Assembly (NCBI GenBank): GCA_001790855.1
Contig: MGDH01000022.1
Location: 121,661 to 185,660 of the forward strand
Source of the DNA: Candidatus Schekmanbacteria bacterium RIFCSPLOWO2_02_FULL_38_14
Lineage (GTDB): Bacteria > Schekmanbacteria > GWA2-38-11
Length of the DNA: 64,000 nucleotides
Reading direction: 5' to 3'
Shown here: piece by piece, positions 1 to 64,000 of the stretch
Numbering within the stretch: position 1 is the stretch's first letter
Layout: the number at the start of each line of letters is the position of its first letter
Position numbers and translations under genes: made by a program
Notes under the pieces: generated by a model
What the model was told of the DNA's origin: nothing
The model's database searches: none
What the model saw: only the letters and a program-made list of their open reading frames with translations

Positions 1-2333
1 ATTCCTATACTAATACCGCCAAATTCATTTTTTTCAATAACGTTATTTTTTATAGTTAAAAAACTTGAATAGTTCGCCGCAATTCCTGCATTTGAATTTT
101 TTATGGTAAATCCTTCAACTGTTACATTTTCTTCATAATTGATATTAATTGCCCAACTGCTATATTTAGCATCAATTACTGTATTTGCAGCAGCACCACC
201 CATTAAAACAATACCTGATGACAATGTAAGCGGGAAAAATTCCTTGTCAGTTGAATAGGTTCCGGGATTTACAACAATTTCCTTTATTTCAATGCCTGAA
301 GATTTGGCTGATTGTACTGCAAGGAGTGCCTCTGTGATTGATGAATAGGGACTTTGTTCAGAGCCATTCCCGCCGGATGAAGCTTTTGAGTCAACAAATA
401 TTTTTTCAGTACCTGCTTCTGGAATGTTCACCGGGAAATCCTTAGGATTCAGCGAGGCAGTGCCTTTGCTTATCTCTTCAATGTCAGAGTATCCGTCATT
501 ATCATCATCAGTATCAGCATTATCCCCTGTAACATCTTTATCTGTATCAATGGTTTCAGAAGGATTCTGCGGAAAGGCATCAAAAAAATCTATCACCCCA
601 TCGTTATCAAAATCTTTTTCATCTGGAGTAGGAATTGAAACCACATAAAGACCAAAGGCTGTATCCAGAATAAAACCATAATCCCCGTTGATTTTGATTT
701 TTTTGGCACTGCTTGGTGTATCAATAACACCAACTGATTTGATATTTTCTTTATTACTTATATCAAAAACCTGAATACCTACCTCATGGCTTGCCAGATA
801 CACAAAGTTTCCGGATATTGCTATGTCAGCATATTTACCTTCGATTGTCCGGATACTGGGAATTTCAACCGGAGATTCAGGAGTGCTTATATCAACAACA
901 TGAAGCTTATCTTCATAATAATCTACATAATAAAGATAATTGCCTGAGATTGAAATTGATGAAGAAACAGCTTCTCCAAATGAATACAAGATACCCGGTG
1001 AAAAAGGATCCTTGATATCTATAGGTATAATACCTGATTCTCCGCTTGCCACATAAAGAAAATTATCTTTAATTTTTAAGTCAGAAGGGATATGATAAAT
1101 GTCTATAATGATGTATGAAAGATTGTCTATATCAATTATAAAAATCTTACCGTTTTCGTTTACCCTGTTTTGATATAATATAAAAAAATATTGATTCTGC
1201 TTTAAAGTTTTAATTGGAATATCCAAATCCTCTACTGGCAAATCAATATACTTTATCAAAGCATCCGGGATTCCGTCGCTATCTGAGTCTTTTTGAAAAT
1301 CAATACTCGCAGGATTATTTACATCAATAACAAAAAGCCTATTTGGGTCGTAATTAACTAAATAACAGATATTGTTATCTACTAACAAAGATTGAGCTGA
1401 TAAATTTTTTCCAAGAGCTTGTGAAAAGGTATTAACTATTTTTGGTTCAATGGGGTTAGAGATATCTACAATCTGCAAACCTGAAAATCTGTCAGCAATA
1501 AATGCATAATTTCCGGAAATATCTAGGTCTGTTGGCAGGTCCGGCGTATCAACTGAACCAACAATGGCAAAAAATGTTACAGATTCTCCGGGGATTGATG
1601 GCGAGGTGACATTTATCTTTAAATCCTTATCAGAATTTCCAAGCTTAACCCTGAATTTTGCCCTGCCTTTTGAGTCAGTATAAATTCTTGTGCTGTTTTT
1701 AGATTTGAATGCCCTGTTTTCATTTTTCTTTTCCTCTGCTTCTGAACCTGTGATTATCTCCCCCTCACCCTTATCAACTGAGATATTAATTGGAACCTTA
1801 GGAGCGGGTTTTCCGAGTTCGTTCTCAACTGCTATTATGAAGGGTTCCTTTAAAATCTTACCGAGATTGCCTGTCTGATTGTTGCCTGATATCGGGATTA
1901 TCTTTGCTGGTTTAAATGCGGCTCCCTTCTTCTTTGCTTCAAGGCTTATATTTCCCTCAACAGAGTTCTTATTGGTGTCAGTTGCAATTACTTTGAAAGA
2001 GATTTTTCCCGGCTTTTGCGGTGAGATTTTAAACCTTCCTGAATATATCCCGTCCCCTGAAGCGATATCTCCATTTTTCCCATTGTCCTGAAGGGGTCCG
2101 GTTTTTACCCAACCTGAGCCTTTTTTTATTTTAACCACTACATCTTCTAAATTGTTCTCCGGGACTAATATCTCTGCAGAAATTGTGATTTCTGATGCCC
2201 TGTTTGCCAAAATTGCCTGAGGGGTTATTGATGGAATACTCATTACAGGAGAATCCGCGTAGGAGCTGCTTGTCAGCAAAGAGATGATAAAAGCAATGGT
2301 TATGGGCAGAAAATTTCGGGTTAATTTATTCAT
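1..2333 (-). CDS. Secreted LVIVD-repeat / beta-helix surface protein (3' end outside window)
   Basis: An open frame of 777 codons runs off the left edge, so the C-terminus is missing. The N-terminus is a signal peptide of about 26 residues ending near SSSYA. Residues about 30-130 look like an Ig-like extracellular module with a DNG-x-x-GD-x-x-x-GDG-IYSG motif. Residues about 220-540 contain several LVIVD-type beta-propeller repeats of the form 'D-ISGNYAFIAD...LQIVDIS-P'. Residues about 560-620 hold thrombospondin type 3-like calcium motifs (DxDxDG). From about residue 640 a DUF1565/right-handed beta-helix region starts (SSGGNGSEQSPYSSITEAL). It is probably exported and displayed or secreted. 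The ATG at 2333 has only a weak ribosome binding site. The specific function is unknown. Confidence 0.8.
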   Translation of the reverse strand, partial: MNKLTRNFLPITIAFIISLLTSSSYADSPVMSIPSITPQAILANRASEITISAEILVPENNLEDVVVKIKKGSGWVKTGPLQDNGKNGDIASGDGIYSGRFKISPQKPGKISFKVIATDTNKNSVEGNISLEAKKKGAAFKPAKIIPISGNNQTGNLGKILKEPFIIAVENELGKPAPKVPINISVDKGEGEIITGSEAEEKKNENRAFKSKNSTRIYTDSKGRAKFRVKLGNSDKDLKINVTSPSIPGESVTFFAIVGSVDTPDLPTDLDISGNYAFIADRFSGLQIVDISNPIEPKIVNTFSQALGKNLSAQSLLVDNNICYLVNYDPNRLFVIDVNNPASIDFQKDSDSDGIPDALIKYIDLPVEDLDIPIKTLKQNQYFFILYQNRVNENGKIFIIDIDNLSYIIIDIYHIPSDLKIKDNFLYVASGESGIIPIDIKDPFSPGILYSFGEAVSSSISISGNYLYYVDYYEDKLHVVDISTPESPVEIPSIRTIEGKYADIAISGNFVYLASHEVGIQVFDISNKENIKSVGVIDTPSSAKKIKINGDYGFILDTAFGLYVVSIPTPDEKDFDNDGVIDFFDAFPQNPSETIDTDKDVTGDNADTDDDNDGYSDIEEISKGTASLNPKDFPVNIPEAGTEKIFVDSKASSGGNGSEQSPYSSITEALLAVQSAKSSGIEIKEIVVNPGTYSTDKEFFPLTLSSGIVLMGGAAANTVIDAKYSSWAININYEENVTVEGFTIKNSNAGIAANYSSFLTIKNNVIEKNEFGGISIG

Positions 2334-2369
2334 CTTTTTATTAAATCAAAAAAATATCCTTGAAGTTTT

Positions 2370-2501
2370 CAGGCTGTCCTAAAATGTCATTGCGAGGAGC
2401 GAAGCGACGAAGCAATCTCAGAAATATTATTGTTATTAAGGAGATTGCCACGCTCCCTTTGGTCGCTCGCAATGACAGACATGGAATTGTCGGACAGCCT
2501 G
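2370..2501. repeat. 132-bp palindromic repeat element, copy 1 (most complete)
   Basis: Nested inverted repeats: outer CAGGCTGTCC (2370-2379) with GGACAGCCTG (2492-2501), and inner GTCATTGCGA (2386-2395) with TCGCAATGAC (2467-2476). The inside carries GCGAAGC / GAGATTGC arms. Related copies lie at 5477-5580, 7989-8094 and 47927-47960. The structure is that of a non-coding MITE/REP-like dispersed element. It lies between two minus-strand genes. Confidence 0.8.
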
Positions 2502-2551
2502 CTCTGCTACGGGGTATTTTAAGTTTTAAAAAGCAAGGCTTCGCTTTTCAT

Positions 2552-5431
2552 CTACTCTGTAATCCTCGTCCCCTTTTTTATCTTATCCTGCCCGCTTAAG
2601 ATTTTTGCAACAGAGTCCTTTTCAGAAACATGGATGATTTCTATTTTTCCCGATTCCTCTCCTGCTCTGCTGATTGCCTTCATCTGCAATCCCTGCCTTG
2701 CTCCCTGAGAAGAACCAATATCAATGGTTATTTCTCCGTTTTTGCCGGATTCTGTAATCTCACCCCTAAGAGGGAATTCTTTTGAGATTTTCTCATTTAT
2801 CTTTTTTGAAATTTCTTTTGCAATTTCGCCAAGAGATTTATTCTTACTGAAGCTTTCAGCAAAGGCAAACTTTATGCCGGAGGTTTCTGTTTCAATCATC
2901 CGCAGGCTCACCTGAATATCATCACCAAAACGCATAATGCCTCCTGTTGAGATGAGTTTTGCTGACAGGATTTTCCCGACCCTCAATGCTGTCTCATTAT
3001 CAGCAAGGTCAGTTTGAGAAAGCTTTAACTCTTTTAAGAGTTTATCAAGGGCTTCCCTTTCAATAATCTTTATTCTTCCGCTTTCCTGCAGGCTATTTGT
3101 TATTGCCAAAGCCAGAAACTCGTTTTCCCCCTCTCTTTTTGATTTTTCACCCTTATTTTCAAAGCCTATGAATGTTGCTGTCAGCGGCTTTGAACTCCAC
3201 TGGTTTTTTTCTCCCGCAACTCCTCCTTTTTTCTGGTATTGGGAGACTAAATCCTTTACAAGAGAATCAATTTTGTCCTGCTGCTCCTTATCCTCAGCAA
3301 ACTTAATTTTCTTTTCTGCACCGGCTAAAAGGATTCTGCTCATCTCATCCTTTGGGTTGAGCTCAAGAGCCTTTTTGTAAAGAGCTATTGCCTCCGGTGT
3401 TTTTCCATCCTTTTCAAGCAGGAATGCCTTGTTCGCAAAATCAAGATATTGAGATGAAGAGTCTTTTGGCAGAGCAGTATAGATAATCTGGGTTTTCGAT
3501 TTTCCTCCGGTTATTACTCCTGAATAATTTATTGCAAGGATTATGGCTGCAAGGAAGAGGAGAAGCACTGTTGATGGCAGTATAATTCTTGAAATCCTTT
3601 CTGTGTCGCCACGGAATTTCCCAGCCTCGATTACTTTTTTAATTTTAGGTTCAAGCTCTTTTTCGTGCTCTTCTTCTGTTTCCTCTTCTCCAGAAACTTC
3701 GAGGTATCTGAACTGAGGGTCCCCGTAGAGCATATAGCTTGCCCAGACTATTGTTTCCTCTCCATAGATTTTAATCAGATTCTGTCTTGACAGCCTTACA
3801 GCCTCGCCGATGCTTGTGCCCTTTAAAAGCTCCTGATATAGGCTGATTGCAAATTTCGAGCTTGACTCATCCATTACCTCCCAGAATGTTCCAATGTAGT
3901 GCTGGACTCCTGAGATTAGGAAGGCATTGGCAATTCCATAAATCCTCTGCTCATATTTCTCATCAATCTTCCATTCTTCTGTTCTTCCTGAATGGCATGC
4001 ATTGGAAAATACAAGGGCGGGAAAGGGGCTTGAACCCCTCATACTCATCAGATCCTGCGCGCTGAGTTTGCCGTCGCTCAGAAGCCATCCGCTGTCAGAA
4101 GGATTTTTCTCATTATAGTCAGCATGTCCTGCATAATGGATAATATCAAAATTCCTTATTTTTTCCTTTACATAGTTAGCCCTGATATTGCTGCTTTGGA
4201 ATGTGGTATTGATTAAATCCTCTTTCTCAAGGAGATTTCTTACCCTAAGACCTTCTTCGTAGGATGCGTTTAAATCCCCTTTCGGGTCTGCGAGAATTAA
4301 AATTTTAAGCGGTTTTTCAACCTTTCTTATCCTTGTTTCTGTTATGTCAAATCTTGTGGAAACAACCCTTCCTATATTAAATTTAAGGCAGAAAAATTCA
4401 TTGCCGTCATAAATGAGTTCCCAAGGAATCTGGACAAGTTCATCATCAATATTGAGAATCATGGAGGTTGCCTTTGTAGAGGTTAATTTTTTCTTGGTTT
4501 CCAGAGGAAGGATCTGGTCATAAAGGACCTGCCCTGTTTCACGCAGTTTCAGTAGTATTTCTTTTGAGAGTTTCCCCTGCTTGTTTGCATTATTGAGGAG
4601 TCTTGTTACTTCACCGCAATAACGGCTGATGTCATTTTCAGAAACAGAAATTTCCTCATAGTGCCTTACTGTTACAACGCTTGATGACGCCCTTTCATAG
4701 GAGCTTATCTTTAATTTTCCTTCTTCCTTTGAAATCTCAAGCACAAAGACCTTTTCCTCTTCAGCTTTTTTCCCTGAGACTTTTTTTTCAGAAATAGTCC
4801 TTGTCTTGCTTGTCAGTATATCTTCATCAGTCCATATAACCCTGTAAATCTCTATTTCCTCTGCTTTTCCCTTTAGTTTTGAACTTTTTAAATGGCGGCA
4901 TATGATTTCTTCAGAATTTTTTATGTTGGTATATACTGATTTTGAGATTACTATCTGGTCAGGTTCTGCAAGGGGTTCAATGCGCGCCGCAGTGTTTACC
5001 ACATCGCCGAAGATGTCATTTTCTTCAACGATTCCCTTTCCCTGATTAATTCCAGTCCTTATATGAATCTGTTTGTTGGAATCTTTGTTTTGGTTAAAGC
5101 CAAAAAGTTTCTGCTGCATTTTTATTGCCGCTTTAACTGCATCTTCAGGATTCTCAAAGGAAGCCATTATGGCATCTCCGATTGTTTTGATGATTTTTCC
5201 GCTGTTTTCCTCTATGACAGGGAAGAGGAGGTCGTTATGTTCATGAACCATAAGGCGACCATCAAAGTCTCCCCTTGTTTCAAAAAATGCGGTTGATTCG
5301 CAGATATCAGTAAACATTACTACGATTTCTCTTGAATATTTTTTTTCAAGCTCAGCATCAAGCTCGCTTCGTAGTTTCAGGAGAGTTTTTATATCCTTCT
5401 GTTTTTCCTCTTTTTTTTCATTTTCTTCCAT
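2552..5431 (-). CDS. Class III nucleotide cyclase - CHAT protease - TM - TPR - CsgG/FlgO-like fusion
   Basis: 959 residues; ATG preceded by GGGAGAAAAAGC. Residues 35-190 are a class III adenylate/guanylate cyclase domain. Metal aspartates D42 (FTDICES) and D86 (KTIGD), K82, base-recognition D143, N146 and R150 (GDVVNTAAR) are all present, so it should be active and probably makes cAMP. Residues about 330-575 are a CHAT caspase-like protease domain with WELIYDG, the catalytic His H436 in HYAGHA and Cys C479 in SNACHSG. Residues 616-635 are one membrane helix. Then come a TPR-like pair (about 660-710) and a CsgG/FlgO-like alpha/beta domain (about 735-865) with a small C-terminal beta domain. 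Inferred topology: cyclase and protease in the cytoplasm, TPR and CsgG-like part in the periplasm. It lies on the same strand as the ECF sigma/anti-sigma pair at 6566-7934. Confidence 0.88.
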   Translation of the reverse strand: MEENEKKEEKQKDIKTLLKLRSELDAELEKKYSREIVVMFTDICESTAFFETRGDFDGRLMVHEHNDLLFPVIEENSGKIIKTIGDAIMASFENPEDAVKAAIKMQQKLFGFNQNKDSNKQIHIRTGINQGKGIVEENDIFGDVVNTAARIEPLAEPDQIVISKSVYTNIKNSEEIICRHLKSSKLKGKAEEIEIYRVIWTDEDILTSKTRTISEKKVSGKKAEEEKVFVLEISKEEGKLKISSYERASSSVVTVRHYEEISVSENDISRYCGEVTRLLNNANKQGKLSKEILLKLRETGQVLYDQILPLETKKKLTSTKATSMILNIDDELVQIPWELIYDGNEFFCLKFNIGRVVSTRFDITETRIRKVEKPLKILILADPKGDLNASYEEGLRVRNLLEKEDLINTTFQSSNIRANYVKEKIRNFDIIHYAGHADYNEKNPSDSGWLLSDGKLSAQDLMSMRGSSPFPALVFSNACHSGRTEEWKIDEKYEQRIYGIANAFLISGVQHYIGTFWEVMDESSSKFAISLYQELLKGTSIGEAVRLSRQNLIKIYGEETIVWASYMLYGDPQFRYLEVSGEEETEEEHEKELEPKIKKVIEAGKFRGDTERISRIILPSTVLLLFLAAIILAINYSGVITGGKSKTQIIYTALPKDSSSQYLDFANKAFLLEKDGKTPEAIALYKKALELNPKDEMSRILLAGAEKKIKFAEDKEQQDKIDSLVKDLVSQYQKKGGVAGEKNQWSSKPLTATFIGFENKGEKSKREGENEFLALAITNSLQESGRIKIIEREALDKLLKELKLSQTDLADNETALRVGKILSAKLISTGGIMRFGDDIQVSLRMIETETSGIKFAFAESFSKNKSLGEIAKEISKKINEKISKEFPLRGEITESGKNGEITIDIGSSQGARQGLQMKAISRAGEESGKIEIIHVSEKDSVAKILSGQDKIKKGTRITE

Positions 5432-5476
5432 GCTTTTTCTCCCATATTGTGAGGTTTCTGCAATATCTCTTTATTG

Positions 5477-5580
5477 GTCATTGCAAGGAACGACTTGCCT
5501 ACCGGCAGACAGGTAGTGACGCGGCAATCTCATTTCAGCTGTAAACTTTTAAGAGATTGCTTCGCTTTGCTCGCAATGAC
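5477..5580. repeat. Palindromic repeat element, copy 2
   Basis: Begins GTCATTGCAAGG and ends GCTCGCAATGAC, the same terminal inverted repeat as the element at 2370-2501. It is interrupted by a TTGCCTACCGGCAGACAGG palindrome (5495-5513) that belongs to a second dispersed family, so one repeat appears inserted in another. It lies just upstream of the cyclase-CHAT gene. Confidence 0.7.
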
Positions 5581-5640
5581 ATGCGAGGAAACTTATACAC
5601 AATAATAGTATAAAAATTTTTTCATAGCTTCCTCATACTT

Positions 5641-5680
5641 TAATAGACGACGCTCTATAAAAATCCTTGCATGCTAAAAC
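5641..5680. repeat. TAATAGACGA repeat, copy A
   Basis: TAATAGACGA, then about 11 variable bases, then AAATCCTTGCATG. Shares the pattern TAATAGACGA-N10-13-AAACCTTGCA with copies at 6113 and 6341. It lies downstream of the small ORF at 5736-5990. Confidence 0.5.
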
Positions 5681-5735
5681 CTGTGGTTGCCAAATCTGTG
5701 TAATCTCTCTTTAATCTCTGTAATCCTGTTTGAAA

Positions 5736-5990
5736 TTAAAAATGTATTATTGATGAAACAAGTAGCAGATGCTGTTTTACATCAATGGTTGAATTTGGCA
5801 CACTAGAGACTAAACCTTCAGCATCGTTTCCAAAACGATACGAGTCAAAGTCTATGATAACAGGACCTATTGATACACCTGAGCCAACAGGATTAAGGGT
5901 TGACGGAACCTCAGCCATCTGGGAATTGGAATATGACGGAACAGAGAAAACAAAAAATAGAAACAAGAAAATTCTTATTGATTTTAAAAT
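5736..5990 (-). CDS. Possible small secreted protein with non-ATG start (may be a remnant)
   Basis: 84 residues if translation begins at ATT 5990, which sits 7 nt after a textbook AAGGAGG; the first canonical codon in frame is TTG at 5966. With the ATT start the N-terminus LKSIRIFLFLFFVFSVPSYSNS is a clear signal peptide. The mature part, about 60 residues, is mixed and without cysteines, and matches no family I recognise. The good ribosome binding site and signal peptide argue for a real or recently real gene. The odd start and short mature part argue for decay of a longer exported protein. It lies between the anti-sigma gene and the cyclase-CHAT gene on the same strand and is bracketed by TAATAGACGA repeats. 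Confidence 0.35.
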   Translation of the reverse strand: MLKSIRIFLFLFFVFSVPSYSNSQMAEVPSTLNPVGSGVSIGPVIIDFDSYRFGNDAEGLVSSVPNSTIDVKQHLLLVSSIIHF

Positions 5991-6060
5991 TTCAGTTCCT
6001 CCTTGATAAACACATACTACTTCAAGGTTTGCCCCTACATTTTGTCTGTGGACAGGCGAG

Positions 6061-6083
6061 ACCTACCTACCGCAGGCAGGCGC
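6061..6083. repeat. CCTACCGCAGGCAGG palindrome of dispersed family
   Basis: CTACCTACCGCAGGCAGGCG is a member of the GCCTGCCTGCCGGCAGGCAGG-like short palindromes found also at 5495, 29514, 47960, 55284 and 63306. Confidence 0.5.
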
Positions 6084-6112
6084 CTGTTCTACTGTTTTTC
6101 AATCTTCCTTCC

Positions 6113-6156
6113 TAATAGACGAATGAAATCTTAAAACCTTGCAAGAAATTTTTGAG
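6113..6156. repeat. TAATAGACGA repeat, copy B
   Basis: TAATAGACGA, 10 variable bases, then AAAACCTTGCAAGAAATTTT. The match with copy C extends through the TTTTTGA end. Confidence 0.55.
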
Positions 6157-6340
6157 AACTCAGAAAAATCAAATATCAGAAAATCTATTAAAACAACGCA
6201 ACCTAAAGGTTACGAATGCAAACTTAATAAATTATTTGGTGGTAAGAAGTTTTTAATTAAGTATTGTGTTTTTAGATATAGGTTATTGGTTTTTTTGTCA
6301 ATGCTTTAAATTGTTTAACTTTATCATCTCTTCTTGCTTT

Positions 6341-6385
6341 TAATAGACGAGGGAGGGGAGGAAACCTTGCAGGGAAATTTTTGAT
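6341..6385. repeat. TAATAGACGA repeat, copy C
   Basis: TAATAGACGA, a G-rich variable part, then GAAACCTTGCAGGGAAATTT. A shortened form (ATAGACGA) also occurs at 7291-7298 just upstream of the anti-sigma start. Confidence 0.55.
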
Positions 6386-6565
6386 TTTTAGTTTTTGAAT
6401 TTTTGTATGATTGTCGCTAGTAGTCCGTATACCGTATTCCGTAATCCATAGTTTAGTTGAAAGCAAAGCTTCGCTTTGCAGCTACATTTTACAATCCAGA
6501 ATCTGCATTTTGATAGTTAGGAGCCGGTTGAAATGAGTTGAGCGGTTTAAACAGGTAAAAAAAGA

Positions 6566-7273
6566 CTAACTAATCAGGCTTAATGAGAATTCGCCAACAG
6601 TCTCGCCCTTTTCTGAAATCTTTATATAGTAGTTTTTTGGTTCTATGTTTTCAAAACAGAGAAAATCATCTTCCATAGTATCTGATGCAAGCTCTCTGTT
6701 CTCATCTTTCAGGCTGACCACAAGGTTTTTTACACTCTTTTTCCTTTTGCTCAGGGTTCTTACTTTTAAATTTACAAGAGCTTCTACCTTTTCTACTTCA
6801 ATTTCAAGGTCTATTTCCCCAATTTTTTTTACAAAAGAAAAACTCTGATAGGATTCCTTTTCGTCTTTACCCCTTACAAATACAGGCGCTAATCTTGGTA
6901 TAAGGAGTGTGGTATCAAGAGAAGTTTCCACTATCTTAATTATACCTTTTGCTATTTCTATTACGACATCAAAGGTACTCTTTTTGCTTTCAGATAGCTT
7001 TAATACCTTATCAATAAGAGCCTTTGAAGGCTTAAGGAAGAGTTCATCTTTGGCTGCCTTCTTGGCAAGGATAACCTCATCAAGACACTTTTCACACTGT
7101 GAGAGGTGTTTTTCAACAGCTTCTTTTTCCTTTTCATCAAAGAGGTTATCAAGATAGCAGGAGATAAGCTCTTCTGAGAGACAGTTTTTCACAGAAAAAG
7201 AGGTTTTTGTTTTCATAACCTTTTTAAAAGTCATTTCAAATTTGTCTTCTATGTTTTTGTTTCTATTTTCCAT
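6566..7273 (-). CDS. zf-HC2 anti-sigma factor, soluble type
   Basis: 235 residues from ATG 7273, preceded by GGAGGAATTT. A longer frame to 7330 would overlap the sigma gene but has no ribosome binding site. Residues about 30-75 form the zinc-binding anti-sigma domain with CYLDNL ... HLSQCEKC (C, then H-x3-C-x2-C). There is no obvious membrane helix. The C-terminal half is a beta-rich domain ending in a 'NYYIKISEKGETVGEFSLSL' strand set, as in anti-sigma proteins that sense by protein contact. It follows the sigma gene directly, and by analogy with such pairs it binds and holds the upstream ECF sigma factor. Confidence 0.8.
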   Translation of the reverse strand: MENRNKNIEDKFEMTFKKVMKTKTSFSVKNCLSEELISCYLDNLFDEKEKEAVEKHLSQCEKCLDEVILAKKAAKDELFLKPSKALIDKVLKLSESKKSTFDVVIEIAKGIIKIVETSLDTTLLIPRLAPVFVRGKDEKESYQSFSFVKKIGEIDLEIEVEKVEALVNLKVRTLSKRKKSVKNLVVSLKDENRELASDTMEDDFLCFENIEPKNYYIKISEKGETVGEFSLSLIS

Positions 7274-7316
7274 AAATTCCTCCAATCCATATAGACGAAC
7301 TGGTTCTAATTTTCTT

Positions 7317-7934
7317 TCAAGAGTTATCAAATTTTTTTAAAATTTTTTCAAATTTATCCAAAAGCCTTGATTTCTTGCTGTAAATTGCATTAAGTGACAG
7401 GTTCATAGTATCTGCAATTTCTTCCGTTTCCATTTCCCTTTCATAATAGAGCGTTAAAAAGAGTTGGTCTTCAGGAGAAAGCTCATTGATAATTTTTTCT
7501 TTTAGCTTTTCCATTTCCTCTCTTTTAATTTTTTCATCAGGAAGCTCTCTTTCATCCCTTAAAACTTTTGCAGGGGAATTCTCGTTTTCATTCTGATTAT
7601 CAATAGAATCAGATTCTTTATGTGTTCTTAAAAAATCAAGGACAATTCTTGTGGCAATTGTTCTTATCCATGTTGCAGGGCTACAGCCATTCTTTCCTTC
7701 AAACTGGTGGAGCTTTTTGCAGTTATTCTCAAAAAGTTTCAGGAATATATCGCTGAAAAGATCATCAACGTCGTCTTTGGTATAACGAAAATTCTTTATT
7801 TTGAATATTTTGTGGATAGAGCTGTAGATAAGACATGAATATTTATTTACAAAAAGTTTCCATGCTTTCTTGTCACCCTGAGCACACTTTTTGAAAAGTT
7901 CTAAGTCTTCTGAATCTGGTTTTTTATCAGTCAT
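7317..7934 (-). CDS. ECF-type RNA polymerase sigma factor
   Basis: 205 residues. Region 2 (about 10-95) has the DDVDDLFSDIFLKLFEN helix and the WIRTIATRIVLDFLR segment. Region 4 (about 140-200) has LSPEDQLFLTLYYEREMETEEIADTMNLS, a helix-turn-helix for -35 recognition. An acidic linker separates them. No extra C-terminal domain. It is the first gene of a same-strand series with the anti-sigma factor. Presumed targets are not identifiable. No ribosome binding site is evident before the ATG at 7934, and the promoter was not recognised. Confidence 0.88.
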   Translation of the reverse strand: MTDKKPDSEDLELFKKCAQGDKKAWKLFVNKYSCLIYSSIHKIFKIKNFRYTKDDVDDLFSDIFLKLFENNCKKLHQFEGKNGCSPATWIRTIATRIVLDFLRTHKESDSIDNQNENENSPAKVLRDERELPDEKIKREEMEKLKEKIINELSPEDQLFLTLYYEREMETEEIADTMNLSLNAIYSKKSRLLDKFEKILKKFDNS

Positions 7935-8452
7935 AGTAAATTAAAAAAATGTAGAAACAATTCTACTCTCTTCAGTATGTTCCATAGTGTCATTGCGAGC
8001 GATAGCGAAGCAATCTCAATTTAGCTGTCAGCTACCAGTCATCAGCAGTCAGTTTCTTAAGTAGATTGCTTCAGGGTTAAAGCCATTCGCAATGTATCAT
8101 GAGGAATATCTTGCGACAACAATGCTGGTGTTTTTTCAAAAAGCTTTTAATATCCATAATCACAGATGTGAATTAATTTCCAGAAAAATTTAACATAATA
8201 TATTTCCCCATTTAATCCTGTGATATCAATTGCTATGGCAAGATTATTATAAATCCTGTGAAAAAAGGCTATTGTGTGAAGTGTGGTGGCTTCTGTGTCA
8301 ATATAGTTGAGACACCTTCCCTATGATAAATTAGAGTAGAGGGCGGGGAAGAGAAAACATAATGATAGCTGAAAAGGAAAGCAGACAATGTCCAGAATAC
8401 GACAACATCACCTTCATAGAGATTCAATCCCTGACCTTATGAAGCTTTTAAA
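7935..8452. other. Intergenic stretch of 518 bases with repeat copy
   Basis: Contains a repeat copy at 7989-8094. The rest, 8100-8450, is unique sequence in which I see no supported gene. A 26-codon frame at 8360-8440 starts after a GGGGAAGAG motif but has no recognisable product. Confidence 0.55.
7989..8094. repeat. Palindromic repeat element, copy 3
   Basis: Starts GTCATTGCGAGCGATAGCGAAGCAATCTC and ends ATTCGCAATG, matching the termini of the element at 2370-2501 but with a different middle (CAGCTGTCAGCTACCAGTC). Confidence 0.65.
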
Positions 8453-8490
8453 CAAAAAAGCCCTTCCCTGAAACCGGAAAGGGCTTTTTG
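8453..8490 (-). terminator. Rho-independent terminator of groES-groEL
   Basis: Stem AAAAAGCCCTTTCC / GGAAGGGCTTTTTT on the minus strand around a short loop, flanked by T runs on both sides so it could act in both directions. It lies 35 bases after the groEL stop. Confidence 0.85.
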
Positions 8491-8524
8491 ATATAGCACA
8501 GCAAATCTCTTGCTTCTCTCTATC

Positions 8525-10189
<1,665 letters not shown>

Positions 10190-10227
10190 TTACTGTTTCT
10201 TTAGTCAGGAAAGACACAATTCTGTTT

Positions 10228-10515
10228 TTATTCAATAACACCGAGGATATCGTCTTCTCTCATAATCGAATACTCTTCGCCTTTAATCTTGACCTCTGAA
10301 CCTGCATACTTGCTGAAAAGAACCTTGTCACCCACCTTTACATCAAGAGGGGCGATTTTTCCATCCTCAAGCATCTTTCCTTTGCCCACAGCAATAATCT
10401 TTCCTTCCTGTGGTTTCTCCTTTGCTGTATCAGGAATAATAATTCCTCCCTTGCTTTTTTCCTCTTCCTCAAGCCTCTGAACTAATATACGGTCGTGTAA
10501 TGGTCTGATTTTCAT
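10228..10515 (-). CDS. groS: Co-chaperonin GroES
   Basis: 95 residues. Cap of the GroEL chamber. Begins [15 protein letters not shown], has the mobile loop [16 protein letters not shown] and ends EDDILGVIE. Strong AAGGAGG before ATG. First gene of the two-gene heat-shock operon; 71 bases separate it from groL. Confidence 0.98.
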
Positions 10516-10642
10516 ACCTTAAACCTCCTTTTTAATAAAAATCAACAAGTTATCTTGTGGATAATTAAACTAAAAAATTTTAAATCTGCTGTAGATATTG
10601 CAACAGAATTTAGAAAACCCTCACCCCCTTTTCTATTAGCTA

Positions 10643-10669
10643 TTAGCACTCTCTCTGAGCGAGTGCTAA
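10643..10669. promoter_or_regulatory. CIRCE operator (HrcA binding site)
   Basis: Perfect TTAGCACTC-N9-GAGTGCTAA. CIRCE is the known site for the heat-shock repressor HrcA; hrcA itself is not in this window. It overlaps the -10 end of the groES promoter. Confidence 0.97.
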
Positions 10670-10696
10670 TTATAAGAATCTATAAAAAATTTGCAA
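10669..10696 (-). promoter_or_regulatory. Sigma-70-type promoter of groES-groEL
   Basis: Minus strand TTGCAA (10696-10691), 16-base spacer, TATAAT (10674-10669), directly abutting CIRCE so that bound HrcA would block transcription start. Confidence 0.8.
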
Positions 10697-10975
10697 GTCT
10701 TTTTTTTTTAAAATTGAGAACTGTTTGATAAATAATAGCATTTTTTGCTGGTTGAACAGATATGTCGTTTGTCACTTAAAGCTAATTGTCATTCTATCAT
10801 CTGGTAGCCTGAATTTCTTTTATTTACTCCTGACTTTTCTTTTTAGGATTGACATATTGGGTTTAATTATATATTCAAAAAAAAGATTCAAGGATTCGAG
10901 GGGCAAGGGTTCGAGGGATTTTAGAATTTAGAATTTGGATTAAAATTTTGATATTTGATTTTTGATTTTTTAACC

Positions 10976-11959
10976 ATGCTGATTGACACACAAAACAGAG
11001 TAATCAATTATCTCAGGGTTTCGGTTACTGACCGCTGCAACCTGCGCTGTATATATTGTATGAGCAGAGACGGGGTTGATATTAAGGCGCGCTCAGAAAT
11101 CCTCTCCTTTGAAGAGCTTGAAAAGATAATCTCAGTAGCAACAAAAAGCGGTGTTACCAAGGTGCGAATAACCGGAGGAGAGCCGCTGATTAGAAAAGGG
11201 CTTATTGATTTCATTTCACGGATTTCAAAGCTTCCTGAAATAAAAGACCTGAGTATGACCACAAACGGAATCCTGCTTAAAGATTATGCCTCCTTATTAA
11301 AGTCCGCCGGGCTTCAGAGAGTAAATGTAAGCCTTGATACCCTTAGCCCTGAAAAATACAGAGAAATAACAGAAAACGGAGAGATTGAAAGGGTCTGGAG
11401 CGGAATATTTGAAGCAGAAAGGATAGGGCTTTTACCAGTGAAAATCAATCTCGTTGTAGTGCGCGGCTTAAATGACAATGAGCTCTGTGATTTTGCGCAA
11501 CTCACAAGAAAATATCAATATGATATCCGTTTCATAGAATATATGCCGGTTGGCGCAACAAACTACTGGAGCAGGGAAAAATTCATGGCAAGCTCTGAAA
11601 TACTGGAAAGAATCAGCCGCAGATTAGGAGAATTAACACCTCTTGAAACAGAAAATCACAGCCCTGCAAAATATTTTCAGCTCGCCAATTCAAAAGGAAG
11701 AATAGGGGTAATAAGCCCTATTTCAAATCATTTCTGCAGCAGCTGCAACAAGCTCCGCCTTACATCGGATGGAAGGCTTAGGGCGTGCTTATTCTCTGAT
11801 GATGAGGTTGACCTTAAAGCAATTCTGAGAAGCAACTACAACACAGATGATATAAACAATCTTCTTAAGGAAGCTGTTTTGAGAAAACCTAAAGATCACA
11901 ATTTAAAAGAAGGTGAATCCTTTCTTTTAGAAAGAACTATGTCACAGATTGGCGGATAA
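10976..11959 (+). CDS. moaA: GTP 3',8-cyclase MoaA (molybdenum cofactor synthesis)
   Basis: 327 residues from ATG 10976, chosen because family proteins begin close to the IDTQNRVINYLRVSVTDRCNLRC stretch; a TTG at 10955 is possible, and neither has a clear ribosome binding site. Radical SAM cluster motif CNLRCIYC near residue 20, SAM-binding GGEPL, the second Fe-S site near the C-terminus (CSSCNKLR ... C) and the Gly-Gly end (SQIGG) needed for activity. It makes the first molybdopterin intermediate from GTP. No other moa gene is in the window. It is divergent from groES and convergent with ftsZ, stops 4 bases apart. Confidence 0.95.
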   Translation: MLIDTQNRVINYLRVSVTDRCNLRCIYCMSRDGVDIKARSEILSFEELEKIISVATKSGVTKVRITGGEPLIRKGLIDFISRISKLPEIKDLSMTTNGILLKDYASLLKSAGLQRVNVSLDTLSPEKYREITENGEIERVWSGIFEAERIGLLPVKINLVVVRGLNDNELCDFAQLTRKYQYDIRFIEYMPVGATNYWSREKFMASSEILERISRRLGELTPLETENHSPAKYFQLANSKGRIGVISPISNHFCSSCNKLRLTSDGRLRACLFSDDEVDLKAILRSNYNTDDINNLLKEAVLRKPKDHNLKEGESFLLERTMSQIGG

Positions 11960-11963
11960 TTTT

Positions 11964-13127
11964 TTAATCAACCTTCCTTCTCAAAAATGCAGGAACTTCC
12001 AAGTCATTCTCATCATATATAACAGGCTCATCCATGATTTTTCCGGAAACCGCCTTTATTACTACATTTTTTCTCCTCATATAAGTTGGTATTTCTATAT
12101 TTTCAGGATGGAACTGGTAGATAGCTCCCTTCCCTTCATCTCTTTTAATGGGAATAATTTTCTGTGATTCCTCTTTTCCGAAGCCTGTTGCAATCACTGT
12201 AACCATCATCTCATCTTCAAGCCTTTCATCAATAACAGCGCCGAGTATTATGAGGGCTTCCTCATGAACACATTCATTGATAATTGATGCTGCTTCAGTT
12301 ATCTCGTGAAGTGTAACATTTGCTCCACCGGTTATATTTATCAGGACTCCCTTTGCGCCTTCAATTGAACCGTCCTCCAGAAGCGGGCTTGAAATCGCTT
12401 TTTGTGCAGCTTCACCTGCCCTTCCTTCTCCTGAAGCAACACCTGTTCCCATTATGCATCTCCCCATGCTCTCCATTACTTTTCTTACATCAGCAAAATC
12501 AACATTTATACGTCCGGGCTTTACTATTATATCTGATATGCCCTGAACTGCCTGTTTCAGTACATCATCAGCAAGCTGGAATGATTCGAGGAAAGGAAGT
12601 GTTCTTCCGGCAATATTTAAAAGCCTCTGGTTTGGCACAATAATCAGGCTGTCAACAACTTTTCTAAGTTCTTCAATGCCTTCTTCTGCAATCCGTGTTC
12701 TCGGTTTACCCTCAAAAAGAAAGGGCTTTGTCACAACTCCGACTGTTAGCGCATTGCAGTCCTTTGCTATCCGCGCAATTACAGGCGCAGCCCCTGTTCC
12801 GGTTCCGCCTCCCATACCTGCAGTAATAAATATCATATCAGCCCCTTTGCAGGCTTCTAAAATCTTGTCAGTATCCTCAAGTGCAGATTTTTTCCCAACA
12901 GAGGGGTCCGAACCAGCACCCAACCCCTTTGTTGTTTTTTCCCCAAACTGGATTTTTTGGGATGCAAGAGACGCTTTCAGAGCCTGCACATCCGTGTTTG
13001 CTGCAATGAACTCAACACCTGAAAGAGATGCCTTTACCATTGTGTTAATTGCATTCCCGCCACCGCCACCAACACCAAAAACCTTTATTTTAGCAGTACA
13101 CCTTAAATCTTCTTCAAATTCTAACAT
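11964..13127 (-). CDS. ftsZ: Cell division protein FtsZ
   Basis: 387 residues from ATG 13127, preceded by GGAGGTGAAGGC; a longer frame to 13181 would overlap ftsA and is not needed. Tubulin-like GTPase that forms the division ring. Nucleotide motifs GVGGGGGNAI and GGGTGTGAAP; the C-terminal peptide LEVPAFLRRK is the FtsA-binding tail. Last gene of the dcw cluster. Confidence 0.98.
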   Translation of the reverse strand: MLEFEEDLRCTAKIKVFGVGGGGGNAINTMVKASLSGVEFIAANTDVQALKASLASQKIQFGEKTTKGLGAGSDPSVGKKSALEDTDKILEACKGADMIFITAGMGGGTGTGAAPVIARIAKDCNALTVGVVTKPFLFEGKPRTRIAEEGIEELRKVVDSLIIVPNQRLLNIAGRTLPFLESFQLADDVLKQAVQGISDIIVKPGRINVDFADVRKVMESMGRCIMGTGVASGEGRAGEAAQKAISSPLLEDGSIEGAKGVLINITGGANVTLHEITEAASIINECVHEEALIILGAVIDERLEDEMMVTVIATGFGKEESQKIIPIKRDEGKGAIYQFHPENIEIPTYMRRKNVVIKAVSGKIMDEPVIYDENDLEVPAFLRRKVD

Positions 13128-13159
13128 GCCTTCACCTCCATTTAAAAAAAATTGAAGCT

Positions 13160-14392
13160 TTAGAAGAATTCCTGAACCCATTCTTTCATTCTCTTGATGA
13201 TTTTATTAAACATCCTGTCATCTGAACCCCCGCCAAGCCCTTTTCTTCCTCTGTTTCTACTCCCGTAAAGCACAAGTCCTACAGCTGTGGAATAAATAGG
13301 ACTATTAACTATATCAACAAGCCCTCCGACTCCGCTTGGGGTTCCAATGCGCACAGGAAGCTCAAACACCTGCTCTCCTATGTTCTGTATCCCTTCCATT
13401 ATTGAAGCACCTCCAGTAACCACGATTCCTGAAGCAATCAAATCCTCTATGCCTGAACGCTTTATTTCCTGGCGGATTAAAGTTAAAATCTCCTCAACCC
13501 TTGGCTGGATTATTTCACTTAGAATCTTTCTTGAAAGGACTCGTGAATCCCTGCCGCCAACACTTGGCACTTCAACGGTTTCATTTGCCTTGACAAGCAA
13601 AGCAGAGGCAGAGCCAAATCTCCTTTTTATCATCTCAGCATCTTTTGTTGGAGTCCGCAGACCTACAGCTATGTCATTTGTCACGTGGTTCCCTCCCAGT
13701 GCTATGACAGACGTGTGCTTAATGCTTCCCTGATAATAAATTGCAAGGTCCGTTGTGCCTCCTCCAATGTCCACAAGAGCCACGCCAAGCTCCTTTTCAT
13801 CAGCTGTAAGCACTGCCTCGCTTGAAGCCAACTGCTGCAGGACAATGTCCCTTACATTAAGCCCTGCGCGGTTACAGCTTTTGATTATATTCTGGGCTGA
13901 AGTAACAGCCCCTGTAACAATGTGGACCTTAACCTCAAGCCTCACTCCTGACATTCCAAGCGGGTCTCTTATTCCATCCTGGTCATCTACAATGAATTCC
14001 TGCGGCAAAACATGTATTACTTCCCTGTCAAGCGGCATTGCCACGGCAGTTGCAGCATCCACTGCACGCTGAATATCCTTGGTAGTAACTTCCTTGTCCT
14101 TCACTGCAACAACACCATGGCTGTTAAAACCCCTTATATGGCCACCTGCTATCCCTGCATAAACAGAATCAAACTCAACTCCTGCCATGAGTTCTGCTTC
14201 TTCAACTGCTTTTTTTATGGAATTAACCGTACTCTCAATATTTACAACCACTCCCTTTCGTAGTCCGAAGGAAGGATATGTTCCTATCCCGACAATCTCT
14301 ATCTCTCCTGATTTTGAGATTTCAGCCACAAGCGCACATATTTTGGTTGTACCGATATCAAGCCCAACTACGATATCATCTTTTTTGCCCAC
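13160..14392 (-). CDS. ftsA: Cell division protein FtsA
   Basis: 410 residues from GTG 14392, which lies 7 bases after AAGGTGGTG; a GTG at 14404 sits inside that ribosome binding site. Actin-like ATPase that anchors FtsZ to the membrane. Phosphate motifs GLDIGTTKICALV and DIGGGTTDLAIY; 1C domain with HVLPQEFIVD; C-terminal amphipathic helix MFNKIIKRMKEWVQEFF for membrane binding. 32 bases before ftsZ. Confidence 0.96.
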   Translation of the reverse strand: MGKKDDIVVGLDIGTTKICALVAEISKSGEIEIVGIGTYPSFGLRKGVVVNIESTVNSIKKAVEEAELMAGVEFDSVYAGIAGGHIRGFNSHGVVAVKDKEVTTKDIQRAVDAATAVAMPLDREVIHVLPQEFIVDDQDGIRDPLGMSGVRLEVKVHIVTGAVTSAQNIIKSCNRAGLNVRDIVLQQLASSEAVLTADEKELGVALVDIGGGTTDLAIYYQGSIKHTSVIALGGNHVTNDIAVGLRTPTKDAEMIKRRFGSASALLVKANETVEVPSVGGRDSRVLSRKILSEIIQPRVEEILTLIRQEIKRSGIEDLIASGIVVTGGASIMEGIQNIGEQVFELPVRIGTPSGVGGLVDIVNSPIYSTAVGLVLYGSRNRGRKGLGGGSDDRMFNKIIKRMKEWVQEFF

Positions 14393-14443
14393 GCTAATCA
14401 CCACCTTTAACTGAATTTAGTTTTAAATTTTTATTAAAAGTTT

Positions 14444-15301
14444 TCATAAAATGTCTCCTTTATTTTTATCCGCCCGCTTAATAGGCATAACTATAACCCT
14501 GTTTTTAAAACGAAGGTCAATATAAGATACCAGCGGAAATGCCTCTTTCTTATTTGAGCTGAAGGCTTTGAGCTTTTTTATTTTCTCATCCAGGTTCCCA
14601 ACTCCGAGATAAATCTGCCCCGGATAATTTTTTACAGTCAAGACAGGGTTTGACGGGTCTTTTACATCAATTGTTGAAATATCCGACACAGGAATCAGTC
14701 CTTTGCCCTGAATTTCCTTAAGAGTCTCTATTCCGGTTTTAAGATTAAGAGATGAAATCTTATCTCCTTCCTTCATGGATATATTCTCATTAAATCCTGA
14801 AATCACAGGGAGTTCTTTTTTCTCTGTCCCGATGGTTCTGCTAAGAATTACTCCTTCCTCATCTATGAGATTCAGGTTATCAAGCTTTATCAGAGCAAAT
14901 GGCGAACGCTCGTTAACTGCTATGGAAATTTTATTTGGAAACCTTCTTCTCATATCAACCCCTCTTATCCACGGATTTCCAACAAGCATTGATGCAGCTT
15001 CTTCTAAATTTACAGCAAGAAAATTTTTTCCTTCTATTCCTGAAATTTTTTTGATTTCATCTTCAGAGAGACTCCTGTTGCCGCTCACCTTGATATTTTT
15101 TGCTTTTAGAAATTCTATTCTGAACAAACCCCATGGCGCATATTTCCAGACATAGAACGCTGAAGCAGAAACAAACACCAAGACTATTATGCTATAAATA
15201 AAAGTCTTGTTCTTGATAGAAAAGAAATTTATATTCCTTCTCTCTGCCCTGCCTTTCTTCTGCCTTTTATTTCTTATCCGTGTTCTTTTATAATCTTTCA
15301 A
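14444..15301 (-). CDS. ftsQ: Cell division protein FtsQ / DivIB
   Basis: 285 residues. Basic N-terminal cytoplasmic part (1-30), one membrane helix (about 33-55), POTRA domain (about 66-135: FLKAKNIKVSGNRSLSEDEI ...) and the beta domain. Starts with TTG overlapping the ddl stop (TTGA), with GGAGGAA at proper distance, so translation is coupled to ddl. Divisome scaffold that links FtsL/FtsI in the periplasm. Confidence 0.9.
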   Translation of the reverse strand: MKDYKRTRIRNKRQKKGRAERRNINFFSIKNKTFIYSIIVLVFVSASAFYVWKYAPWGLFRIEFLKAKNIKVSGNRSLSEDEIKKISGIEGKNFLAVNLEEAASMLVGNPWIRGVDMRRRFPNKISIAVNERSPFALIKLDNLNLIDEEGVILSRTIGTEKKELPVISGFNENISMKEGDKISSLNLKTGIETLKEIQGKGLIPVSDISTIDVKDPSNPVLTVKNYPGQIYLGVGNLDEKIKKLKAFSSNKKEAFPLVSYIDLRFKNRVIVMPIKRADKNKGDIL

Positions 15302-16239
15302 CTTACAGATTCCTCCAGCATTATCTCAACAAGTCTGTTAAAGCCGATACCTGCCTTTGAAGCTGCCATTGGAAGAAGGCTTGTTTCTGTCATTCCCGGA
15401 ATAGTATTTGCTTCAAGAATAAATGGTCTGTTATCAGGAGTCAGACGGAAATCAATCCTCGGCGCACCCTTACATCCAAGCGCAAGGTATGCCTTCATGG
15501 CAATATCCTGAACCTTCTCTGCTGCTCTGGATGGAATTTCAGCCGGGCATATATATTTTGTTTTACCCATTTTGTATTTTGACCTGTAATCATAAAAACC
15601 GCTTTTTGGAACCATCTCAACAATTGGAAGAGGGCGGTTTTTCAGAATTCCAACCGTAAGGTCTCTCCCTTCTATATATTTTTCTATCAAAATTGTGCTG
15701 TCAAAAGACAGCGCCCGGGAAACAGCTTTTTTCAAATCTTTTTTTGACGAAACAATACTGATTCCGATGGTTGACCCTCCTGTTGCAGGCTTTACAACAA
15801 CCGGGAGTTTTACTGATTGAGTCTTTATGAATTTTTCAATTCCGCTTCTCTTGCCTGAATAAATCCAGAATTCAGGTGTTGGAAGCCCGTGATAGAAAAA
15901 TATTTCCTTTGAAAGTATTTTATCCATAGCAACAGCACTCGCACATACCCCTGAACCCGTATAAAGGATTCCCATTATCTCCAAAACCCCCTGAATTCCT
16001 CCATTCTCACCCCAACCGCCATGCAGGGCAATGAAAGCAACATCAATTTTTGTTTTTAAAAGTTTTTCAATTATATCTTTGTCAGCATCTATTCTTGATG
16101 CCTTGTATCCTGAAGCTTTAAGCGCTCTGAATACAGCCGTTCCTGTTTTCAAAGAAATCTCCCTCTCGGGAGAAGTTCCTCCCATGATTACGCCAATCCG
16201 TCTCTCTTTTAGCGATACCGTTTTCTTTTTAGCTCCCAT
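15298..16239 (-). CDS. ddl: D-alanine--D-alanine ligase
   Basis: 313 residues, ATP-grasp fold. Makes D-Ala-D-Ala for the peptidoglycan stem peptide. Motifs include GVIMGGTSPEREISL (N-terminal), FIALHGGWGENGGIQG, VVKPATGGSTIGI (ATP grasp) and the catalytic end LEANTIPGMTETSLLP. Its start overlaps the end of the preceding small ORF by 11 bases; its stop overlaps the ftsQ start. Confidence 0.96.
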   Translation of the reverse strand: MGAKKKTVSLKERRIGVIMGGTSPEREISLKTGTAVFRALKASGYKASRIDADKDIIEKLLKTKIDVAFIALHGGWGENGGIQGVLEIMGILYTGSGVCASAVAMDKILSKEIFFYHGLPTPEFWIYSGKRSGIEKFIKTQSVKLPVVVKPATGGSTIGISIVSSKKDLKKAVSRALSFDSTILIEKYIEGRDLTVGILKNRPLPIVEMVPKSGFYDYRSKYKMGKTKYICPAEIPSRAAEKVQDIAMKAYLALGCKGAPRIDFRLTPDNRPFILEANTIPGMTETSLLPMAASKAGIGFNRLVEIMLEESVS

Positions 16240-16504
16240 TCTCTTTTCCCAAATTTCCTCTCGAATCTCTTTTCATTTTCTCAAACTTATTATCTATAAA
16301 CTTAATTATCTGAGTGTGCAGTTCCTTTGAGTTTGCTGCAACAAGCGACTGAATATTCCATTCATCAGAGCTTGTCATAAAAGTATCTTCAAGCCCCACA
16401 ACTGCTCCCTTGCCGGTTATTTCAGATGATGAAGCCTTCCCGAGAAAAGGAAACGCTTCCTTTTTAATTTCTTTAGCAAGCTCTATTGTAATATTGTTCA
16501 ACAT
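16229..16504 (-). CDS. Small hypothetical protein inside the dcw cluster
   Basis: 91 residues from ATG 16504; a TTG at 16534 and a GTG at 16516 are other choices. No family recognised. The first part, NNITIELAKEIKKEAFPFLGKAS, is followed by a short Gly-rich stretch and a charged helix KELHTQIIKFIDNKFEKMKRDS at the end. No signal peptide, no membrane helix, no cysteines. Located where nothing is normally found between murB and ddl, with 11 bases of overlap with ddl and 36 bases after murB, so it is surely cotranscribed and probably translated. Confidence 0.6.
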   Translation of the reverse strand: MLNNITIELAKEIKKEAFPFLGKASSSEITGKGAVVGLEDTFMTSSDEWNIQSLVAANSKELHTQIIKFIDNKFEKMKRDSRGNLGKENGS

Positions 16505-16540
16505 AATCGCTTTCACAGGGTTCAATGGGTCCAAATAGTT

Positions 16541-17470
16541 TCAAATAAATCCCTCACCCAGCAGAACAATTTCAAGTTCAAGGTTAATCCTGAATTTTTC
16601 CCATACCTTTTCTTTAATCTCGCATATCAACTTATAAACATCCTTTGCCTTTGCTTTGCCTGTGTTTACAATGAAGTTTGCATGCTTTGCTGAAACGTGA
16701 GCATCTCCGCACCGTTTTCCCTTAAGCCCTGCCATATCTATCAGTTTCCCTGCATTGTAACCCGGAGGATTTTTAAATACAGAACCTGCAGTAAATGAAC
16801 TGCATGGCTGTGTTTTTTTTCTCATCAACTTGTACTTTGCTGCCAGTTTATCAAAAATTTTCTTATCCCTTTTTTGCAATTTAAACCACGCCCCTGTTAT
16901 GATATAGTCATCAGGAATGTTACAGCTTCTGTATTCAAAGGAGATTTCTTTTTTTGAGATTTCCCTTATCTCTCCCTCAGAATCTATAACCTGAAGCCTC
17001 TCAAGCCTTTCAGATATGCACATGCCAAAAGAACCTGCATTTCCCTTTATGCTTCCACCAACAGTACCGGGGATTCCGCAGGCAAATTCCAGGCTTCCAA
17101 TCCCCTCTTTCCCAAGCCCCATTATCATAAGAAGGAGATTTACACCGCCCTGTGAAAAAACCATTCTGAAATTTTTCGCAACGCTCTCCACTACTTCAAA
17201 CCTGTTAAAAGTTTTCGAAAGGTTTATTACTACTCCATCAAATCCCCAGTCGCTTACAAGCAAGTTAGTTCCTTTTCCGATTGTAAAATAAGGCATCCTG
17301 TTTTTTAAGCAGAAAGATACCACACCGCTTATTTCCTGAATTCTTTCCGGAAAAACCATCGCCCGGCATTTTCCGCCTATTCTGTAAGATGTATATTTAT
17401 CCATTGAAACTTCAAACCTGATTCTGTCTTTGAAAATATTTTTAAGTTCCTTTATTTTTTGAACTTCCAT
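16541..17470 (-). CDS. murB: UDP-N-acetylenolpyruvoylglucosamine reductase MurB
   Basis: 309 residues. FAD- and NADPH-dependent reduction to UDP-MurNAc. FAD motifs YRIGGKC and GKGTNLLVSDWG; LEFACGIPGTVGG; EYRSCN; the catalytic serine in AGSVFKNP; and a C-terminal glutamate in LELEIVLLGE. Length and the SVFKNP context are those of the type II enzymes without the extra tyrosine loop. 38 bases after murC. Confidence 0.95.
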   Translation of the reverse strand: MEVQKIKELKNIFKDRIRFEVSMDKYTSYRIGGKCRAMVFPERIQEISGVVSFCLKNRMPYFTIGKGTNLLVSDWGFDGVVINLSKTFNRFEVVESVAKNFRMVFSQGGVNLLLMIMGLGKEGIGSLEFACGIPGTVGGSIKGNAGSFGMCISERLERLQVIDSEGEIREISKKEISFEYRSCNIPDDYIITGAWFKLQKRDKKIFDKLAAKYKLMRKKTQPCSSFTAGSVFKNPPGYNAGKLIDMAGLKGKRCGDAHVSAKHANFIVNTGKAKAKDVYKLICEIKEKVWEKFRINLELEIVLLGEGFI

Positions 17471-17508
17471 AACCTTCCAAATTTTTTTAATTTTTTAATC
17501 CTATATAG

Positions 17509-18879
17509 CTATGATTGCCTGCCTTTTAAAAAAGCCTCGCCTATTTTATAAACATCACCTGCACCAAGAGTAATCAGAAGGTCTCCTTTCTCTGTTACCT
17601 TGAAAAGATGTTTCAGAATATCCTTCCTTTCCTTTATATGGCTTACATTTTTATGCCCATGGGCCATAATTCCCTCACGCAACTTATCGCTGTCAATACC
17701 ATCAATTGGCTTTTCTCCTGCAGCGTATATATCCGCGAGTATGAGCAAATCAGCGTCATAGAAGGACTTGAAAAACTCCTCCAGAAGGTCCTGAGTTCTT
17801 GAATAGCGGTGAGGCTGAAAAAGGGCAACAATCCTTCCTGTCCAGTTTTCTCTTGCTGCTTTCAAGGTAGCCTTGATTTCTGTTGGATGATGCCCGTAGT
17901 CATCAACAACAGTCACTCCATCCCTCTTACCCTTTACCTGAAATCTCCTCTCAATTCCCGAGAACCCCTCAAGGGCTTTTTTGATGTCATCAAACTTTAT
18001 CCCAAGTTCAATTCCAACTGCGATTGCTGCAAGGGAATTGCAGATGTTGTGGATTCCTGAAATTTTCAATTTAATCCTCCCAATCACATTATTATGTTCT
18101 ATGACATCAAACTCAGATTTAAATCCTGAAAAATTTATGGAAGCTGCTGTATAATCAGCCTGCCCTTTCAATCCATAGGTTATAAGTCTCTTCTCTATTG
18201 CAGGAATTATGCTCTGAATATTTTCATCATCCATGCATATTACCGAAACCCCGTAAAATGGTACCTTATTGATGAAGTCTGAAAAGGTTTCTTTGATTTT
18301 TTCAAGACTCCCGTAGTAGTTCAGATGCTCCCTGTCTATGTTTGTTATCACTGCTATTGATGGTGTAAGGCTCAAAAATGAGCCATCACTCTCATCAGCC
18401 TCTGCAACCAGAAACTCTCCCTGTCCAAGCTTCGCGTTTGTTCCAAGGCTGTTAAGTCTTCCGCCAATAACAACTGTCGGGTCAAATCCTGCATGGGCTA
18501 AAATCTGGGATATGAGTGAGGTTGTAGTGGTTTTCCCGTGAGCGCCTGCAACTGCAATCCCGTATTTCATTCTCATAAGCTCTGCAAGCATTTCAGCACG
18601 GGGAATAAGGGTAATCTTTTTTGTAATGGCTGATTTTACCTCAGCATTTTCCTGTGTAACAGCTGATGAGTAGACAACAACATCAGCGCCTTCAGCATTT
18701 TCTGCCCTGTGACCTTTACAGATTTTTGCTCCAAGCCTTGAAAGCCTTCTTGTAACCTTTGAAGGCTTAAGGTCTGAACCGCTCACCTGGTAGCCGAGGT
18801 TTAACAACACCTCTGCGATACCGCTCATACCTATTCCTCCAATTCCAATAAAATGGATTTTCAAGTCTTTTTTGTACAT
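17509..18879 (-). CDS. murC: UDP-N-acetylmuramate--L-alanine ligase MurC
   Basis: 456 residues. Adds the first amino acid of the stem peptide. N-terminal Rossmann-like domain with HFIGIGGIGMSG, ATP loop GAHGKTTTT at about 112-120, EADESDGSFL, and the C-terminal domain with DDYGHHPTEIKAT and FQPHRYSRT. 35 bases after murG. Confidence 0.97.
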   Translation of the reverse strand: MYKKDLKIHFIGIGGIGMSGIAEVLLNLGYQVSGSDLKPSKVTRRLSRLGAKICKGHRAENAEGADVVVYSSAVTQENAEVKSAITKKITLIPRAEMLAELMRMKYGIAVAGAHGKTTTTSLISQILAHAGFDPTVVIGGRLNSLGTNAKLGQGEFLVAEADESDGSFLSLTPSIAVITNIDREHLNYYGSLEKIKETFSDFINKVPFYGVSVICMDDENIQSIIPAIEKRLITYGLKGQADYTAASINFSGFKSEFDVIEHNNVIGRIKLKISGIHNICNSLAAIAVGIELGIKFDDIKKALEGFSGIERRFQVKGKRDGVTVVDDYGHHPTEIKATLKAARENWTGRIVALFQPHRYSRTQDLLEEFFKSFYDADLLILADIYAAGEKPIDGIDSDKLREGIMAHGHKNVSHIKERKDILKHLFKVTEKGDLLITLGAGDVYKIGEAFLKGRQS

Positions 18880-18914
18880 TTTATTTCATCAAATCCTAAG
18901 CCGTAAATTTCAAA

Positions 18915-20009
18915 TTATCCCCTTATTAACTCCTCACACGCATCCACTAATGTCGCAGCAGCGTCACCCTTTGAAAATTTACTGCTGTTTCTGCTGAGTT
19001 CATTAATTTTATTTCCCCTCGTTATCAAACTTATGATTTTCTCAGATAAAATTTCTCCATTGAGTTCTTTGTCAAGAACCATCAGAGCCGCATTCTCATC
19101 AGCAAACGCCCTGGCATTTAATTCCTGATGATTATTTGCCGCGTATGGGAAAGGAATCAGTATTGACGCCTTGCCGCATTCTGACAGCTCACTCAGTGTT
19201 ATTGCGCCTGCGCGGCATACAACAAGGTCTGCAATTGCATAGGCATTTTTCATTTCTTCTATATAAGGAGTAACATAATTCCTTATCATGTTTTTGTTGT
19301 ACTCCTCCTTTACAAACCCGAAATCGTTCTTCCCTGTCTGATGCACTATCTGAAGCATATCAGAATATTTCTCAAGTATTGGCAGTGCCTGAACAACGCA
19401 TTGATTGATTCTTCTTGCTCCCTGACTTCCGCCAAAAACAAGAAGGGTAAAACAGTTCTCCTTCATCCCCCACTGCTTTAAAGCCTCTTCTCTTGAGCCC
19501 CTGTTGATATCTCTGCGCACAGGGTTACCAGCGACAACAACCTTCTCTTTCTTGAAAAACTGCGTTGATGATTCAAAATTAACCCCAACCCTTTTCACAA
19601 CCTTTGAAAGTATCCTGTTGGTCAGACCCGGATAAAAATTCTGCTCAAGTATTATTGTTGGCAGACGCAGCATAGCAGCGCAGAAAACTGTTGGTCCCGA
19701 GGCATAACCGCCAACTCCAATTACTATGTCAGGTCTGAAGCTAAAAATAATCTTCATAGCCTGAAAAAATCCCATTGGTATTTTCAAAATGCCTTTAACC
19801 ATGTCATTTAAAGACTTTTCTTTTATTCCTGATGCCTCAATCAGCTTTAAATTCATCCCATGAGCCGGAATTATTCTTGCCTCAAGCCCTGAAGCTGTGC
19901 CAACAAAAAGTATTTCAGAATCAGGTTTTCGCTTTTTTATCTCATTAGCGATTGCAATGCCGGGATAGATATGTCCTCCAGTTCCTCCACCGGCTATAAT
20001 TGCTCTCAC
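18915..20009 (-). CDS. murG: Lipid II synthase MurG (N-acetylglucosaminyltransferase)
   Basis: 364 residues, GT-B fold, GT28 family, inner face of the inner membrane. GGGTGGHIYPGIAIA near the N-terminus, GGYASGP, LLVFGGSQGARRIN, and the UDP-GlcNAc site CRAGAITLSE ... IPFPYAANNHQELNA. It is separated from the upstream ftsW by 157 bases that carry a palindromic repeat. Confidence 0.97.
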   Translation of the reverse strand: MRAIIAGGGTGGHIYPGIAIANEIKKRKPDSEILFVGTASGLEARIIPAHGMNLKLIEASGIKEKSLNDMVKGILKIPMGFFQAMKIIFSFRPDIVIGVGGYASGPTVFCAAMLRLPTIILEQNFYPGLTNRILSKVVKRVGVNFESSTQFFKKEKVVVAGNPVRRDINRGSREEALKQWGMKENCFTLLVFGGSQGARRINQCVVQALPILEKYSDMLQIVHQTGKNDFGFVKEEYNKNMIRNYVTPYIEEMKNAYAIADLVVCRAGAITLSELSECGKASILIPFPYAANNHQELNARAFADENAALMVLDKELNGEILSEKIISLITRGNKINELSRNSSKFSKGDAAATLVDACEELIRG

Positions 20010-20038
20010 AAGAATTTTCCACCTATCAAATTCTTTTT

Positions 20039-20119
20039 GTAGAAACAGGTTTTTAAACCTGTTAACAACAGACCTGAAGGTCTGTTTCTACAAATTCGCA
20101 GGCTAAAGCCTGCGGCTAC
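20039..20119. repeat. Compound palindromic repeat inside the dcw operon
   Basis: Outer arms GTAGAAACAG (20039-20048) and CTGTTTCTAC (20082-20091) enclose two hairpins, AACAGGTTT/AAACCTGTT and AACAGACCT/AGGTCTGTT. A third, GCAGGCTAAAGCCTGC (20098-20113), follows. It is transcribed between ftsW and murG and could fold into a three-stem RNA; there is no T run, so it is not a typical terminator. Confidence 0.85.
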
Positions 20120-20166
20120 AAAAATTAATACATCAACTTAGTCACCTCAGTCTAACTCTCTGATTT

Positions 20167-21258
20167 TCACGCATGGTCCGAGATACTCAGGAGAACTCCA
20201 ACTGAAAACAGAGACAACACAACTGAAGAACCTCCATAGCTTATAAATGGCAGAGGCAGCCCTTTTGTTGGAAAAAGCCCCAGTGTAACACCAATATTTA
20301 TTGCACTCTGCAGCCCTAGTAACAGCGTGATTCCAAGGGAAAGAAAAGTTCCAAAAAGGTCTCTGGAATTCATCGATATCCTGATTCCCCTCCATATTAA
20401 TGTAAAAAACAAAAAGATTACTGCTGAAACTCCTATAAAACCAAGTTCTTCTCCAATAATTGAAAAAATAAAATCTGTATGTGGCCACGGGAGGTAGAAG
20501 AGTTTTCCCTTCCCTTCCCCTATTCCGGTTCCCCATATCCCGCCACTGCCGAATGCCAGAAAAGATTGGACTATCTGGTATCCTGTATCAAGCTGGTCAC
20601 TCCATGGGTCAAGAAAAGCAAGAATCCTTCTCCTCCTGTAAGAAACATTTAAAATTGAAAAATATAAAAATGGCAGTGAAGCAAGAACAAGATAGATTAA
20701 ATGGCGGAGCTTTGCACCTCCTGCAAAAAGGAGCAAAAAGGTCGTTGATGCCATTACAATCACTGTGCCAAGGTCCGGCTGGAGCATGATTAACATGCAA
20801 AAGATTCCAAGCATTATCAGAAGCGGTAGCGTGCCATTGAAAAAGTCGTGAATTTTTTCTTTCCTTTTTGAAATGGAATAGGCTGTATAGAGAACAAGGC
20901 TGAATTTGGCAAGCTCTGAAGGCTGAAAAACAAACCCGAATATGTTCAGCCATCTTCTTGCCCCGTTTTTTTCAAGGCCTAATCCAGGTATTAAAACTGC
21001 AATGAGCATTATGAATGAAAGAAAAAGGAAGGGAACTGCAAGATTCCTGAGACGGGTGTAATCAAAGTGCATGACAATTGCCATCAATACAAACCCCATG
21101 AACAGGAAAACCAGTTGTTTCTTTAGGAAGTAGTAGGAATCATTCTTCCCCTCAAGAGCAATAATTGCGCTCGCACTGTAAACCATTATTGCTCCTATTC
21201 CTGTCAGAACAAGAGTAATGAAAAGAAGCAGATGGTCATATGCATATTTTCTTGGCAT
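20167..21258 (-). CDS. ftsW: Septal peptidoglycan polymerase FtsW (SEDS family)
   Basis: 363 residues with about ten membrane helices. Polymerises lipid II glycan together with FtsI. Family motifs: MVYSASAI near the N-terminus, GARRWLNIFGFVFQPSELAK, MLQPDLGT, and PFISYGGSSVV at the end. One base separates it from murD. Confidence 0.95.
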   Translation of the reverse strand: MPRKYAYDHLLLFITLVLTGIGAIMVYSASAIIALEGKNDSYYFLKKQLVFLFMGFVLMAIVMHFDYTRLRNLAVPFLFLSFIMLIAVLIPGLGLEKNGARRWLNIFGFVFQPSELAKFSLVLYTAYSISKRKEKIHDFFNGTLPLLIMLGIFCMLIMLQPDLGTVIVMASTTFLLLFAGGAKLRHLIYLVLASLPFLYFSILNVSYRRRRILAFLDPWSDQLDTGYQIVQSFLAFGSGGIWGTGIGEGKGKLFYLPWPHTDFIFSIIGEELGFIGVSAVIFLFFTLIWRGIRISMNSRDLFGTFLSLGITLLLGLQSAINIGVTLGLFPTKGLPLPFISYGGSSVVLSLFSVGVLLSISDHA

Positions 21259-21259
21259 A

Positions 21260-22642
21260 TTACTTAAGCCCCATTACAGCCCTCCTGAAGGCAACTCCCC
21301 TTTCCTCATACGAGTTGAACATATCAAAGCTTGCACAGCCCGGGGAAAGAAGTATTATGTCTCCTGAAGATGCTGCTTCAAATGATTTTTTTACAGCGTC
21401 ATTCATATCGCTTGCATTAATTGAGTGAGTAAATCCGTTTAAAGACTTTTTAATCTTCTCCTTGGCTTCACCAATCAAAACAAGTTTTTTTACTTTTGAT
21501 TTTACCAAATCCCTGAGCATATCAAAGTCGCCTTTCTTATCCCTGCCTCCTGCAATCAATATAATTGGAGAGGAATAGCTCATAAGGGATTTAACCACAG
21601 CCCCAACATTTGTCCCCTTTGAGTCATTAATAAACCTGACCCCGTTTAGCTCCCTGACAAATTCTATCCTGTGAGAAGGAGGTTTGAATTCACTTAAAAC
21701 CTTTTTAATTGTCTCCGGTTCAACATGACAAAGACTGCAGGCAGTTATTGCAGCAAGGGCATTCTCAAGATTATGAAGCCCTTCAAGTTTTACATCACAC
21801 AAAGAACAGACAGCTTTTACACTATTTTGAAAGCCAAAAAATATTTCGCCGCCTTTTACAAAACATCCGTTGTTAATTACTTCTTTTGTACTGAAATAGA
21901 GCACTGAAGCTCCTGTTTGGGGTGAAAGTTTTCTCAGCATCAGGTCATCATAGTTTAATACCAAAAAGTCCTTTTTTTTCTGTTTCTCAAAAATTCTGTA
22001 TTTTGTTCGGGAGTATTCTTCAATGCCTTTGTATCTGTCCATGTGGTCAGGAGTAATGTTTAAAATAAGGCTGATAAAAGGCTTGAAATTGACAACCTCT
22101 TCAAGCTGAAAGCTTGAAACTTCAACCACCAGATAATCATATTCCTGAGAGTTCAGAGCAAATTCTGAAAGAGGTGTCCCGATGTTTCCAAGTCCCAAGG
22201 ACCTGTAACCAGCAGCAATTAAAAGTTCATTTATGAGCTTTGTTGTTGTGGTTTTACCGTTTGTACCTGTTATTGCAATTACAGGTACTTGTAAAAAATT
22301 ATAGGCAAACTCTATCTCGCTCACTATTTTTATCCCCATATTTCTTGCCTTTAAAAGTATAGGTATTGTGCCTTGTATGCCTGGAGAAACCACTATTAAA
22401 TCGATTCCCTTAAGAAGCGATTCAGGATGGGAACCAAGGAAAAATCTAACATCAGCGCCTTCAAGCATTTTAATATGCTCATTTAATTCTTCCTGAGATT
22501 TTATGTCAGAAACCATAACATCTGCGCCAAGGCTATTGGCAAGTCTTGCTGCTGCAACTCCTGTTCTTGCAAGACCAAGTATGAGGAGTTTTTTGCCTTT
22601 AACTTCCAATCCGTTAAACTTTTTTTCACCTGCTGATTTCAT
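21260..22642 (-). CDS. murD: UDP-N-acetylmuramoyl-L-alanine--D-glutamate ligase MurD
   Basis: 460 residues. Adds D-Glu. N-terminal LILGLARTGVAAARLA, ATP loop GTNGKTTTTKLI, HNLENALAAITAC and NDSKGTNVGA. Its start overlaps the 3' end of murF by 17 bases, leaving no room for mraY, which in most bacteria sits between murF and murD. Confidence 0.97.
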   Translation of the reverse strand: MKSAGEKKFNGLEVKGKKLLILGLARTGVAAARLANSLGADVMVSDIKSQEELNEHIKMLEGADVRFFLGSHPESLLKGIDLIVVSPGIQGTIPILLKARNMGIKIVSEIEFAYNFLQVPVIAITGTNGKTTTTKLINELLIAAGYRSLGLGNIGTPLSEFALNSQEYDYLVVEVSSFQLEEVVNFKPFISLILNITPDHMDRYKGIEEYSRTKYRIFEKQKKKDFLVLNYDDLMLRKLSPQTGASVLYFSTKEVINNGCFVKGGEIFFGFQNSVKAVCSLCDVKLEGLHNLENALAAITACSLCHVEPETIKKVLSEFKPPSHRIEFVRELNGVRFINDSKGTNVGAVVKSLMSYSSPIILIAGGRDKKGDFDMLRDLVKSKVKKLVLIGEAKEKIKKSLNGFTHSINASDMNDAVKKSFEAASSGDIILLSPGCASFDMFNSYEERGVAFRRAVMGLK

Positions 22643-24017
22643 TTACTATCTCATCAAGCTTCATTCCTCTTGAGCCTTTTACAAGAATCCAGTCTCCCCG
22701 GGATAACAAGTCCTTCAATGGTGCAATAACTTCCTTAGAATTTTTAAAACTTTTTACTTTTCTCTTTTCCATCCCCTCTCTTACAGACGAAAGGGCTATA
22801 GTTTTTGCAAGCTCTCCAACTGTAAAAAGAAAGTCATAGTTGCCTTTTGCCACAATAACACCTATATCTCTGTGGCATTTCAGAGCAATCTTTCCAAGTT
22901 CAAGCATATCTCCAAGAAGGAGAATTTTTTTCCCCGCAGCAGATATCTTGGAAAAGCTATCAAGGGCTTTTGCCATAGATAAAGGATTTGCATTGTAAGA
23001 ATCATTCAGAATATTTATCCCTTCAGGAGTTTTAATAACCTCAAGCCTCAGATGCACCCCTTTGTAGGACTCAAGACCCCTCTTTATCTCCCCTTGGGTA
23101 ACACCAAAATGGTATGAGCATGCAGAGGCAGCAAGCGCATTATATACATTATGCTCACCAATAACAGGGAGACAGATTCTCTGTTTCTTCTTGCCAATGC
23201 ATAGAGTGAATTTGATTTCCAATCCTCTTTCATCAATCCTATCTGCCCTGACATCATTCTCATAAGCCTTACCAAAAAATATTTTCCTTCCCCTGAAACG
23301 GCTAACTGCCTTTACTAAGTTTGGGTCATCTCCATTAATGATAGCCACTCCGCTGACAGGGAGTGAATAAATAAGCTCAGCTTTTTCTTTTGCAATATCC
23401 TTGATGCTTCTGAAATTCTCTGCGTGTGCAAGTCCAACATTTGTAATAACCCCAACCGTAGGCATTGCTATTTTGCAGAGTCCCTTAATCTCTCCTGCTC
23501 TGCTCATCCCTAGTTCAAAAACACCAATCTGATGTCTTTTATCAAGATGCAGAAGACTGAGAGGCAACCCTATATGATTATTAAAATTGCCCGGGTTTTT
23601 AATGGTTTTGAATTTACGGCTCAATATTTTATCAGTCATCTCTTTAACAGTGGTTTTTCCGTTGCTTCCGGTAATTCCAATAAGAGGCATTGAAGTCTTT
23701 TTCCTGTAAAATACTGCAATATTCTGAAGTGCTTTCAGGGTATCATTTACCTCAATAAAAACAGTTTTGGAAAATGACTTAATCAGTTTATCTAAAAAAA
23801 ATTTTTCAGAATAAATAACTCCTTTAGCTCCGCGCTTCAGAGAATCAGAAATAAACGAGTGTCCGTCAAACTTCTCACCCTTTATCGCAATAAAAAGCTC
23901 GCCGCTTTTTATTGCCCTTGAATCTATTGAAATGCCTCTGAAAGATTCAGCCTTTTTCCCTGACCTGAGCAATCCCCTTGTCCCTTCAAGTATGTCAGAG
24001 AGATGGAACCTCTTCAT
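22626..24017 (-). CDS. murF: UDP-MurNAc-tripeptide--D-alanyl-D-alanine ligase MurF
   Basis: 463 residues. Adds the D-Ala-D-Ala made by Ddl. SIDSRAIKSGELFIAIKG in the N-terminal domain, ATP loop GSNGKTTVKEM, FELGMSRAGEI, NDSYNANPLSM. ATGA overlap with the murE stop. Confidence 0.97.
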   Translation of the reverse strand: MKRFHLSDILEGTRGLLRSGKKAESFRGISIDSRAIKSGELFIAIKGEKFDGHSFISDSLKRGAKGVIYSEKFFLDKLIKSFSKTVFIEVNDTLKALQNIAVFYRKKTSMPLIGITGSNGKTTVKEMTDKILSRKFKTIKNPGNFNNHIGLPLSLLHLDKRHQIGVFELGMSRAGEIKGLCKIAMPTVGVITNVGLAHAENFRSIKDIAKEKAELIYSLPVSGVAIINGDDPNLVKAVSRFRGRKIFFGKAYENDVRADRIDERGLEIKFTLCIGKKKQRICLPVIGEHNVYNALAASACSYHFGVTQGEIKRGLESYKGVHLRLEVIKTPEGINILNDSYNANPLSMAKALDSFSKISAAGKKILLLGDMLELGKIALKCHRDIGVIVAKGNYDFLFTVGELAKTIALSSVREGMEKRKVKSFKNSKEVIAPLKDLLSRGDWILVKGSRGMKLDEIVNEISR

Positions 24018-25519
24018 TGCACCTTTATCTCTTCAAGTTTTTCCATAATCACTTCTCTGTCATCAAAATGGATTATCTTTTCACCAAGAATCTGATAGTT
24101 TTCATGCCCCTTCCCTGCAATAATAACGAGGTCATTTGGTTTCGCTGCTTCCAGAGCCTTAAAAATTGCCTTTTTTCTGTCAGGAACTATTCTGACTTTA
24201 CCGTTGTTTTTTTCTCCATTTATCCCGGCTTTGATATCATCAATTATCTTAAGAGGGTCTTCACGCCTTGGATTGTCTGAGGTGATAAAAACTATATCAC
24301 TCAGCTCAGAAGCAATTTTTCCCATTACAGGCCTTTTGCTTTTGTCTCTGTTCCCGCCACATCCAAAAACAGTTATGACATATCCCCCTGAAATCTTCTT
24401 TGCCTCTATTAAGCATCTGAGCAAAGCATCAGGAGTATGGGCATAATCAACTATGACATCAAAGCCGCCTTTCCATTCAACGCGCTGAAATCTTCCCGGA
24501 ACAGATTTTAACGATTCTATCCCTTTTTTAATTTCATCCTTCCTGACGCCAAGATAATAGGCAGTTGCTGCAGAGGCTAAAATATTATATATGTTGAACT
24601 CACCTATTAAAGGAGAAAAGACTTCTATCTCATCATCAGGGAATAAAATTCTGCTTCTGATTCCGTTAAAATCACCTTTTAAATCAACGGCTCTTACATC
24701 CACCCCCGGCTTAAGCCCGTATGTTATTGCTCTGACAGAAACCGCGTCTTTAATTTCGCAAGCCATCAGGTCATCAGCATTGATTACTGCAAAGGGTTGC
24801 AGCTTATCATCCGGAACTGCATCCAGCATTTTGAAAAGCCTTTTCTTTGATTCAAGATAATTTTTCATATTCCCGTGAAAATCCAGATGTTCCTGTGAAA
24901 GATTTGTATAAACTGCTGCAGTAAAATTGCATCCAAGAACTCTATCAAGTTCCAAAGAATGTGAAGATACTTCCATAACCGCAAATTCACTTTTGGATTC
25001 TAACATCTCTTTTAAAATTCTCTGAAGGTCAAGGGATTCCGGAGTTGTTTTTGAAGATGCCACAATCCTGTCTCCAATATGATAACTTATAGTTCCAATC
25101 AGTCCTGTCCTTTTTCCGTCTTGACTGAGAATTGATTCAATGAGATATGAAGTGGTTGTCTTGCCGTTTGTCCCTGTTATGCCTATGAGCCCAAGGCTTT
25201 TGCTTGGAAATCCATAGAATTTATTTGCAACAAGCGCGAGAGCTTTTCTTGAATCCGGAACTGCTACTGCAGTGACTGACCCATTCTGTATTACTGTATT
25301 GATGTCAGAAAAGCCTCTATTTACAACAACTGCCTTTGCCCCGCTCTTTACTGCATCGCCTATAAAAAGATGCCCGTCATCAACCATCCCTTTGACAGCA
25401 ACAAAAACTGAACCCTCTTTAACCTTTCTTGAGTCATATTCAACACCTGAAATATCAACATATTCATTCCCATAAATACTTTTTTCAGAAAGAATTTCTA
25501 TAAGTTCCTTTAATAGCAT
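24014..25519 (-). CDS. murE: UDP-MurNAc-L-alanyl-D-glutamate--2,6-diaminopimelate ligase MurE
   Basis: 501 residues. ATP loop GTNGKTTTSYLIE, carbamylated-lysine region, DYAHTPDALL, and the substrate motif DNPR (in SDNPRREDP), which in this family marks enzymes that use meso-diaminopimelate rather than lysine. Nine bases downstream of ftsI and translationally coupled to murF. Confidence 0.97.
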   Translation of the reverse strand: MLLKELIEILSEKSIYGNEYVDISGVEYDSRKVKEGSVFVAVKGMVDDGHLFIGDAVKSGAKAVVVNRGFSDINTVIQNGSVTAVAVPDSRKALALVANKFYGFPSKSLGLIGITGTNGKTTTSYLIESILSQDGKRTGLIGTISYHIGDRIVASSKTTPESLDLQRILKEMLESKSEFAVMEVSSHSLELDRVLGCNFTAAVYTNLSQEHLDFHGNMKNYLESKKRLFKMLDAVPDDKLQPFAVINADDLMACEIKDAVSVRAITYGLKPGVDVRAVDLKGDFNGIRSRILFPDDEIEVFSPLIGEFNIYNILASAATAYYLGVRKDEIKKGIESLKSVPGRFQRVEWKGGFDVIVDYAHTPDALLRCLIEAKKISGGYVITVFGCGGNRDKSKRPVMGKIASELSDIVFITSDNPRREDPLKIIDDIKAGINGEKNNGKVRIVPDRKKAIFKALEAAKPNDLVIIAGKGHENYQILGEKIIHFDDREVIMEKLEEIKVQ

Positions 25520-25527
25520 TTTGTTTG

Positions 25528-27357
25528 TTACAGATTTCTGTTTCTAACTGGTAAATTTTTACCGTTGGATTTTTTTGTTTTTTCCAATTTAGAAAAAACC
25601 AAACCATCCGGAAGCCTGTTCTCTGCCTCAACAATCATTGGAATAGCTGGGGTTTCTTCTCCTTGTTTTATGTTTAAATATCTCATAATCCTATCCGCCA
25701 TTCTTGAAAAAGCAGGAGCTGCAATTATACCGCCGTAGTGTGCAGTTGAAGGTTCATCTATTGTCACAAGTATTGTCACCGCAGGTTTGTCAGCAGGAAG
25801 ATATCCCACAAAGGATGAAACATATTTATTGCTCAGATATCCTCCGCCTCCCCTTTTTGCTTTTTGTGCGGTTCCGGTTTTGCCTGCAACCTGAAACCCC
25901 TTGACTTTGGCGAGATTGCCTGTGCCTTCTTCACTCACAACCCCTTTTAAAATGCTGCTTAAAATCTTTGCTGTTTTTTCTGAAACTACTCTTCTTTTTA
26001 TCTCAGGATTGAATTCCTTTATTATATTTTTTTCACTGTCTTCTATTCTTAAAGCTATCCTCGGCTTATAAAGAATTCCCCCGTTTGCAATTACAGAGTA
26101 TATTAATGCAAGCTGAAGCGGAGTCACCGAAACCTCCTGTCCTATGGGAATTGCGCCAATGGATGTTCCTGACCATTTTTCAGGACTTCTCATAATCCCT
26201 GGTGATTCTCCGTAAAGCCCGATTCCGGTTCGCTGGCCAACACCAAAAAGAGAGATGTATTTATAAAGCTGTGAAGGACCTAACATCATTCCAAGCTTTA
26301 TTGTCCCAACATTGCTTGATTTCTGAATGACCTGTTCAAAGGTAAGCTTTCCGTATTTGTGAACATCTCTTATCCTTTTATTTGCCACCTGGATAAATCC
26401 GTTTGAGCAGTCAAGGACTGTATCAGGTTTTGCAACTGACTCCTCAAGGGCAGCGCAGGCTGTTATCACCTTAAATGTTGAGCCGGGTTCGTAAGGGTCG
26501 CTTATTACCTTGTTTCTCCTGTCTGAAGGAGAATACTGGTTAATTTGGTTCGCATTGAATTTTGGCATTGATGCCATTGCAAGAATATCACCATTCATTG
26601 GGTTCATCACAACAGCGCACCCTCCTGAAGCTTTGACTTTCTCAACCCTCTTTTCAAGCTCTGACTGCACGATATACTGGATGTTCTCATCAATTGTCAG
26701 AACTATGTTCTTTCCTTCAGACCTTGGCTTTTCAAAAACATAAACAGACCTTCCCTTGGCATCCTTTTCTGTGACAACCCTAATTCCTGACTCACCCTTG
26801 ATGAATTTTTCAAAAAGTCTTTCAATCCCTTCAAGGCCATCATTGTCAATGCCTGTGAATCCTATAAATTGGCTTGCGAGTTCTTCCTTAGGATAAAATC
26901 TCTGGCTCTCCTTGACAAAATCTACACCTTTAGGTTTTACCCTCTCTAATCTCTTGAACTCATCATCTGTTATTTTTCTTTTAATCCATGCAAAAGTTTT
27001 TTTATCATTACGCATTGAATTCAACCTGCTCTCAAGAGACTTCCTGTTTACACCAAGCAACTGTGAAATGACCTCAGCAACCTTTTGCGGGTTTTTTATT
27101 TTTAATGGATTTGCGTAAACTGAATTTACATCTATGCTTACGGCCAAGCTTCTGTAATTGCGGTCAAATACTATTCCTCTCACAGGATTGATTACTATTT
27201 TTTGAGTTGTCTGTTTATCTGCCCGCTCTTTTAATATCTTGTGCTCTATTATCTGGAGGTAAAAATCCCTTAGAAAAGCGCATAGGTATAAAACTGAGAG
27301 AAAAGAAAAAACAATAAATATTCTTTTTTTTATGTTTTCAGTATTACCGTTAGTCAT
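25528..27357 (-). CDS. ftsI: Septal transpeptidase FtsI (class B PBP)
   Basis: 609 residues. N-terminal membrane helix (about 12-30), PBP dimer domain (NPVRGIVFDRNYRSLAV ...) and the transpeptidase with the three active motifs: STFK (in YEPGSTFKVITA), SSN, and KTG (in AGKTGTAQKA). No PASTA repeats. Cross-links the septal wall built by FtsW. 28 bases after ftsL. Confidence 0.96.
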   Translation of the reverse strand: MTNGNTENIKKRIFIVFSFLSVLYLCAFLRDFYLQIIEHKILKERADKQTTQKIVINPVRGIVFDRNYRSLAVSIDVNSVYANPLKIKNPQKVAEVISQLLGVNRKSLESRLNSMRNDKKTFAWIKRKITDDEFKRLERVKPKGVDFVKESQRFYPKEELASQFIGFTGIDNDGLEGIERLFEKFIKGESGIRVVTEKDAKGRSVYVFEKPRSEGKNIVLTIDENIQYIVQSELEKRVEKVKASGGCAVVMNPMNGDILAMASMPKFNANQINQYSPSDRRNKVISDPYEPGSTFKVITACAALEESVAKPDTVLDCSNGFIQVANKRIRDVHKYGKLTFEQVIQKSSNVGTIKLGMMLGPSQLYKYISLFGVGQRTGIGLYGESPGIMRSPEKWSGTSIGAIPIGQEVSVTPLQLALIYSVIANGGILYKPRIALRIEDSEKNIIKEFNPEIKRRVVSEKTAKILSSILKGVVSEEGTGNLAKVKGFQVAGKTGTAQKAKRGGGGYLSNKYVSSFVGYLPADKPAVTILVTIDEPSTAHYGGIIAAPAFSRMADRIMRYLNIKQGEETPAIPMIVEAENRLPDGLVFSKLEKTKKSNGKNLPVRNRNL

Positions 27358-27385
27358 TGTTCACTCTGTTAGTATTATTACCATT

Positions 27386-27793
27386 CTATTTATCTTCTAT
27401 GAGCCTCTCCCCTAAGGAGACATCAAAAAAAAGCTTCATGGGGTCAGGAGATGAAGAAACTATCACCTTTACCTGTTCAGACTCCGGTGATTTCAGGTTT
27501 AAGATTGAGACAGCTTCTTTCTCTATTCTGCTGAGCGATGAAAGAGTTGATATCTCAAACTTAAGCTTTTTATTATTGAAATTTAGCTCCTTCAGATTAC
27601 GCCTCAGCTGATGAATTTCATAAGTGAGTTTCATGATATATATCTCCTCCCATACCATGAAAAATATGCCGCTGAAAAAAACCAGAACAGTAAGCAGGTA
27701 TATAAAAAACCTCCTGAGTTTCTTAATGCCTTCCTGCCTGAGAACAATATTTCCGCCAAGAAAAACACTGGTGTTTGAAAGTGTCTTAGCCAC
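27386..27793 (-). CDS. ftsL: FtsL-like divisome protein
   Basis: 135 residues. Cytoplasmic N-terminus, one membrane helix (about 28-48: FFIYLLTVLVFFSGIFFMVW) and a periplasmic coiled coil (about 55-100, LTYEIHQLRRNLKELNFNNKKL). Sequence identity in this family is always low; the call rests on topology and the position between rsmH and ftsI. Confidence 0.8.
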   Translation of the reverse strand: MAKTLSNTSVFLGGNIVLRQEGIKKLRRFFIYLLTVLVFFSGIFFMVWEEIYIMKLTYEIHQLRRNLKELNFNNKKLKFEISTLSSLSRIEKEAVSILNLKSPESEQVKVIVSSSPDPMKLFFDVSLGERLIEDK

Positions 27794-27853
27794 TGGAATT
27801 CTCCCTCACTCTTTCTATCCCTTTCAGTACCAAGTTATTAGCAGGCATTTGCC

Positions 27854-28789
27854 TTATATCCTTTCTCCTGCCCTGAGCTTTGCGCTTCTTGCCCTTGGAT
27901 TTTGCGCAATCTCTGATTCAGAAGCACGGACAGGTTTTTTGTTAATAATCTTCAAAACGGGTCTTACATTGCATCTGCACTCAGGAAATCTTGGAGGGCA
28001 GATACAGCCCTTTGCCTTTTTATTGAAAACTTCTTTCACAATCCTGTCCTCTAATGAATGGTAGGAGATGACGCAAATCCTTCCTCCGGAACTTAATTTT
28101 GAGATTGCAGATGTTAATGCAGGAGTCAGGATTTCCAGTTCTTCATTAACCTTTATTCTTAAGGCTTGGAAAGTTTTTGTAGCAGGGTGGATTTTACCGG
28201 GCCAGTTGGATTTAGGAATGATATTTGAAATGATTTCTGCTAACTCGGTAGTAGTTAATATATTTTTTTCAGATCTTACCTTAACTATAACCCTCGCAAT
28301 CCTGCCTGCCCACTTTTCCTCTCCAAAACTTCTTATTACATTTTCAAGCTCCTTCTGAGGTAAACTGTTTATTAAATCAAAAGCTGTTGTCTTTTTTCTT
28401 ATGTCCATTCTCATATCAAGAGGTCCTGCCTTTCTGAAGCTGAACCCTCTTGACTGTTCATCTATCTGATAGCCTGAAACGCCAAGGTCAAAAAGAATGC
28501 CATCAATCTCTCTGATATTTTCTCTTTCAAGTATTCCTTCAATATCCCTGAAATTTCCTTTTAATACCCTGAATCCTGCGCCAAACTCTTTTAATCTTTC
28601 CGAAGCAACCCTGATTGCCTCTTCATCCTGGTCAATACCAATCACAACGCTTGCAGGGTCTGTTACCTTTAAAATCTCCTCGCTATGCCCGCCTCCCCCG
28701 AGAGTACAATCAACATAAATCCCTTTTCTGTCACATCTTAAAGATTCTAAAACTTCCTCTGCAAGAACAGGAGTATGAAATGAGTTCAT
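27854..28789 (-). CDS. rsmH: 16S rRNA (cytosine-1402-N4)-methyltransferase RsmH
   Basis: 311 residues. SAM motif VDCTLGGGGHSEEIL, FDLGVSGYQID, RSFGEEKWAGRIAR, and CVISYHSLEDRIVK. Second gene of the dcw cluster, 15 bases after mraZ. Confidence 0.97.
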   Translation of the reverse strand: MNSFHTPVLAEEVLESLRCDRKGIYVDCTLGGGGHSEEILKVTDPASVVIGIDQDEEAIRVASERLKEFGAGFRVLKGNFRDIEGILERENIREIDGILFDLGVSGYQIDEQSRGFSFRKAGPLDMRMDIRKKTTAFDLINSLPQKELENVIRSFGEEKWAGRIARVIVKVRSEKNILTTTELAEIISNIIPKSNWPGKIHPATKTFQALRIKVNEELEILTPALTSAISKLSSGGRICVISYHSLEDRIVKEVFNKKAKGCICPPRFPECRCNVRPVLKIINKKPVRASESEIAQNPRARSAKLRAGERI

Positions 28790-28804
28790 AAACCATGGCT
28801 CAAT

Positions 28805-29248
28805 TTATAGCCCTATCCTCTCAAGCTTCTCTTTTATATTCTTAAAAACGTCGGGCATATCTTTGTTATATTCCTCCCATACCTTCTTGTCCCATATTTC
28901 AAATGTGTCAGAGTTGCCGGTAATAAACACATCCTTTTCAAGATGGGCATGTTCTCTCAGCATTGGAGGAATAAGAATTCTTCCTGTCTTGTCAAGGGCG
29001 CATTTTTCAGCAAAGGAAAGCAGGTATCTTCTTGCTTTCTTCTGGTCTTCATCAAGGTTTGAAAGCTGCTTGAGTTTTTCCACCAGAACATTCCACTCTG
29101 CTAAAGGATATGCAACAAGACACTTGTCAGGATCGCGGGTCAGCACCACCTCTTCAGAATATTTTTCTCTTAATACTTCTCTGAATTTAGAAGGAATGCT
29201 GACTCTCCCCTTTGCATCAATCGTATGATTAAATGTTCCCTGAAACAT
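28805..29248 (-). CDS. mraZ: Transcriptional regulator MraZ
   Basis: 147 residues with two AbrB-like (MraZ) domains, about 5-50 (FNHTIDAKGRVSIPSKFRE) and 80-125 (CALDKTGRILIPPMLREHA). DNA-binding ring protein that represses its own operon. Tandem ATAAAGTGGG sites lie just before its start. Confidence 0.96.
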   Translation of the reverse strand: MFQGTFNHTIDAKGRVSIPSKFREVLREKYSEEVVLTRDPDKCLVAYPLAEWNVLVEKLKQLSNLDEDQKKARRYLLSFAEKCALDKTGRILIPPMLREHAHLEKDVFITGNSDTFEIWDKKVWEEYNKDMPDVFKNIKEKLERIGL

Positions 29249-29263
29249 AAGGAAATATCAATC

Positions 29264-29283
29264 CCCACTTTATCCCACTTTAT
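29264..29283 (-). promoter_or_regulatory. Tandem MraZ boxes
   Basis: Two perfect direct repeats of ATAAAGTGGG on the minus strand, with a 10-base period. MraZ is known to bind direct repeats of this GTGGG type upstream of its own gene. They sit between the promoter and the mraZ start. Confidence 0.85.
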
Positions 29284-29289
29284 GGGTAC

Positions 29290-29318
29290 AATTTACCCCC
29301 GAGTATACCTTTTGTCAA
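29290..29318 (-). promoter_or_regulatory. Promoter of the dcw cluster
   Basis: Minus strand TTGACA (29318-29313), 17-base spacer, TAAATT (29295-29290), followed at once by the MraZ boxes. Confidence 0.65.
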
Positions 29319-29689
29319 GAGAAAAACAGAATATTTTCCATATCTATTTTTTATTTTATTATTAAAACGTTATGACAAGTTAAACAGGCAGGCTATATTG
29401 TGCTAAAAAAACAATCTTACACTTTATATAGCGTGTGTATTTTTTTGCGAAGACAGGAAATTTAAAAGGGATGTAGAAAAAACAGAGGAAAAGTGAACCG
29501 TTGTCAACTGGTCCCTGCCTGCCGGCAAGCAGGTAAAGACCAGTTTCTATATCTATCTAAAAACAGTGATTTGAGAAACCCTATGTTTAAAACAAAGAAA
29601 AACATATAATTTTTGCAATTAGTATTTTGTTTTTTTTAAATCTATGAAGAAAAAATTTTTATTTTTCTAAGGACAGAAGAAAAACTGTT
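29319..29689. other. Divergent intergenic region between mraZ and pfk
   Basis: Very AT-rich, no gene seen. It contains a CCTGCCTGCCGGCAAGCAGG palindrome at 29514-29533 and otherwise only unique sequence before the pfk promoter. Confidence 0.6.
29514..29535. repeat. CCTGCCTGCCGGCAAGCAGG palindrome
   Basis: Member of the short dispersed palindrome family; see also 6061, 55284 and 63306. Confidence 0.6.
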
Positions 29690-29718
29690 TTGACAAAAAA
29701 GATATGCTGATATATAAA
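29690..29718 (+). promoter_or_regulatory. Promoter of the phosphofructokinase gene
   Basis: TTGACA (29690-29695), 17-base spacer, TATAAA (29713-29718). The gene starts 53 bases downstream after AAGGAG. Confidence 0.8.
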
Positions 29719-29771
29719 ATATCAAGAAAGTTTTTTTAATGTATTGACAAAAAGCAAGGAGACATTAAGCT

Positions 29772-30800
29772 ATGAGAATCGGAGTACTAACAGGAGGAGG
29801 AGACTGTCCGGGGCTTAATGCAGCAATAAGGGCAATTGTCAGAAGGTCAAGCTCATACGGATATGAAGTTCTGGGGATAAAAAAAGGATGGCACGGTCTT
29901 ATTTACGGAGAGACTGAACCCCTCACAAATTTTTCAGTATCAGGAATACTTCATGTTGGAGGAACAATCATCGGAACATCAAGGACAAACCCGTTTAAGA
30001 AAGAAGAACATCTGCAGAGATTAATGGAGAATTATAGAAAATTTGGAATCGATGCCTTAATTGCTATTGGAGGAGAAGATACCCTTGGGGTTGCCAATCG
30101 GCTTTCTCAGATAGGACTAAAAGTGCTTGGAGTTCCAAAAACAATCGACAATGATGTTGACGGAACAGATTTTACTTTTGGCTTTGATACAGCAGTAAGC
30201 ATTGTTACAGAAGCAATTGACCGGCTCCATTCAACCGCAGAAGCCCATGACCGCATAATGGTAGTTGAGGTCATGGGCAGGCATGCCGGCTGGATTGCTA
30301 CCTTTGGAGGGATTGCAGGAGGAGCAGATATAATTCTCATCCCCGAGGTCCCATTTGATATTGATGAGGTTTGCAATATGCTGAGGAAACGCCACAGCAG
30401 GGGAAAAAACTTCAGCATTGTGGTTGTTGCAGAAGGCTCAAAACCAAAGGAACTCGATAGACCGGTTACAACAAGCGATCAGAGGGATGATTTCGGACAT
30501 ATTAAGCTCGGCGGCATAGGAAGTTTTCTTGCTTCAGAGATTGAAAAAAGGACCGGTTATGACACAAGGGTAACTGTTCTTGGCCATATTCAGAGGGGAG
30601 GCACGCCAACAGCTTATGACAGAGTCCTTGCAACTAGGTTTGGAGTTGCCGCAGTGGATTTGGTTAAAGACGGAATTTTCGGAAAAATGATGGCATTTCA
30701 CTGCAACAAAATTGTGACAGTTGACCTTGCAGAGGCAGTTGGTAAACTTAAAACCCTTGATATGGAAATCTACGAAATCGCAAAAGTTTTCTTTGGCTAA
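29772..30800 (+). CDS. pfp: 6-phosphofructokinase, probably PPi-dependent
   Basis: 342 residues, PFK-A family. GVLTGGGDCPGLNAAIR, IGGEDTLGVA and GVPKTIDNDVDGTDFTFGFDTAV. The residue after the Gly-Gly-acidic motif is Asp (D103) and the later position is Lys (K123 in PKTIDND). In this family D plus K in place of two glycines (GGDG, PGTIDND) goes with pyrophosphate as phosphoryl donor, so a reversible PPi enzyme is predicted, as in the Amycolatopsis type. MGRHAGWIA is the fructose-6-phosphate site. It lies alone, between the dcw cluster and tmRNA. Confidence 0.9.
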   Translation: MRIGVLTGGGDCPGLNAAIRAIVRRSSSYGYEVLGIKKGWHGLIYGETEPLTNFSVSGILHVGGTIIGTSRTNPFKKEEHLQRLMENYRKFGIDALIAIGGEDTLGVANRLSQIGLKVLGVPKTIDNDVDGTDFTFGFDTAVSIVTEAIDRLHSTAEAHDRIMVVEVMGRHAGWIATFGGIAGGADIILIPEVPFDIDEVCNMLRKRHSRGKNFSIVVVAEGSKPKELDRPVTTSDQRDDFGHIKLGGIGSFLASEIEKRTGYDTRVTVLGHIQRGGTPTAYDRVLATRFGVAAVDLVKDGIFGKMMAFHCNKIVTVDLAEAVGKLKTLDMEIYEIAKVFFG

Positions 30801-30858
30801 AAAGGTAAAAGTTCAGAGTTTGACGTTGGATGAAGTGAATAGTTAACTAAGTTAGAAC

Positions 30859-30887
30859 TTGAAATATTAAAAGCTAATAGCTATAAG
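30859..30887 (+). promoter_or_regulatory. Promoter of the tmRNA gene
   Basis: TTGAAA (30859-30864), 17-base spacer, TATAAG (30882-30887), about 24 bases before the mature 5' end. Confidence 0.65.
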
Positions 30888-30910
30888 CTATAAGTAACAC
30901 AAAGTGTTCT

Positions 30911-31263
30911 GGGGGCGAATTGGATTCGACGGGGATAAGTGAGGTTTGACGGAGCATGCCGAGGTCCCAGTGGCTCGTAAAACAGCTGGAAATAAAAATA
31001 AACGCAGACAATTACGCTCTGCCCTTAGCTGCCTAAGAACAGCTAATCCTGGTTAGGTTCTCGCCTGTGGGATTTAATCGGGACCATTTAGCAGGCTGGT
31101 CTTTTTCTCATCGCTTGATGGGAAAAAGACAAGAAAAATTCAAGCTGGTTCTCTGAAAATCCTGCCTCCGGGAGATTCAGGGGATGAGATTAAAACAGAG
31201 GATAAGCATGTAGCGCCTTAAGCATCATATCTTCGGACAGGGGTTCGATTCCCCTCGCCTCCA
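30911..31263 (+). ncRNA. ssrA: Transfer-messenger RNA (tmRNA)
   Basis: About 353 bases. The 5' end GGGGGCG pairs with CGCCTCC at 31256-31262 to form the acceptor stem; the T-arm GGTTCGATTCC is just before it. CCA is not encoded. The tag reading frame begins at GCA 31004 and ends at TAA 31034-31036, giving ADNYALPLAA, with the typical hydrophobic AA end recognised by proteases such as ClpXP. It rescues stalled ribosomes with SmpB (not in this window). Confidence 0.96.
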
Positions 31264-31295
31264 CTAAGATTTTATTATATAAAAATAATTCTATT

Positions 31296-31802
31296 TCACA
31301 TTCTGTCATATTTTTCCACAACCCGTCCAGTGATATCAACAGAAGGAGAAAGATAAATAAGAGTTTCTTTTTCCAAAATTATTGTATAATTTTCGCTCTT
31401 TGCTACATCCTCAACTATATTTATTATCTCGCTCAGTATTCTCTGGTTTACCTGCGAATTCTTTTCCCCCATCTCTTCTTCAAACTCCTCTCTGTCTCTC
31501 TGGTATTTTTTCAGTTTCTGATTAAAATCCTCTTCTTTTTTCTCCTTTGTCTCATTGCTCCATATTGATACCTTATCAAGAATTTCTTTTTTAAGCATTT
31601 CCAATTCTTTGTCCGCAGATTCAATCTTTTTTCTTTTTTCCTCAAATTCCTCTTTAAGTTCCTTCAAAGACTGCTTTCCCTTTTTTGATTCAAGCATAAT
31701 TTTCTGTATATCAACAACTCCGATTTTAAAATTTTCTCCATAAGAACTTGAGGCATATAAAGAAAACAGCATCAGACTAATTACAGAAAAAAATATTTTC
31801 AT
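31296..31802 (-). CDS. Periplasmic chaperone, OmpH/Skp family
   Basis: 168 residues. Signal peptide of about 22 residues (cleavage near SSSYG), then FKIGVVDIQKIMLESKKGKQ, which is the family's first beta strand, a long charged coiled-coil hairpin (about 45-125), and the closing strands YTIILEKETLIYLSPSVDIT. Skp-like proteins carry unfolded outer-membrane proteins across the periplasm, so this is evidence for an outer membrane. No bamA or lpxD neighbour here, unlike the usual arrangement. Confidence 0.88.
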   Translation of the reverse strand: MKIFFSVISLMLFSLYASSSYGENFKIGVVDIQKIMLESKKGKQSLKELKEEFEEKRKKIESADKELEMLKKEILDKVSIWSNETKEKKEEDFNQKLKKYQRDREEFEEEMGEKNSQVNQRILSEIINIVEDVAKSENYTIILEKETLIYLSPSVDITGRVVEKYDRM

Positions 31803-31872
31803 ATAAAAATGCTTTTATTTTAGGTTAGTTGCGAGTTTGTCTGGATATAGGAGAATTTCTGATAAGCTTTAA

Positions 31873-33555
31873 TCAGTATAATATATTCTTTTGCGACTCT
31901 ACTAACTGAGACCTCTTCCTTACGTCAGAGACAATACTATTCAAATCGATGCTTAACTGATTGCACTCGACAATCGCAGCTATCTGAGCTGCAAGGCTTG
32001 CCAACATTGCAACTTCTTCCTGCTTAATCGGATTGGAAGAAAAGTATTTGTCAGCAACAATATATCCCAGCGCCCCATTTTTTCCTATTATAGGAACTGA
32101 GACAAACTGCTCAGCAGCTATATCCTTCAATATCTCATTGCATATTATCCCATTCATTTCATCTTTTGACCTGATAAACAGTATCTCAGGTTTTCCCTGA
32201 GAAAGCTGGTAGGAGACAATAGAGCCTTTTTCTCCAAGCGTTTTTTTCATAACTATTTTCTGATATCTTGTCATTAAGGCTTCTATTTTGTTCAAATCCT
32301 GAGCCCAGCTGAAAACTTTTATTATCTTCTTTCTTTCCGGATCCAAGAAGTGAAGTGACGACCTCTCAAAACCTATCATATTAATTAGCTTGCTTGCTGT
32401 TTCCCATATATCCTCAGGTTTTTTTGCAACATTCAGCTTTGAAGTCAGGTCAAAATACTTGACTTCCAGGGGAATATTCTCATCACCATTGCCAACAATG
32501 CGGTATTTGAGCAGTTTAAGATACTCTTTATACCCCAGTTTGCTGAAAGCCAAATATGACACTACTGAGAATACCAAAACAACCAGCCCAAACTGTTTTC
32601 CGCTGTCAAATGTCAGATAAAGCGCTAAAAAGGAAAAAAGTACCGAAAAAGAGTAAAGTATTATGACAACCCTTCTGTGAGAAAAACCCATTTCAAGCAG
32701 TTTGTGATGTATATGTTCTTTATCTCCCTGAAATATGCTTGTATTTTTTAACACTCTTCTTATTATGGATAATCCTGTATCAATTGCAGGAAGACCCATT
32801 AAAATTATTGGAATCATTATAGAACTTATCGTGGCAGTCTTCATTGCTCCAACCAGAGAAATACCTCCGAGCATATATCCCAGAAATAAAGACCCCGTAT
32901 CTCCGAGAAATATCTTTGCAGGATTAAAATTGAAACGCAAAAATCCAAGTGTTGCCCCTGCAAGGGCAACACACATAAATGAAAGTATCTGGCTATTATA
33001 AGAAATTATACCTAGTGAAAGAAAAGAAATAGAAGAAATACCGGTTGCGAGTCCATCAAGCCCGTCAATAAGATTCATTGCATTAGTAAAAGAAAGCATC
33101 CAGAGGAGTGTCATAAAAAAAGAAATTATATCTGTCGTTGTACCTGACTCAAGATGGCTTAACAGGAAGTCAAATCTTATTCCACAAACCCATATAATCG
33201 ATGCAGCTAATGCCTGAACCATAAACTTTCCCCATGGGCTTACACCTTTTATGTCATCAAAAACACCAAGAACCAGTATAATCAATCCCGAAAAGAAAAG
33301 GATTAAAGGTTGTTTTGAAAGACCATGCATTTCAATAGACTCAAGCTTGAAGATAAAAAATAAAGAAACTATAGAGGCAATCATTGAAAGGACTATTGCA
33401 ATACCCCCCAGTAAAGGCATAGGACTTTCATGTACAGTTATGTGGTTCGGCTTTTTGACTATATTGAATCTTAAGGAAACCAGTTTGATAAAAGGAGTCG
33501 CTATAAGGCAAAAGATGATTGAAGAAGCAAAGATATATATATTGAATAATAGCAT
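31873..33555 (-). CDS. WecA/TagO-type sugar-phosphate transferase fused to a GAF domain
   Basis: 560 residues. Residues 1-345 are a polytopic GT4-family enzyme that transfers a sugar-1-phosphate to undecaprenyl phosphate: VFDDIKG (about 98-104), NAMNLIDGLDGLA (158-170), FLGDTGS (216-222) and HIHHKLLEMG (281-290). These are closer to WecA/TagO than to MraY. Residues about 375-535 are a GAF sensory domain (RSSLHFLDPERKKI ... FVSVPIIGKNGALGYIVADKYFSS ... EEVAMLASLAAQIAAIVE) on the cytoplasmic side. The fusion is unusual and implies that a small ligand or redox signal controls surface glycan initiation. Confidence 0.88.
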   Translation of the reverse strand: MLLFNIYIFASSIIFCLIATPFIKLVSLRFNIVKKPNHITVHESPMPLLGGIAIVLSMIASIVSLFFIFKLESIEMHGLSKQPLILFFSGLIILVLGVFDDIKGVSPWGKFMVQALAASIIWVCGIRFDFLLSHLESGTTTDIISFFMTLLWMLSFTNAMNLIDGLDGLATGISSISFLSLGIISYNSQILSFMCVALAGATLGFLRFNFNPAKIFLGDTGSLFLGYMLGGISLVGAMKTATISSIMIPIILMGLPAIDTGLSIIRRVLKNTSIFQGDKEHIHHKLLEMGFSHRRVVIILYSFSVLFSFLALYLTFDSGKQFGLVVLVFSVVSYLAFSKLGYKEYLKLLKYRIVGNGDENIPLEVKYFDLTSKLNVAKKPEDIWETASKLINMIGFERSSLHFLDPERKKIIKVFSWAQDLNKIEALMTRYQKIVMKKTLGEKGSIVSYQLSQGKPEILFIRSKDEMNGIICNEILKDIAAEQFVSVPIIGKNGALGYIVADKYFSSNPIKQEEVAMLASLAAQIAAIVECNQLSIDLNSIVSDVRKRSQLVESQKNILY

Positions 33556-34080
33556 TCTTTAAAATCTCCCAAAATTATAATTATAAACAAGAAAATAAAA
33601 TTTATGAGCTGATGTTATAATGCTTGGTATAATTATAAATTCTTCCAGAATTGACTTAATTATATTCAACAAAAGCTTTTTGTCAAACAAATTTATTTTA
33701 TTTTTATATTATCAAATGATTTGGTATTTGAAATTTGATATTTAATATTCTTGTTATCTTTTCATAAGGGATTCCTCTATGAGACCTGTTTACATGATTT
33801 CAGGCGGTGTAAGTAAGTTTACAATGGACAACCTGCTACTTTGGCAGTGAGGAATTTTTAAAAGAAACACCCCTTCCCTCTGTTTACTTTGTTCCCGTCT
33901 TTGATAAGAAAAAAGTTGAAATATTAAATATAGTGTTATAATGTAATCAATTCAGAATTAGTTTTTTTATTAACATCTTTTATATGAACTGCAACATATT
34001 GAGTTTATTACAATAAAATCATTTAAAATGAATTGTTCTACACCAATAATTCTAAACAGAAACCCATCAAAGACAGGATA
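33556..34080. other. 525-base divergent intergenic region with a gene remnant
   Basis: AT-rich. The only coding-like material is the short decayed frame at 33779-33941; nothing else is supported. The frames at 33970-34173 and 34033-34080 overlap the start of the downstream regulator and are not convincing. Confidence 0.5.
33779..33941 (+). pseudogene. Possible thiolase-family N-terminal remnant
   Basis: ATG 33779 after AAGGGATTCC opens with MRPVYMISGGVSKF, which resembles the start of thiolase-like acyltransferases, but stops after 23 residues. The next frame carries 34 plausible residues (YFGSEEFLKETPLPS...) to a stop at about 33941. I take it as a decayed fragment; the assignment is tentative. 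Confidence 0.3.
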
Positions 34081-35016
34081 ATGGAAACTGCTCAAACTAC
34101 AAAAATTCTGATAGTTGAAGATGAAGAATTGCAGAAAAACGTGCTTGTAAGTCTGCTTCAAAGCGACGGACACGAAGTCGTTACCGCAACAAATGGCATT
34201 GATGCAATAAAAATAATAGAGAAAGACAACTTTGAAATAATCATAACCGACATTATAATGCCCGGTGCTGACGGGATTGAGGTTTTGAGAACATCAAAAA
34301 GAATTGACCCTGATTGTGATGTAATTATAATTACAGCCTATGCCACTGTAGAAGGGGCTATCGAGTGCATGAAGCTTGGAGCTTATGACTACATAACAAA
34401 ACCATTTAATCTTGACCACATAAAAATTGTCATAGCAAAAACCATCGAAAAAAGAAAGCTGATGAAAAGTGCCGCAGAAGGGGAATATTATAAACAGCTT
34501 TCAAGAATTGATGGTCTTACACATCTTTATAATCATCGTTTCTTTCATCAGTTGCTGGAATCAGAAATCGCCAGAGCCAGAAGATATGAGCATCCTCTGT
34601 CTCTTCTTATGGTAGATATTGATAACTTCAAGATTCTAAATGACACAAAAGGGCATCAAAGCGGAGATACGATTTTACAGGAAGTTTCTGTAACGCTCAA
34701 GCAGGTAAGCAGAAATTGTGACCTCATTGCAAGGTATGGAGGAGATGAGTTTGCCATAATAATCCCTGAAACAGACAAGATGAATGCAGCAACAATCGGT
34801 TATAGAATAAAAGAACTGATAGAAACAAAAAAGTTTTTCACCCGCGAAATAGCAAAACAGAGCAAAATAACAATAAGCGGAGGAATTGCTGCTTTCCCTT
34901 TTGATGCAAAAAACAGAACAGATTTGATAGAAAGGGCAGACAAAGCTCTCTACAAAGCCAAAACTCTTGGAAGAAACCAGATCTGCATCTATTCTGAGCA
35001 ATCAGAAGCAAGCTGA
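34081..35016 (+). CDS. Response regulator with GGDEF output (diguanylate cyclase)
   Basis: 311 residues from ATG 34081, preceded by AGGAT. Receiver domain about 8-125 with acidic EDEE, phosphoacceptor in ITDIIMPG and the KPF lysine. GGDEF domain about 140-305 with YGGDEFAI and, exactly five residues upstream, RNCD, an RxxD inhibitory site that binds c-di-GMP. So it should make c-di-GMP from GTP under phosphorylation control and product inhibition. PleD/WspR-like layout. No kinase gene nearby. Confidence 0.93.
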   Translation: METAQTTKILIVEDEELQKNVLVSLLQSDGHEVVTATNGIDAIKIIEKDNFEIIITDIIMPGADGIEVLRTSKRIDPDCDVIIITAYATVEGAIECMKLGAYDYITKPFNLDHIKIVIAKTIEKRKLMKSAAEGEYYKQLSRIDGLTHLYNHRFFHQLLESEIARARRYEHPLSLLMVDIDNFKILNDTKGHQSGDTILQEVSVTLKQVSRNCDLIARYGGDEFAIIIPETDKMNAATIGYRIKELIETKKFFTREIAKQSKITISGGIAAFPFDAKNRTDLIERADKALYKAKTLGRNQICIYSEQSEAS

Positions 35017-35125
35017 GAATGGAAACGTTTCAGATTCACCAGCCGTAGTTTTTTGCCTGAGAATAAAATCCCCAGATGAATTCTTGAATTGCAAAGTTGA
35101 AATAAATTTTGTATAGAAAGAAAGC

Positions 35126-36577
35126 ATGAAGAAAAAAAATATTAATTTATTTTTCTATTTGATAATTCTTATGCCTTCCCTTATTTTCCTTCAGTGTGTA
35201 ACTAATCCTGTTACAAAAGAAAAAGACTTTATCCTCATCTCCGAAGCACAGGAAATCTCTATGGGGGTAAGTGCTGACAAAGAGGTGCTTGACACCTACG
35301 GGCTATACAGCGACCAGAAGCTGCAAAATTATATTGATGAAATAGGACAAAAAGTTGCGGGTGTGAGCGACAGGAAAAATATCAAATTTTTTTTCACTGT
35401 AGTTGACAGCACTGAGATAAATGCCTTTGCCCTTCCCGGAGGATATATTTACATAACAAGAGGAATTCTTGCCCTTCTTAACAGCGAAGCGGAACTTGCA
35501 GGGGTCCTGGGACATGAAATAGGCCATGTCTGCGCCCGCCACAGCGCAAAACAAATTTCTCAGGCGATAGGATACCAGGTTCTTATGACAGGCGCTTCAA
35601 TTGCTCTTCCACAGTTGAGCCAGTGGGGACAGATAAGCGATATCATCTTTGGGACAATTGAGAATGGTTTTGGAAGGCAGTATGAATTGCAGTCTGATGA
35701 ACTTGGGCAGAATTATGAATTCAGAGCCGGTTATGACCCATTGCAGGCTGCGTCCTTTCTTACCACACTGAAGAAGACTGAAAAAGGAACAGGAGTATTT
35801 CATGGTCTTTTTGCAACCCATCCTGAAACAGAAAACAGGATAAAACAGGCAATCATTCACGGCAATAAACTTAAATCCACTACAACAGCACAGTTACAAA
35901 TCCTCGATGACAAATACATCAGCATGCTTCAGGGACTTGTATACGGAAGAGGAGAAAAAGAAGGAATAGTCTCCGGAAACAGCTACAAAAACCGTGCATA
36001 TCGCTTCGCTATCTCGCTTCCTGCAGGATGGGACAATACAATAAAAAACGGAAAACTGTTCTCAAAAGATCCTGAAAATATTCTCAACATTGAACTTGAG
36101 CAGATTAACAGAAGAGAAGGTCTTACATCTGTTCAGTTAGCGGAAAAATGGGAAGGGAAAACACATCTGAAGAGATTCCAGAATGAACCCTATTCTAAAA
36201 ACGGCTTGGACGGTTACATCTGCTATTACGATGCTAAATCAGAAAAAACGCCTCTGAGACTGAAAGTTCTCTTCTTTGTTAAAAACGGCTCCGGGTTTGC
36301 ACTTATATGCTATTCACCTGCAAAGGATTTCCGGTTTGCATTAGATGATTTTAACAAGACTATTTACAGCCTGAGAAATCTGTCAGATAATGAAACTGAA
36401 GGGCTTAAGGCAAAACACCTTAATATATATACTGTTAAAGAAGGGGACAATTTCAACAAAATAGCGGAGAAAGAATTAGGTGACGGAAAAAAAGCTGAAG
36501 AGCTTGCAACCCTAAATGGACTTGAGGTTAATTCGCAGCTAAGGGTCGGAAAAAAGCTTAAGCTGCCGTCATATTAG
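35126..36577 (+). CDS. M48 family metalloprotease with C-terminal LysM domain
   Basis: 483 residues. N-terminal export signal with a cysteine at the end of the hydrophobic stretch (IFLQC); Gln before Cys is not a good lipobox, so lipidation is uncertain. Peptidase M48 domain about 45-270 with zinc motif HEIGHVCARH and the downstream glutamate in LQSDELGQNYEF. The middle part is unassigned. Residues about 432-482 are a LysM domain (IYTVKEGDNFNKIAEK...LRVGKKLKLPS), so it should bind peptidoglycan. BepA/LoiP-like quality control of envelope proteins is the likely role. Confidence 0.9.
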   Translation: MKKKNINLFFYLIILMPSLIFLQCVTNPVTKEKDFILISEAQEISMGVSADKEVLDTYGLYSDQKLQNYIDEIGQKVAGVSDRKNIKFFFTVVDSTEINAFALPGGYIYITRGILALLNSEAELAGVLGHEIGHVCARHSAKQISQAIGYQVLMTGASIALPQLSQWGQISDIIFGTIENGFGRQYELQSDELGQNYEFRAGYDPLQAASFLTTLKKTEKGTGVFHGLFATHPETENRIKQAIIHGNKLKSTTTAQLQILDDKYISMLQGLVYGRGEKEGIVSGNSYKNRAYRFAISLPAGWDNTIKNGKLFSKDPENILNIELEQINRREGLTSVQLAEKWEGKTHLKRFQNEPYSKNGLDGYICYYDAKSEKTPLRLKVLFFVKNGSGFALICYSPAKDFRFALDDFNKTIYSLRNLSDNETEGLKAKHLNIYTVKEGDNFNKIAEKELGDGKKAEELATLNGLEVNSQLRVGKKLKLPSY

Positions 36578-36717
36578 GGTTCAAGGGTTCAAGTGGAATA
36601 AGATTAGAAATTAAAAATCAAATATCAAAATTTTCAATTAAACTTTTAACTTTAGATTTGTTATTTTGATTTTTACCAGACCTCTTTAATCCTATAGAAT
36701 TTAGGAGAGAAGCTAAA

Positions 36718-37500
36718 TTGGCAAATAATAATATTTTCATCCATATCCCGTACAAAAAAATTGCAGGATACAAAACGCTAATTTTTGAGAAAAAAATAAA
36801 TCTTGAAATATATTTCTCAGGTGACACACTTGATGAAGTATCTCTTAATGATATAAAGGAATTAAGCAAACAACTCTCAGTTAACGGTATCAGGACCACA
36901 TTTCATTCCCCTTTTCACGATTTAAGCCCCGGAGGCTTTGATAAAAAAGTCAGGGAGGCTACTGTTTCAAGGCTGCGCCATGTTCTTGAAATTGCAGAAA
37001 TCATTCATCCGGAAAATATTGTAGTCCATCCCGGATTTGACAGTTTAAGGTTTCAGGGATTTGAAAATGTTTGGTTTGAAAACAGTCTCATAACATGGAA
37101 AACGCTTCTAAAAGAGCTTCCGCACGATGATATTTTTTTTACCATAGAAAATGTTTTCGAAGAAAAACCTGACAGACTCGTTGAACTTGTTTCTGAAATA
37201 AATTCTAAAAATTTTAAAATCTGCTTTGATATTGGCCATTTTAATGTTTTTGGGAAAATTCCATTAGAGCAGTGGATTAACAGCGTAAAATCTCATCTAA
37301 AGGAAATACATATCCACGACAACAACGGAACTAATGATGACCACATAGCCCTTGGAGAAGGAGGCATAGATTTTAAAAAACTTTTTTCTCTTACAAATCA
37401 TTTGCTTAATAGTTTAATTATTACAGTTGAAGCCCACTCAAGAGAGAATGCCCTTAAAAGCCTTGCCTGGATTGAAAAGAATTCTCCGGGCGCACTTTAA
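36718..37500 (+). CDS. TIM-barrel sugar isomerase/epimerase-like protein (AP endonuclease 2 superfamily)
   Basis: 260 residues from TTG 36718, chosen because AGGAG lies 10 bases upstream. Typical strands TFHSPFHDLSPGG, NIVVHPGF, FTIENVFEEKPDRL, KICFDIGHFNVFG, EIHIHDNNGTNDDHIALGEGGIDF and TVEAHS supply the metal-binding His, Glu and Asp residues of the xylose isomerase-like barrel. Substrate unknown. Confidence 0.8.
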   Translation: MANNNIFIHIPYKKIAGYKTLIFEKKINLEIYFSGDTLDEVSLNDIKELSKQLSVNGIRTTFHSPFHDLSPGGFDKKVREATVSRLRHVLEIAEIIHPENIVVHPGFDSLRFQGFENVWFENSLITWKTLLKELPHDDIFFTIENVFEEKPDRLVELVSEINSKNFKICFDIGHFNVFGKIPLEQWINSVKSHLKEIHIHDNNGTNDDHIALGEGGIDFKKLFSLTNHLLNSLIITVEAHSRENALKSLAWIEKNSPGAL

Positions 37501-37592
37501 AACAAATTCTGTGTAATCAATCTTCTAATATTCCCTTGACAAAGAAGTCTATTTTTGTTTAAGAGGCTTTGCAATTTCACAGGGAGTATGTG

Positions 37593-38444
37593 ATGTTTGA
37601 GATAGTTGAAAAGAAAGTCCTTTCACCGGTTGTAAATCTTTTCAGGATAAAGGCTCCGTCCATAGCTAAAAAGAGGAAAGCCGGGCAGTTTGTAATTTTT
37701 CAGATTGATGAAACAGGAGAAAGAGTCCCGCTGACAATAGCTGATTCCTCGCCAGAAGAAGGAACTGTCACTATTATCTGCCAGGCACTTGGTAAAAGCA
37801 CAATAAAGCTTAATTCCCTGAACAAGGGAAACATCATTTTAAATCTTGCAGGACCACTTGGCATACCATCCCACATTGAAAATTTTGGAACATCAGTCTG
37901 CATTGGAGGTGGTGTTGGGATAGCAGTAGCATATCCCCTTGCAAAAGCCTTAAAGGAAAAAGGGAATAATGTGATTTCCATTATGGGATTTAGAAGCAGG
38001 GAGCTCCTTTTCATGGAAGAGGAACTTAAAGCTACAAGCAATGAACTCCATGTTACAACTGATGATGGAACCTATGCAAGGAAGGGACTTGTCACTGATG
38101 TGCTCAAGGAAATTCTTGAAAAGGACAGGAAAGTTGACTTTGTCCTTGCAGTAGGCCCTGTTCCAATGATGAAAGCTGTATGCAATATAACAAAAAGCTA
38201 TAAGATAAAGACTATGGTAAGCCTTAATCCTGTAATGGTTGACGGAACAGGGATGTGTGGCGCATGCAGGGTAACTATTAACGGCAAAACCAAATTTGTC
38301 TGCGTTGACGGACCTGAATTTGACGGTCATCATATAGACTTTGATGAGTTGATGAAAAGGCAGAGTTTCTATAAGGAATACGAGAAGCTCTCCTATGAAA
38401 AATTCCAGCATGAAGGATGTTGCAGCGAGGCGATAAAAAAATGA
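37593..38444 (+). CDS. NfnA-like ferredoxin-NADP reductase subunit (FAD, 2Fe-2S)
   Basis: 283 residues from ATG 37593, with GGGAG upstream. FAD-binding part (GQFVIFQIDETGERVPLTIAD), NAD(P) part (SVCIGGGVGIAVAYPLAKAL) and a C-terminal [2Fe-2S] loop (GMCGACRVTINGKTKFVCVDG). Overlaps the next gene by ATGA, the usual layout of the NfnAB/SudAB pair, which couples NADH, ferredoxin and NADPH. Confidence 0.88.
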   Translation: MFEIVEKKVLSPVVNLFRIKAPSIAKKRKAGQFVIFQIDETGERVPLTIADSSPEEGTVTIICQALGKSTIKLNSLNKGNIILNLAGPLGIPSHIENFGTSVCIGGGVGIAVAYPLAKALKEKGNNVISIMGFRSRELLFMEEELKATSNELHVTTDDGTYARKGLVTDVLKEILEKDRKVDFVLAVGPVPMMKAVCNITKSYKIKTMVSLNPVMVDGTGMCGACRVTINGKTKFVCVDGPEFDGHHIDFDELMKRQSFYKEYEKLSYEKFQHEGCCSEAIKK

Positions 38445-39850
38445 GTGAGAAGATTGACCCTAAAAAGAGGATGAAAATCCCAAGGCAGAAAATGCCGGAA
38501 CAGGAGCCTGAAAAAAGAAAGAAAAACTTTGAACAGGTAAACTTCGGCTTGCCTCCTGAGATTGCAAGAATAGAAGCCCAGAGATGCATTCAGTGCAAAA
38601 AACCCTTCTGTGTTGGTGGCTGCCCTGTCGGAATAGATATCCCGGGATTCATCAGGCTGATTGCAGAGGGAGATTTCATAGGTGCGGCAAGAAAGCTTAA
38701 GGAAAAAAATACCCTTCCGGCAGTATGCGGAAGGGTATGCCCGCAGGAAGAACAGTGTGAAGTACCATGTATTATCGGGAAAAAGGGAGCCCCTGTTGCA
38801 ATAGGTAATCTTGAGCGCTTCGCTGCTGATTTTGAACAGGAATACGGAGAGATAAAAATCCCCGACCTTCCAAAATCTACAGGCAAAAAGGTTGCAATAG
38901 TTGGTTCAGGACCTGCAGGTCTTACAGCAGCAGGAGAACTTGTAAAGTCCGGACACAGAGTCACAATTTTTGAAGCCCTCCACAAGCCAGGAGGAGTTCT
39001 CATCTATGGAATACCTGAGTTCAGGCTCCCCAAAAAAATTCTTGAAAAGGAAATCAACTATATAAAAAGCCTCGGGGTAGAAATTGTAACAAACTATGTA
39101 GTTGGGAAAACTGAAACTCTTGATGAGCTTCTTTCTAATGGTTTTCATGCTGCGTTTCTCGGAACAGGAGCAGGACTTCCGTACTTTATGAACATTCCGG
39201 GGGAAAATTTAAACGGAGTCTATTCTGCCAATGAATACCTCACGCGTGTCAACCTCATGAAGGCATATCTTTTCCCTGATTATGACACACCGGTTTTTAG
39301 CGGGAAAAGAGTGGCTGTGGTCGGGGGGGGGAATACGGCAATGGACGCTGTGAGAACTTCAAAACGCCTTGGAGCCAAACATTCATACATTATATACCGC
39401 CGTTCAAGAAATGAGATGCCTGCAAGGGTTGAAGAAATAAAACACGCTGAGGAAGAAGGAATTGAATTTGTCCTCCTCACAAATCCAACAAAAATCATTG
39501 GAGATGAAAAGGGATGGGTTAATGGCATTGAATGTCTAAAAATGGAGCTTGGCGAGCCTGATGCTTCAGGAAGAAGGAAACCTGTTCCAATAAAGAATTC
39601 CGAATATGTCATTGATGTAGATACAGTGGTAATAGCCATTGGCAACGGTGCAAACCCGCTAATACCAATGACAACAGGCGGACTTAAAACAAACAAATAC
39701 GGCTATATAGTTGCAGACCCTAAAAACTGCGCAACCAGCAAAAAGGGAGTTTTTGCAGGGGGAGATATTGTAAGAGGCGGCGCCACAGTAATCCTTGCAA
39801 TGGGTGATGGTAAAACTGCAGCGTCTGCAATTAATGAATATCTGAAATAG
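38441..39850 (+). CDS. NfnB-like / glutamate synthase small-subunit-type oxidoreductase
   Basis: 469 residues from ATG 38441 (ATGA overlap). N-terminal Fe-S domain with CIQCKKPFCVGGCPVGIDIPG and CGRVCPQEEQCEVPC, then an FAD Rossmann motif (VAIVGSGPAGLTAAGEL) and an NADPH motif (VAVVGGGNTAMDAVR). Family members annotated GltA or NfnB. Together with the upstream subunit, NADH-dependent reduced ferredoxin:NADP+ oxidoreductase (electron bifurcation) is the best call; a free-standing glutamate synthase is an alternative. Confidence 0.88.
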   Translation: MSEKIDPKKRMKIPRQKMPEQEPEKRKKNFEQVNFGLPPEIARIEAQRCIQCKKPFCVGGCPVGIDIPGFIRLIAEGDFIGAARKLKEKNTLPAVCGRVCPQEEQCEVPCIIGKKGAPVAIGNLERFAADFEQEYGEIKIPDLPKSTGKKVAIVGSGPAGLTAAGELVKSGHRVTIFEALHKPGGVLIYGIPEFRLPKKILEKEINYIKSLGVEIVTNYVVGKTETLDELLSNGFHAAFLGTGAGLPYFMNIPGENLNGVYSANEYLTRVNLMKAYLFPDYDTPVFSGKRVAVVGGGNTAMDAVRTSKRLGAKHSYIIYRRSRNEMPARVEEIKHAEEEGIEFVLLTNPTKIIGDEKGWVNGIECLKMELGEPDASGRRKPVPIKNSEYVIDVDTVVIAIGNGANPLIPMTTGGLKTNKYGYIVADPKNCATSKKGVFAGGDIVRGGATVILAMGDGKTAASAINEYLK

Positions 39851-39993
39851 CTTTGCAAGCTATTAAATTCTAAATTCGAAATCCCAAACAAATTCAAATG
39901 ACCAAAATCCAAAATTCAAAACAGTTTTGAACATTAGAATTTTGAGTTTTGAATTTCACTCGAACCCTTGAACCCTGGAACCCTTCTACAAGC

Positions 39994-41571
39994 CTAATGC
40001 CTGAAATGCCTTATTCCTGTAAAGACCATAGCAATATTATATTCGTTGCAGGCATTTATAACCTCGTCATCTTTAACAGAACCCCCCGGCTGGATTACTG
40101 CTGTAATCCCTGCCTTTGCAGCCTCGTCAATCCCGTCTCTGAAAGGAAAGAAAGCATCTGAGGCAAGAACAGTTCCTTTTGTTGGAAGGTTTGCTTTCAT
40201 AACAGCAATTTTTGAAGAATCAACCCTGCTCATCTGTCCAGCACCAATCCCTACTGTCTGACCTTTTCTTGCATAGACTATTGCATTTGACTTGACGTAC
40301 TTGGCAACTTTCCATGCAAATTGCAGGACTTCCATTTCATCCTGTGTTGGTTTTCTCCTTGTTGGATATTTGAGGCTCATTAAGTCAATATTCTTAACAT
40401 CCCTATCCTGTATCAGAACTCCACCACCTACCTTTTTAATGTCAAAACCGTTCTGAATATTATCCAGTGTTTTTACATCCATTGGAACCTGAATCAACCT
40501 TAAATTTTTCTTTGACTCAAGAATCCGAAGGGCACTATAAGAATATGACGGAGCAACTATTGCCTCCGTAAAAAGCTTTGAAACCTCCTTTGCAGTCTCT
40601 TCGTCAACCTCTCTGTTAAAGCCGACTATTCCTCCGAAGGCTGAAACCGGGTCTGTTTCTTTTGCTTTAATATAGGCATCAAGAAGAGAGGTATCAGCTA
40701 TGGCAACACCGCATGGGTTTGTATGTTTTATGATTACTGCTGCACACTGGTCAAATTCAGTGGCAAGGTTTAATGCAGCATCAAGGTCAATTATATTATT
40801 AAATGAAAGTTCCTTTCCCTGCAATTGCTTCCCGCTGGAAATTACAGGAAAGAGCGGAGGCTTTGCTTCCCTGTAGAAAGCAGCATTCTGATGAGGGTTT
40901 TCCCCGTATCTTAAATCCTGAACCTTAACTAAGCTTAGTGTCAGTCTTTCAGGGTATTTTTCAGGCATTGCATTGTCAACCCTGATAGAATTAAGGTATG
41001 TTGCTATTGATGAATCATATGAGGATATCAGGGCAAAGGCCTTTCTTGCAAGGTGAAATCTTGTTGACTTGTTTAGCTCTCCGTTCCTCTCTTCTAATTC
41101 TCTTAAAACCGGATCATAATCTGCAGGGTCCACAACAACTCCGACACTTTCAAAATTCTTGCACGCAGACCTCACCATAGCAGGACCGCCAATATCTATA
41201 TTCTCAATTGCCTCTTCTATGGTAAAATTCTTTCTTTCTATCACCTGCTCAAACGGATAAAGATTCACAACCACTAAATCTATCAAAGAAATCTTATGTT
41301 TTTCAACCTGCTCCTGATGAGTCTTTTCCTTTCTTCTTGCAAGTATTCCGCCGTGGACAAAGGGATGCAAAGTCTTTACCCTTCCATCAAGCATTTCAGG
41401 AAAACCTGTTAGTTCTGCAACTTCAATCGCAGGAATATTATTATCGCGCAAAAGTTTTGCTGTTCCTCCTGTTGAAACAATTTCAACATTGAAAGACTTG
41501 AGTCCTTTTGCAAACTCAACAATTCCTGTTTTATCAGAAACACTTATCAATGCCCGTTTTATCTTTACCAT
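39994..41571 (-). CDS. purH: Bifunctional AICAR transformylase / IMP cyclohydrolase PurH
   Basis: 525 residues; last two steps of IMP synthesis. N-terminal cyclohydrolase domain about 1-195 (ALISVSDKTGIVEFAKGL, FPEMLDGRVKTLHP) and the transformylase domain with the KHTNPCG catalytic Lys-His. ATG after GGAGAATGAT. Alone on its strand here; purM lies at the far right end of the window. Confidence 0.97.
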   Translation of the reverse strand: MVKIKRALISVSDKTGIVEFAKGLKSFNVEIVSTGGTAKLLRDNNIPAIEVAELTGFPEMLDGRVKTLHPFVHGGILARRKEKTHQEQVEKHKISLIDLVVVNLYPFEQVIERKNFTIEEAIENIDIGGPAMVRSACKNFESVGVVVDPADYDPVLRELEERNGELNKSTRFHLARKAFALISSYDSSIATYLNSIRVDNAMPEKYPERLTLSLVKVQDLRYGENPHQNAAFYREAKPPLFPVISSGKQLQGKELSFNNIIDLDAALNLATEFDQCAAVIIKHTNPCGVAIADTSLLDAYIKAKETDPVSAFGGIVGFNREVDEETAKEVSKLFTEAIVAPSYSYSALRILESKKNLRLIQVPMDVKTLDNIQNGFDIKKVGGGVLIQDRDVKNIDLMSLKYPTRRKPTQDEMEVLQFAWKVAKYVKSNAIVYARKGQTVGIGAGQMSRVDSSKIAVMKANLPTKGTVLASDAFFPFRDGIDEAAKAGITAVIQPGGSVKDDEVINACNEYNIAMVFTGIRHFRH

Positions 41572-41712
41572 ATCATTCTCCTGCTGAAATAATTTATCCC
41601 CTCCCTTTTGCTGATGGTTTTATAATTGAAGCAAAATTTTTCGTCAAACAAAAAAAGTCGTTAAATTTAACGCCCCTATTCTAAACTTCTTTACTCAGGC
41701 TAACACCTGAGA

Positions 41713-42258
41713 CTAAAATTTCAGATTTCTAATCACCTTAATTTTTTTCTCAATAAAAAGTATAATAGCAGATACACTGCAACCTAAAAACATCCCCGCA
41801 ACCACATCAGAGGGATAATGGGTTCCTACATAAATTCTTGAAAATCCGATTAGCACAGCAATTACAAGAACAGGAATTCTGACTCTTGGAATTTTAACAG
41901 CCAGAACAGTTGCAAATGCAAAGGCAACAGTAGTATGGCCTGAGGGAAAAGAAAAAGTGTAATGCTCCATTTCAAGGACATGGGTATTTTCAAGGATTGC
42001 AAATGGTCTTTGCCTGCCAAAAAATACTTTAAGGAACCTGCATACCCATCTTGATGAGAAGATTGAAACCTGTGTCAAAACAAACGGATAAATTCCTTTG
42101 CGTCTGAGATGTATGCAAAACAAAGCTGTCAGCATTACAAGATAGGGCCACAACCCGAAGTCTGTAATTAAAGGCATTAAAATATCAAAAAAACCATTAC
42201 TTATTCTCTGGTTTATAAAATAAAAAATCGCTATATCTATACTTTTAAGCAATTCCAT
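41713..42258 (-). CDS. PAP2-family membrane phosphatase
   Basis: 181 residues from ATG 42258, after a GGGGTG; a TTG at 42276 is possible. Five or six membrane helices and the three phosphatase motifs KVFFGRQRP, SFPSGH and SRIYVGTHYPSD. Probably dephosphorylates undecaprenyl pyrophosphate or phospholipid phosphates on the outer face of the inner membrane. It follows the terminator of the peptide gene at 42399. Confidence 0.9.
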   Translation of the reverse strand: MELLKSIDIAIFYFINQRISNGFFDILMPLITDFGLWPYLVMLTALFCIHLRRKGIYPFVLTQVSIFSSRWVCRFLKVFFGRQRPFAILENTHVLEMEHYTFSFPSGHTTVAFAFATVLAVKIPRVRIPVLVIAVLIGFSRIYVGTHYPSDVVAGMFLGCSVSAIILFIEKKIKVIRNLKF

Positions 42259-42345
42259 AAGCACCCCAAGAGACAAAGCTTCGCTTTGAAGCTACTCACT
42301 CTTCACTAACAACTATTCATTAATCCACAAGCTATCATAAAACAA

Positions 42346-42387
42346 GAAAGGGCTCCGCAGAATGATATTATCCGTGGAGCCCTTTCG
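42346..42387 (-). terminator. Terminator after the small peptide gene
   Basis: Perfect stem GAAAGGGCTCC / GGAGCCCTTTC around a 19-base loop, followed on the minus strand by TTGTTTT. It begins 12 bases after the peptide stop. Confidence 0.85.
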
Positions 42388-42398
42388 AAAATAAAAAC

Positions 42399-42461
42399 TT
42401 AGCAAGAAGCCTTGCACTTACAAGTGATACCTGCTTTTTTTGTTACCTTTCTAATCTTCAT
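42399..42461 (-). CDS. 20-residue Lys/Cys-rich peptide, candidate RiPP precursor
   Basis: Encodes MKIRKVTKKAGITCKCKASC. The start is preceded by AAAGGAGGTGA, a perfect complement to the 16S rRNA tail at correct spacing, so strong translation is expected. Six lysines and one arginine make it highly basic; the three cysteines (14, 16, 20) lie in the last seven residues. It lies 98 bases downstream of the radical SAM/SPASM gene on the same strand and is followed at once by a terminator. The arrangement is that of a ribosomally made peptide modified by a SPASM enzyme, for instance by thioether linkage at its cysteines. That function is inferred. A less likely alternative is a leader peptide attenuating the PAP2 gene downstream. 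Confidence 0.7.
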   Translation of the reverse strand: MKIRKVTKKAGITCKCKASC

Positions 42462-42559
42462 GGAATCACCTCCTTTAATGATTACACAGTTTAACAGTTT
42501 GACCAAGAATTCCGCCTTGTCATAACGAACCTTCGGGTCGGATTGCTCAGCATATTAAA

Positions 42560-43723
42560 CTATAAACTCACTCCAAAAGCAGCGCAGCGGACCAAATCAG
42601 CACCCATCAAATCACCTTCAAGAAACGCCCTGAACCTGCAACCTCCTCTGCAATCTTTCAAATATTCACAGCCACTGCACTTGAGCTCATCAAGTCTAAA
42701 ATGTTTTAACCTCTTCCAACACTCTCCTATGGTATCATTATATATACTGCCCAGAGGTTGGTCAATAAAAAAACTGCACTTGCAAACTCTTCCGTCAGGG
42801 GTAATTGCGCAGAGATGAGAGCCACAGGAGAATTTCCCTGATGATTCGTATAAGCCCGACCCAAACCCATACTTCAAAAACCTGCCTCCTTTTTCAGGAG
42901 ACAGGGAAAAATCAGGATTTGTCTCAAGGTAACCGGAAAAAACCGGGAAATCAACTGACCAGTCCTTTACTCCCATTTTCTTAAACAGCTTTTCCATTTC
43001 GTCAAAATCATCAAGGTTGTACGGATGGATTATTGTCGCAACTGAAAGGTCAATTCCTTCTTTGAGAACATTTTCAGCCCCCCTCATTGCAGCTTTAAAC
43101 ATTCCCCTGCCACGCAGTAAATCATGGGATTTTTCTATTCCGTCTATGCTTATCTGAACCTCCTGGACCTTTAACATCTTAGCTGCCTGAGGAGTTATGA
43201 GGGTCCCGTTGGATAGAAGTATTGAACGGAATTGATATTTGCCAACACCATCATTAAATTTCCAGAATTCCTTATGAAGCAGAGGTTCTCCACCTGAAAT
43301 TATTAATCTCAATCCCTGAAGTCTTTCAAACTGCTCACAAATATCAAAAATTTTCTCTAAACCCAGTTCTTTCTTTTTCTGCCTTCCAAGATAACAGTGC
43401 CTGCATCTGAGATTACATTTATCTGTTATCTGAAGCTCAAGATATCTCAGAGATGGTTTCAACGGCTTTGATAATATTATTTTTCTTTTAGAAGGCTTCT
43501 TATACAGGGTAAGGAGTTTTTCTTCAAAGCAGTATTCAAGGAGCTCCTCATCACTTTTTAAATTGCTTTTCTTGTTTGTACCGTCACAGAGTTTCAGAAA
43601 CTCAAATGCCTCCTGATTAAGCTGGTAAAGCTCATCTCTGTCCCTGTGATACAGAGATGGTCTTTCAAGGTTTTTTAAAGAGCATGGTTTTGATAAAGTC
43701 AGATATTTTTTTTCTGAAGACAT
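42560..43723 (-). CDS. Radical SAM/SPASM peptide-modifying enzyme with PqqD-like N-terminus
   Basis: 387 residues. Residues about 22-78 (LYQLNQEAFEFLKLCDGTN ... LLEYCFEEKLL) resemble a PqqD-type RiPP recognition element. Residues about 92-280 are the radical SAM core with C103, C107, C110 (CNLRCRHC) and ISGGEPL. Residues about 298-385 are a SPASM domain for auxiliary Fe-S clusters: CGSHLC, DGRVCKCSF, CSGCEYLKDCRGGC and a last Cys in DLVRC. These are features of enzymes that install cross-links in peptides. It reads into the 20-residue peptide gene at 42399. A Fe-S and sulfur transfer gene set lies upstream on the same strand. Confidence 0.9.
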   Translation of the reverse strand: MSSEKKYLTLSKPCSLKNLERPSLYHRDRDELYQLNQEAFEFLKLCDGTNKKSNLKSDEELLEYCFEEKLLTLYKKPSKRKIILSKPLKPSLRYLELQITDKCNLRCRHCYLGRQKKKELGLEKIFDICEQFERLQGLRLIISGGEPLLHKEFWKFNDGVGKYQFRSILLSNGTLITPQAAKMLKVQEVQISIDGIEKSHDLLRGRGMFKAAMRGAENVLKEGIDLSVATIIHPYNLDDFDEMEKLFKKMGVKDWSVDFPVFSGYLETNPDFSLSPEKGGRFLKYGFGSGLYESSGKFSCGSHLCAITPDGRVCKCSFFIDQPLGSIYNDTIGECWKRLKHFRLDELKCSGCEYLKDCRGGCRFRAFLEGDLMGADLVRCAAFGVSL

Positions 43724-43849
43724 TAATTGAAAAATACTTATAATGTGACATATGCCTTTGCAATATGCCCCATTATGTTAATTTCGTTTTTTACTTTAAA
43801 ATGGGCTGTTTTATTTTTTAAAGGCAGACCAATCTTTCGGTTTTCCTGA

Positions 43850-44089
43850 CTACTCGTCAGCAACAAGCTTTTTTACAAACACATGAAACTGGTCATCGGC
43901 TTTTTCTATTTTTAGAAACTGGTTACCGGTGCTTTTACACCATGAAGGCATATCCTTTACAATTCCCTCATCATCTGCAATCACCTCGAGAATCTGTCCT
44001 ACTTTCAACTCCTTCATCTTCTTTGTTGTCAAAAGTATTGGCATTGGACAGTAGAGTCCAACAGCATCTAACTTTTCATCAGCCTCCAT
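43850..44089 (-). CDS. TusA-family sulfur carrier protein
   Basis: 79 residues from ATG 44089, after GAGGAG. Begins EADEKLDAVGLYCPMPILLTTKKMKEL, with the CPxP motif whose cysteine carries persulfide sulfur, and VGQILEVIADD. It accepts sulfur from a cysteine desulfurase; the gene for such an enzyme is nearby at 44846. Confidence 0.9.
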   Translation of the reverse strand: MEADEKLDAVGLYCPMPILLTTKKMKELKVGQILEVIADDEGIVKDMPSWCKSTGNQFLKIEKADDQFHVFVKKLVADE

Positions 44090-44233
44090 ATTGTTCTCCT
44101 CGTCTAACTTTAATTGAAGTCCCAAATCACAAGCATCAAATTTAAAATAAATTTCAAAATCCAAACAATCAACTTATAATTATTTTAGTTATTGAAATTT
44201 TGGCAATTGGGATTTTTTTAGAATTGAATTTTG

Positions 44234-44629
44234 TTATTTGAAATTATTCTTCTGCTTATTTCCCTTATTCTGGTATTCTTCAATCGCTGCTTTTAGTGCA
44301 TCAGCGGCAAGGTTTGAGCAGTGCATTTTTTGTGGAGGAAGTCCGTCTAAAGCTTCAGCTACAGTTGCTTTGGAAATCTTCAGGGCTTCATCAATAGTTT
44401 TTCCTATTACAAGTTCTGTAACCATGGAACTTGTTGCAATTGCGGCACCGCATCCAAAGGTCTTAAACTTTGCTTCAACTATCTTGCCATCTTTTACTTT
44501 AATAAAGAGTTTCATTATGTCCCCGCAGGATGCATTTCCTACTGTTCCTACTCCATCAGCGTCAGTAATCTCACCAACATTTCTGGGATTTTGAAAATGC
44601 TCCATAACTTTTTCAGAATATTTTTCCAT
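44234..44629 (-). CDS. iscU: Fe-S cluster scaffold protein, IscU/NifU N-terminal type
   Basis: 131 residues, begins MEKYSEKVMEHFQNPRNVGEI. The three cluster-ligating cysteines are in GNASCGDIMK, FKTFGCGAAIATSS and PQKMHCSNLAADAL. It receives sulfur from the cysteine desulfurase and builds [2Fe-2S] clusters. 217 bases separate it from the desulfurase gene. Confidence 0.95.
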   Translation of the reverse strand: MEKYSEKVMEHFQNPRNVGEITDADGVGTVGNASCGDIMKLFIKVKDGKIVEAKFKTFGCGAAIATSSMVTELVIGKTIDEALKISKATVAEALDGLPPQKMHCSNLAADALKAAIEEYQNKGNKQKNNFK

Positions 44630-44845
44630 AACATCTATTCCCCTTTCTAACCTTTATCCTGCCGGATTTTATACTTAAATTAAAAGTCTAAATTAAATCC
44701 CTAAAACTATGTAAATCCTAAATTCTTTTTTATAGCTGTAAGCTATAAGTTGTAAGTTGTAAACTTTTTTAAAATTTTAAGACTTTACTTTTAAAACTTT
44801 AATACTTTTGATTAGTTTCTTTTTTACAGCTTATAGCTGTTTTAC

Positions 44846-46024
44846 TCATTTCATCATCTTGGCTTCTTCATAAAGAGGAGACATCTTTCTGAGCCGCTCA
44901 ACAATGGGAGGCAGTATCTGGCAGATATAATCTACATCTTCATCACTGCTTTCAGCACCAAGGCTGAAAAGAAGCGAGCCCTGGGCTATCTCAGGAGCAA
45001 CTCCCATTGCAGTCAAAACATGAGAGGCTTTAAGCGCTCTTGATGTACACGCTGAACCACTGGAAGCAGCAACCCCGTCAATATCCAGGAATAAAAGCAT
45101 TGACTCGCCTTCTACATACTCCACAGAAATATTAACGTTACCCGGAAGCCTTTTTATTTGATGACCATTCAGATATGCGTGGCCAATCTTCGAAAGAATA
45201 CCATTTATAAATTTATCTCTCAGCGCAGTCATTTTTTTTACTCTTCCCGGAATCTCTTCCTTTGCAAGTTCACAGGCTTTACCCATTCCAGCAATTCCGG
45301 CAACATTCTCAGTACCGGCTCTTCTGCCATTTTCCTGAATTCCTCCATCAATAAAAGGAGTAACCCTTACTCCCTTTCTGATATAAATTGCTCCTATCCC
45401 CTTTGGACCGTAGAACTGATGTGCCGCAAGACTAAGCAAATCAACCCCAAGCTCATTGACATTTACAGGAATTGTTCCTGCTGTCTGAACAGCATCGGTA
45501 TGAAAAATAATTCCGGTCTCTTTTACAATTTTGCTTATTTCTCCAATTGGCTCAATGCTCCCAATCTCGTTTGAAGCATGAAGAATTGAGACAAGTATTG
45601 TATCCTTTTTTATTGCTGATTTTACTGCCTGAGGGTCAACCATTCCAAATTTATCAACAGGAAGATAAGTAACTTCAAAGTCTTGTTTCTCCAGACTCTT
45701 TGCTGAATACAAAACCGCGTGATGCTCAATCTGTGAGGTTATTATATGCCTGCCCTTTTTCTGATGGGCAAGAGCAATTCCCTTTAAGGCAAAGTTGTCG
45801 CTTTCTGTCCCTGAAGATGTAAAATAGATTTCCTCAGGCAAAGCGCCTATCAACCCTGCAACCTTCGCTCTTGCTTCATCAACTGCCTGCTTTGGTTTAT
45901 CGCCGAAGTTATGAAGACTTTGGGGATTACCAAAATCTTCTCTTATAAATGGTATCATTGCATCTGCAACTTCAGCCCTTACAGGCGTAGTTGAGGCATA
46001 ATCCATATAAACCTTCCGTTTCAT
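44846..46024 (-). CDS. Cysteine desulfurase, NifS/IscS family, with Gln in place of the PLP lysine
   Basis: 392 residues from ATG 46024, after AAGGAG. Fold type I PLP enzyme; YMDYASTTPVR, the pyridine-binding Asp177 (HTDAVQ) and the catalytic cysteine C326 in SSGSACTSRALK are present. In this family the PLP-binding lysine lies in a SxHK-x-GPKG motif; here the sequence is SLAAHQFYGPKG, so position 203 is Gln. Archaeoglobus fulgidus IscS is a known family member lacking the lysine. It may need a free PLP cofactor or a partner, or act differently. Same operon direction as iscU. Confidence 0.92.
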   Translation of the reverse strand: MKRKVYMDYASTTPVRAEVADAMIPFIREDFGNPQSLHNFGDKPKQAVDEARAKVAGLIGALPEEIYFTSSGTESDNFALKGIALAHQKKGRHIITSQIEHHAVLYSAKSLEKQDFEVTYLPVDKFGMVDPQAVKSAIKKDTILVSILHASNEIGSIEPIGEISKIVKETGIIFHTDAVQTAGTIPVNVNELGVDLLSLAAHQFYGPKGIGAIYIRKGVRVTPFIDGGIQENGRRAGTENVAGIAGMGKACELAKEEIPGRVKKMTALRDKFINGILSKIGHAYLNGHQIKRLPGNVNISVEYVEGESMLLFLDIDGVAASSGSACTSRALKASHVLTAMGVAPEIAQGSLLFSLGAESSDEDVDYICQILPPIVERLRKMSPLYEEAKMMK

Positions 46025-46053
46025 CACTTCCACTCCTTAACCCCTTGAACCCT

Positions 46054-46491
46054 CTAAATATAAAGCTTTGTATCCGCATCAGATGCAAGCTTTAATATTG
46101 ATGGCAAACCTGTTATTTCATCTACTTTCTTAAGGACTTCCTCTTTTCTCAGACCCATGAATTCCACATTTGCACTGCAGGCTAAAAATTTTAATGTTCC
46201 AAGGCTCTTAACCGTATCAATCATTTCAGTTATTGAGTTAGGATTCATTGCCTTCATCTTCTGGTACACATCCTTACCATTATTTTGAAACTCCGCAGAC
46301 ATATCTTCTATGTCTGTCTTCCCCTCAACAAACTTCTTTAAAGCCTCAAAAAACAGAACCACATAAACTTCCTCTCCCATTGCCGCTGCTGTTACAGCAA
46401 TAGTAGCAGTCTGATAAAGCCTGTCAAAGGTACTGCTGTGAGCAAAGATTACAAGCCTTCTGCGTTTTTTTTCCATCTTTTCTTCTGCCAT
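46054..46491 (-). CDS. DsrE/DsrF-like peroxiredoxin-family sulfur protein
   Basis: 145 residues from ATG 46491. Alpha/beta fold start RLVIFAHSSTFDRLYQTATIAVTAAAMGEEVYVVLFFEAL and the single conserved cysteine in LKFLACSANVEFMG, in the place of the sulfur-carrying residue of DsrE2-like proteins. Located 29 bases upstream of the cysteine desulfurase, so part of the same sulfur-transfer set. Confidence 0.8.
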   Translation of the reverse strand: MAEEKMEKKRRRLVIFAHSSTFDRLYQTATIAVTAAAMGEEVYVVLFFEALKKFVEGKTDIEDMSAEFQNNGKDVYQKMKAMNPNSITEMIDTVKSLGTLKFLACSANVEFMGLRKEEVLKKVDEITGLPSILKLASDADTKLYI

Positions 46492-46650
46492 CAAAATCCT
46501 ATTACAATTCCAAAAATTTTATAGAAAACCCTGTACTTATGACTACAAAGATTAATAATCAAACCCTCCAGTATTTGCAGCCACAAGCTTTAACCTGCGT
46601 ATCAGGGTTCTGTTTGCAGTCCCCGTAATCGAAAACCTATAAAAGAATTT

Positions 46651-46869
46651 TTAAACTGAAACAACCTCCTCAATCTCGGGAACTTCTTCTTTTATTGCCC
46701 TTTCAACTCCCATTTTCAGGGTCATCTGCGCTCCGGGGCATCCGGCACACGCTCCTATGAGCTTAACCTTCACCTTTTTGTCCTCAATACCTATTAGCTC
46801 TATATCCCCGCCATCCATCTGTAGCTTTGGCCTTATCTTATCTATAACAGCCTGCACTTTATCTAACAT
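46651..46869 (-). CDS. Nfu-type Fe-S carrier (NifU C-terminal domain)
   Basis: 72 residues from ATG 46869 after AGAGGTG. DKIRPKLQMDGGDIELIGI and the cluster motif CAGCPGA. It holds and hands on [4Fe-4S] clusters to client enzymes; the radical SAM enzymes in the region would be such clients. Confidence 0.93.
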   Translation of the reverse strand: MLDKVQAVIDKIRPKLQMDGGDIELIGIEDKKVKVKLIGACAGCPGAQMTLKMGVERAIKEEVPEIEEVVSV

Positions 46870-46961
46870 TTTCAATCACCTCTCTTTCAGAAATTGAACC
46901 TTCCGTCTATTGATTTAATACTGTTTTAAATTATTTTTTCAATGCAAATCCTTATTTAGCA

Positions 46962-47168
46962 TCACATTTCCTGCAATATATTCTTTTCATATTCCTCTTC
47001 AAGCATTCTGACATGCTTTGCCTCTTCTTCAGCAAGGAATGAGAACATTTTCTTAGCCCCGGGGTCATCTACAACTTTAGACGCCTTCTTGTAAAACTCA
47101 TAAGCGATTTTTTCTCTCTGAATTGCAATCTGGAGAGCATCCTGAACTCTTGTCGTTGAATCAATCAT
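46962..47168 (-). CDS. Half-length ferritin-like / rubrerythrin-type diiron protein
   Basis: 68 residues, a single helical hairpin: helix 1 with QREKIAYEFYKKAS (E19, E24), helix 2 with FLAEEEAKHVRMLEEEYEK (E49 and H52, an ExxH). A full rubrerythrin domain has two such hairpins. Half-length versions can dimerise to complete the four-helix bundle. GGAGGAAG before the ATG. Near Nfu, hence possibly iron storage or peroxide defence for the Fe-S set. Confidence 0.8.
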   Translation of the reverse strand: MIDSTTRVQDALQIAIQREKIAYEFYKKASKVVDDPGAKKMFSFLAEEEAKHVRMLEEEYEKNILQEM

Positions 47169-47544
47169 CTGTCTTCCTCCAAAAATAAACTTTTATGTCT
47201 GTCTCCAAGATTTTATAAATCATAGCCAAACTGAACTTAACAAATAGTTTTAATTAGTTAAAAAGTCAAGAGTTCAATTAATGTTGTGGGAGCCAAATGA
47301 AATAACACTCATAAAACAAAATTGTCCGTTATTGAGTATGTTATTGCCATTCCAAGAAACGAGTTTTCAAAAAATGCGCATTTTGGGACAGCCTGACGGT
47401 TTTTTTTATTTCCTATTTCTCAGAAGTCTTGGGGTTTAAAGGGGAACGCTGTTAGTGCAATTGTTATGGCAAATGTTCTATGTCCTCCAAATCCTTATGC
47501 CTGCCACATGCTCGTTTGTTGGCCTTAAGATCACAATAAGGTAC
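47169..47544. other. 376-base gap
   Basis: No supported gene. It holds GGGACAGCCTGA (47383-47394), an isolated relic of the outer arm of the 2370-2501 repeat family, followed by a T run, and otherwise unique sequence. Confidence 0.5.
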
Positions 47545-47754
47545 TCAACTCCGTTGAAGTTCAGCAATCTCAAGAAGTCTTTGAAGTCTGGATGAAGTTC
47601 GATTTGTGCCATACACCATCCGTCGATTGATCTCAATTGCGTTCAAACGGTCGACCTGTTTTTGGGATAACCAATACTCTTTCTCCTCCATTATATCATT
47701 GAGGGAAGAAACATTCAGCCGTGTCTTATCAAGGCGAGGTATATAGTCAGCCAT
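47545..47754 (-). CDS. Small protein of the WLS...RLQRLLEIA type, function unknown
   Basis: 69 residues; ATG after GAGAGG at a long spacing. Charged N-terminus, then EKEYWLSQKQVDRLNAIEINRRMVYG and a C-terminal RLQRLLEIAEL. This resembles a widespread class of 70-80-residue proteins with WLS-x-R-L-x-A-E ... YG ... RLQR-[VL]-LEI, often found before nucleotidyltransferase-like genes. No partner gene is present here, so it may be an orphan. Confidence 0.55.
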   Translation of the reverse strand: MADYIPRLDKTRLNVSSLNDIMEEKEYWLSQKQVDRLNAIEINRRMVYGTNRTSSRLQRLLEIAELQRS

Positions 47755-47926
47755 ATCTTATTATTCCTCTCATTTTTGCTATAATATTCAAAATATTCAA
47801 TAAAAATTTACAATACAATTAGTCATATGTCAATTAAAACAACCCAAAATTTGTATTGCCCTTAGTGGTATAATGCAGTATAAAAATCAAATAATAATTA
47901 TGACAATAAAGGAAATGGTTGTTAAT

Positions 47927-47960
47927 GAGATTGCCACGTCGCTTCGCTCCTCGCAATGAC
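47927..47960. repeat. Palindromic repeat element, half copy 4
   Basis: GAGATTGCCACGTCGCTTCGCTCCTCGCAATGAC equals the right arm of the element at 2370-2501; the left arm is missing. It runs into a CCGGCAAGCAGGTA fragment of the second palindrome family. Confidence 0.65.
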
Positions 47961-47994
47961 CGGCAAGCAGGTATCTCAAAGACATTAAAAAAAA

Positions 47995-49395
47995 TTACCT
48001 AATCCCGTATTCCCCCCACCTCTTCATTACCTTTTCAATAATCTCCTTTGATGATTTTCCCGGCTCAGGAAATTTTGCAGGATACCCTTCTTCCTGAAGT
48101 TTCATTGTAGCATCAATTGTAACCTTTGCAACACTTTGCCTTCCTGCTGTTGCAACATCAAAGCTGGGACCCTGAAGTTTTGGATTAAGAATAATGTCTT
48201 TCTCAAAATCAACCCTTGTTGCCAAAGCCCACATAACCTGCGAAGGGTCATTAACATCAATATCCTCATCAACAACAACCAGCATCTTTATCATTATGCT
48301 CCACGGGAAGGTCCAGATTTTCTCGTTTATCTCCTTTGCAACAAACGGTTTCTCTTTCCTGACTGAAACAACATAGATATGCCCCATGCTTGCTGAGTCA
48401 AAGGTAAAGTCAACAATCTGCGGCAGTGCCTTTTTAAGCTGCGCCTTCTGCTGTTTGCTTAAAAGATACCTGTAAACCTCCATCTCACCCTCAGGAGTCT
48501 GCCCGGTCATGCTTGTCTCAAAAATTGCATCCTTCCTGTGTGTTATGCACTTTATTCTTATCACATAATTATCCTTGACCTTTGTATAGTAGCCCTGAAA
48601 ATCCACATAGGGACCCTCAGGTTTTTTTGTGTTTGGCAGAAGCTCGCCCTCCAGAACTATCTCTGCGTCTGCAAGAACTTCCAAGTCAACAGTCCTGCAC
48701 TTCACCATCTCAACTGCCTTTCCTCTGACAGCGCCTGCCTGCGCTACTTCATCAATTTTCCCTGCAAGCGGAAGCGCAGCGCAAAGCCACACAGCAGGGT
48801 CACACCCAATCACAACTGCAACATCAAGAGGCTTTCCCTCTTTTTCTCTCTTTTGAAAATGCCTGAGCATATGGCGGTTTGGAAAACCAAAATTGACATT
48901 AATCTCGTTCTTATCCCTCACCATCATCCTGTAAATTCCTGCATTCCGCGCACCTGTCTCAGGGTCTTTGCTGATTGAAACTCCGGCAGTAATATATCTT
49001 CCGCCTTCTTTTGGATTAAACTTTGGAACAGGGAATTTTAATAAATCAACATCATCACCTGTAAGCACAACTTCCTGAGATTTTCCTCTCTCAACAATTA
49101 CAGGCGGGAAATCGTTTCTTGGAATATTCAAAAGATTTTCAATCTCATCATCAAGCTCTCTGCTGTTTCTCTCAAAGGCAAGCTCAACTCTTTTTGAAGA
49201 TGTCAGCTGCCCTATTAAAACAGGAAACCCGGAACCCTTTACTTTTTCAAAAAGAATTGCCCTGTTTTTCTCTTTGCTCGCCCGGACAAAAACCGCTGAA
49301 AGTTCCTGGTCCCAGTCAACCTCGGCTTTTACTCTCACAAGCTCTCCTTCATCTTCAAGCCTTTTTATAAACTCTCTCACATCCCTGTATGGCAT
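47995..49395 (-). CDS. UbiD-family decarboxylase (prenylated-FMN dependent)
   Basis: 466 residues. MPYRDVREFIKRLEDEGELVRV at the start; GRYITAGVSISKDPETGARNAGIYRMMV, GFPNRHMLRHFQ, EGPYVDFQGYY and the long C-terminal helical tail. Family enzymes need prFMN made by UbiX (not in this window). It could act in ubiquinone or menaquinone formation or on aromatic acids; the context does not tell which. GGAGGAATT precedes the ATG. Confidence 0.9.
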   Translation of the reverse strand: MPYRDVREFIKRLEDEGELVRVKAEVDWDQELSAVFVRASKEKNRAILFEKVKGSGFPVLIGQLTSSKRVELAFERNSRELDDEIENLLNIPRNDFPPVIVERGKSQEVVLTGDDVDLLKFPVPKFNPKEGGRYITAGVSISKDPETGARNAGIYRMMVRDKNEINVNFGFPNRHMLRHFQKREKEGKPLDVAVVIGCDPAVWLCAALPLAGKIDEVAQAGAVRGKAVEMVKCRTVDLEVLADAEIVLEGELLPNTKKPEGPYVDFQGYYTKVKDNYVIRIKCITHRKDAIFETSMTGQTPEGEMEVYRYLLSKQQKAQLKKALPQIVDFTFDSASMGHIYVVSVRKEKPFVAKEINEKIWTFPWSIMIKMLVVVDEDIDVNDPSQVMWALATRVDFEKDIILNPKLQGPSFDVATAGRQSVAKVTIDATMKLQEEGYPAKFPEPGKSSKEIIEKVMKRWGEYGIR

Positions 49396-49645
49396 AACAA
49401 TTCCTCCAGATTTTTTTCACACTATAAACAGGGAAAAATCAATTCTGTCAAGGGGAAACAGCTCGTAAATAAGTTTATCAGGTTGTTACTAAACAGAGAT
49501 AAACAATCTAAATCATAGCAGGACAGTTGAACCATCAGACGAAGAGTTGTCCGTATATTAACAGAATATATTAAATCAATCTGAAGCTATAAACCATAAG
49601 CAATTGGTAGATTTCTGAAAAGGACAAAGTCTTTTTCAGAAATCT

Positions 49646-51430
49646 CTAATAAACCCTGACAGGGAAAAGTTTTGGCATAGCAAGTTTTTTGACAATTATG
49701 GGATAAATATAGCTTTGCCCTGAATCAATAACCATACCAACATTGTAGTTTCCTACCTGGTCTGATGTGAACTCTACTGAGGCAGTAAATTTTCCATCAG
49801 TAATATCAGCATAAAATTTAATTCTATTATCAGGATTAGATTCATCTATAAAAAACATTACTACTCTATTGCCTGGTTTAGTTACTGTTCCGCTTATCAA
49901 GACTGTTTCATTCTTGGAATACGAAGTAGGAAGAGAGTTATCAAGGATTATCCCGTTATCCTCAAAGGTATCAACTGCAAGGGGCATATCTCCTGGATAT
50001 GCTCCAAACTCCTGCGCGCCAATCAGCATTCCATCATCAGTCAGCGTAATTCCAAGCCCGACTCTTGACCATTTCGGGTTAAGAATATTTGCCTCATGCG
50101 CAGGGCTTTCCTCAAGCCCAACATGCATTCCCAAAACACTGTTGCCCCAGCTCAAGTTTTCTCCAACAACCCCTCCTTCAGGAATCCCTTCAGCCTCTGC
50201 CCTTTGCTGAGGACCCTCTCCCTGCGGATTTATATGGCCAAAATAATTATTTGCTTTCATATCATTTGTATGTCCTTGTCCTGCCTTGTTGAGAATCGGG
50301 TCAAGTGTTACCGCATTCAAACCAACTGACTCCCTTTCTTCATTTATCAACGCCAACCATTCCTGCCTAAAAGTAGCAAGGTCAAAACTGCCATCAAATT
50401 TTGGGAAATAGTTATCAAGGGGAACAATAGGAATACCAGCTCCAACATAAACAGGCCTGTTAAGAGACGCCGAACCGGCATAGCCGTTTATTTCAATTAT
50501 ATAAACTCCTTCATCCTGAAAATTATAAGAAAGAGTGAAATCTGAGCCTTTAGGAAGTTTTGGTCCAAAATATTCATCCTTTATTGTTCCTGATGTAGTC
50601 ATCCTTACATTTTCAACAAATTTGCTTGGAAGCTTTATTGACACATCTGCCCTGAAATCAGCTAATGCCTTGCCTGAAAGATTTATCTTGCCGCCTTTAT
50701 TCACCTGGTCAGGAAATGATGATGTAAGCGATATTTGACTGCTTTCAATAGTATCAAATCTATGGATTAAAGCCTTTGCAGTAATTGAACCAATATTCTG
50801 ATAATCTGTGTTTCTGCTATTGCTTAAGGAAAGATTTATCTGAAGATTTTCTCCTGCAACAAAATCCTGAAACTGCGTATAGTCTGTTTCCCAAGTTTCT
50901 GTATTAAAATTATAAATAAGCTCCTTTGAAAGGGTTAATAAAGAGCTGTTTTCAACAATTTTAGCAATGCTCTTATTCCCCTGAACAAAATCTATTCTGG
51001 CAAAAGCAAACCCTTTGCTATCCCAGCTTAGGGTTGTTTCATTATTTTTAATCTTAAAGGTAATAGGTTGTTCAGAAGGTTTCTTTTTTACAAGAAATTT
51101 CTTGCTTACTGCTTTTCTGGTGTCAGGAAGGATTATTACTACCTTTACATAACCTGTCTTTGCTGTTGAAGAAACTGTGATTGTTGCCTTAATCCTGCTT
51201 GCAGAAAGAACCTCTGCGGAGTTTACAGTGATTCCATCATTTTTAAATGAAACTGTTAACCCCTCAATAAACCCCCTTCCTCGTATTATTACCTGCTGAT
51301 TTTCACTTCCCTGAATTACGCTTGCAGGCTTAAATGCAGTTATAACAGGTTTTGGGGTTAGGGCAAATGCGTTAAGGGATGAAAATAGAAAGACAGAAAT
51401 GAGAAGATTTAAAAAATATTTTCTTTTCAT
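49646..51430 (-). CDS. Secreted IPT/TIG and CAP (SCP/PR1) domain protein
   Basis: 594 residues. Signal peptide of about 23 residues (ISVFLFSSLNAFA). IPT/TIG Ig-like domain about 27-115 (PVITAFKPASVIQGSENQQVIIRGRGF). The middle part is beta-rich and unassigned. CAP domain about 350-475 with LNEERESVGLNAVTLDPILN, GHTNDM, YFGHINPQGEGP, GENLSW and NPKWSRVGLGI. A further beta sandwich follows. Secreted or cell-surface; CAP proteins bind or cut diverse substrates, so no function is claimed. No good ribosome binding site is visible. Confidence 0.85.
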   Translation of the reverse strand: MKRKYFLNLLISVFLFSSLNAFALTPKPVITAFKPASVIQGSENQQVIIRGRGFIEGLTVSFKNDGITVNSAEVLSASRIKATITVSSTAKTGYVKVVIILPDTRKAVSKKFLVKKKPSEQPITFKIKNNETTLSWDSKGFAFARIDFVQGNKSIAKIVENSSLLTLSKELIYNFNTETWETDYTQFQDFVAGENLQINLSLSNSRNTDYQNIGSITAKALIHRFDTIESSQISLTSSFPDQVNKGGKINLSGKALADFRADVSIKLPSKFVENVRMTTSGTIKDEYFGPKLPKGSDFTLSYNFQDEGVYIIEINGYAGSASLNRPVYVGAGIPIVPLDNYFPKFDGSFDLATFRQEWLALINEERESVGLNAVTLDPILNKAGQGHTNDMKANNYFGHINPQGEGPQQRAEAEGIPEGGVVGENLSWGNSVLGMHVGLEESPAHEANILNPKWSRVGLGITLTDDGMLIGAQEFGAYPGDMPLAVDTFEDNGIILDNSLPTSYSKNETVLISGTVTKPGNRVVMFFIDESNPDNRIKFYADITDGKFTASVEFTSDQVGNYNVGMVIDSGQSYIYPIIVKKLAMPKLFPVRVY

Positions 51431-51448
51431 AAAAAATATTTTTCTCTG

Positions 51449-51492
51449 AGAATCCCCCTCACCCTAACCCTCTCCCACAAGGGGAGAGGGAA
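51449..51492. repeat. CCCTCACCC / CTCTCCC dispersed repeat
   Basis: CCCCTCACCCTAACCCTCTCCCACAAGGGGAGAGGG, a hairpin of the dispersed GGGAGAGGG class. A second, longer example is at 52288-52379. It is downstream of the acyl-CoA synthetase beta subunit. Confidence 0.7.
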
Positions 51493-51566
51493 ATGATTAG
51501 AGGTTCAATCTTTATTCCCCTCCCTTGATGGGAGGGGATAAAGAAGAGGGTGTTTCTGTAGAGAAT

Positions 51567-52265
51567 TTAGATAAAGATTCTTGCGTCAGCAACAGTGGCT
51601 CTTTCTTTATTCACAAAGATTGGATTTAAATCCATCTCCTTTACTTCATCAAAATCAAGCAGAAACTTTGACACATTCTGAAGGGTTTCCTTAATGCTCT
51701 CAAGATTAGTTTTTTCTCTTCCCCTTGCCCCGCAAAGAAGGGGATAGCCCTTTAATTCAGAAAGCATTTCTTCTGCATCTATCTTCTCTATTGGAATAAG
51801 CCTGTAGGAGACATCCTTGAATATCTCAACAAATATTCCACCAATCCCTAACATCACCATTGGACCGAACTGAGGGTCTTTAACAGAGCCGATTATTATC
51901 TCCTCCCCCTTTGCCATTTCCTGGACTGAAATACCTTTTATTATTGCCTTTGGATTGAATTTTTTCTGGTTCTCAATAATCTGGTTAAATCCTTTTTCAA
52001 GCTCCTGCTCGCTTTTTACGCCAACAATAACTCCGCCTGAATCGGTTTTGTGGACAACATCAGGCGAAACCACCTTGAGTACAACAGGGAAACCGATTTT
52101 TTCTCCTGCCTTTACAGCCTCCTCAGAGGTTTTACAGACTGTTTCTTTGGTCACATTAATCCCGTAAAGACTCAAAGCCTCCTTTGCCTCATGCTCAAGC
52201 ACATAGCTTCTGTTTTCAGCCTTAACCTTATTAAAAATTTCCTTTACCTTTTCTTTGTTTCCCAC
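51567..52265 (-). CDS. ADP-forming acyl-CoA synthetase, beta (ATP-grasp) subunit
   Basis: 232 residues from GTG 52265. The open frame continues upstream to 52400, but that part (PLPTGERDQGEG ... LNPLPQGERRF) is the translation of a dispersed repeat, so it is excluded. ATP-grasp_5 domain: LYGINVTKETVCKTSEEAV, GFPVVLKVVSPDVVHKTDSGGVIVGV, MVMLGIGGIFVEIF and MDLNPIFV. The partner alpha subunit is at 52410. Together they convert acyl-CoA, ADP and phosphate to acid, ATP and CoA, as in anaerobic fermenters. Confidence 0.82.
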   Translation of the reverse strand: MGNKEKVKEIFNKVKAENRSYVLEHEAKEALSLYGINVTKETVCKTSEEAVKAGEKIGFPVVLKVVSPDVVHKTDSGGVIVGVKSEQELEKGFNQIIENQKKFNPKAIIKGISVQEMAKGEEIIIGSVKDPQFGPMVMLGIGGIFVEIFKDVSYRLIPIEKIDAEEMLSELKGYPLLCGARGREKTNLESIKETLQNVSKFLLDFDEVKEMDLNPIFVNKERATVADARIFI

Positions 52266-52287
52266 AGTATACTGTCTTCTTTCTGTA

Positions 52288-52379
52288 AATCTCCTCTCCC
52301 CTTGAGGGAGAGGATTAAGGAGAGGGGGTCTTTTCTTTTTCCCCTCACCCTGGTCCCTCTCCCCAGTGGGGAGAGGGAA
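52288..52379. repeat. CTCTCCC repeat read into the acyl-CoA synthetase beta frame
   Basis: TCCTCTCCCCTTGAGGGAGAGGA and CCCTCACCC...CCCTCTCCCCAGTGGGGAGAGGG. Lies between the alpha and beta subunit genes and is translated in frame into a PLPxGERxxGEG repeat peptide if an upstream start is used. Confidence 0.75.
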
Positions 52380-52409
52380 GCCGCTTGCGGACAGAGGCAA
52401 GCTCTGTCC

Positions 52410-53819
52410 CTACATATTTTTTATATCAACTCCCCTTTTCTGCAAAAATTTTGAATAACCATAGATTGCGCTTGCTGCGTTTGCAACCCTTTCTGTCCAT
52501 TCAAAGCAGGGTATCTTTGCATCTTCAAAAATTTCCTTGTTGCGCAAAGAATCCTTAAGGGATATCCAGCAAATATAAGTAGGCTTTTTTATCTCCTTCT
52601 GGCATTTCAGAATCACATCCCTGACTGATTCAAGAACCTCTTTCATCCTTGTTGCGCGAAGGACAATAATCGGAACAATAATGTCTATCTCCCTGCTTTT
52701 ATAAAACTCTTCAATGGTAACTTCCATTATTTTTTCAAACTGAGCCCATACAGGAGTCATATCAACAGGGTTTTTTGCGCTCGCATAGGAGGGAATGTGA
52801 GGTCTGATTTTTGCCTGTGTCTTTTCTGAAAGCTCAGGAATTTTCAACCCGTGTTCCTCGCACAGGTCTGTAAGTTCAACGCCAAATCCGCCTGAGGCTG
52901 TGATTATGCCGACTCTGTTCCCTTTTGGAAGCGGCTGCCAGTCAAGACCCTTGACAATGTCCATCAGCTCAAGGGTGTTTCTTGCGTATATTGCGCCTGA
53001 CTGCCTGAAGGCTGTTTCATATGCCTTGAAATCACCGGCAAGCGCTGCTGTATGGGAAGATGCTGCCCTTGCAGCTCCCTCTGTCCTTCCTATTTTTGAT
53101 ACAACTACCGGCTTTTTAAGAGCAACTTTTTTTGTCTCTTCAAAAAATCTTTTTCCTTCCTTTATTGCTTCAAGGAACAGGCAGATGACTTTTGTTTCTT
53201 TGTCATCACCAAAATATTCAACTACCTCATAGTCTTCAAGATCGCTTTTATTTCCGCAGACAATAAACTTTGCAAATCTCAAACCTGTATCTTTTGCCTG
53301 AACATATATTGCCTCACCGCCTCCACCGCTCTGTGTAAGAAATGAGATATCTCCACCCTCTTTTGCTCCTTCAAAGGCAAAGGTTGCATTAAGACCCACA
53401 TTGCAGTTTCTAAGTCCAAACGAATTGGGACCAATTATTTTAACTCTCCCTTTTCGCGCAATTTCAAGCATCCTGTTTTCAAGCTCTTTCCCCTCTTTTC
53501 CTACCTCTCCAAACCCTGATGTTGTAACAAGGGCAGCTTTTACACCCTTGTGTGCGCAGTCCTCAATTACCTCAAGAACAGCTTTTGTCGGCACTACAAT
53601 TACCGCAAGGTCAACTGCATCAGGAATCTCTTTAATTGATTTATATGATTTAAGCCCCTGGACAGTTTCCTCATTTGGGTTAACAGGAAAAATCTTTCCC
53701 CTGAAGTCATCTACGAGGTTTTTCATGTAGAAATAGCCGATTTTCCCCTCGCTGTTTGAAGCACCAACAAGGGCAACGCTTTCAGGATAAAATATGTAAT
53801 CTAAAATTTTTTTTGCCAT
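52410..53819 (-). CDS. ADP-forming acyl-CoA synthetase, alpha (CoA-binding) subunit
   Basis: 469 residues. N-terminal CoA-binding Rossmann domain (SVALVGASNSEGKIGYFYMKN), GPNSFGLRN, FLTQSGGGGEAIY, and the phosphorylated histidine region with SSHTAALAGD. Works with the beta subunit at 51567 as an Acd-type enzyme. Separated from it by about 145 bases carrying a repeat. Confidence 0.92.
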   Translation of the reverse strand: MAKKILDYIFYPESVALVGASNSEGKIGYFYMKNLVDDFRGKIFPVNPNEETVQGLKSYKSIKEIPDAVDLAVIVVPTKAVLEVIEDCAHKGVKAALVTTSGFGEVGKEGKELENRMLEIARKGRVKIIGPNSFGLRNCNVGLNATFAFEGAKEGGDISFLTQSGGGGEAIYVQAKDTGLRFAKFIVCGNKSDLEDYEVVEYFGDDKETKVICLFLEAIKEGKRFFEETKKVALKKPVVVSKIGRTEGAARAASSHTAALAGDFKAYETAFRQSGAIYARNTLELMDIVKGLDWQPLPKGNRVGIITASGGFGVELTDLCEEHGLKIPELSEKTQAKIRPHIPSYASAKNPVDMTPVWAQFEKIMEVTIEEFYKSREIDIIVPIIVLRATRMKEVLESVRDVILKCQKEIKKPTYICWISLKDSLRNKEIFEDAKIPCFEWTERVANAASAIYGYSKFLQKRGVDIKNM

Positions 53820-54117
53820 TGAAAAATCCTATAGGGGTTTAGATAAAAAGTTTTTTTGTTCTGTGTAATTCTTTTAAAATCTCTGTAATCATAAGTTCAA
53901 AAATACTTGACTTTTAAAATTTAAACCTATATCCAAACGGACGCTTGATATAAGCCCAAAACATACTTTTGTCAAGATGATTGATAGTTATGATGAATAG
54001 GGTTAAAGGTGTCAAGTGGTCGAGGGGTCAAGTGAAATAGAAATATTAAAATCTTAAATTTCCCTCGAACCCTTGAATCCTCGAACCCTTGAACCCTTTT
54101 ATTGAGGAACAAAAAAA
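53820..54117. other. 298-base gap with CCCTTGAA-type repeats
   Basis: No gene. From 54000 to 54100 it carries repeats of the kind TCGAACCCTTGAATCC, seen also at 10887, 36576, 39959 and 46033. The acyl-CoA dehydrogenase ribosome binding site GAGGAAC closes the gap. Confidence 0.6.
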
Positions 54118-55281
54118 ATGACTACGGAGATTTTAAATCTTTCATTAAACGAAGAACAGGAAGCTATACTTCAGACAGTCAGGAAAATCACAAAGGATGT
54201 AGTCGAACCGCAGGCAACTGAGATAGATAAAAAAGGGGAATATCCCTATGAGATAATGAAGATATTTGCAAAGGAAGGGCTCCTTGCCCTTCCTTTGCCA
54301 AAGGAATATGATGGTTTAGGCGAAAGTCTTATTGTGCTCTGCAAGGTAGTTGAGGAGATTGCAAAGGCTGATATGTCCTGCGCAATGATTGTTGCAACCC
54401 ACTGCCTTGGCTCCTTTCCGATGGACCTCATGGCAACAGAGGAGCAAAAACAAAAATACTTCCCGAAACTTGCCGCAGGCGAACTCCTCTCAGCAATAGC
54501 AATGAGCGAGCCTGATGCAGGCTCAGACCTTGCATCGCTGAAGACAAAGGCTGTTAAAGACGGCGATTATTATATCCTCAATGGCGAAAAAAGATGGATT
54601 ACAAACGCAGGCGTTGCTGACCTCTATGTTGTTTTTGCAAGGACTTCGCAGGAAAATAAAAAGGCAAAAGGGATAAGCGCCTTCATAGTTGAAAAAGAAA
54701 CGCCCGGCTTTTCAATTGGAAGAAAAGAGGATAAACTCGGCGCAAGAGGTTCAGTAACAGGAGATTTGATTTTTCAGGACTGCAAAATCCACAAAAACCA
54801 GCTTATGGGCGAAGAGGGAAAAGGGTTTATCCTTGCCATGCAAAGCCTGAACAAGGAAAGGCCCATAGCAGCATCCCTTGCACTTGGAGTCGCTGAAGGT
54901 GCTATTGAATATTCAACAAATTACGCAAAAGAAAGAGTGCAATTCGGAAAACCCATAGCCGATTTTCAGGCAATCCAGTTCATGCTTGCAGACATGAAAA
55001 TACAGGTAGAAACAGCCCGCCTTTTGCTCTATCAGGCAGCTTTAAAGGCAGAAGCAAAAACTCCTGACGCAACTCTTTACTCCTCGATGTGTAAAACCTA
55101 TGCCTCTGATGTAGCAATGAAGGTAACCACAGATGCTGTACAGATTTTAGGTGGCTATGGATGCACAAGAGAGTATCCTGTTGAAAGAATGATGAGGGAT
55201 GCAAAGATAACCCAGATATTTGCCGGCACAAACCAGATACAACGCATTGTCATAGCACGAGAGATGCTGCAGGAAAAGTAG
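54118..55281 (+). CDS. Acyl-CoA dehydrogenase (catalytic Glu at the isovaleryl/long-chain position)
   Basis: 387 residues; FAD enzyme for alpha,beta-dehydrogenation of acyl-CoA. IAMSEPDAGSDLASL, KRWITNAGVADLYVVFA, QFGKPIADFQAIQ. In short- and medium-chain enzymes the base Glu lies in YEGTSEIQ near the C-terminus; here that site reads FAGTNQIQ. A Glu is instead present at E247 in SLNKERP, the helix-G site used by isovaleryl-CoA and long-chain enzymes. So a branched-chain or long-chain substrate is likelier than butyryl-CoA. Confidence 0.92.
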   Translation: MTTEILNLSLNEEQEAILQTVRKITKDVVEPQATEIDKKGEYPYEIMKIFAKEGLLALPLPKEYDGLGESLIVLCKVVEEIAKADMSCAMIVATHCLGSFPMDLMATEEQKQKYFPKLAAGELLSAIAMSEPDAGSDLASLKTKAVKDGDYYILNGEKRWITNAGVADLYVVFARTSQENKKAKGISAFIVEKETPGFSIGRKEDKLGARGSVTGDLIFQDCKIHKNQLMGEEGKGFILAMQSLNKERPIAASLALGVAEGAIEYSTNYAKERVQFGKPIADFQAIQFMLADMKIQVETARLLLYQAALKAEAKTPDATLYSSMCKTYASDVAMKVTTDAVQILGGYGCTREYPVERMMRDAKITQIFAGTNQIQRIVIAREMLQEK

Positions 55282-55283
55282 CT

Positions 55284-55307
55284 GCTTGCCTGCGGTAGAC
55301 AGGCAGA
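55284..55307. repeat. CTTGCCTGCGGTAGACAGGCAG palindrome
   Basis: Imperfect copy of the GCCTGCCTGCCGGCAGGCAGG family directly after the acyl-CoA dehydrogenase stop. Confidence 0.5.
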
Positions 55308-55423
55308 GCCTTGCTCTGCTTTAAAAAACAGAATCCTGATAGCTGACTATAAAAGTTACCTCAGGCTTTAGTCTCCCTTTAAAATTATTGGTAACTTGTT
55401 AATAATCATATCCAAATTTCAAT

Positions 55424-56824
55424 ATGTACACCAAGCTCACAGATAAACTCCTTGACTCCCTTGAAAAAGAGCTCGGGGAAGACACTGTTTTCTCCTCAGA
55501 AGATGCACTTGAACCCTATTCAAAAGACCAGACTGCAGGGCTTCAATCCTATCCTGAGGCTGTTGTAAAAGCAAAAAATGCAGAGCAGGTTCAAAGGGCT
55601 GTTCAGTTTGCCAATGAGAACAAAATCCCAGTCACTCCAAGAGGGCTTGGTTATGGTCTGAGCGGTGGCGCTGTTCCAGTATGCGGCGGCATTGTTATCT
55701 CCACAGAGAGGATGGATAAGATAATTGAAATTGATAGTGGCAACCTTATGGCAGTAATTGAGCCCGGCATAATTACAGGAAACTTTCACCGGGCTGTTGA
55801 AGAACAGAAACTCTTTTATCCCCCTGACCCTGCAAGCATTGACAGTTGCAGCCTTGGTGGAAACATAGCAGAGGGTGCAGGAGGTCCCCACGCGGTCAAG
55901 TACGGAACAACAAAGGATTATGTCTGCGGTTTGGAAGTAGCGCTTCCTGATGGTGAGATAATAAAAGTGGGCGGTAAGGTTGTAAAGGACACAACAGGGT
56001 ATAATCTCACCCAGTTTTTTGTTGGCTCAGAGGGAACCCTTGGAATTATTACAAAGGCAATCCTGCGCCTTGTCCCTCTTCCTCCTGAAAGGGCTGACCT
56101 TCTTGTTGTATATTCCTCTGTTGATGATGCATCAAAAAGCGTTGCAGAACTTATCAGAAACCACGTAGTCCCCTCATGCCTTGAACTCATGGACAATGAA
56201 TCAATTAATCTTGGAAAGGAATTCTTAAAACGCGAACCGCCATTCCCTGATGCTGGAGCGCATCTGATTATCACTCTTCACGGCAATGACAAAAAAGACC
56301 TCACAAGAGAAACTGAGGTAATTGGAGAAATCTGCGGCAGGAACGGAGCAGAAGATATACTTGTCTCCCACGGCAGCACAAACCAACAGCGCCTCTGGGA
56401 GTTCAGACGGTGCATGTTTGAGGCTGGCAATGCAAGAAGCCCTCTCTCCAGAAGTTTGGACCCGGTAGTTCCAAGAATGCAGATACCTCTGTTTGTGCAC
56501 GAAATTAATCAACTGAAAAAGAGAATTGGTTTTGAAGCTGCCTGCTTTGGACATGCAGGCGATGGAAATATCCACGTTATAATGTTTCCCGGAAAATTTG
56601 ATGAGGAAACTTGGTTAAAAAAATATCCTGACATCTGCAAGGAAATCTTTAAAAAAGCACTCTCACTCGGCGGGAAAATTGCCGCAGAACACGGAATCGG
56701 AGCAATCAGGAAATCCTACCTTAAAATGGCAATTGAACCCGCCCAGCTTGAGCTTCTAAAACGTATCAAAAAAGCCTTTGACCCGCAAAATATCATGAAC
56801 CCCGGCAAAGTCTTTGATTTGTAA
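55424..56824 (+). CDS. glcD: FAD-linked 2-hydroxyacid oxidase subunit, GlcD type
   Basis: 466 residues. FAD-binding PCMH domain (VTPRGLGYGLSGGAVPVCGGIVIS, DPASIDSCSLGGNIAEGAGGP) and the FAD-linked oxidase C domain with FGHAGDGNIHV and EHGIGAIRKSYL. Oxidises glycolate, D-lactate or a similar 2-hydroxyacid; lactate or glycolate cannot be told apart here. GlcE or an Fe-S GlcF/LldG partner is not next to it. No ribosome binding site is obvious. Confidence 0.88.
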   Translation: MYTKLTDKLLDSLEKELGEDTVFSSEDALEPYSKDQTAGLQSYPEAVVKAKNAEQVQRAVQFANENKIPVTPRGLGYGLSGGAVPVCGGIVISTERMDKIIEIDSGNLMAVIEPGIITGNFHRAVEEQKLFYPPDPASIDSCSLGGNIAEGAGGPHAVKYGTTKDYVCGLEVALPDGEIIKVGGKVVKDTTGYNLTQFFVGSEGTLGIITKAILRLVPLPPERADLLVVYSSVDDASKSVAELIRNHVVPSCLELMDNESINLGKEFLKREPPFPDAGAHLIITLHGNDKKDLTRETEVIGEICGRNGAEDILVSHGSTNQQRLWEFRRCMFEAGNARSPLSRSLDPVVPRMQIPLFVHEINQLKKRIGFEAACFGHAGDGNIHVIMFPGKFDEETWLKKYPDICKEIFKKALSLGGKIAAEHGIGAIRKSYLKMAIEPAQLELLKRIKKAFDPQNIMNPGKVFDL

Positions 56825-57017
56825 AAAAACAGCCGTCAGCTTTCAGCATACAGCAAATTTATAAGTTACAAACTTCTTGACAAAATATTAAAAAGAAATG
56901 TTATAATTTATTAAACAAACTTGTATTGCTTACCAAGACAAGATATATAGCATACAAATTAAAGATTAGGAGTTTAATGCATTATTGCATCATCAACAAA
57001 CCAATGGAGGTGCCCCC

Positions 57018-57704
57018 ATGTACAAATTCAAGAAACCAAAATGCAGGATTTTGACAGCAATTGTTTTTTCAATTTTTCTCTTATCTGTCTATTTCCTTGT
57101 GAATAACCCTGTCAGCGCAGAAGCAAAGAAGGGCAAAGTCGCAGAAGTAAGAATGGGCAAACTTGAGCGTTTGTCTGACCAAGCATGGAAAGAGATTAAA
57201 AAAGATGCTGAGGTTTCTTTAGGAGACAGATTAAGAACTGATAAAATGGCTCTGGCTATTGTTGAGCTTCCTGATATAGGGCGTTTTGTAATTGGGCCTG
57301 ATTCTGAGATTGAACTTGGAAAACAGGAAAAGGATTTTAATGCAGATTTGCCAAGAGGCGCAGTCTGGATGAAAGCCAATCTTGCTAAAGGAGCAAAGGC
57401 ATCAATAACATCATCGCTTGCAACTGCAGGCATAAGAGGCACAAAATTCTCGGTTTTCTATGGCAGGGGAACGCTTGATGTTTGTGTCTGCACCTGCATA
57501 GGAGATGTAACAGCTACCTTAAAAGATGGGAAGACAGTTCAGGTTTCAAAAGGAACAATCCTTGCCATAAAGGGCGATGCGCCTGCACCTGATAAAGCAG
57601 AATCAGCCATGCCAATACTTGATAAGGAAGGCAAGGGTTGGGATTTTTGTTTTAATTGTCATATTGAAGGCGGGAGAGGCAAATTAAAAGAGGACAGGAA
57701 GTAA
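57018..57704 (+). CDS. FecR-domain protein with a C-terminal CXXCH motif
   Basis: 228 residues from ATG 57018, after GGAGGTG. Membrane anchor or signal peptide (about 11-35), FecR-like periplasmic domain about 40-190 (PRGAVWMKANLAKGAKASITSSLATAGIRGTKFSV). A CVCTC cluster is in the middle (DVCVCTCIGDV). Near the end, WDFCFNCHIEGG has the CXXCH of c-type haem attachment. Its stop overlaps the start of the CHASE2-cyclase gene, so the two likely work as one sensor, perhaps reading redox state. Haem binding is inferred from the motif alone. Confidence 0.82.
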   Translation: MYKFKKPKCRILTAIVFSIFLLSVYFLVNNPVSAEAKKGKVAEVRMGKLERLSDQAWKEIKKDAEVSLGDRLRTDKMALAIVELPDIGRFVIGPDSEIELGKQEKDFNADLPRGAVWMKANLAKGAKASITSSLATAGIRGTKFSVFYGRGTLDVCVCTCIGDVTATLKDGKTVQVSKGTILAIKGDAPAPDKAESAMPILDKEGKGWDFCFNCHIEGGRGKLKEDRK

Positions 57705-60004
57705 TATACTCCCTTGCAATAGCGCTTATAGTCTCTGTTCTAATCTTTCTTGACCCCGGGGAACATTTATCTTCTTTTGAAAATAAAACTCTGGATGCGC
57801 GCTACCGCTTTTATGCGAATCCCACGAGCAGAACACAGGATATCATTATCCTTGATATTTCTGAGGAATCCATAAAAAGGCTTGAGCCTATTTATGGTAG
57901 ATGGCCCTGGCCAAGGTCTGTGCATGGAGAGGTAATAGAATACCTCAAGAGCGATGGCGCAAAAGCCATTGGCTTTGACATTATCTTTTCTGAGCGCGCT
58001 GTCAGAAAAGAAATAGATTCAAAAGTAATTGATGAACTTCGCACATTTGCACAGAATGCAGACATACCAGAGGTACGGAATGAACTCCTCCGACAGATTG
58101 ATTCCTTGATGCTGGAAACAAGTGACCTTGCTTTTGTTTCTTCAGTTAAGCAGGCTATCAATATTTTTCAGTCTATGGTGTTCTATGTTGATGAAGATGA
58201 CCTCTTGCATAAGCGCGGTTTAGAGGCTGAGAAAAGTTCTTCAGCAAATATCAAGTCAATTCTTTCAAAATCAGCTCTTTCAGTCTCTAAATCCTGTAAT
58301 TCACGCATGTATTTTAATGCAACAATTCCTTTTGAAGAGCTTGCGGTTGTTTCCTGCGGGGTCGGCTATATAAATGTCTTTCCTGATAATGATGGTACAA
58401 TCAGAAAATTCTACCCTTTCCTTTTTTTTAAAGACAGGAAAAAAGCTTATCCTTTTCTGCCAATTCTCATTGCAGCATATACAAAAGATATTCCCCTTGA
58501 TTCAATCAGAGCAGATAAAGGCAGTATGTTTATAGGAGGTTCAATCCTCCCTCTTCTTTCTGATGGCAGTGCAATGATTTATTATCAGGGGGGTAAAATC
58601 AGAAAGGACAAAACAGGCAAAGAAATATACCAATCATTCTACACATACATCCCCTACGATTATGTGCTTGCTTCAAAGGACCTTGTCATGGCAGGAATGA
58701 AGCCGCCACTTGAGAAAGGAACATTCAAAGACAAGATAGTCCTTGTATCTGCATCTGCTGCAGGGCTTACAGACCTAAGGGCAACACCCTTTAGCCCTGT
58801 AACCCCTGGAATAGAGATACACGCCAATATAATAGACAATATCCTATCCAAAAAGTTTTTGTATCCTTTAAACAGCTTTTTTGAAAAACTATACATCTTC
58901 TTTCTTGCCTCAGCAATTGCTCTGATAAGCCGTTTTATAGGACCATACCGCGGGTTTTTTATTGTTGCGCTGATAGCCTGTTCTGCTTTAGGCATTCACT
59001 GGATGCTTTTTGAAAAGGGTATTGTTCTTTCTATTGTAAGCCCTGTTGTTGCAATGGCAGCTACATATCTTGCAACACTCCTGCTTAAATACGCTCTTGA
59101 ATTCAAAGAGAAAAACTATATTAAAACAGCCTTTGGCCACTATATTGCTCCTGCAGTTCTTGAGGAGGTACTCATATCGCCTGAAAAGCTTAGGCTTGGA
59201 GGTGAGAGAAAATATATGACTGTTCTTTTTTCTGATGTGGAAAATTTTACCTCCTTGTCTGAAAAACTGCCGCCTGATGAGATAGGTCCGCTTCTGAATG
59301 AGTATCTCTCAGGTATGGTGCAGTGCATAATGCAGACAAATGGAACGCTTGACAAATTTATCGGCGATGCAGTGATGGCATTCTGGAATGCGCCGCATGA
59401 GCAAAAAGACCACGCATCGCTTGCCTGCGAAACAGCACTTTTAATGGAGAAGGAATTAAAACGGCTAAGGGAGGAGTGGGGCAAAGAAAAAAAACCTCTG
59501 CTTAATGCCCGTATTGGAATAAATACAGGAGAGATGACTGTGGGGAATATGGGCTCAAAAGAAATTCTGGATTACACTGTGCTTGGGCTTGAGGTGAATA
59601 CAGCTGCCCGTTTAGAGCCACTGAACAAGGATTTTGGAACAAGAATAATAGTATCACACAGCACCTGTATTGACGCAGAAAAAACTCAGCCGGGAAGATT
59701 TGTCTTTCGCAGACTTGCAAGGGTTGTGCTTAAAGGAAGAGAGAAGCCTCTTGAGGTGTATGAACTGATAGGCTTCAGAGATGAGGTCAGCAGAGAACGG
59801 CTTGATTTAATCAAAATGTTTGAAACAGGACTTGCCCTGTTTCTGGACTTTAAATTTTCTGATGCAAAAGCCTGCTTTCAAAAAACGCTTGATATGGATA
59901 ATCAAGATAGTCCTTCAAAAACATACCTTTCTCTATGCCAATATTATGAGAAAACCCCACCACCTCCTAACAGCGATTTAACTTATATGCAGATATCAAA
60001 ATAA
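57704..60004 (+). CDS. CHASE2 - adenylate/guanylate cyclase (start codon non-canonical)
   Basis: 766 residues from ATA 57704; no ATG, GTG or TTG exists in frame before GTG 57920, which would cut off the N-terminus. The ATA lies in TAATA, overlapping the fecR stop where TAATG would be usual, with GAGGA upstream. N-terminal membrane helix, CHASE2 periplasmic sensor (about 20-390), three more helices (about 397-461) and the cyclase domain (about 500-690). D511 and D555 (metals), K552 and NTAAR (N632, R636) are present, but the base-recognition Asp is Leu629 (LGLEVN). An ATT start at 57683 or a -1 frameshift out of fecR are other options. Confidence 0.82.
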   Translation: MYSLAIALIVSVLIFLDPGEHLSSFENKTLDARYRFYANPTSRTQDIIILDISEESIKRLEPIYGRWPWPRSVHGEVIEYLKSDGAKAIGFDIIFSERAVRKEIDSKVIDELRTFAQNADIPEVRNELLRQIDSLMLETSDLAFVSSVKQAINIFQSMVFYVDEDDLLHKRGLEAEKSSSANIKSILSKSALSVSKSCNSRMYFNATIPFEELAVVSCGVGYINVFPDNDGTIRKFYPFLFFKDRKKAYPFLPILIAAYTKDIPLDSIRADKGSMFIGGSILPLLSDGSAMIYYQGGKIRKDKTGKEIYQSFYTYIPYDYVLASKDLVMAGMKPPLEKGTFKDKIVLVSASAAGLTDLRATPFSPVTPGIEIHANIIDNILSKKFLYPLNSFFEKLYIFFLASAIALISRFIGPYRGFFIVALIACSALGIHWMLFEKGIVLSIVSPVVAMAATYLATLLLKYALEFKEKNYIKTAFGHYIAPAVLEEVLISPEKLRLGGERKYMTVLFSDVENFTSLSEKLPPDEIGPLLNEYLSGMVQCIMQTNGTLDKFIGDAVMAFWNAPHEQKDHASLACETALLMEKELKRLREEWGKEKKPLLNARIGINTGEMTVGNMGSKEILDYTVLGLEVNTAARLEPLNKDFGTRIIVSHSTCIDAEKTQPGRFVFRRLARVVLKGREKPLEVYELIGFRDEVSRERLDLIKMFETGLALFLDFKFSDAKACFQKTLDMDNQDSPSKTYLSLCQYYEKTPPPPNSDLTYMQISK

Positions 60005-60134
60005 AAAGAGCTTTAGCAGTATCCAAGTCTTTGTATAAGCGTAGAATCAATTTCCCGATTGTTTTAAAATCACATTTCTGTTTTTTTAATAGACCCTTAC
60101 TCAGACATTCTTCTATAAATTTCTCATAAATCAT
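59967..60134 (-). pseudogene. Truncated HEPN-domain gene
   Basis: 55 codons; ATG 60134 overlaps the stop of the nucleotidyltransferase gene. The first 45 residues, with FIEECLSKGLLKKQKCDF and KDLDTAKALF, match the N-terminal part of HEPN proteins. A full domain is about 130 residues with the RxxxxH active site in the second half, which is absent. The rest runs into the 3' end of the cyclase gene, so the HEPN partner has been cut off. Confidence 0.6.
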
Positions 60135-60702
60135 TTTTATCCCCTACAAGAAATATTTTTGGGTTCTCAAGAAGATCTAAAATAAACGAATCCCTAACTT
60201 TAATTTTTTTTCCAAACTCATCTCTTGTGAATAAGCTATAATTTATTTCTCTTTTCAAAATCTCTTCAAGTTTTCTAATTTTTCTTAATAATTTTGAATC
60301 ATCAATTTTACCTACAATAAACAAATCAATATCACTATTGGCATTTTCTTCTTTTTTAGCAAAAGAACCATATATAAAAGCAACCTCAATGCCTTTAATT
60401 TTACTTAAAATATCTTTAAGCAACCCCTGAATGCCTATAGTTTTGGATACAATACTTTTGAATTCATCAAATAATGGATAGGACCTATTTACAGAATAGT
60501 AAACCGAGTTGCCCTTTTTCCTTGATATAAAAATCCCGCTCTCTTCCAAATGTATAAGTTCCTTACGAACCATACTAACAGGTATATTCAGAATACGTTC
60601 TAACTCTCTGAGATAATACTCAGGCTCAGGGTTGGTAAAATAAAGCCTAAATAATTCTTTTCGTGTTTTGGATCTAAATAGCCTTGCAATATCCATAATC
60701 AT
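60124..60702 (-). CDS. Winged-helix plus nucleotidyltransferase (MNT) protein
   Basis: 192 residues. Residues about 5-75 form a winged-helix DNA-binding domain (REFLLRYF-like start, ILNIPVSMVRKELIHLEESGIFISRKKGNSVYYSVN). Residues about 95-180 form a minimal nucleotidyltransferase domain with GSFAKKEENANSDIDLFIVG (GSx8-DxD). Such MNT proteins pair with HEPN RNases as antitoxins; here the HEPN half is a fragment. Inverted repeats overlapping its start at 60702-60744 suggest autoregulation by the HTH domain. Confidence 0.85.
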   Translation of the reverse strand: MIMDIARLFRSKTRKELFRLYFTNPEPEYYLRELERILNIPVSMVRKELIHLEESGIFISRKKGNSVYYSVNRSYPLFDEFKSIVSKTIGIQGLLKDILSKIKGIEVAFIYGSFAKKEENANSDIDLFIVGKIDDSKLLRKIRKLEEILKREINYSLFTRDEFGKKIKVRDSFILDLLENPKIFLVGDKNDL

Positions 60703-60744
60703 TGTAATATTTTTATATTACAACTGTAATACATTTTGATTACA
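60702..60744 (-). promoter_or_regulatory. Two operator palindromes upstream of the wHTH-MNT gene
   Basis: TTGTAATAT-TTTT-ATATTACAA (60702-60723, perfect 9-4-9) overlaps the start codon; TGTAAT-N8-ATTACA (60725-60744) follows. Both share the half-site TGTAAT. This is the form expected for an autorepressor site. Confidence 0.65.
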
Positions 60745-60775
60745 GAATCAATATGTTTTCGCTAAGTTTATAAAG

Positions 60776-61969
60776 TCAACTCATTGCAACCTTTCTCCCA
60801 ACTACAAATTTCAGATAATGTGTTTCTGGCATAGATAAAAGAATCGGATGGTCAGAGGACTGTGAGCGGATTTCAATTATTTGAAGCCGGCATTTTGCAT
60901 CTTTTGCGGAATCATTCAGCACGTTCAGGAATTCACTTTCTGATACATTCTGCGAACAGGATGCTGTAAGCAAATAGCCTCTGTCTTTAAGAAGTTTCAA
61001 ACCGAGAAGGTTAATATCCTTGTAACCCCTCAGAGCGCCTCCCTTTGCGCCCTTTGCTTTAACAAAAGACGGCGGGTCAAGAATTACGCAGTCAAAACGC
61101 TCATTATTTTTATAAGCATCGCGCATCCATTGAAAAGCATCTCCTTTTATTGCCTTTATTCTGTTTTCAAGGTTATTTATTCTGATATTTTCATTCAACA
61201 TTTCCATCACCTTTTTTGAATCCTCAACAGCTACAATTTCACTTGCCCCATAAAGGGCAGAATAGAGTGAAAAACCTCCTGTATAAGAAAAACCATCAAG
61301 CACTCTTTTCCCATTAACAAAGGGCTTGATGAATTTCCTGTTTTCCCGCTGGTCAAGATAAAAACCAGTTTTGTGCCCTTCAAGAAGGTCAACAGCAAAA
61401 CGCACGCCATCCTGAAATATTATCTCAGTCTTTTCTGCCTTGCCGTATAAAACATTCTTAATCTGCTCAAGCCCCTCTTTTTCCCTTACTTCAATATCGC
61501 TTCTCTCAATGATTGCCTGTGGACTGAATATCTCTTTCAGAATATCTATTATCTCTTTTTTCCAGACCTCCATTCCAAAAGTAGAAAACTGAACTGAAAG
61601 GATATTGTTGTATTTGTCTACAGTGAGACCCGGAAGCAAATCCCCTTCGCTGAAAAGTACTCTGAAAGAATCCTGCAAGGAAAAACCAAGTGTGAGGCGG
61701 TGGTTTAAAGCATTTTCAATTCTATTTTTAAAAAACTCCTTGCCAATCTCTTCTTCATAAAACGAGAGAATTCTTATTGCTATTTTGGAATTCTCATTGA
61801 TATAACCCTTTGCAAGGAAATTCCCCCGGCTGTCAAAAACAGAAACAATATCTCCGTTGGAATAGCTTCCGCCAATATCTCTTATTTCATTATCAAATAT
61901 CCACAGATGCCCTGAAGGAACCCGTTTAGCGCAACGGTCTGTAACCTTGACTCTGGTATCTGAACTCAT
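60776..61969 (-). CDS. 23S rRNA (cytosine-C5) methyltransferase, RlmI-like
   Basis: 397 residues. N-terminal PUA domain (about 1-75), then a SAM-dependent methyltransferase with FSYTGGFSLYSALYGA, VEDS, CVILDPPSFVKAKG and SCSQNVSE near the end. Domain order and motifs fit RlmI (m5C1962). Seven bases downstream of the nucleotidyltransferase gene, so probably the same transcript. Confidence 0.88.
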   Translation of the reverse strand: MSSDTRVKVTDRCAKRVPSGHLWIFDNEIRDIGGSYSNGDIVSVFDSRGNFLAKGYINENSKIAIRILSFYEEEIGKEFFKNRIENALNHRLTLGFSLQDSFRVLFSEGDLLPGLTVDKYNNILSVQFSTFGMEVWKKEIIDILKEIFSPQAIIERSDIEVREKEGLEQIKNVLYGKAEKTEIIFQDGVRFAVDLLEGHKTGFYLDQRENRKFIKPFVNGKRVLDGFSYTGGFSLYSALYGASEIVAVEDSKKVMEMLNENIRINNLENRIKAIKGDAFQWMRDAYKNNERFDCVILDPPSFVKAKGAKGGALRGYKDINLLGLKLLKDRGYLLTASCSQNVSESEFLNVLNDSAKDAKCRLQIIEIRSQSSDHPILLSMPETHYLKFVVGRKVAMS

Positions 61970-61976
61970 ATTTTTT

Positions 61977-62483
61977 TTAAACCTTTATAAATTCAACATT
62001 CTTTAATGATTCCGGTAGCTTCTCTTTCAAGCGGGGATATGCTTCAACTAAACGAAAAATATCAGCTAAATCTTTTTGCCGTTTACTTTTTCGCCTCTGT
62101 TCATCAGAATATTCCCATATTTTGCCTTGTAAAACATCCTCCAAATCCGCAACTTTCATTTTATACCCCATTGTTTCTTTTATTGAAGAGCGAGGTATAA
62201 AAGCCTGGTAGCGCAAATCAGACTTTGTGCTGTTAAGATTGAAACGGTGAGGGAAGCTTTCAATATTAAAGATTTTTTCTGCTGCTTTAAGCAAACTATC
62301 TATTGTTTCTGCAACAACAACTAAATCTAAATCCAAACTCACTACAGGTTCAACATAAGCATTGACAGCTAAACCGCCAATTACACAATAATCAATTTTC
62401 ATATCATTAAGCAAATCCAGCAATTGCTGCAAAATGTCTTCTTTGTCATTACTCACAGAATTCATGAATTCTTTTTTTGTCAT
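61977..62483 (-). CDS. Nucleotidyltransferase-like protein (AbiEii / NTP_transf superfamily)
   Basis: 168 residues. DYCVIGGLAVNAYVEPVVSLDLDLVVV carries the nucleotidyltransferase core GG-x-A plus DxD; the rest has KMKVADLEDVLQGKIWE and an AYPRLKEKLP tail. Resembles small AbiEii-type or MNT-like antitoxin/toxin components, without a recognisable partner at its side. The promoter at 62547 gives it independent expression. Confidence 0.75.
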   Translation of the reverse strand: MTKKEFMNSVSNDKEDILQQLLDLLNDMKIDYCVIGGLAVNAYVEPVVSLDLDLVVVAETIDSLLKAAEKIFNIESFPHRFNLNSTKSDLRYQAFIPRSSIKETMGYKMKVADLEDVLQGKIWEYSDEQRRKSKRQKDLADIFRLVEAYPRLKEKLPESLKNVEFIKV

Positions 62484-62546
62484 AATTTATTCTTATTTCT
62501 GATTGCCTCTGAAATTTGCTTTTATCTTATTGTATTTATTATTTAA

Positions 62547-62573
62547 ATTATAGCACGTTTAAGCCCTTGTCAA
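62547..62573 (-). promoter_or_regulatory. Promoter upstream of the nucleotidyltransferase-rlmI pair
   Basis: TTGACA (62573-62568) and TATAAT (62552-62547) are both perfect hexamers with a short 15-base spacer. Confidence 0.55.
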
Positions 62574-63092
62574 AGCAATAATCAAATCAGAAAAAACATT
62601 GAGTATTGTTGACTCGCATTTTCGAAAAATCGACTTTTCACACAGTCTGACATCCCCTAATCACTTTTTCTTCTTGCATTTTTTCCTGAAATTCCTATTA
62701 ATGAACTACCCCACAGCAGAGCTGCGAAGTATCAACTTCCAGAAATTTAATAAGCAGTGCAGACAACCATAGAATAAACACATTTTGTAAAAGGCATATA
62801 ACATGTTGATTGCTTTTATAAAAAAATCAGCTTAGAATATTAACTATCACCAAAATAAGTAACTTATCTCCTTTGATCGTACTCACCAAGATTAAGCGCA
62901 TAGACCTTTTAAAACAATTAGTTGCATCTGTTTACATTTCTGAAGAAGTATTTAAAAGAACTAAGTAATTCATATCAAAAAGATTCTCGTATCTCTAAAT
63001 TAACAAGCAAACCATTCCAAATATTCTTTTTCCCTTGCATTTTTCCCAAAAGTTTTTATTATTAACAGGTTTTTCAAAAGGGATTTTATATT
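62574..63092. other. 519-base AT-rich gap before tRNA-Pro
   Basis: I see no gene, hairpin terminator or repeat here beyond scattered A/T runs. Stop codons are dense in all frames. Confidence 0.5.
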
Positions 63093-63168
<76 letters not shown>

Positions 63169-63305
63169 TTAATAAAAGGTGAATTAATGCCAAATGTCAA
63201 AGCTCAAAATTCAAATAAAATTCAAAGTTCAAATGATAAAGTATATGATTTAGAAGAAAGAACTGCAAAATTTGGAGAGAATATTTTTGAACTTGATTTG
63301 TCATT

Positions 63306-63328
63306 TGCCTGCCTGCCGTCAGGCAGGG
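63306..63328. repeat. GCCTGCCTGCCGTCAGGCAGG palindrome
   Basis: Nearly perfect member of the dispersed palindrome family, lying between tRNA-Pro and purM in low-complexity AT-rich sequence. Confidence 0.6.
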
Positions 63329-63390
63329 ATTTTGACATTTGAACTTAAAAAATCTTTTAGCCCATTATAATTAACAAGGAGCAAGTTTTT

Positions 63391-64000
63391 ATGGTAAAAA
63401 GAGCAGCGGAAAATTATGCTTCTGCCGGCGTTGACATGGATAAGGCAGAAGAAGGTGTAAGAAGGCTCTTGGAATGGGTTGGGAAAAGCCTCAATCTCAG
63501 AAAAACCATAGGCTCAAGCCGCCTTGACATAGGCTATTTTGCCAATGTCATTAAAATTGCCCCAAACCTTGGGCTTGCTCTGTCAACCGACGGAGTTGGA
63601 ACAAAGGTCCTTGTTGCCCAGATGATGAAAAAGTTTGACACAATCGGCATTGACTGCATTGCCATGAATGTCAATGATGTCATCTGTGTTGGTGCAGAGC
63701 CTATTTCAATGCTTGACTACATTGCCATTGAAGACCCGAAGCCTGAGTTGCTTGAGGAAATAGGAAAAGGACTCTATAAGGGCGCAGAACTTGCAAATGT
63801 CAGTATTGTTGGAGGAGAGGTTTCTCAGATTAAAGAAATAATCAAGGGTGAAAAAAAGGGTTACGGGATTGACCTTGTCGGGATGTGCGTTGGGATAATA
63901 GCGCTTGACAAGATAAATATTGGACAGAATGTTAAGGAAAACGAAGTTGTAATCGGGCTCAGAAGCAGCGGTGTCCACAGCAACGGACTGACACTCGCCA
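63391..64000 (+). CDS. purM: Phosphoribosylformylglycinamidine cyclo-ligase PurM (5' part)
   Basis: The first 203 codons; the gene leaves the window at its right end. ATG after AAGGAG. Purine step making AIR from FGAM. SADYVAGVD-like start (ENYASAGVDMDKAEEGVRRL), LALSTDGVGTKVLVAQ, DTIGIDCIAMNVNDVICVGAEPI and GSSGVHSNGL-like end (RSSGVHSNGLTLA) are the family signatures. The companion purH is at 39994. Confidence 0.96.
   Translation, partial: MVKRAAENYASAGVDMDKAEEGVRRLLEWVGKSLNLRKTIGSSRLDIGYFANVIKIAPNLGLALSTDGVGTKVLVAQMMKKFDTIGIDCIAMNVNDVICVGAEPISMLDYIAIEDPKPELLEEIGKGLYKGAELANVSIVGGEVSQIKEIIKGEKKGYGIDLVGMCVGIIALDKINIGQNVKENEVVIGLRSSGVHSNGLTLA

Follow-up and report, generated by a model that had tools for sequence, protein, structure and literature searches.

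Does a frame of 20 codons lying behind a radical SAM/SPASM enzyme gene encode a precursor peptide, and what would such a pair of genes make? The question arises in 64,000 nucleotides of a Candidatus Schekmanbacteria contig (the window, by which we mean the whole stretch analysed), where a sequence-only reading had proposed a minimal RiPP system of no described family. No Pfam or NCBIfam model was found for the peptide or the enzyme family, and in the literature searched (mostly open papers, with a few subscription ones) none was found describing the peptide, the enzyme family or the system. Neither CKC nor Nitrospira appears in the main text of a network survey of SPASM enzymes (PMC9062424).

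The peptide gene

The peptide ORF (MKIRKVTKKAGITCKCKASC; 42399-42461, minus strand) begins with ATG at 42461-42459 and ends with a stop codon at 42401-42399. A ribosome binding site (AAAGGAGGTGA; 42466-42476, minus strand) stands 4 bases 5′ of the ATG, which lies 98 bases past the stop codon of the enzyme gene on the same strand. Direct reading confirms the earlier description of a 20-residue frame with a perfect ribosome binding site at this distance. Directly 3′ of the gene is an intrinsic terminator hairpin (42346-42386, minus strand; -26.6 kcal/mol, z = -6.2 against shuffled sequences) with a T-rich tail, in agreement with the strong terminator previously noted here, and terminator-like hairpins occur within 110 bases of 44 of 73 homologous peptide genes. 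No RNA family was found at the locus by an Rfam search, the 98-base gap between the two genes folds no better than its shuffles, and an NCBIfam scan of four peptides matched no model. Inside this gap 28 bases (42520-42547, including CTTCGGGTCGGATTGCT) recur in a hairpin-rich stretch at G000:C11:13519, and are probably a dispersed intergenic repeat. The 3′ part of the enzyme gene holds TTGACC-17-TATAAT (42737-42765; a consensus match only, at 11 of 12 positions), a putative promoter that could drive the peptide alone.

Homologous peptides are usually found within about 100 bases of the enzyme gene, on the same strand and with a ribosome binding site of their own. They share the 20-residue consensus M-x-I-[KR]-K-V-x-K-K-x-x-x-T-C-K-C-K-x-S-C and have no Tyr, no conserved Glu and, as a rule, three Cys; residues 1-9 are the probable recognition part and residues 13-20 (TCKCKASC in the window) the probable core. 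Among 72 distinct genes I3 and K5 are each kept in 70 and T13 in 69, and K15, K17 and the terminal Cys20 equal C14 and C16 in their invariance, which for the C, K and S among the final seven residues is partly by construction, these having been in the search pattern for some of the 72 genes. The loci found through the enzyme (15, plus 24 more) are free of this bias, and all carry the identical C-K-C-K-x-S-C end, as the sequence-only reading had expected of its TCKCxxSC.

An unconserved frame, which that reading had named as evidence against a precursor, is not what we find. In the 72 homologues codon positions 1 and 2 reach up to 2 bits and position 3 is much lower, while the flanks hold 0.08-0.12 bit per base, excepting the ribosome binding site, the only conserved stretch of the upstream flank (about 1 bit per base vs 0.12 elsewhere). 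The peptide gene is under purifying selection at the protein level. Because the reversed control of the peptide-end pattern gave zero matches in every genome searched and conservation is at the level of codons, a chance frame is very unlikely. The short frame precedes other genes in some genomes (a TPR lipoprotein gene, then ispE), as a cis-acting leader or arrest peptide might, but in the window it ends the transcript, with the strong terminator next, and the downstream genes vary among genomes; we regard a leader, an arrest peptide or a chance frame as extremely improbable.

The enzyme and its N-terminal domain

The enzyme gene (42560-43723, minus strand) encodes 387 amino acids, comprising an N-terminal domain (residues 1-85 approximately), a radical SAM core (approximately 95-255; Pfam Radical_SAM, 3.2e-19) and a seven-Cys SPASM region (300-380). 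The radical SAM motif is C103xxxC107xxC110, with GGEP also present, and the SPASM pattern, C300-x10-G-x4-C316 / C349-x2-C352-x5-C358-x3-C362 / C380, fits two auxiliary clusters. The enzyme has the defining Cys features of the radical SAM/SPASM class: all ten motif Cys (three radical SAM and seven SPASM) are invariant in an alignment of 18 orthologues, which upholds the earlier assignment from CxxxCxxC and a SPASM cysteine set. Pfam Radical_SAM matches 18 of 18 family members, and Pfam SPASM stays below threshold on the window enzyme (19.3 vs 21.5 bits). A further Cys, C65 in the N-terminal domain (codon 43529-43531), is invariant in 18/18 orthologues and lies outside every known cluster motif.

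Orthologous enzymes, mostly of Nitrospirota, are 39-50% identical to that of the window and sit on long tree branches. The closest solved relative is the sactisynthase SkfB (profile 1.8e-24; fold 1.2e-12), followed in the fold search by SuiB (a Lys-Trp cyclase) and anSME, and a plasmid search returned distant SPASM relatives only. The radical SAM core scores equally against models of MftC, WgkB (the WgK-linking maturase), NirJ/AhbD and the sactisynthases. With this enzyme every NCBIfam model stays far below its cut-off; the NirJ/AhbD haem enzyme models (TIGR04051/4054/4055/4545) give 102-112 bits vs cut-offs of 500-650, the best of all being NirJ2.

The N-terminal segment had been called PqqD-like, a description that stands only in part. 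Pfam PqqD matched 0 of 18 family members, and profile comparison (hhalign) of the domain with two MftB sequences found no match; a weak fold comparison does place RiPP recognition elements (RREs; definition from PMC12710340) nearest. The structure models are of low confidence (pLDDT 65 and 70), that of the N-terminal 90 residues (pLDDT 70) having the order E-E-E-E-H-H-E. The nearest solved folds are TbiB1 bound to a lasso leader peptide, ThcOx, the TruD-type heterocyclases and SuiB, all RRE-bearing, with weak E-values of 0.02-0.6 (best 0.023), and a viral fold search with the domain was empty. From its modelled fold, the domain is a probable RRE.

Co-occurrence and gene neighbourhood

A scan of public genome contigs with the enzyme alone yielded 13 full relatives, all labelled Nitrospirae, Nitrospiraceae or Thermodesulfovibrionales with the exception of one labelled uncultured bacterium. 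Twelve of these have a 20-residue peptide ending in TCKCKxSC at 57-98 bases past the aligned enzyme end, with a clear ribosome binding site in nearly all; in the 13th (L034) two other genes intervene and the peptide is 2.2 kb downstream. All 15 initial enzyme-first loci, L034 included, have the conserved peptide, and in a further enzyme-first set it is linked in 24 of 30, the remaining six genomes having it elsewhere, so that the short Cys-containing ORF anticipated beside homologues of the enzyme is indeed there. The window's own small phylum (four genomes covered) has two other carriers, with peptides VKIRKIAKSASITCKCKSSC and VKIRKISKSSASTCKCKSSC; G174 and G312 are carriers in a third small phylum, and in G126 the pair is split between contigs.

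When 386 varied genomes were searched with the peptide pattern first, eight matched (reversed control, none), and the orthologous enzyme is present in seven, all but G218. Rejected as peptide genes were the match in G218, antisense inside a large ORF of a genome from which the orthologous enzyme is absent, and second matches (TGCAAATGCAAATGTTGTTGTTGA) in G518, G658 and G684, which overlap a conserved aspartokinase-like gene in another frame.

Among 326 Nitrospirota genomes drawn evenly from the phylum, the enzyme (called at E below 1e-60) is present in 101 and the peptide pattern in 99: both in 95, enzyme only in 6, peptide only in 4 and neither in 221. Fisher's p is 3e-69, a value overstated by the shared descent of the genomes. 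Two observations are free of this effect: in 30 of the 95 genomes with both the two genes are unlinked and still co-occur, and the presence or absence of both matches within families f262, f270, f274 and f276. The covariation of peptide and enzyme that the sequence-only reading had looked for is thus found even where the genes are apart. Homologues lacking the peptide, which it had set down as contrary evidence, amount to 6 of 101, three of them at a contig edge (G396, G417) or in an incomplete genome (G422, 65% complete). The others (G572, G676 and G692; L157-L159) belong to one genus with a divergent enzyme, in which the peptide core may be a variant one; a loose pattern for variant peptides was too noisy in the exception genomes to discriminate. 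As for the peptide-only genomes, in G688 part of the enzyme is present, at the end of a contig, and in G485, G666 and G684 no orthologous enzyme was detected.

The peptide is tied to the enzyme family, and the pair is kept together in about a third of the sampled Nitrospirota species and in members of two other small phyla. A conserved short precursor gene tied to a modifying enzyme is one defining feature of a two-gene radical SAM RiPP system and is present here; modification of the precursor, the other, is predicted. The peptide is very probably the substrate of the enzyme. Some genomes have two peptide copies (L043/L164 in G174, L134 in G688, and also G405 and G414). The second copy in G174 (MKIRKVSKKLSGTCKCKSSC) stands without an enzyme gene, and the two in G688 are 1.5 kb apart, with enzyme fragments.

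As context, the first gene upstream of the enzyme in the window encodes a TusA-like sulfur carrier (43850-44164, minus strand; Pfam TusA, 3.1e-25), preceded by an iron-sulfur assembly block of NifU, NifS, DsrE-like and Nfu-like genes (44234-46875, minus strand; NCBIfam NifU 209 bits, NifS 548 bits). All three carriers in this phylum (the window, L040 and L041) have the order (nfu,) dsrE-like, nifS, nifU, tusA, enzyme, peptide on one strand. This sulfur/iron-sulfur context (43850-46875) does not surround the Nitrospirota copies.

The position of the pair behind nfu-dsrE-nifS-nifU-tusA suits a different reading, in which the peptide would be a micro-protein binding metal or sulfur through its CxCxxxC end and the linked enzyme would have another target, for instance a tetrapyrrole, as NirJ/AhbD do. 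CKCKxSC is a plausible soft-metal site, and of all NCBIfam models NirJ2 scores highest with the enzyme, but its 112 bits fall far short of the cut-off (500). The modelled N-terminal fold, moreover, resembles leader-binding domains, and an enzyme and its substrate would be predicted to co-occur as strictly as the peptide does with this one SPASM family, also where the genes are unlinked. We consider the micro-protein improbable.

Around 68 loci the recurrent neighbours are what we take, from their translations, to be genes for a TPR lipoprotein, ispE, prs, rplY and pth; as housekeeping genes these were rejected as a partner operon. No peptidase or protease, exporter or immunity gene recurs around the 68 loci, in keeping with the earlier remark that no protease or transporter gene is near. 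An exported antimicrobial or signal, such as a sactipeptide or ranthipeptide bacteriocin, might be suspected from a small, basic, Cys-rich peptide and an enzyme similar to sactisynthases. Exporter, protease and immunity genes would then be expected to recur, but they do not; the core is undiversified across three phyla, and the peptide is unlinked from the enzyme in 30 genomes, which makes export as an antimicrobial or signal very improbable. Use within the cell is the most likely role, because protease, exporter and immunity genes are lacking at these loci and the core is invariant across three phyla, and we hold an intracellular, housekeeping-like role of the product to be quite likely.

A proposed product and its known counterparts

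A two-gene RiPP-type system making a conserved intracellular product is a likely explanation of these observations taken together. The leader, MxI(K/R)KVxKK, would dock on the RRE-like N-terminal domain of the enzyme and contribute an extra beta strand to it. The radical SAM cluster would then generate a 5′-deoxyadenosyl radical, which would abstract hydrogen from one residue in the TCKCKxSC core, and the two auxiliary SPASM clusters might help to join Cys sulfur to the carbon radical, forming one or more thioether rings. The product would be used in the producing cell as a redox or metal cofactor, or as a sulfur-handling peptide, and not as an antibiotic.

That Cys of the peptide are modified is probable; a thioether, suggested by the similarity to SkfB, is the likeliest single product, and for it specifically we see the case as evenly balanced. 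The conserved Lys could be the modified residues instead. K15, K17 and Cys20 are invariant to the same degree as C14 and C16, and the equal scores of the MftC, WgkB, NirJ/AhbD and sactisynthase models would also fit modification without a Cys thioether: a C-C bond at Lys, decarboxylation of the terminal Cys (like the oxidative decarboxylation by MftC of the C-terminal Tyr of MftA), or excision of a small cofactor from a peptide that serves only as its scaffold, as happens for PQQ. Sulfur chemistry is, however, suggested by an eight-residue stretch with three invariant Cys, and the nearest solved structure, by profile and by fold, is a sactisynthase; there is also no partner oxidase or peptidase near the genes, unlike in PQQ or mycofactocin. 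Modification of this non-thioether kind is on balance unlikely.

With its core unchanged across three phyla and tied to the enzyme even when the genes are apart, the peptide resembles a cofactor precursor more than an antibiotic. We tentatively put forward, at slightly less than even weight, an undescribed ribosomal cofactor, in which one SPASM enzyme would convert the TCKCKxSC peptide to an intracellular redox or metal/sulfur-handling cofactor by means of two genes. A large share of the Nitrospirota, including Thermodesulfovibrionales, would have retained it, as would members of two further phyla. To our knowledge ribosomally made cofactors are few (PQQ and mycofactocin), and this one, if real, would be comparable in kind and need two genes only. 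The pair appears, judging from sequence, to be a new and widespread two-gene form of radical SAM RiPP systems with a predicted, undescribed product. The peptide is too short for ordinary gene calling, and has probably gone unnoticed in roughly one in three of the sampled Nitrospirota species. At 20 residues and one enzyme the system is cheap to reconstitute, and its chemistry and role are directly testable.

In its mode of working the system is like mycofactocin, PQQ and SCIFF, although the tested defining features of each are absent here. Mycofactocin (MftA, MftB, MftC) likewise has a short precursor with a nearly invariant C-terminus, a PqqE-like SPASM enzyme, no transporter or immunity genes and co-occurrence across phyla; from the same kind of grounds it was argued to be an internal electron carrier (Haft 2011, PMC3023750). 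MftA, however, ends in CGVY where the peptide here ends in TCKCKxSC, and MftB is a separate chaperone with MftD-F following, whereas here there are two genes and the probable recognition domain is fused. Neither a linked dehydrogenase nor MftB-F genes were found near the loci, and the window enzyme scores 98 bits vs a cut-off of 265 with the mycofactocin model TIGR03962.

PQQ (PqqA, PqqD, PqqE) shares a very short precursor and a SPASM enzyme with two auxiliary clusters; its PqqD-type binding domain has a probable counterpart here. PqqA has only some 22-24 residues, so that the sequence-only reading overstated matters in calling the present peptide far shorter than usual precursors. The core of PqqA is Glu and Tyr without Cys, whereas the Glu-x3-Tyr of PqqA is absent here, as are counterparts of PqqB, C and F nearby, and the PQQ model TIGR02109 gives 65 bits vs a cut-off of 381.

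The SCIFF/ranthipeptide enzymes (CteB, PapB) are SPASM enzymes too, fused to an RRE (a probable one here) and accompanied by a small, conserved peptide rich in Cys. A SCIFF precursor carries six Cys over some 45 residues, as against 20 residues and, as a rule, three Cys here, and the CteB structure (5wgg) matches the window enzyme weakly and in the core only. The sporulation killing factor system comes nearest in structure, SkfB, the best solved relative, acting on Cys of a RiPP precursor. The factor is exported, comes from a multi-gene operon and has a longer precursor than the 20-residue peptide, and the profile match of SkfB does not extend to the end of the CxxCx5CxxxC block, all of which the window enzyme has.
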